Of a stretch of 64,000 nucleotides of DNA, positions 1 through 64,000 are shown one piece after another (the stretch's first letter is position 1; every line of letters starts with the position of its first letter). The position numbers and the translations under genes were made by a program. The notes below the pieces were generated by a model. The model saw nothing but the letters and a program-made list of their open reading frames with translations, searched no databases and was not told where the DNA came from. Origin of the DNA: Apostichopus japonicus (lineage: Eukaryota; Echinodermata; Holothuroidea; Aspidochirotida; Stichopodidae); the NCBI RefSeq assembly GCF_037975245.1, contig NC_092572.1, forward strand, positions 7,517,501 through 7,581,500, written 5' to 3'.

Positions 1-500
1 TTTGGACATTGAGGTATCCAAAAATACCAATTACAACAACTTTATGATGTACCAGGACCCAGACAGCAGCCAAAAAGGGCCCATTGCCCACACATGATTT
101 AATCATGTGAAAAAGGAGCAGGATGGTTTCATTTTATTGGCGCTGGCCCCTTCGGTTATCGGGTATTTAAAAAAAGAAAAACCTATGACTACAAATTTAT
201 CCTCTACCATGGCCCAGACAACCTCAAGGACCCATGGCCTACACGTGATTTAACCATGTGCAAAGACACAAGGATAATTCCCGTAGTTGCATTGGACCCT
301 TTATACATTGGAGAACCAAAAAATACCATCTACGACTTTTATCTGTACCGGGCTCCAGGCAACAGTCATAAAGTGCCCATGGCCCACACATGATTTGATT
401 ATGTTAACAAAAAGCAGGATTATTCTTTTAGAGGTTTTGGCCCTATTGAACATTGCGGTATCCCCAAAAAAAAGGCACAAAAATTGCACCAAAAAGCATC
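1..500. repeat. Degenerate tandem repeat, period about 146-150 bp
   Basis: Three and a third diverged copies follow one another. Landmarks recur at about 6, 152, 302 and 447 (variants of acattg-ggtatcc-aaaaatacc) and the motif cccatggcccacacatgatt recurs in each unit. No gene is supported; open frames across it are chance. Confidence 0.6.
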
Positions 501-540
501 AACGTGATCCCTGTGGATTGAATATTTTATTTCCTTCTCT

Positions 541-2890
<2,350 letters not shown>

Positions 2891-2899
2891 AACAATCAG

Positions 2900-3500
2900 A
2901 AGGGACCAACACAATGAGGACGGTTATAATTCCAAAAACGACGAAAGAATATTATAGATGTTAGATGCTACACAGTCTCGGTTGTAAAGAGATGGCGTGA
3001 GAGGAACTTTAATGAAGACATATTTGAAAGCTACGCCATTCCGTTGTTTTCGACCACACAACTCTTAGGTGCGATGCTATTATAAAAAAAAAAAAATATG
3101 GAAAGACGACCTAATCGGCACTCTGGTTCATGAACCTATGTCATACACGGTAGAGGAGAATTCACAATCCAAATTTAAATGTTATATTTTGCAAATTATT
3201 TGGCGTATTTCTGTTTAGAAAATACGAGCTAACACCAATCCAAGAATGCAGTTATAAACATTATGCTGGATTCCCTTGCAGGCACTGTTAGTATAACGGT
3301 CCAGTGTAAGGTCATGTCACGTTTGTTCACTGTGGAAGAGTTCTCTAAGCATATTTTAATATATAAAATATGTGTGAATTATTTGTACCAATACAAGTTG
3401 CAGTTGTAAACCACAAAACATGAAAGAAAGAGCCACCTTGTTCTTAAAACAATTACTTGATACAGTTTACCTCAAAAGTATCTTATAAAATACAAGAGAC
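2900..3500 (-). pseudogene. Relic of a third NACHT-receptor gene 5' region
   Basis: By eye, three stretches resemble NACHT-receptor gene A in the same orientation. Bases 2905-2945 match the TM-exon region (36570-36610), 2985-3080 match the adjoining intron (36760-36850), and 3390-3450 match the first Ig exon (38100-38160), sharing ttgtaccaatacaagt, which encodes the Trp-Tyr-Lys of the Ig core. The bases after that resemble intron 1 (38300-38340). No frame is open, so this is a decayed remnant. The spacing is shorter than in gene A. A pairwise alignment would settle it. Confidence 0.5.
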
Positions 3501-5115
3501 AGTAAATACGTTTTAAACAGTTGTATGTTAAAGAGGCATCTTTCACAACCTGGAGTTGGAACTTTAAGAGGTTAACATGATACATTTCCTTTTGGCCCCA
3601 CATATTTGCGTGTACATATTTTTGATGATTATTCTGATTATTATTTTTAATATTATACTTGAAAAGCAATTGGAACATCGAAAGGTGAAAGATGGCTGAA
3701 TCGATGTCAGAGCAGAATGTATTACCGGGAAGCTTAGGCTTCGTAGAATTGTGCGATTGTAAACTATACGGTACAGATGCACTACATATATGAAGGCTTC
3801 ACGATTTTTTACAAATATCTAATTTATAAGAAATTTAACCGAATATTAAAGAAGAAATTCATCTGTATTCAACGCGTTTTTTTTTTGGCTGTGACTACTT
3901 TAGGAGCTGTATACACCGTCGCTTATGTCGAAATCTGCATTTGCCCAGATGACGTCACATTCACTACTGTTCAAAGTTTATTTGAGATATCCATCCTGAG
4001 TATTTTTTTTTCTGTCAAACGTAACATTAGCGTTCTCATACTTTGAATAAAAAATGAAAAAGTGTTTATCATTTGTTAAGGTAGCTTCTAAGGATGACCA
4101 GACAATTCTTTTAATTATTCTAGGCAAATGTTTACTCAGTTGCAAAACGACAGTAATGCGTAGTTTATCCAACGCCTCCTTCTATATGTACATGCTACAA
4201 TGAAAGCACATACTGTATTGTTCTTTCACGTTTCTTTTTTTTAAATAAGTTACTTTCTATTTACAATAAAGGTGTTTCACGGGCTTATAGGCTTCACGCA
4301 GTGTTACTATTAATGACATTATTGACTGGCAGTTTGACACGGGAGCCTGGATTGAAAACAAAAGTAAAACCCCTCCACATATTACAGACAGAAGTATTTC
4401 GAATAACTAAAAGTGTTGTAGTCTTAGTTACACTGACACGTCAGACAAAGTCATGGTCAAAGAGATATATCGTAGTTTCTTTAACATCCTATCGTTTTAT
4501 TCATAAACTTGTGCCAAATGCTGCTCTAGATTATTAACAACGTTATCATTCTTTCTCGCCCTGCTACCCTGTTCAATTTTGTTTACTACTGGTACTCGCA
4601 AAGTTTGGTACTAGAGCTTTTGGTTGTTTTCTTTCAACCAAAGCGCTGGAACTGTTACCTAGCCCTATCCGCATGAGCGGCAACATTAATATCAAAGGTC
4701 ATCTTAGCACATGTTCTCTTCTAAAAGGGGCGAATTTTATATTAAGGTTAACATGTAATTTACTTGTTCGTATATTTCGTCATATATAAAAGGAGGGCTA
4801 TGCAAGTATCTTATTCTATATATTTATCTACATTTGTTTATACCTGTTCCAATCAGAAACATGTATCTTCATAATATTAATGGGTAATGATTGATTAAGT
4901 ATGATACATGCTAACTCTGTCAAAGGTGATTGTAATGTATACATGCTTTAATATAACTTTAGTTTCATTATGACGGGCAGAATTGTGACGATGTCACTTG
5001 CACTTTGAATTTAAATGGTGAATTGCCGACATATGACATAATGACTGTGCAATGGAATGTCAAATTTCTGATTGATTTCTTACAGGAGGAGTGTACATAG
5101 CTTGCTCAAGGAAAT
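3501..5115. other. Non-coding upstream region of the Ig-pseudokinase gene
   Basis: AT-rich, no supportable exon. It should contain the promoter and 5' UTR of the gene starting at 5116, but I see no convincing TATA box at a suitable distance. Confidence 0.45.
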
Positions 5116-29036
<23,921 letters not shown>

Positions 29037-29430
29037 AAATTAAAAGTATACTTAGACGTACCGTTCCAAAAATCAAGGAACATATGACACCAACAATTTC
29101 TGTGGATGTCAAATCAACTGCAAAAACATTGAGAGCAACATAATAAATGGAACCCGAATGAAATAGAATTATTACAAGGAGAATTTAATATTTATATCGT
29201 ACGTGTTCCTATCAACAACAATGCACAAACAATAAAAATAATATAACAGTTATTTTGTTACCGTAATATGTGCTTTTAATAAAATAAACCTAACACATGT
29301 GTAGTATAACTTGAACGTGGCTGTGGCACAAGAATGTATTTATAAAAATAACTTTGCACGTAGATTTAACCATCTAGACGCGTCCAGTATGCTTCATTAT
29401 TCAAATTACAAGAAGCATAGTCACGTATGA
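29037..29430 (+). terminator. Probable 3' UTR and poly(A) signals of the pseudokinase gene
   Basis: AATAAA hexamers occur at 29231, 29278 and 29283, about 200-250 bp after the stop codon at 29034. Which one is used cannot be told from sequence. Confidence 0.4.
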
Positions 29431-31414
29431 GAGGGAATTAAAACAAGAACTCCACATTATGCAATTTGTAATGGGAAACGTTTAGGAATTACCTTTCTTA
29501 GGCAATTCTCATGCTCTGTTAGTTAGTAGTTACGTTGAATCTAAGTAGCTATATCTATAATTTCTTCATTAAAATGTAAGATTTTCCTGCACTATAAGTA
29601 TAGTTGATTTCTTCGGTTGCGATTGAAGTTTTTTTTACTTTCCGTTGTCTGGATACGTGCAAGTTATTTGAGTTGTGCTAAGAATCTAGACCATCTTTTT
29701 ATTAATTTTCTAATAATATTGCTGCATATTACAATAGCTAAAGCTGTAGAATTGAACCAAGTAGGTAACAAACACTTAAACAAAAATTAGTAAAAATGAA
29801 CGCGACAACAGCTTACTTTTTTTTTACTTAATATCATGTTATCAACTATATTTCATGATTGTAAATAAGGAAATAACATTGAATTTATACGACATTTACA
29901 ATATCGATAGAATAAAAAATATTAAACAACACTTTCACCATTAATGCGTACCATAAAAAAAAAAAATCACGCAAAACTTTAACTATTGTAAGTTGTGATA
30001 ACGATGGAGTTTACATAATTGATACATTATATTTATCTGTAAAAAAAAGAGCTCAGCAGTTGTTATTCTGGGTAAAATGTGATAAATATTATTTATTGTT
30101 TAATAAATGTTAACGGAACTTATGAAGCTTTGAGCAAGGTTCATCGACTAATGATGTAGGTAATTAATTAAAGAGTATTTGACTTTCGTTACGAAACTTT
30201 TACATCAAATATATGCTTAAATTTTATTGTATTATGACTTTTTGATAAAATTTTGAAAAATCAATAACCCGGTGTTGCAATATACGTATATCTTCAAAAT
30301 AACTACCTATGTGTAACAAGATGCAAGTAGTACCGAAATATGCAAATATAAAGACACAAAATGCCAGGTTTTTGTCAAATTGTTAACAAAAACTTCAACC
30401 GGCTCTATTAACTGATTTTACCGTATTTGTTCTCTCGTTTTATGTAAAAATTAGTTCAAAGACAAATGATGATAACACAAACCTAACCATTGAATCACAT
30501 ATAAGTTCCCCACATGGCTTACCTTCTGCATATATAGGCTACGGATATCACGTAATGCCTAGAGTGCATTTCAATATACGTGTGTACATCAATGGATACA
30601 TTAAATGTCCTTTTGATACCATATGTGTGCATGTCGTAGATATCTGTATAACAAGATTATCTTATTCTTGTGTGCAAACTTTATATTCTACTTAATTATA
30701 TATATTCCCTTGTCATATGTGATTATTGTTAAACTGTATTTATGACTGACATATCAAGTCAGGGACCAAACAGAAGCAAACTTACAGACTTCTGGATGTG
30801 AATCCGCCCCTTGTTCCCCCGCCGGAGATTCGCCCTTGGACCACATCTGTGGCCCTAGGGCCCCGGTCTTCACCCAAGAAAGGCTAAGCACCAAGGCGCT
30901 CCTTATCCATAATCATTTATGCCACCCTACCCCCTCACAAAAAAAAAAAAAACGTTTCAATTAGGATTGACACCCTGCCTATATTAATGAAACTCCGTGA
31001 CGTCTCTAATTTCTTATCAGTCAGCAGTTAGAATTAACAAAAACATAAATACAGCTGTTTATTGATTCCCTTTGAACATTTAATATAAGAAAGATGTAGT
31101 AATAATAAGACGGAACCGCCAACCACATACAAATTGACTTTGAAGAATTTCCTGTTCACAAAGTCTTTGGAATCGGTTGACCTAAAATGACCTTCCTATT
31201 AACAATATGTGTCTTGTGCATTATGGAATGAATCCACATTTGAAGTAGAAATTTCATGAAACAGTCGCTTATGAAGCCTTCCGAATCGGTTGATCGCAAA
31301 CAACGCAAACGCTTACGAAAACTTTACACAATCTATATATTTCGTAACATCGTGTATAAATAAAGTTCCCTGTATTTTGGACGTTTTGAGTTAATGGCAC
31401 TTAAACGTCTGATT

Positions 31415-31645
31415 ACATTGACATGTCTTTTGGAAACAATTCCTTCTCAGATTTGCCTTTCTGTAAGTTGAATTTTGGCACTCGTGTGGTTGCAGGCGAT
31501 GTCTTCTCACATCTACGTAATAAAAAAGTTTCATTACGTTTAGGTGTGTTTCGGCCACAATTCCTTTACCCATACTCCTTTCTCCAGGTTGAAATTGGAA
31601 CGCTCATGGTTGCAGGTGAATCTGTCTCACAGTTCATACACTGAA
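31415..31645. repeat. Internal direct repeat, two units of about 110-130 bp
   Basis: The first unit has attccttctcagatttgcc, gttgaattttggcactcg, ggttgcaggcgatgtc, tctcac. The second repeats the order with attcctttacccatactcc, gttgaaattggaacgctc, ggttgcaggtgaatctg, tctcac. The same doublet is present at about 58930-59140 in copy B, so it predates the duplication. Confidence 0.65.
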
Positions 31646-32850
31646 CTGAACTATTCTTTGCTATAAAATATTAACTGAAAGAAACTGTAGAGAAGGTCTG
31701 TTATTAGTAAGTTATGAAACAAGTCCATACATGAAAGCATTTCATCGTGAACCGAACAAACTAAATTTGATGCCAAGTTGCAAACTTCGTGAGAAACATT
31801 TCATCCACCTGAAAATAGACCGTAACAAATGCAAACAACTCATTGGCCATTGTACACACAATATTGTTTCTGTAGCTTGTTATTGTATATTGTCCAAAAA
31901 ATTGTATTGAGAATATCACTCACTTTTCATATCCATTCCCAAAGAAGAAGCTGATTTCTCTATCTTTTTGGCTTCTTCTTTTACTTCGTCCGATACCGAA
32001 CACTTTACGAACCTTTATTAGAAAGTATCAAGAAATATATATAAATATATAATATATCAAGCCATAATATTTAAAAAAAAACAGCTCCCGTCCACAACTC
32101 AGCCCTCCGGAAAACTGGATACAAGAAGGAATTGAATATACACCGAAGAGTGGCAACCATACCCAGAAAAAGAAGAAAAGAACGAAACCAGGATCATAAT
32201 ATGGTAACACCCCACCATATAGTGAAAGCGTTAAAACCAATGTGGGTGCGCAGTTTCTGACACTCGTAAACAAGCATTTTTTCTTCTGACCATGCCATAC
32301 ATAAGATTTTTAACTAGAACAACATCAAAATTAGCTATAGCTGTATGAAGAATATGTGGCACATAATAAAAAGCCACAATACCAAATCATATCGAAAGCA
32401 ATCCCTTGTACCAGGGAAATAACTTGCAATTGCAGAAAAAAGAGCGGCTGACCCCTTTCTGGGGAATGTCTGGAAGCTTCAAGGCAAGGTAAAACAACCA
32501 CACCAAATATTTACGCAACGAACATTACCAAAAAGAAACTGAGCTCTAAAAAGGAAGAAAATCGATCACTGCATTTCTTGGGAAATTCTAAAACAGTATG
32601 ATACACATGAGCGCAGTTTGGAAGAGAAGTTATTCATATTAAGAAGAAGAGCGGACAAAAGCTACCACTCAATCAACAAACGTAGCGAAATTGTTTCCAA
32701 ATGTCGTCATGGCAACCGTTCAAAAAGCCCCCAAAGGAAATAATCCTCCTTGCAAAATTCAGTTGCCCGATGATCGCCGCAGTGAAAATAACTCAAAGTT
32801 TGCGTGAAACTCTGAGTTGCAACGCGTTGGAATAGCGTGTTTATATGTAA

Positions 32851-33074
<224 letters not shown>

Positions 33075-33130
33075 AACGATAACAATAATTACATTTTGCG
33101 GATGATTCAACGAGGTATTATCAAACATTC

Positions 33131-33294
33131 TTACTGTAGAATCTCTGGACATTCTCGATCAGTAAGGCTGTTGGTGATTGAGGCGAATTGGTCTTTGTTG
33201 ATGTTCATTTCCAGAAATATCAGGGTCTCTAATGAGGGCAGTGTTACGTCTTTTATGAAGTCAATAGCACACTCTTCTCTAAACGTCATACTTT
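33131..33294 (-). pseudogene. Out-of-frame LRR-like exon remnant of NACHT-receptor gene A
   Basis: In the frame used by the paralogue this stretch reads [14 protein letters not shown], then [14 protein letters not shown], then a stop at 33133-33131, an LRR-like ending. In gene A the exon start has two extra bases compared with the paralogue at 60728, so the spliced frame stops at 33297-33295 and this segment is not translated. Confidence 0.65.
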
Positions 33295-36200
33295 TCAGTT
33301 TTACCTGTTGGAAGACAATTAAATGGAAAGACGTAAAATTACGTTATATTTTCTTGTTTAATAACCAAAAGAACAAAATTCAATAATTACCATTTATTGA
33401 GGCATATCACATTAATGGGTGTCTTTACAGTAAATTGAAATGGATTTTAGTTAAAACAAATGATCAATCAAATTACGATACCGTATAGGATTTCAGTATA
33501 TGATATTTGTTTTTACATGAATCAGGTCGTACAAAAAACGATATACAGAACTATCATTGTGTAGAGCAATGTGTTAATTGGACAAAATGTTTAGATGGGC
33601 TATCAGCCGTTTCATTTAAACGAGCTGAGGGATCATTTTTCGTCAAGCTGAATATATTATTGAACAAATATTCAAAATTAACTAATCCACATTGTGTTTT
33701 AATAAATTGAAACAGTTACTACTACTTACATGGCAATAGTTGCAAGCATCGCAGAAATCTGTTAAAGCAACTCTGTGGTGTTTCCTGTCAAGATGCTGTA
33801 TGTGAATAGTCGTATCCATACCCATTAAAGGCGTTACATTGCTCGTATATGTACCAAAGAAACCCGTTACATTGCTCATGGATTTACCAAAGATACCCGT
33901 TGCTTTGCTCATATCTTTGATAATTGTTCGCTTCTTCTCGAGATTACTCATTTCATAAATACAGTCGATCAAATTGTTCCACATTTTCTGTTCCTTCAGA
34001 AGATATTGTATAGCTTGATCTAATCTAGCATGATTCAAACCGAACATAAACTGTAATAACCGAACCGTTGAATCGTTAGCATTCTGTTGTATATATTCAT
34101 CTATCCACGCCCACTCTTTATCCCGTTGCGGCACATACTGAGCAGCTAAATATTCCTGAAAGAATTCATGACAAAACATGATTCCAGCATAGGACGAAAA
34201 AGCCAATTCTTCTAATTGACTTCCTTCGCTTCCTACCTTCTTTGAATACTTGAGCAAACCTACGGCTAAGGCAAGTTGGGTATCTTTTTCACCAAGTTTA
34301 TTGTTCCAATACCCGCGTTCACCAAGTGAAAGGCTCATTTTGTTCTCAAATGCTATTTTACCAAGTCTGTTTTCAAGTCTCTTAATATCTTTTTGAATGG
34401 ACTTCTTATTAACTTTCTGCACGTATCGGGATTCCAAACAGGTAATCACTAATCTTATTATTGTTGTCAGTTTGTTAACATTCACTTCTTTATATTTCCC
34501 TGTTGGATCTAATATTCTGCATGTGATTATATGAATAATCATAATCAGCAGAAGGGGTGTTTCAGAAAAATTCTGAAAGATTTCGTTCAACTCCATACAT
34601 TCATAAACCTTTTTTGAAAGTAGAACGGTGTTATTTTTCTGCTCTGTTTTTCCTTGCTTTATCAACTTTGTTGTTACCTCATTGTTACATCCTCCCTCTG
34701 TCACCGGCGGACTGTCGTTATTTGCTGCTTTTTCTTCAATCGTCTCTCTTTTTTTGGCATCCGATTTAGCTTGTGACTTAGAGCCTTTCATATTTGAATC
34801 GAGAGTCAAAGATAACTGGGGCATTGCTTGTGAGTTTAAGTAATATTTGCAGGTTTTCTGAATATACTCATTGACTTGAGTATTACTGAAACCATTCAAT
34901 TTTACTTTTGAATATGGTAGAGCAAATATAGCGGTCATGTGATCAAATTCACGAGACGTTACCCAAACCTTGATGTTTTTAAACTTAAAAGTGTTTATTT
35001 GATTATCGAGTAAATTTGCGACCGTCAGTTTGGAATCATTGTCACCCTCTTTTTGGAGGAGGTTGACACGCTCTTTTTTATCATTGGTAGGATTATCGGC
35101 AGATGTATTGGCACTAATTGTAGACATCGATAGCTCATCAAGCCCATCTAAGAGTACTTTATACTCAAAATTTAGAAATATTTCAGTGATATCGTCCACC
35201 GTCAAGTCGATTCCAACAGGCATCATTTTCTTGACAAGTTCGGAAAGTATCATGGAGGGAACAACCTCTTTAAGGTGAATATATATTAGTATAGGTTCAC
35301 TGGTTTGATTCCTTTTGCCAACTTTCGGATTTGTCATCTTTGATACCCAATCGCTAACCAAGTGTTGAGTGTAGGTTGTCTTCCCGTAACCTAAATCTGC
35401 TATGATGATGACCCGATTATTACTATCGTTATTAAACTCCGGTGTAGACAGATAGTCGCTATCGTGATGGCTAACGTTATCGTTCGGACTAGTTACGATG
35501 CACTGGCATGCAGTGTAAAGGGCATCTATCGATATTGGTTCACCCCATGGTAGCGGCTTGATGATACCAAATTTCTTGTACTGCCTTGTTAGAACATCCA
35601 CTAAAATATCTTTCCTCTCTAAAGAAAAACATTAAATATCAATGACTGCCAATATTGTTCAACGTAATGGTATTATTAAAAGGTATGGTATGGAAAGGTT
35701 TAGAATTGAAAATGTTTGTGTTTAGCTTATTCACACATGTTACTGAATGTGTAAACTTTTTCTAAAGTTTTCTAAATTGCGCCATAGTAAGTATATTAAA
35801 CCGAAATTTACCCCGTACTAGAAAATTGTCTTTGGTTATTACAGTAATTAGGTAGAGTAGTCGAATGTAGTCTTCTTGCTTTGGAATAATAATGTTGGAG
35901 ATAAAAAATTATCGTACCTTCAAGGGATTTTTTCTTCGGTTTTGGCTTCGTACTTGTAAGCTGTATTTCCTGATATAAGAACAGATATTGCATTTATACA
36001 AATAAATAGATACACAGAAACTAATTGTGGACAAAGACTATATGAGGTATAATAAAGATATGATGTCCTTCTTACCGTGTCTAGATCCGCATTTGTTATA
36101 CCCGTAGCTATAGGAAACAATAATACAAATTTGGTCGATTAAATTTTTGTGGCCTTGGTATTAATGTTCATTGTTAATTACAGAATTATTAATGCAGGTT

Positions 36201-38802
36201 TGTAAAATTCATTGTTCACTTCATGCCTAACTAAGGTGTTAATTAACGTTCTAATATGCGGCAATTGCAGGATAAAACATGAACGACGGTATAACGCAAG
36301 CGATGCACGAGTCCAGCAATAGCGATAAATATTAGTTCATTCGTACAACACACTAAATAAACGTCGATATTCATCTGAAAATCATACAATTTTTTGTAAA
36401 CATTTAATGATAAATAACTAACAATTTGTATAAACGGTACAAATGAGTTATGTGCTTTTCTTATAGTTAACAGTCTCAAACAACTTAAATGCGTAAGTAA
36501 AATAACAAGAATAACAGGAATAGGTTACCATACTTCTCCTTACCTCTTCTGTGATAAAAAATACAAGCAACGATGACTAGTATCACTAGGACGATAAAAA
36601 TTCCAATAACTACAAATGGCCAGGCGACGAGACCTTTAGGGCTACTCGTGGGTTCACTTGAAGGAGGTTCTTTGCATGCTTCTGGCAGACAAACGCAAGA
36701 CGGCGAAGATTTTAAATGTTGTAAATTATGTTACACAGTATTGCAATTTAACGGTGGCGTGAGGGAATGTCAATGAAGACATTTATTAAGGCTACACCGT
36801 TACTGTGCTATCGGCCACAATTGCGATGTTATCGTAAACACGTTTTTAATTTTCAGTATGAACTCCTCCCCATAGTGGTCTGTACGCTGTCGAAATTACG
36901 TTTATCCTTAGTCTATTATATCTGATAGAAGAAAGTCACAACCCAAGCTTCTTATATCAATGTTTATATAATTCAATGCTATTTGCGAATTATTTTGTCT
37001 ATATGTTTGTTTCTTCAAAGACCTGTAATTTCACTTTTGCTAAATACAAATGATTTGCCATAAATTTGGATATAATTAATTAAAAACGTGTGTTGCATTT
37101 GCATACTGCCACGGAGATATACCTAATGTGACCAACCTTAGGCCACTTAAAACATTAAGACATAACTATGCATATCCCTTCGTTATGATTGTTCTACACT
37201 GTCCTTTTGGTTTGTTCAAAATGTGCACGTAATTCATTTAAACTGTAAACGCTAAGTCGTTAGGAAGCTTGTAATATATAATTTACTTTGAAAAACCAAC
37301 CGACGTATCGTAAATGTCACGTTACGTGTCTTTATCAGCAATTCATTAATAATACCATCACGAAATTTGCAAGCCAGTATATGTCATGTTACCTGTATTT
37401 ATCCTAACAGTGCTGGAGTGAGTATCAAGAAGAGGAGCAAGCGGAAAGTCTGACGAGGAAGCGATGCATCTGAATGTAGCATCTGCTCCACAACCAGGTG
37501 TTGTGTATTGAATGGTTTTCTCAGTGTACCATCTGTCACCCATTTCTTTATGAATTTGCTCTTCTTTGGTGAAGCTCACTCCAGACTGGTTAGTTACAAT
37601 CCAATCTACTTCCATCATTGGTCTAGAGCCATTCACATAACAAGTCAAGGATCCATAGGTGGTAACGTTCAGTTGACATCCAGTACAGGTCGAACCACAG
37701 GCATCAATCAGTGGGCACGGAGGATCGGGTCGACCTGTCAGGATAAAATGTTCACACTATTTACTCAGTGTTGTTAACTACAGAGCACATTTGTTTTTCA
37801 ATTGATACACCAATATATTAATATGATTGGATTAAAAATGTTACAAATACACAGCTAAATAAATATATGTATAGGAAAAAGATGTGTTTATTACTGTAAA
37901 TAAAAAGCGCCGTGTTTGAGATATCTTGTTCAAAGTTGTCAAAGTAAGCTGTCAGCGTATAGCTGCTTTCATGTTGTAACTGGCTATTAATGATTCTAAG
38001 AGATCCATTGATGGTTAACTCAAATTCCCCTTTCTGGTATTCGCTGCCACCTGATATGCCATCTACGAGTGATAACAAAGGAGCGGTGCTCGTTGTTAAT
38101 CCTTTGTACCAATACAAGTCGTAGTTGGAACCTAGAACATGACATGGAAGCTCAAACGACTTTCCCATTTCTGCAGAACACTTGGGCTGACACTGAACAC
38201 TGCTTGCGTCTGCAAGAAAACATAATATTTCATAATCCTTTATTCACATATTAACGGAATTAGACTCGGTAGTTTTCAAACAAGAAGTTGATATATGCTA
38301 ATTCAATAGTATCTTATAGGATGCAAGTGACAGTGAAGATAGATTTAAACAAACGTTAATATGTTACTTATTAAAACATGTTCTTTATTTTTGTTTTTGC
38401 ATTTGTCTATTTATACATCTTATAATTTGTTCAGACTATTTTCCGATTATGTATTGAATAGCTGTCGTCGTTTAAAGACAAGCATCGATTGTCGAGAAGT
38501 CGTCGAGATACACGTTTTTAGAAATATTACTAATCACAACGAGGAGATTTTTCAGACTGGGGATTGAGTTTATATTCACTAGCCTCTTGCCCTCCTACTA
38601 AAGTTCGGGAACATTGTTCTTTTTTGTTCCTAATTTGAAATCTTCTGCACGCTTCTGATTAGAGATTATTAGCCATCCAGTCATTAGTTTGAGATACATG
38701 ATAACTAAGAAATATTTATTTCGTATTTGACTTACCTCCAACATATATAAATGACATTATTAGAACTAAGACCGCAACGGTCTGCTGTATCAAGTCCACC
38801 AT
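33295..38802 (-). CDS. Membrane NLR: signal peptide, two Ig domains, TM, NACHT (cassette A), 948 aa
   Basis: Eight exons: 38802-38736 (signal peptide, [13 protein letters not shown]), 38209-37895 (Ig 1), 37734-37393 (Ig 2), 36681-36544 (Pro/Ser linker and TM helix about 261-284, then HRR), 36107-36076, 35969-35918 (Lys-rich, TKPKPKKKS), 35618-33730 (NACHT), 33306-33295. All introns are GT-AG; phases are 1,1,1,1,0,1,0 and the 2847 nt form one frame. NACHT evidence: Walker [10 protein letters not shown] (Lys about 395; first Gly is Ala), Walker [10 protein letters not shown] (about 470-478), sensor-like VWVTSRE. Ig 2 has normal Cys-Trp-Cys. Ig 1 has Cys and Trp (LPCHVLG, LYWYKG) but SYTLTAYF where the second Cys is expected. 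It converges on the pseudokinase gene. Likely a surface receptor with a cytoplasmic NTPase; the role is inferred. The LRR-like tail is lost by frameshift. The weakest point is the linkage through the two small exons. Confidence 0.78.
33730..35618 (-). CDS. NACHT exon of the membrane NLR (cassette A)
   Basis: One large exon of 630 codons, typical of NLR genes. It begins with a short leader and [20 protein letters not shown], followed by the NACHT NTPase and the helical region after it (FQEYLAAQY, a motif often seen C-terminal to NACHT). About 90% identical by eye to the paralogous exon 62964-61142. It differs by lacking about 10 residues near 34620 and by carrying a 33-bp in-frame triplication near its 3' end. 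Confidence 0.93.
33814..33912 (-). repeat. In-frame 33-bp x 3 coding minisatellite
   Basis: Three 33-bp units (33912-33880, 33879-33847, 33846-33814) each encode a variant of [11 protein letters not shown]. The paralogue has only KISKGT at this place, so the expansion is specific to copy A. Confidence 0.85.
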
Positions 38803-40435
38803 GTTCTTGAAGTATCAGATGATCACTGTGTAACTAGAATATAACAACATATATATTATTATGACATTTACAAATATTTTACTTTACATTCAAGTACACA
38901 TAGACCATCTATTTGTTATTCAAGTAGTCGTCGGGAAATAAGCACAAGGATTACGTTCCTGTCCGTATTCCCTTTCTGTATTTCAAAGTTTTAATGACTG
39001 TTTCAAATGAACTAATGTTATATAGCCTCACGTTTGTGAGTTACTGCTAAATTAAAAGTGAGTTCTAAACTCACTTACATATTCTACTGCATCATGAGTT
39101 TCACCAGTCCTAACCTTATACCTTAACGAGTTAACGAGACTAATAAACTTTGCTTCTTTCAAACAGGACACAAAACGAATACTCGAAATATAAGGTAGGT
39201 AAATAATGCATTAAGGCAAATCCTAACGTTTTCCAAGGAAAGCTTGACTAGGAAGTATTTCCGTATTGTTTGTGTCTCATATCCACATTGAAATCATTCT
39301 CTTCATAAAAACACAGGACAACAGGCCTTTTTCGTCATTTCATTTCCTTGTAATTTCCACTTCCTTGTAATATGCAATAATTGGGGCCGTGTTGTCTAAT
39401 GTGTTAATAATTCGTAGTAATCCGTAGTTACTGTTACTACTGGCTAGACATTAAGCTAAATTCCGATAGTCATAATGTTATATCATCATGGTATTAGCAC
39501 CATTGTGTTCTAATGCAAACTTCAAAAAGTCACAATTTGATTCCATTTATACACCTGTTTTACTCCGTTTACTCTAAAAAAGCCCCCATAAAGACAAACC
39601 AACTCTCACAATGTTTACACCGCTCAGGGTATGGCTGACCTTCCTGAGCATTATGACGTAAGCGATAATGATGAACGTCCTCACAAAGATTCTCCCACAG
39701 AAAACGGTGAAGATACTATTGACACTATATCAACTATATCAACTGTATTGTATTACTTATATCATACTAGTAACCTTCAAAACACTATTACATGATACAG
39801 ATAATGTCCTATTTTAGCTCATTGAAATAACATATTTAAAAAAAAAACATTTTACAAATGTATGCCAAGGAAAATGGCGTCAGGTCTCATTTATTGATGT
39901 TTCTTACAAGATGCAAAAACCATCGACATTGTTTAGGTCGAAGTTTTATAATTTATGCAACTAAGAGTTTAACACAAAACAATTTAGTCCGCTCTTCGCT
40001 ATTTAATTAATCACTCACACGAAACATGTATATGTTAATACAAATATATAGTCAGGTATATATTGTCAGTTAGGCCTGAGATAACATTTATCAGTTTCGA
40101 CTAATCTAAAGTTGAGCTTTAGCAACAAAAATAAATGAGATTTTTGATACCAATGTTCAGCACAACAGACACATCATCCCTTAATAACATGTAACTGTGA
40201 CTCTAATGTTTACCTAATATCCAATACATAACTCACTCGTGAACTCACAACCAACCATCCAACAATTTTCTATTGATTTCATTCTGAAGGATAAGATACA
40301 ATGAACGATGCGAGATCCTTCCAGGAGCTGGCAATAGCATTGAACTGTCTTCGGGCACATTCCAGTATTTTTAAGTTACTTTCCATCTCTTTCGAAAAAC
40401 GTTTTTTCCAAACTATTGCCCAACGAATCATAGAG
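38803..40435. other. Non-coding upstream region of the membrane NLR gene
   Basis: AT-rich, with no exon I can support. It should contain the promoter of the minus-strand gene. Confidence 0.4.
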
Positions 40436-40439
40436 TCAC

Positions 40440-41745
40440 TTGCTATGTGAAGCTTAATTGTATTCTACTTAAATAAAATGCAATTTCTCTTAAGTAGAAT
40501 ATAATTAAGCTTAGGTGAAATTGACTTTAACTTAAGCTAAATTGAATTCTACTTTAGTAGAATAAAAATACACTTAAGCTAAATATAATTTAGCTTAAAT
40601 GAATTGAAGGATCAGTCGTCAATGCTTTGCATGCTGTAATATTACAACATGGTTGTCGCTTCTAGTTCCACTGATCTTTCTGGTTAACAATGTGACCGAA
40701 TTCTCTCCAGCACCACAAACACAGTGCAAATATGGTTTTGCAGTTAATGCAAGGGTACAATCGCTTCCAAGACCTCAAACATATGTCAGGGCATGTTAGG
40801 AACACTTCGTCAGCATCAGAGATATGTTGCATACAACAAGTACACAAGAGGTGAATGAGTCCATTAGCGGCCTAGTAATTTGTATTGAACAGAGTCGATT
40901 GCCTGCTACAGAAAATCGCAGCAACCATGGAGTATTACCGCTGGAAATACAGCAAAAAGGAGCTATTAGCAACTAGGAAGCTGCTCGCATCCGACCAAAA
41001 AATGGTACAATTCGAATAAAAGTTAGAAATTAAAGCCACACTAGTCAGTAGTCGTTCCCTTGCCCTCGAAAGTGCCTCTTCAACTGCATCAGCTAGAGTT
41101 TACAACAGTTGAATGGCTGCCTGCATTTTCCGAATGTCTGACGTTCATTGTAAACGTAGTTTTGCCTCTTTCGCTAGGGGTTAATATGGTGTTATGCTCG
41201 GACATACACAATGAAAGTTGGCAAAGTATGGGGGAAAGGCCGCACATAGTTATGTAACTAGGACGTCTTGAACGTTATTCTATAATATTATACAAAGTCG
41301 GACGCAATGCGTAACTAACTGATTGGCCAATCACATTTCACTAAAGCGGTATTCTTTTTCACTTAAGTGAAGAAGACTGACCAGGCACATTTCACTTTAG
41401 CTAAATTCTATTTCACTGAGGTAAAATGAAATTTAGCTTAAGTAAACTTGAGTAGGCATTCTTGCCTAGGAAGAATAGCATTTTACTTAAGTAAAATTGT
41501 ATTTTACTTATGCAGATTTGTATTTAACTTGAATAGAATTTATTTTACTTAAGCTTAATTTATATAAGCTGAAGCTAAACTGATTTTTACTTAAGTAAAA
41601 GCGATATTGACAAACACCGTTCGAACTTAAGCTAATATGAATTAAGCTTAAGAAAAATGCTGTTCGACTTAAATGCAATTACTTTTACTTAATCGTAATT
41701 GTATTCTACTGAATATAAATTAATGTTACCTAAGTAGAATTGGGA
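40440..41745. repeat. ACTTAAG/GCTTAA palindrome-rich repeat arrays flanking a 0.7-kb core
   Basis: Two arrays (about 40440-40610 and 41335-41745) consist of 20-30-bp steps such as attttacttaagtaaaattg, built from CTTAAGT, GCTTAAG and ATTCTACTT on both strands. The core between them (40615-41335) looks unique. The arrangement resembles subterminal repeats of a non-autonomous DNA transposon, but I could not define termini or a target duplication. Confidence 0.6.
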
Positions 41746-43844
41746 GGTAAATGTTGAAACGGCTTGCCATATGGAGGCAGCGGGGTGGGGTTGGGAGTAG
41801 ATTGCTTTTTATATTTAAAAGGTAATGAACGATTATGGCAAGAATGTGTGCTATAATGGCGATTATGTCTGAATAACTTATTATGTCCCTACAGTCCTGC
41901 ATGAAAACATGCACAATAACATACTTCTACAGAACGCACAATACTTAGTTATAATGACCGCTGACAAAACATTGGCTTGTGTGCAACGAAAGCCAATAGT
42001 GATAAGTCTATAATATGCACGACAAAAATCAAATGATGAAAGCTGTTACTAGTATGCAACAACATAAATACTTACATATTCTGAAGCGAGAAGTTTGTCG
42101 AATACTATTTACCATAGTTACAAGTAGTTGCATGAAAACAACGCTCTTTGTGAACATTTAGCACTATAACTGCAAGAATGGTTGCAGACAATGGTAAGAG
42201 CTATAAGCCAATCAAATCACAAGAAATCGGGAAACTACAGGGACTATTTTTAGCATGAAAATCTCTGTAAGGTAACTGTTGTTCACTCTGTACTTGCGGT
42301 TGATTGTTATGATTTATTTGTTTTGAACAGATTCAATCATGTGCAAAAAGGATTGGACTTTTGGTTCATTCGAGAAGTTGTTGTATTTTGAAAAGAAAGA
42401 AGGATATTCATTTATAAACTTGTTATGTTTTGCATAGGCCAAGCTGTGAGCGTGTTTACTTGGGGTTTGTTTCCCCCAAAATGGTTGCCGGGCGGTAGCA
42501 ATTTGAAGGATTTGCATCCCTGGCTAAAATAATACATCCCTTATGCAGATTGTTGCAATCGTGACAATGCTGTACACCACAGTTCTGTTTAAAATTTTCC
42601 CAAATTCGATCTCCGTAAGTCTGTACCACGTCAGGCAACTCTAGTTGTATTTGTTGATGCTTTCATTGGAAAACCTAAAATCCTTCGGACAACCAAATAT
42701 CAAGACAAGATTGTCCGAATTACAACCTTAAATGTTCTAAAAAATGTGCCCTAATATTTTTCAGCCAACTTGACTTCATTTGGCTCGATCACGATTTAAC
42801 AGCACATTGTTTAATGTATACAAGGGTTTACTTCTGATGAACTCAGCTCATGTTTGTTCTCTTCAATTAAATACACCAATTGCATTCCATAAACTGTTCA
42901 GTTAAATAAATTATGCAGGAAACATCTAGTAACATACCAAACTGGCCATTGGCTAAACGAAAATAAAATGTATCTTTTTGGATGAATAGTATATGTTTTC
43001 TACTGCATCGAAATCAAATTCAAATGGCAACACTTTCCACTAACAGGTAAATATGACGTTCCATTCGAGTATCAATCTCAATATCAACTTGCCCAATTCT
43101 TCTGCTCCTTTCTGTAAGGTTGCTGTATTGCAATCATGAAATCATAGTGTAGCAAACAAACATTACAAGAGCAAACCATGTATAAATGTTGAACAATTAC
43201 AGAGTATGCATTTACCCCTTTGGCACAAAAAGTCCGCAATAACCCAGATTCCAATCACGACATAATTTCCAATTACTGCATAGCTTGTACACTGTTTCTA
43301 AAAGTTTTCAATTTGATGTATTTACTTTTCTTCATCTTTGACCACTGCCAACACGAGGCAAAGCTTATTGCAATTTTAATGACTTTCCAACTTACCCCTC
43401 ATGTCTATGGTGGTACTCAATCACTATGCAGCAGAAAGCCCATGTTAACTGGGCGAAACAATCAAAACAACTGAATAATTGCATATTTACTCAAATGACC
43501 AATTTACTAAAAATAATGACCTACGCATACCAATTTCACTTTTTAACGTTGCAATGGATGTTGGTAGAACAAACACAAACAAATGCAACATGCTTCTCTA
43601 CATTAGATGATCTTTTTCTGACATTTGGTGCAAAAAGCAAACTATTTCAGCAGTTACATATTTAAAGGGTATTCAAGTCATATGGCAGGTTACTGGCGCA
43701 AACACTAATGATAGTAGGATTACTGTCATCTACATTCTCATTAGGTTAAGTACAAGAATGATTTAACCTGAACATCTAAATGTTTGTTCCACCATGAACA
43801 ATTTAAACTATCATTTGTTATAACGTGTCACTTCACACACACAC

Positions 43845-43845
<1 letters not shown>
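41746..43845. repeat. Non-coding with a dispersed repeat (about 42120-42530)
   Basis: The segment 42120-42530 has a diverged copy at about 50065-50370. Shared pieces are gcaagaatggttgc, acaatggtaag, gccaatcaaatcaca and acttggggtttgtttcccc. No ends were defined. I see nothing else with support here. Confidence 0.55.

Positions 43846-43933
<88 letters not shown>
43846..43933. repeat. (TA)n microsatellite
   Basis: About 88 bp of TA with CATA interruptions, preceded by a short (CA)n. Confidence 0.95.
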
Positions 43934-43936
<3 letters not shown>

Positions 43937-43965
43937 TTTGGTAGTATGATCTCAACAGAATTAAT

Positions 43966-44145
43966 CAAACATGCTCCAGTTACTTTGGTATTAAAAAGAT
44001 AGTGCAGCACTTCCAGATGCTTCAAATGATACTGTGGAAGCTAGAGAGTAAACATTCAAACATGCTCCAGTTACTTTGGTATTAAAAAGATGGTGCAGCA
44101 CTTCCAGATGCTTCAAATGATACTGTGGAAGCTAGAGAGTAAACA
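43966..44145. repeat. 90-bp tandem duplication
   Basis: Two nearly identical 90-bp units beginning caaacatgctccagttactt, at 43966 and 44056, with one or two differences. A recent local duplication; not coding. Confidence 0.9.
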
Positions 44146-44580
44146 TGAAAACGGCTGATTGCGTTCTCCTATTCGGACTTGTTTTGAAGCGATACGTTAG
44201 TGTTACTGTTACAATATGATTGAAAGCGTAGGTCTATGAGACCTTTTCTACGCCTTCTTATTTGTATCCATACGAATAGTAAATAGGCTAGGCCCCTCCA
44301 ATAATATATCACTGATCTCCGACCTGAATGACAACAACCAGCCAAGACTAAATCAGGGTAGGCCCAGTAACTAAACTGCAAGCTCTGTTGTCACTGATTT
44401 CATAAGTTACCCATCCATCATCCACACAACTAAAGTTCTGGCCAGCCTTTTCTTTAGATAATATAACGAACCTCCTGACTGGATCTGTTGGTTAGATGTT
44501 CGCATGGACAATACTCGTTGTATACTGTCCGAGCATGTGTTATCAACTATGGTGGTGGTGGAGTTATGGATGTACTCGTA

Positions 44581-47500
44581 CACTGAAAAAAAAAGTAGTC
44601 AATATTGCCACGGACTAACGTTAAATTAGTCTGTAACGTTAGTCAATGCACACGGACTAGCAAAAATCTTCGTTTCATCGCTGCTTCTTAGTCAGTTTAC
44701 ACTTACTAAGGAAAATATAATCGCAGCTTAGTCGGTGGCGACGGACTAAGGTATTTTAACCCATGGACTAAGAACGATACGGACACCCGATTTACGCCAT
44801 AATCGTAGCTTAGTCGGTGTCGACGGACTAATGTATTTTAACCCACTTCGATTCACTTCAGTTTGGAAACCGAGAGGCAACGACAGCTTGCTGGACTTGG
44901 CATAGTTTCATACGATCACTCTAAGCAACTTTCAACCGTAAATCACCCAAGAAGGTTTTTAGAAGAATGGAGGTATTAACTGCCATCATCGGCCTACCTG
45001 TTATTCCTTTAACTTGAAGGTGAAATTAAAGTTAATTGTTAGGCCACTGGCACTAGTACTGTATTATGGTTAGTGTAACCCTACCGTTTTCACGCTGGTG
45101 TTTCGCAATACACAGGTACAATGACAGTGAGTAGCCCATAGGCTTCTACTGGGTACTGCAGTGCATTCTCAACACTAAAGTGTGCATTCTAAACACCAAT
45201 TAACAATGTGTTATGTGTGTATTGGGCTAGATTGAACAGTGGCACATAATCTTCTAATTTATTCCCAAACAAATGCTGGAACTATAAGTCTCAATAGTTT
45301 ATTTGAAGTCTACACTCATTTGGTAAAGATTTCCTGTAATTTCCCATGTGAATCTATATGGGAAGGCTTTGTGATATATAATAAGCAAGCCTAGACCTTC
45401 AAACGTACAGTTACAGTAGGCTGAACAAATTATGTTGGCTAGTCAACGGTATTATATGTTGCGAGCAGTCAGGATGCACGCTTCAGTTCTATTTAACCTC
45501 TTCATTTATCATGTTTTACTATTTAATTTCCGGTCACGCACAGGAAACAATTGCGACATTCCTTCACGGTCGACTTGTTTACTGTAAGAAGTATTAACCG
45601 TTTTTTCTCCGGAAAGCTTGATAGTCTGGTGTTATTATTACATGTGCTTTTAGTATACTGCAAAAAGAGTAAGTTGTTGTATTTGTATTGATATTTTATG
45701 TAGAAGTAACGGAAAATTTAGTATGTTTAGTTTGGTCTAATTCCACGTTTTTTTCTGTCCAATGTAGTGCAGGGTTCACTTGCGCGAATTCAAATTATTC
45801 TGTTTATGTATATGTATATGCATCGATTCGTAGATTATGATGTTTTTTTGACATTTATTTGTAATTCAAGCATATCTGTTTAGTAGCAAAGTTTAAAGGT
45901 TAAGATTAATTAGTTTTCTCTTTTTGATCCTAGATTGAATGAAACTCATTGACGTAAATAATAGATCAGATGATACAGTTTAACGCAGTTGCTAAAACTC
46001 TGGGTATTCTCTAGTCTTCGCCGGTCCATTATGTACTTTAGTACTAGTAAAACTAAATCAAAACGACCGAAAGACAAACTTAGTGTAACAAAGTACTGAT
46101 TCTCCTCTAGCCTAGGTCTAAACAGGCTTGTTATGTGAGCAAGCAAAATAACAACTAAAAACGATTAGGCCTATAAATAAGTTGGCTCAGTGCATTTCTG
46201 TTTCTAAAATTTTATATTTTTAAAGATCATAAAAACAAACAAAGATTTAGACCATGTTTTATTATCTCTGTATTCTGGGCATTTGATTCTGGTTGCAATG
46301 GTGATGACACTCTCGTTCAAATTTTCAGCTTTATACAGTCTGCTTCAAATTTGGGATTGTTTTTTGAGACTATGGTGGAAGCAAATCTCACAAAACTTTA
46401 TGGTGACAACTTTATTTAATTTTTTTTCAAGTGATGAATACTTTGCTGTTTCTTTTTTCCAGCAGGAATTGAAAAGCCAAATATCTAAGTCAAGGGTGAG
46501 GTTTCCTGTGATGTACGACACCAGTGTGGAGGCAACAACGGAAGAGGAGAACTGTGTTATATATGGCTTAAAGACATGTTTTAAGATGATATATTGGTAC
46601 CCTTTGCAGAACAAAAGAGTTTATCCAAGAGTCCAAAAAGCAAAGGAACAAGTACCATAGAGAAAAAAGATGGAAGAGTGAGTTTAACTATTGTACCCAA
46701 CTGCTTAATGATATTAAAGATACTTTTCATAACCTGTTTTTAAAAAACAAAAACAGTCTAGTATATCATTTACGTGCAAGCTTCATAAGTTTGGTCAAAT
46801 TTTCACTGATCTGTAGAGCGGGAGTCCAGAGGGTTTGGTTAGCTGGGAAGGTAACCAATTGCCTGGTACATCACAATGTTCACAATGCATTCCTGTATAT
46901 GAAACCTGACGACTGGCAAACCGACCTATGTGGATGTGGCTGGGAGAGCAATTTTAAAGTCTCCTTATAGCTAACCTAGATCAGAACTGATAATTGCTCT
47001 CCCAGCCACACCCACCACAGTCGGTTTGCCAGTCGTCTGGTTTCATATACAGGAATGCATTGTGAACATTGTGATGTACAAGGCAATTGGTTACCTTCCC
47101 AGATAACCAAACCCTCTGGGCTCCCGGTCTATTGGGATCATTATTAACATGATTAACATAATTATTAAGCTTGAAAAATAACTTGGTGTTATGCTGTGCA
47201 AAGCTAATAATTATTTGGTAAAGCTGCTATTCCTGGCTTATAATGTGAGGGACCTAGATTTAAATGTATACCTCCCAATATGTTATAACATTTTAATGTA
47301 AATGTATGTTTATGATAATGTGAGTTATCATGTTCTATATCTGTATCTGTGCTTACACCTATATCATATTTTCTGTTCACAGGTCAATAATGATGCAGAT
47401 TTTGGCTTCCTGAAGACAAGTGGGAGGCCATTTGTAGTTAAGAGAAACACTCTTTGTTCGTGAAGACTTAACTGGTGTCGATTTGGGGTACCACTTTAAA

Positions 47501-48131
47501 ACGAAAGTCATGAGGAACCCTTGCCCAAGATTCAACTTTGCATTATTGTGCAGTGCTATACTTTTGCGATTCATGTTTGATCCATGAACTTGTCTTAACT
47601 TTGTTGGAATAAAATCATATTTTCAGATTTTTGTTTACAGTGATTTCTTCTCTATCTCTCGAAAGTCAGCCTTTGTAGACATCAGAAGTTTAATCAGAAA
47701 TAAATACTGCCAACATACACATTATTTGTGTTTCTTCTGCTCTCTTTTCTTTCAGTGATGCTAGTCAGTGAAACTAGTCGGGTTTAATTCTTTCAGTGAT
47801 TCTAGTCAGTCCATACCGACTAAGAAAGGTTAGTCGGGAGAGGCACCATCCTGACTAATGTAAAACCTGCTATAAACTAGTCGGTGGCTCATATAAATTA
47901 GTCGGTAAAGACCGACTAATGTCACCAACTAATGTAACTGACTAATATACATTTACCGACTAAGAAATTGTTGATCGACTAAGCTGACGGACTAAAATGA
48001 CCGACTAAGAAATCCAACTGACTAAGGAATAAATTAGTCGGTATGGCAACTGACTAAGGCTATGTTAGTCGGGAGATGTACCAGATGGACTAACGTTATG
48101 TTAGTCGGTGAACCAATTTAAGTTTTCAGTG
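44581..48131. mobile_element. Second CACTA-type element, 3.55 kb, probably non-autonomous
   Basis: Left end CACTGAAAAAAAA, right end inverse CTTAAGTTTTCAGTG, flanked by TA on both sides (44579-44580 and 48132-48133). Both ends hold many GACTAA/TTAGTC motifs (44600-44840 and 47770-48115), the subterminal repeat pattern of CACTA elements but of a different family from the 16.4-kb one. No transposase was recognised. An exon-like open stretch at about 46465-46678 and an AATAAA near 47610 may be remnants of an internal gene. Confidence 0.75.
46814..47131. mobile_element. Foldback element with long inverted arms
   Basis: Arms of about 140 bp pair across a short centre near 46965. The left arm runs from gagcgggagtccagagggtt through gttcacaatgcattcctgta to ctgggagagcaa. 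The right arm is its inverted copy, ending ctctgggctcccggtc. TA is present at both outer edges, as for Tc1/mariner-type MITEs. It is nested in the second CACTA element. Confidence 0.8.
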
Positions 48132-48133
48132 TA

Positions 48134-51220
<3,087 letters not shown>

Positions 51221-51325
51221 TTATTATCATAGAGCGATTATTATCATAGCCCTGAATGACTTCTTGCTAGACTGTCAAATATCTTAATGTGTACTTGAGC
51301 GAATTATGCAGAGCTTGACAAAGAC

Positions 51326-54300
51326 ATAGGACCGCTTTGAGTAACATTATGAGCAGCGATGGTTTGCCGACAATACTTTTAGCTATCAATTATCTCTGAA
51401 GGTTTATATACCAACAAAAATATATCAGTTAACAATTTGTTGCTACTAACTTAAAAAAATGCTAACACTTGGTGAATAAAAAGTTACCTTTTTCTACGTA
51501 AAAAAATATGGCAAGTTACCATCTGCTTTGCATTATCTGTTTTGCCGAAAAAAAATTGCCAACACATGTAAAAAAACACAACATTAACCGTTAAAGTCGA
51601 ACAAAATGTAGTAAATTGTTCATTTAATTAATCAATGCGGTTCTATGGTTACTTAACTATACATTTGGTGTAAAACAATCACAAAATATCAATATATTGC
51701 AGGATTTTGCAGGATTTTCCGTTACTAAAATTGTGTTCTTTTATAGCACTCTCTATAAATATGTCTAGAAATATGTAATTAAAGAGGCGAGCATATCTCC
51801 ATAAAGGTGACAAATCCTACACTTGAATGACAACCTTTCATAATTGGTGCAAACTACTGCAAATGCAAACCGTTGTCAAAGCCCAATTGGTTAGGACGAA
51901 AGCATATAAAGCTGGAGGGTTATTCACATTTCAACTATATAGATTTATAGAATTGTTCTTTTTCAGTGTTCTTGCGCATTTCAAGATCACCAAAGAACAG
52001 GACTAATGTTGAGGCGATTACAGATCCTATAGTGATAGCAATACTACACGGAAATGAATGTATGAAAATTCCTGTCTTGTTTTATGAGAATATAGGGTTA
52101 ATATGGAGACTTGGATTTAAGCAATCGTATTTATTTAGAGGTGAAGCAAGAACTTACGACGACAGGAATTTTCCTTTGACGATAAACAAGTGTGAGTCGC
52201 AAATTGGTGTCAAGAATATTAGGTAATCGTGCTGGAGAAAGGTCAACTGCTCTCTCCATTTGTGGTTCATGTCCAAGATAAATTTCAAAAATACTTTCAG
52301 TGATTGCTGAACAAATATAGCTTTTTTTCAAAAATGAATTATAAGTTAATCATTGATATTTATCAGGGCTTATTTTAATCATGATGATGACAAACGAAGC
52401 TTCAGAAGTGATTTGCGACAAATCTATAAATTGAGACTATAATTTTATATTTTATGTGGCCAGTGTTATATTTCGAAGATCATCAAATTGCTGGAGTGTA
52501 TATTCCCTTCTGCCCTTCTAGTGATTGGTAATCTTTTAAACGAGCTGTTAGGCAGGTTGTGAGAATGTAAATAGCTTAACATTGAAGCACACATGACTGA
52601 GCTCAACTTCAAAATAATTACAAATGTTTCAAGAGAATGCATCTTCTGAGAAATTGTGTATATCCGAAAATGATTAATAGCTATAAAGTTGCTGAAAATT
52701 ATATCACTTCGACATTATTTCACCTCATATTGATAAGTATTTCCAAATTGAAATAAAACTCAGTTTCTGAATGAGAATCAACATTCCTGTAAGAATTACA
52801 CAAGTCAATATTTTAAAAGGGGAAGTGAACATACAAGGATATTTTAGTTCCGTTAAAATCATAATAAAACAAACACAAAATAAAAACAAACACATAACGT
52901 TGGACCATTTAAATGTTTTGGAGCATAACGTGCTGCCCTTATTATACTTGTGCTGTGACAGACTCTCCTTGCATGTTACATGTGATTATATTTTCACTCG
53001 CTGTATTATTTTTTAGGGCTTAGATCGCAGAGGATGGGAACTACAGAGAGAACAAAGTAAGTCACTTCTACTTCCTTATATGAGCAGTAAACAGTTCTTC
53101 AAATTTAACATGAAGTTTCTAAAAAAACTAATACTGAGTTATACTAAGCTTATATTTGTTTTGTGTCCATATGTATGCTTTATTCTGCACAGAAAGAGCT
53201 ACATAGTTTGTCTTTTATATTTTCGCATTTCTAAGAATCGTATTTTCTTTTCTCCGTTTGAGGTATCTGTATACTTAAGTTTTCATTTGTAGTGGTCAAT
53301 ATTTAGTTAATTAATTTCAAGCGTGACTACGACAACATTTGAAACAATCAACATACCTGTAAGTGAAGAAGTGCAATGTGAATCTCCATACGATATGGTT
53401 AGTGGTAAGTTCTGTTTTCTTTGTAAAACTTGTTGATTTAACATTTCCGTACGATCAGAGTTGTAGGAAGGTCGATGATAATTTTATGTAATAATTTCAA
53501 TGATAATTCATAGTTACAAAACTAATTGATTATAATGAAAACTATTGTAATATACAATGTTTGTTAAATATGTTTTGTAACTTAAAGTGTTTTGGAAATG
53601 TCGAGTTTTGGGGAGGGGTCCAGATCCTTCAATATTAACACTCGTTTAGACATATCGGTTCAAAAAAAGTCACTGAGTTAGGGGGAGTTTATCTACAAGT
53701 TCCATGGTCATTTACCGTTATAAGACTTCGGTAGGATATGGTGGGTATACTACTGGCGGCCTTTAAAAATGTTTCGAGTAATATGCAATATTGATAATTA
53801 CAAATATATGTACAGAAACATCACAGAAACTGTTAAATTTCTCCCAAATGAATGTTAGAACAAGTAAATGTTAAACTAACTCTAAAGGTGCAACTTAATT
53901 TATCTTACAACCCTTACCCTTCCTTTATATGGGTTTTCCCGAATGAAAATTCGCATGCACAGTACGCAAAGGTACTGTTGGTTTAGACTGCCGTTCCTAT
54001 ATAAATAAAATGACAATATAAGGAACGAAAACAATCAAAAGTTGGACAGCTCAAATGAGCAGCGTTTAAACATGCAGTCACTGCTTCGACTACCAATCTA
54101 TCAATAAGATTCTTTACTCTTTTGCATTTTCTCCTTAATCTGTTAAAGTTCTACTTCTATGGAGACAACATTGTGTTAAAACGAAGTGATATTATACTGG
54201 CAAAGCTCTATACCTTGTACTGGACGCATGAAAAGATGCAAGGTAGAGGGGGGGGGGTGGGATTTCAGCCTTACCCAGACTGTGGCGGCTTTTCCATGTA

Positions 54301-55265
54301 AGAGACAGCGGTAAATGAAGGGTTCTATATTTCTCAGAGATCTATTATGTGTTATTGCAGATAACTCAACAAACGAAGACTGGCTGCAAATCAGATTGCT
54401 GGCTGAATATCTCAGACATATTCCGAAACACAGAAATGTTGTAGAAATTGTGTAGACTGACACAGTACAATGTAGGCAATACATTGCTTAATATAGTTTA
54501 CATGAATTATGCACCTGTCACTGAATTTTGCTCTATCAAAAGTTAGGTAACAAATTGAATTGCTCGATATAAATTAATCTTGTTCCACACGGAATACATC
54601 ACAAATAGTATTGTCCTTCGAAACTGCGAAATACGTCGATGCCCATTTTAAGACAATAAACATGCATGGATTAAGTAGATCCGATCAATCAACAGATGCT
54701 ATACGGATTGGATCATTTTTATTGGAAGCTCTGAAGGTCCTATTCTTTCTTGAATCAATATACGTTAGTAAAAGTATCATATGATACCATACAACTAAAA
54801 TTAAAACCGTTCTGACGTCTCTTTGAACTTCCAACTGTTTTGATAGAATATATGTTATAAAGTTTGCTGCTCAGGCTGATAATTTACCAGTTCTCTCGAT
54901 GCCTGGATTATGTTCAGATTCACTGTGAGTTATCTTCTGTTTTGTTTTTGGATTGCTGCTATTGGACTGTTGAATTATACTAGATATTTCTGCAAATGAG
55001 AAAGATACTTCACGTGCTAAAACTCCACATTGTAATGTTAGGAATAAAATCACGCTAGCAAAACATTACGATGCATCAGCTTAATTATTTGAACACTTAC
55101 TGATATTTGCTAAATAAATTTACACTGCAATTTTTACATTCTCTGTCCTGTTTTATTCAATTCCAGATGCACAATTATAACGTCTTGCTTGAAGGTGAAT
55201 GTGCAGCTCGAATTACCCTTACAGCGATGAAGACAAATCTATTTAAGCTAGAACATATATTGTAA
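51326..55265 (+). pseudogene. Decayed Ig-pseudokinase receptor (cassette B)
   Basis: Collinear with the gene at 5116-29036. Signal-peptide exon remnant at 51326-51381 (start ATG and splice donor lost). Ig 1 at 51966-52280, with a stop at 52224 before the second Cys and its donor changed to AT. Juxtamembrane exons at 53018-53050 and 53340-53404. N-lobe exon from 54148 with a frame break. Alpha-C exon from 54361 with an in-frame TAG. Partial hinge exon 54550-54770 with deletions. Exon 12 remnant 54858-54923. Last exon 55167-55265. I find no counterpart of the Ig 2, TM, catalytic-loop or APE exons. Intron 6 here is only 743 bp, showing the state without the CACTA insertion. Confidence 0.88.
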
Positions 55266-58200
55266 AGTACAATCTACGGTTCCAAAATTCAAGGCGCGAA
55301 GGACATAACTATTTGGGGGCATGGGAACACAGCTGGTAGAACTAAGAGAGGAACAGAATAACTTAGACCGGATGAAATGGAAACTTTTATGTTAATATCG
55401 GCTCTGTTTCTTTTCACAACAGTTTAGGCGCTGACAATTACAATTTTGTGTACAAAGGTGGTTAATTTGTTGCTGTGAAATTTCGTGTATTCGCTGTCTT
55501 CACGTTTTTTTGTTCATTACCAGCATTTTCATACATATTGAAGTAAATTAAATTCCTTTTTTAAGTTTAGAGTAGGACTTCATATCACAAGACATTCTAA
55601 ACTACCGTAACACAGTCTAAAAGTGGTCGAAATTCAAATGAGATTTGCCCATCTCCGAGCTACAGGAAGTTAGTCCATATTGTTACAATATTACATGGAG
55701 CACTGATATCATACAGGCAAACGCAGCAAGAGCTACAAAAAACTACATAAACATGACCTCACGTTGCTGCAATCTGCTTGTATCAAGTCGTTTGTGCCTG
55801 TAAATAAAAAGTTTACACCTGCGCAGTTACCTGACCGTGTCATAAAAATGTGTGAGATTTCCTCAATTTCATCGATTAGTAAACAAATTGTTTGTAAAAG
55901 AGTGAGCAAAACAGTAGTTCATAAAAAGGAACTGTACAAATCGAAAAAAAATGTATTAACTATGAACGCATGTTTAACTGCAAACAATTGTCTAGCATGC
56001 AAAGCTTTAACTATTTGACGTAGATTGACGATGTCGATCTTCTTTAACATATTCTCAGACCAGGGAGTTGTTCCATAACAACTCCCTGCTCAGACATAGA
56101 GGGAAATAAAACAATAACGCAAATCATGCAATTGTAAATGGACACTTTTAAAAAACGTTCTCACCCTCTTTAATAGTAAACTTTTACTTTGAATCAAAGT
56201 AGCTACATCTATTACTTCTACTTTGATACGTAAAACACTTCTGTTTAATTAGAATGTATTCATTTCTTTGGTTGCGAGTGAACTTTTGCTTTTTTCCGTT
56301 GTCTGGATAAATGCAAGTTGCATACGGTCTGCTAAATTTCTAGAAGGTATTTTTTCTTTTTTTTTCTTTTCAAAGTATTGATGCATATTACAGTAGCTAC
56401 AGCTGTAGAATTGAAGAAGGCAAAAAAACATTCGAGCACAATGAAGACAATATTTTGCTTTTTATCATGTTATCAACTAGATTGGATGAATGTTAAATTG
56501 AAAATGAGATTGAAGTTTTTCGAAATGTACAATCTTTATATAATATGATGAAATGTTGAATATAATCGACCCGAGTTTGAAATATATGTATATCTACGAA
56601 AAGAATTACCAATATGTAACAAGATGAAAGATATGATACCGGAATATGTAAATAAAAAAAAGACAAAAATTGTCAGGTGGAATTCGTTAAGACGCTAAAA
56701 CAACTTCAACCATTTCTATTTACAGATTGGAAGTTGTTTGTTCTCTCATGATTTGGCAAAAGTCTTTTCATAGAAAAACCCTAGCGTTACTGTATTGTAT
56801 TCAGGGCGTCAATCATTGTGGAGGTAGGGGAAACGTGCCATAATCTTTGAAGGTTGGGGACACAATATCAAATAACCCCTCCCCCATGTTAGGTGACTTA
56901 CTCGTGTAGGAGCCAGGATTAGCATGCTCATATTGACTCGTGTGTCTTATAAAGGAGCCCAAACATTGTGCAATGAGATTAGTAGTTATTAATGTTATAT
57001 TATCATCTGCTTAATTACCCCGGTTGCAAAGTAGAACTTTTCAACTGATTTGCAATAAGAATTATGGATATCATTTATAGCGTAAGTTAATGAGGAACCG
57101 TGTCCATATAGCGATGAGGCTATATGCTTAGCCAGCAGATTTAGAAAGCCCACAGCATTCACTAAACGCATTTCCAATATATTACTATTTGATATATTAA
57201 AGTGTGTTGTATTATCACTAACTAGCAATATAATAGTACATGTTAATTGTATCGTACATTCAGTTTGGTTAGCAATGCATTTCATTATAGTGTTAAGTGT
57301 ATTTGAGATAATTATATATGTCATATATAGAAGTTTTGAGACAGATACATATATGGTGCTAAGTCTGGGTGCTAAGCTATTATATCCATATTGTTGTTAC
57401 AGCCATGTTAACCACATCTCAAATTGTGTGGTGAGTAATTATCTACAAATGTTTACAGAACATTATTTTTGATTAAGTACATGCCAAGTACATGTCCGTA
57501 CCCTGCGGGATGGGGTGGACAGGGAGAGCTGTCTCCGTGAGATTTCCTCGTTCTAAATGAAAGTAGCCCTAAGAAAATGTGCATGCCTGGACAGCATGCG
57601 TTATTTCAGTTAGTTTCAGCGAGATGATCCAATCAGTTCTTCTGAATCTAATAGTCCATAGTGTGCAGATTCAATATTTTAGGCACGTATTGTAGGAATG
57701 ACTTTCAAATGAAATACAATGTTTATTTAAATCACTCATCATGCACAATTTCGGATGCAACGAACGTGCGTTTGGTTTGGTTGGAATAAAAATAAACGTA
57801 GAGAGTTCATAATTTTTAACCTGCGCGACCATTGTATAGTCTAATGTGAAACTACGACTCATAAATAACTTTATTACATCTAAATGTATTATATAGGCCT
57901 ATCAGTTTGATTGTTAGCCCTTTTATCATTGTCCACGTGTTTAACTAAGAATATTGAGGCACAGTCCCCTACACGCCATAGCCAGTAAGCTAATTTATAC
58001 CCCCCCCCCTCTCTCTCTCTCCGAGTGGGTCACTTTTGGCTGGAAGACAAATAATGATAACACAAACCTGACCATGAATTTACGCATAATTTACACAGGC
58101 TTCCCGTCTGCATATATAGGCTACAGATACTGCAGAGCGCTCTACGGTGCATTGAATTATTCAACTACTTGTGTACATTTGTATAACAATATTATTTTAT

Positions 58201-60434
58201 TCTTGTGTGCAAGCTTTAAGAATGTTTCCGATTTTGGTTTAGGTTCCACATGTATTAATCATGAAAAAGCCCTAAGTAACACCCGGATGCTAAATATATA
58301 TTCTTCTTAATTTAAATATAATCCCTTGTCATATGTGATTATTGTTAAACTGTATTTATGACTGACATATCAAGTCAGGGACCAAACATAAGCAAACGTA
58401 CAGACTTCTAGATGTGAATCCGCCCCTTGTTCCCCCGCCGGAGATTCGCCCTTGGACCACATTTGTGGCCCTAGGGCCCCTGGTCTCCACCCAAGAAAGG
58501 CTTAGCACCAAGGCGCGCATTATCCATAGTCATTTATGTTAGACCCACACATGTTTATTGATTTCCTTTGAACATATTAAGAAGGTTGTAGTATAATAAA
58601 ACGGATCTGCCAACCACATACAAGTTAATTCAATTTTGACTTTGAAGTATTTCCTGTTCAAAAAGTCTTTGGAATCGGTTGACCTAAAATGACTTTCCTA
58701 TTAACAATATGTGTCTTGTGCATTATGGAATGAATCCACATTTGAAGTGGAAATTTCATGAAACAGTCGCTTGTGAAGTCTTCCGAATCGGTTGATCGCA
58801 AACAACTGTAGCAACGCTTACGAAAACTTTATACACTCTATATATTTTGTAACATCGTGTATAAATAAAGTTCCGACGTTTTGAATAAATGGCACTTAAA
58901 AGTCTGATTAAATTGGCATGTCTTTTGGAACAATTCCTTCTCTCATTTGCCTTTCTGTAAGTTGAATTTTGGTACTCGTATGGTCGCAGGCGATGTCTTC
59001 TCACATTTACGTACTAAAAAGGTTTCATTACGGCTAGATGTCTTCCGGCTACAATTCCTTTACCCATACTCCTTTCTCCAGGTTGAAATTGGAACACTCA
59101 TGGTTGCAGGTGATTTCGTCTCACAGTTCATACACTGAACTGAACTATTTTTTGCTATAAAATATTAACTGAAAGAAACTGTAGAGAAGGTATGTTATAA
59201 GTAGGTTATGAAACATGTCCATACATGAAAGCACTTCATCGTGAACCGAACAAACTAAATTTGATGCCCAGTTGGTTCAGCCTATTTTGCAAACTTAGTG
59301 AGAAACATTTCATTAACCTAAAACTAGACCGTAACAAATGCAAACGACTCAGTTGCCATTGTACACACAGTATTGTTTCTGTATCTTGTTATTGTATGTT
59401 GTCAAAAAAATGTAATTAGAATATCACTCACTTTTCATTGTCAAACCCCTCAAAGCTGATTTCTCTGTCTTTTTGGCTTCTTGTTTTACTTCGTTCGATA
59501 CCGAACATTTTTTGAACCTTCATTAGAAAGAATCAAGAAATATATATAATATATCAAGTCATGATATTTTTAAAGAAGCAACTTCCGTCTAAAATGCAAC
59601 CCTCTGGAAAGCTGGATACAAGTATGAAATTGAATACACACCGAAGAGCAGCAACCATACCCAGATAAAGACGAAAAGAACAAAACCAGAATATTAATAT
59701 GGTAACACTCCACCATACAATAAAAGCGTTAAAACCAATGTGGGTGCGCAGTTTCTGAAACTCGTAAACAAGCATTTTTCTTCTGACCATGCCATACATA
59801 AGATATTTAACAAGAACATCATCAAAATTAGCTATAGCTGTATGAGGATTATGTGGCACATAATAAAAGGCCGCAATACCAAATCAAAAATGTCGAAAGC
59901 AAACCCGGATACCAGATAAATAACTTGAAATTGCAGAAAAAAAGCGAGATGACTTCTATCCAGGGAATGTTTCGCAGCGATATAATCTACAAAGCAGATG
60001 TCACATCTGGTCGAGAGACAGCAGTATAAATCGGGCTGGCTAGTGAAAGCTTCAATGCAAGGTACAACAACCACACCAAATATTTCCGAAACGAATGTTA
60101 CCAAAAAGAAAATGAGCTCTAAAACCGAATTGGGACTTAAAAGATAGAATATTGATCACTTCATTTCTTGGGAAATCCTAAGTCAGTCTAAGACACATAG
60201 GCGCAGCTCCGACCAGTGTAATCTCTGTATGAAAAAAAAACAAGTTATTCTTATTAAGAAGCAGAGCCGACAAAAGCTACAACTCAATCTACAAGCGTAG
60301 CGAATTTATTGCCATATGTCGTCATGACAACCGTTCAAAAAAGCCCCCAAAGGTAATAGTGGCCCTTGAAAAATTCAGTTGCCTGATGATTGCAGCAGTG
60401 AAAAGAACTCAACATTCGCGTGAAAGTATGAAAG

Positions 60435-60512
<78 letters not shown>

Positions 60513-60554
60513 CCAAGACAACGGATGATTACAACGAGTTATTATCAAACACTC
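55266..60554. repeat. Segmentally duplicated intergenic block, copy B
   Basis: From about 56100 onward this is collinear with 29431-33130 (see copy A), including the GC-rich segment at 58410-58520, the doublet at 58930-59140 and the (TA)n tract. The part 56800-58000 has no clear counterpart and holds no recognised gene; a CT-rich tract lies at 58000-58020. Confidence 0.75.
60435..60510. repeat. (TA)n microsatellite
   Basis: About 76 bp of TA, positional counterpart of 32853-33072. Confidence 0.95.
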
Positions 60555-62964
60555 TTACATTAGAATTTCTGGACATTTTCGATTAGTAAGGCTGGTGATG
60601 ATTGATACGAATTGGTCTTCGTTGATGTTCATTTCCAGAAATTGCAGGGTCTCTAATGAGGGCAGTGTTACGTCTTTGATGAAGTCAATAGCACACTCTT
60701 CTCTAAATGTCATTCTTTTTACGTTTACCTGTTGGAGTACAATTACGTTATATTTCCATGTTGAATAACCCAAAGAACAAAATTCAATACCTAACACTTA
60801 TTGAGGCATATCACAATATTGGGTGTGTTTAGTACATCAAAATGGAGTTTAGTTAAAACAAATGATCAATCAAATCATGATACCGTATAGGATTTCAGGA
60901 TATTTTATTTGTTTGTACATGAATCAGGTCGTATATAAAAATATAAAAAACGATATACAGAACTATTAATGTGTAGAGCAATATGCTAATTGGATAACAT
61001 GTTTAGGTGGGCTATCAGCCGGTTCATTGAACCAACTTATCAATCATTTTTTTTCACAAAATCACAAGTTGAACATAAATATTGGAAAATTAAATAAGCA
61101 ACATTATTTTAATATAAATTGAAACAGTTTCCACTACTTACATCACATGAATTGCAAACATCGCAGAAATCTGTTAAAGCGACTCTGTGGTGTTTCCTGT
61201 CAAGATGCTGTATGTGAATCGTTCCTTTGCTTATTTTGGTGATAATTTCCTGCTTCTTCTCTAGATTACTTATTTCATAAATACAGTCGATCAAATTGTC
61301 CCACATTTGTTGTTCCTTGAGAGATTGTACTGCTTTATCTAATCTAGCATGATTCATGCCGAACATAAACTGCAATAATCTAACCGTTGCATCGTCAGTA
61401 CTATTTTTTATGAGTTCATCTATCCACGCCCATTCTTTAACCCTCTTTGGCACATACTGAGCAGCTAAAAATTCCTGAAAGAATTCATGATAAAACATGA
61501 TTCCAGCATAGGACGAAAAAGCCAGTTCTTCTAATTGACTTCCTCCGCCTCCTACTTTCTTTGAATACTTGAGCAAACCTACGGCTACGGCAAGTTGGGT
61601 ATCTTTTTCACCAAGTTCATTGTTCCAATACTCGCGTTCACCAAGTGACAGGCTCATTTTGTTCTCAAATGCTATTTTACCAAGGCTGTCTTCAAGACTC
61701 TTAATATCTTTTTGAATGGACATTTTATCAACTTTCTGCACGTATCGGGATTCCAAACAGGTAATCACTAATCGTATTATTGTTGTCAGTTTGTTAACAT
61801 TCATTTCTTTATATTTCCCTGTTGGCTCTAACATTCTGCATGTGATTATATGAATAATCATAATCAGCAGAAGGGGTGTTTCAGAAAAATTCTGAACAAT
61901 TTCGTTTAATTCCATACATTCATAAACCCTTTTTGAAAGCATTTCTAAAGTATCACAAGCTACGTTTCGTGGAACGGTGTTATCTTTCTGCTCTGATTTT
62001 CCTTGCTTTATCAACTTTGTTGTTACCTCATTGTTACATCCTCCCTCTGTCACCAGCAGACTGTCGTTATTTGTCGTTTTTTCTTCAATCGTCTCATGTT
62101 TTTTGGCATCCGATTTAGCTTGTGACTTAGGGTTGCTCATATTTGAATCGAGGATCAAAGATAACTGGGGTATTGCTTGTGAGTTAAAGTAATATTTGCA
62201 GGTTTTCTGAATATACTCATTGACTTGATTATTACTGAAACCATTCAATTTTACTTTTGAATATGGTAGAGCAAATGAAGTTTTCATGTCATCAAATTCA
62301 CGAGACGTTACCCAAACCTTAATATTTTTAAACTTAGTGTTTATTGTATTTTCGAGTAAATTTGCGACCGTCAGATTAGCATAGTTTTCAGCCCCCTCTT
62401 GGAAGAGGTTGACAAGCTCTTCTTTATCATTGGTAGGATTCTCTGCAGATGTATTGGCACTAATCGTAGACATCGATAGCTCATCAAGCCCATCCAAGAG
62501 TACTTGAAACTCAAAATTTTGAAATATTTCAATAATATCGTCCACCGTCAAGTCGATTCCAACAGGCATCATTTTCTTGACAAGTTCGGAAAGTATCATG
62601 GAAGGAACAACCTCTTTCAGGTGAATATATATTAGTATAGGTTCACTGGTTTGATTCTTTTTACCAACTTTCGGATTTGTCATCTTTGATACCCAATCGC
62701 TAACCAAGTGTTGAGTGAAGGTTGTCTTCCCGTAACCTAAATCTGCTGTAACGATGACCCGATTAGTACTTTCGTTATTAAACTCCGGTGTAGACAGAAA
62801 GTCGCTATCGCGATGACTGACGTCACCTTTCGCGTTAGTGACGATGCATCGGCACGTAGTGTAAAAGGCTTGTATCGGTATTGGTTCACCCCATGGTAGC
62901 GGCTTGATGAAGCCAAATTTCTCGTACTGCTTTATTAGAACATCCACCAATTTTTTTTTCCTCT
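60555..62964 (-). CDS. NACHT gene, cassette B (last two exons visible)
   Basis: Exon 62964-61142 (607 complete codons plus a split codon) and exon 60728-60555 (58 codons with stop TAA). The join is GT-AG, phase 0, in frame. The first encodes a NACHT NTPase with Walker [10 protein letters not shown], Walker [10 protein letters not shown] and [10 protein letters not shown], then FQEFLAAQY. The second adds an LRR-like end (LPSLETLQFLEMNI). The exon starts in phase 1 after an acceptor (ttttaag), exactly like gene A, so upstream exons are expected, presumably Ig-TM. Homology to gene A stops at about 63035 and a tandem repeat follows, so the 5' part is beyond the window or lost. No stop or frameshift is seen. 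Confidence 0.88.
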
Positions 62965-63199
62965 CTTAAAAAAAAAACATAAAATATCAATGACTGCCAA
63001 GATTGTTAAACGTTAAGGTATTATTAAAAGGTATGGTATCAATGAGGAAGGAATTTATAGTTTGCATTAAAACTTAAAAAATAACGTAATGATAATGCGA
63101 TATCTTTTTTTAATGAATGTTATTCATTTCTTAAAAAAAAAAAAAAAAAAAACCTCTTGTATTCATCATTTTATTCTAGCTATTAAATCCAATTGTTGC

Positions 63200-63915
63200 A
63201 ATCCCTAGTAGAAATTCCAGTAGAACCCAGTTAAAAAATCAACTAGGTTCTACTAGGGCCTACTGTGTTTAACTGGTTTTTAACTGTGTTTAACTGGGTC
63301 TTACTGGGTTCCAACTGGGCTATGCTGTACATGAGCTAGGTTCAACTGAGTTTACACAATGTTCAACTGGGTTTGTTCAGGCCCAACTGAATTTGAACTA
63401 TGTTTGAACTGGTCCAGCTGGGCTTCAACTAGGTTTCACTGGTTTTTGCACTAGCCCAACTGGGTTTGAACTATGTTGACTGGTGAACTTGCCCTGTTGG
63501 GGTTGAACTAGGTTTCACTGATTTTGCACTGGCCCAACTGGGTGTGAACTATGTTGGCTGGTGAACTGACCCAGCTGGGGTTTAACTAGGTTTCACTGGT
63601 TTGCACAGGCCCAACTGGGTTTGAACTGTGTTTACTGGTGAACTTGCCCTGTTGTGATTGAACTAGGTTTCACACTGGCCCAACTGGGTTTGAACTATGT
63701 TGACTGGTGAAATTTCCCTGTTGGGTTTCAACTAGGTTTCACATTGGCCCAACTGGGTTTGGACTATGTTGACTGGTGAACTTGCCCGGCTGGGTTGAAA
63801 CTAGGTTTCACTGGTTTTGCACTGGCCCAACTGGGTTTAGACTGTTGACTTGTGAACCTGCCTAGCTGGGGTTGAACAAGGGTTCACTGGTTTTGCACAG
63901 GTTTGAAGTAGGCTG
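63200..63915. repeat. Tandem repeat, period 69-78 bp, aactgggtt-rich
   Basis: Units contain gcccaactgggtttgaacta, tgttgactggtgaac and ggttgaactaggtttcac. The marker recurs near 63468, 63545, 63623, 63692, 63761 and 63838. Each unit is itself made of smaller aactggg/aactagg steps. It abuts the end of homology between the two NACHT loci. Confidence 0.85.
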
Positions 63916-64000
63916 TTGGTTTTTACAGGTTTTTAATGAAGAAGATATACAACTAAAACTAGAATAGAATGGCTTTATGTTAATAACAGGAACCAATTAA

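Follow-up and report, generated by a model that had tools for sequence, protein, structure and literature searches.

A tandem family of predicted Ig-Ig-TM-NACHT membrane receptor genes in the sea cucumber Apostichopus japonicus

The window discussed here is the whole 64,000-nucleotide stretch of Apostichopus japonicus DNA that was analyzed, which lies on chromosome C12. An eight-exon model on the minus strand (38802-33131) gives one open frame for a predicted protein of 1,002 amino acids, in which a signal peptide is followed by a V-set immunoglobulin (Ig) domain, a second Ig domain, a transmembrane (TM) helix, a basic linker, a NACHT region, and a short tail. All seven introns have GT..AG boundaries, and the predicted coding length is 3,009 nt, of which 2,835 nt precede exon 8. 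The exons of this gene are listed below, together with two exons of a neighboring tandem copy (G2) whose Ig and TM exons lie outside the window at C12:7.593-7.599 Mb.

38736..38802, minus strand: exon 1, start codon and predicted signal peptide (22 residues); donor GTAAGT; phase 1
37895..38209, minus strand: exon 2, first Ig domain (V-set), type A; phase 1 to 1
37393..37734, minus strand: exon 3, second Ig domain; phase 1 to 1
36544..36681, minus strand: exon 4, stalk and single predicted transmembrane helix, then HRR; phase 1 to 1
36076..36107, minus strand: exon 5, predicted cytoplasmic microexon, 11 residues read over the junction; phase 1 to 0
35918..35969, minus strand: exon 6, basic linker microexon (17 residues); phase 0 to 1
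33730..35618, minus strand: exon 7, NACHT NTPase region
33131..33304, minus strand: exon 8, short C-terminal exon ending in TAA
61142..62964, minus strand: NACHT exon of copy G2
60555..60728, minus strand: last exon of copy G2

The initial annotation had placed Ig, Ig, and TM exons upstream of a NACHT exon on the same strand and in frame, and these exons are present as claimed; the two that it named by coordinates (38209-37895 and 35618-33730) are exact, and its junction phases (1,1,1,1,0,1,0) are reproduced in the eight-exon model. Where the annotation gave a frame length of 2847 nt, the model has 2,835 nt through exon 7, and the annotated left edge at 33295 falls about 10 nt inside exon 8, the TAA of which is at 33131. 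This stop overlaps a donor-like CA/GTAAGA, through which further exons may conceivably be joined. No clear coding exon was found 3' of exon 8: the downstream DNA of copies G1 and G2 is alike in blocks (67-93% identity), and because this similarity is present in all three frames it gives no clear sign of coding. A pseudogene reading of the window copy was ruled out, as there is no internal stop in the frame. A bacterial promoter scan was also run on the start region; its model is bacterial and is uninformative for an animal gene.

The domain content of the predicted protein has been probed with Pfam. Exon 2 matches the V-set profile at 31.8 bits (cut-off 26), while exon 3 alone is weakly Ig-like (C2-set_2, 15 bits; cut-off 21). 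When exon 3 is considered across the aligned copies at E <= 1, C1-set matches 11/11 (best E 8e-4) and C2-set_2 matches 10/11 (best E 3.3e-4). The NACHT profile scores 25.2-25.3 bits on window exon 7, just below the cut-off of 26.7, and 28.7 bits on copy G2, and at E <= 0.1 it matches all 10 aligned copies, these two included (best 1.8e-8). Exon 7 contains what we take to be a Walker A motif (DLGYGKTT), a Walker B motif (LLDGLDE), a sensor-like TSRE, and a winged-helix-like motif of 12 residues. All 10 copies of alignment A1 share identical Walker A and Walker B residues, and nine of them have the sensor-like Arg; this alignment takes in 10 of the 13 copies (G6, G11, and G12 excluded, G8 retained), and alignment A2 takes in 11 of 13 (G6 and G11 excluded). 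Searches of the PDB returned no relative for the sequence of a single NACHT exon or for Ig2, and a search with a NACHT profile returned one chance-level row (E 0.67).

Classical NLRs (NLRC4, NLRP) are cytosolic proteins with an N-terminal effector domain, a NACHT domain, and C-terminal leucine-rich repeats (LRRs), wherein the NACHT NTPase carries Walker A/B and a winged-helix-like FxHxxFQExxAA motif. The window gene shares the NACHT NTPase with Walker A/B and the winged-helix-like motif. In contrast to the classical proteins, its N-terminus is Ig-Ig-TM, with signal peptide and TM in frame. Pfam detected no C-terminal leucine-rich repeats in either the NACHT exon or exon 8, the ORFs that contain exons 2, 3, 4, 7, and 8 gave no LRR, CARD, or PYD match at E <= 1, and exon 8 has no Pfam match. 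Consequently, the label "NLR" given by the initial annotation applies only loosely.

The predicted topology follows from features on either side of one strong hydrophobic segment between the Ig and NACHT parts (residues 254-291; best 19-residue hydropathy mean 3.65), which places the TM helix at 259-284. The first 23 residues are signal-like, and HRR and KPKPKKK follow the TM. Under the positive-inside rule, basic residues beside a TM mark the cytosolic side, and the HRR and basic linker therefore predict a cytosolic NACHT region. A marginal hydrophobic segment C-terminal to the TM (residues 666-689, mean 1.68), the only candidate for a second TM like that claimed after NACHT in AjNLRC4, is possibly a buried NACHT helix. 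The 236-residue outer part contains 11 Cys versus 14 in the 718-residue inner part. N-glycosylation sequons (four outer, 11 inner) are of no help in assigning topology because their density is about equal in the two parts.

The window gene belongs to a row of at least 13 tandem copies spanning about 0.6 Mb of C12, all on one strand and with matching exon order. The Ig1 exon is present in 13/13 copies, window gene included, and exon 4 is found in 12/12 other copies. Exon 3 is 82-92% identical to that of 10 other aligned copies, and the stop is kept in all 12 exon-8 copies cut out. Exon 1 was recognized in 4 of the 12 other copies (G3, G7, G8, G9), the remaining eight having no recognized exon 1, a point against the model. 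Three copies look broken: G6 has two lost acceptors and one stop, Ig1 of G8 lacks 2 nt, and G11 carries 13 stops in exon 7 as well as a 1-nt loss in exon 3. Copy G12 has a GC donor at exon 4.

These copies serve as a comparison for the splice junctions, whose agreement the initial annotation had considered unlikely to arise by chance. A total of 86 exon copies were placed in the 12 other copies, and 48 of these differ in length from the window gene. The difference is a multiple of three in 45 of the 48, the exceptions being G6 exon 5, G8 exon 2, and G11 exon 3. For microexons 5 and 6 together, 19/20 differences are multiples of three (binomial 1.2e-8 if independent, a value that is indicative only because the copies share ancestry), and for exon 6 the count is 8/8. 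With exon 2 excluded, the acceptor AG is kept in 68/70 cases and the donor GT in 62/63, counts that are slightly favored because AG and GT were included in the exon-placing query. The length differences and the mostly conserved splice sites uphold the original argument, and a chance splicing model was rejected on these grounds.

The order of Ig and NACHT matches was also counted across the genome, using search lists tuned to the C12 family. The count took in 149/149 Ig1 rows, 70/71 Ig2 rows (the second piece of G11 excluded), and, for NACHT, 106/106 Pfam rows plus 54/94 further rows; the 40 excluded rows are stop-containing relics or additional fragments of NACHT exons. Among the matches listed, a same-strand Ig row lies no more than 12 kb upstream for 52/160 NACHT rows and 108/160 have no upstream Ig row, while a same-strand downstream Ig row occurs for 4/160 and an opposite-strand Ig row for 0/160. 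Among the same matches, 106/149 Ig1 rows have no downstream NACHT row. These unpaired Ig1 and NACHT rows weigh against the one-gene reading.

Exon-by-exon comparison of the tandem copies, which took in all 13 at exons 2-4 and 12 at exons 7-8 with the broken ones counted, reveals three types of Ig1 exon, whose distribution departs from the history of the TM and NACHT exons. Between copies 3 and 5, 97.9% of the NACHT exon is shared but 55.6% of Ig1, and these copies have a conversion-like tract of about 1.7 kb. Selection was estimated on 10 copies (nine for exons 7 and 8), with G6, G8, and G11 excluded as broken and G12 excluded for exons 7-8. As point estimates, pooled dN/dS stays under 1 for six of seven measured exons (Ig2 0.38, TM 0.56, exon 6 0.22, NACHT 0.52, last exon 0.42, and Ig1 0.33, the last value being rough because silent sites are close to saturated when type A is compared with B or C). 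Exon 5 has a pooled dN/dS of 2.0 on about 10 codons and thus shows no purifying selection. For the V domain, no positive selection is seen on average, as Ig1 dN/dS within types is 0.57, 0.47, and 0.36. It is tentatively proposed, at somewhat short of even odds, that the array is a germline diversification system in which recombination and gene conversion combine V-set exons of at least three deeply split types with an Ig2-TM-NACHT part common to the copies, such that recognition would be exchanged while the signaling end is left unchanged.

The architecture itself is not new, as the initial annotation had implied it to be, because a protein with the same domain order is already known from A. 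japonicus. According to the available text of a 2021 report, AjNLRC4 (MN607598) has an Ig-Ig-TM-NACHT layout with Ig outside and NACHT inside, is located on the coelomocyte membrane, and binds microbes through its Ig part, and its knock-down lowers phagocytosis (PMC8699970). A caspase and MLKL route is described in the accessible part of a further report (PMC11932488). As far as described there, AjNLRC4 and the window gene are alike in having two Ig domains, a TM, and a NACHT region without LRR or CARD. AjNLRC4 differs in its location on chromosome C16, in a longer outer part (TM at 483-503 versus 259-284), and in a second TM claimed after NACHT. The Ig1 domains of the two are weakly alike (E = 3e-7 over 34 residues, a single pairwise comparison). 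The published AjNLRC4 Ig-part primers map to C16 at a spacing of 1.8 kb, and a NACHT match follows on that strand after about 2.3 kb; the primers printed for the inner part match another gene. Judged by sequence, the window gene is a putative, distantly related paralogue of the AjNLRC4 kind on another chromosome. A second relative, AjNLR-new (PIK48001.1), is described in the available text as Ig, TM, and NACHT in one 1,197-aa protein from the same species, with several such genes according to its authors (PMC13133943); compared by description, it resembles the window gene in this combination and differs in length and in a reported topology that is opposite. Literature searches for a holothurian NACHT expansion, and under fused names, found nothing.

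The preferred reading, to which we assign a probability of about 0.7, is that a single gene at this locus encodes a type I membrane receptor similar in kind to AjNLRC4, clustered through its Ig part, signaling through NACHT, and with an inner part kept alike by conversion. The signal peptide would place both Ig domains outside the cell, while the TM helix and adjoining basic residues would hold the NACHT part in the cytosol. Binding of a ligand or microbe by the Ig part may then cluster the receptor, and the ATP-dependent NACHT part may oligomerize to drive phagocytosis and/or caspase signaling, a step modeled on AjNLRC4, a presumed distant relative from which the signaling of the window gene product is borrowed. 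Gene conversion would keep TM-NACHT alike across copies while distinct V-set exons persist, and the outcome would be a germline repertoire of recognition domains on a common signaling part. By analogy, these proteins are likely germline-diversified phagocyte surface receptors.

It is highly improbable that the locus holds two adjacent genes, one for an Ig-TM surface protein and another for NACHT under a promoter of its own. An internal start is thinkable in 7/11 copies examined, where a Met lies at or before codon 10 of the NACHT exon, ahead of Walker A, and read-through of the exon-4 donor gives a short tail and stop, such that an Ig-TM short form is possible. However, in the window copy and three others of the 11 the first Met follows Walker A; in window exon 7 it is Met 94, after the GKT at 78, so a start inside this exon would lose the ATP-binding loop. 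The window NACHT frame is open only from 13 nt 5' of its acceptor, and in 9/9 other copies covered by the upstream-stop test (of 12) an in-frame stop, with no intervening ATG, precedes the first full exon-7 codon by 6-102 nt. Conservation of splice sites and frame in both linker microexons, seen across nearly all copies, would be expected only if the TM is joined to NACHT, and the matches listed above place Ig upstream of NACHT (52 rows) far more often than downstream (4) or on the opposite strand (0). An own promoter for the NACHT exon is thus unlikely in the window gene, and the comparative evidence (order, splice sites, and frame across copies) supports the annotated signal peptide-Ig-Ig-TM-NACHT product as encoded by one gene.

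Granted one gene, the inverted topology published for AjNLR-new, with Ig inside and NACHT outside, is improbable here. It is reported for an Ig/TM/NACHT protein of this species in the available text (PMC13133943), but in the window gene a signal-like segment precedes the Ig domains, the basic residues after the TM favor a cytosolic NACHT, and an ATP-dependent NACHT would be difficult to account for in an extracellular position; extra TMs predicted in proteins of this sort may be a signal peptide and a hydrophobic NACHT helix (here 666-689). A different doubt accepts the layout and takes the NACHT part as a cytoskeletal or scaffold anchor or a decoy instead of an ATP-driven switch. In the accessible text, AjNLRC4 and AjNLR-new act through actin, Fidgetin, and phagocytosis, and the AjNLRC4 caspase contact is mapped to the Ig part, not NACHT (PMC8699970, PMC13133943, PMC11932488). 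Against this, the conserved Walker residues, the sensor-like Arg, and the exon 7 dN/dS are as expected if ATP binding matters, and an anchor or decoy role is considered unlikely, although it deserves some weight.

An Ig-Ig-TM-NACHT receptor type is thus already known in A. japonicus; less expected is a tandem row with differing outer domains on a near-identical inner part. With many copies as replicates, the DNA alone supports the view that an animal NACHT protein can be a cell-surface receptor, and that Ig-TM-NACHT in this species is a tandem gene family, not a lone odd gene. The array also offers a frame for checking what has been published on the topology and interactions of AjNLRC4 and AjNLR-new. 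Furthermore, the mosaic pattern of V-set and NACHT exon histories allows modular germline diversification of immune receptors to be tested in an animal that lacks antibodies.

The gene at the centre of the analysis is modelled as eight minus-strand exons, running from 38802 down to 33131 of the window, which together yield a single reading frame of 1,002 codons and a stop. The encoded order is a signal peptide (exon 1), a V-set Ig domain (Ig1, exon 2), a second Ig domain (Ig2, exon 3), a stalk and TM segment (exon 4), two microexons that end in a basic linker (exons 5 and 6), the NACHT region (exon 7), and a short tail (exon 8). The initial annotation had placed the signal-peptide, Ig, Ig and TM exons upstream of a NACHT exon on the same strand, and this arrangement is recovered in one frame, with phases of 1,1,1,1,0,1,0 at the seven splice junctions. 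The V-set domain scores over its Pfam cut-off, and Ig2 and NACHT, taken singly, score under theirs. The latter two assignments are strengthened by tandem copies of the gene that match the same profiles: for Ig2, all 11 aligned copies match the C1-set at E <= 1 (best 8e-4), and for NACHT all 10 aligned copies match at E <= 0.1 (best 1.8e-8), with the second copy in the window, G2, reaching 28.7 bits, over the cut-off. The C-terminal end of the gene is uncertain because the conserved stop TAA overlaps a donor-like CA|GTAAGA (window 33131-33136), and an alternative C-terminus through splicing at this site is possible.

Three other features lie in the window:
5698-6899, plus strand: two open stretches, Ig-like in appearance by eye (Cys and Trp pattern)
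14594-19550, minus strand: series of ORFs, C2H2 zinc fingers in one of them
20737-23350: tandem repeat array, 19 copies of a 138-bp unit, 95% match

The plus-strand stretches, for which Pfam gives nothing at E 0.01, are possibly another Ig gene. The ORF series gives the impression of a transposon-derived gene. The 138-bp repeat array sits where the window is richest in G+C.

The tandem array serves as a test of one gene versus two. Separate genome searches with exons 2, 3 and 7 return the same set of 13 tandem copies, window gene (G1) included, at 7.55-8.15 Mb of contig C12 (NC_092572.1), whose bases 7,517,501-7,581,500 make up the window. All are on the minus strand and each is in the order Ig1, Ig2, NACHT; a further, more distant copy lies at C12:13.23 Mb. 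Within this single A. japonicus genome, exons 3, 4, 5 and 6 are located in all 12 other tandem copies and exons 7 (whole) and 8 in 11 of 12 each, the end of G12 being only partly covered, while exon 1 is recognised in only four of 12. Length departs from that in G1 in 48 of 86 exon copies, and 45 of these 48 differences are a multiple of three, as are 19 of 20 in the microexons joining TM to NACHT. Breaks are present in three copies (G6, G8 and G11). Between the copies are NACHT relics that each contain several stops (C12:7641534, 7658008, 7714214, 7799430 and 8118733), which may reflect birth and death of copies within the array.

Pairing of Ig and NACHT is also seen beyond the array. The match lists are tuned to the family of the window gene, and the pair counts are lower bounds. 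Among the matches listed, at least 52 of 160 NACHT matches have an Ig match on their own strand no more than 12 kb upstream, at least four have a same-strand Ig match downstream, and none has one on the opposite strand. At least 12 of the 52 listed upstream pairs belong to the C12 array and at least 13 to other contigs (C16, 10; C21, 2; C7, 1). Among the same matches, 108 of 160 NACHT matches have no upstream Ig match, and 106 of 149 Ig1 and 30 of 70 Ig2 matches have no downstream NACHT match, figures not readable as true absences.

The Ig1 exons of the array fall into three types:
Ig1 type A: G1, G3, G6, G7, G8, G9
Ig1 type B: G2, G5, G10, G11
Ig1 type C: G4, G12, G13

By the Ig1 exon, the nearest neighbour is of the same type for 13 of 13 copies; by exons 3, 4, 7 and 8 this holds for 7/13, 5/13, 5/12 and 3/12, respectively. 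Permutation tests on 9-10 copies detect no link of Ig1 type with exons 4, 7 or 8 (p 0.58, 0.62 and 0.94) and a slight link with exon 3 (p 0.032). G3 and G5 share 97.9% identity in the NACHT exon versus 55.6% in Ig1, and the exon-7 tree pairs G3 with G5 and G1 with G2 (support 1.000) despite unlike Ig1 types. Furthermore, seven successive 250-base windows of the NACHT exon (~1.7 kb) are 98-100% identical between G3 and G5, suggestive of a recent, gene-conversion-like tract; identity is 88-93% across the three windows that precede them and 78-95% across the five that follow. The pattern is consistent with gene conversion acting on the inner part of genes that retain different V-set exons. Average within-type dN/dS gives no sign of positive selection on Ig1.

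The Ig-TM-NACHT architecture is already known in A. japonicus, since AjNLRC4 and AjNLR-new are both published Ig, TM and NACHT proteins of this species (PMC8699970 and PMC13133943), the authors of the latter mentioning several such genes. The window gene is assigned here to the AjNLRC4 kind. The earlier label of NLR applies only loosely, and the gene is not a classical NLR, as a Pfam search of exons 7 and 8 found no LRR. A search of the open-licence literature yielded nothing on the C12 array or its mosaic structure.

Primers for the outer (EX) and inner (IN) parts of AjNLRC4 are printed in Table 1 of PMC8699970. Each EX primer has a single site when up to two mismatches are allowed; both sites carry one mismatch, and they lie 1.8 kb apart in an Ig gene (C16:4497304-4499141). 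The two IN primers match exactly, at C14:1474164 and C14:1477174, a spacing of about 3 kb, and neither has another genomic site at up to two mismatches. Exons near the IN forward primer code for a ZZ-type zinc domain and for a stretch rich in proline, which we take to resemble p62/SQSTM1. This disagreement with a NACHT gene may be a table error only, or may mean that a wrong fragment was used in the published experiment; the actin pull-down that relied on the AjNLRC4 inner fragment warrants care.

The layout and conservation of the putative receptor gene are shown at the level of sequence. Of seven exons measured, six have a pooled dN/dS below 1 (no significance test), the exception being exon 5 (2.0 on about 10 codons). 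The predicted topology places the Ig part outside and NACHT in the cytosol, based on the presence of a signal segment and of one strong TM followed by basic residues; N-glycosylation sequons are about equally dense on either side of the TM and uninformative for topology. Residues 666-689, inside the NACHT region, form a marginally hydrophobic segment. The predicted second TMs of AjNLRC4 and AjNLR-new may be an equivalent buried NACHT helix. The Walker A and B residues are invariant in 10 aligned copies, suggesting that NACHT acts as a switch. By analogy with AjNLRC4 (PMC8699970 and PMC11932488), microbes or ligands would bind the Ig part, and the receptor would then cluster and be taken up, with a phagocytosis or caspase step coming next.
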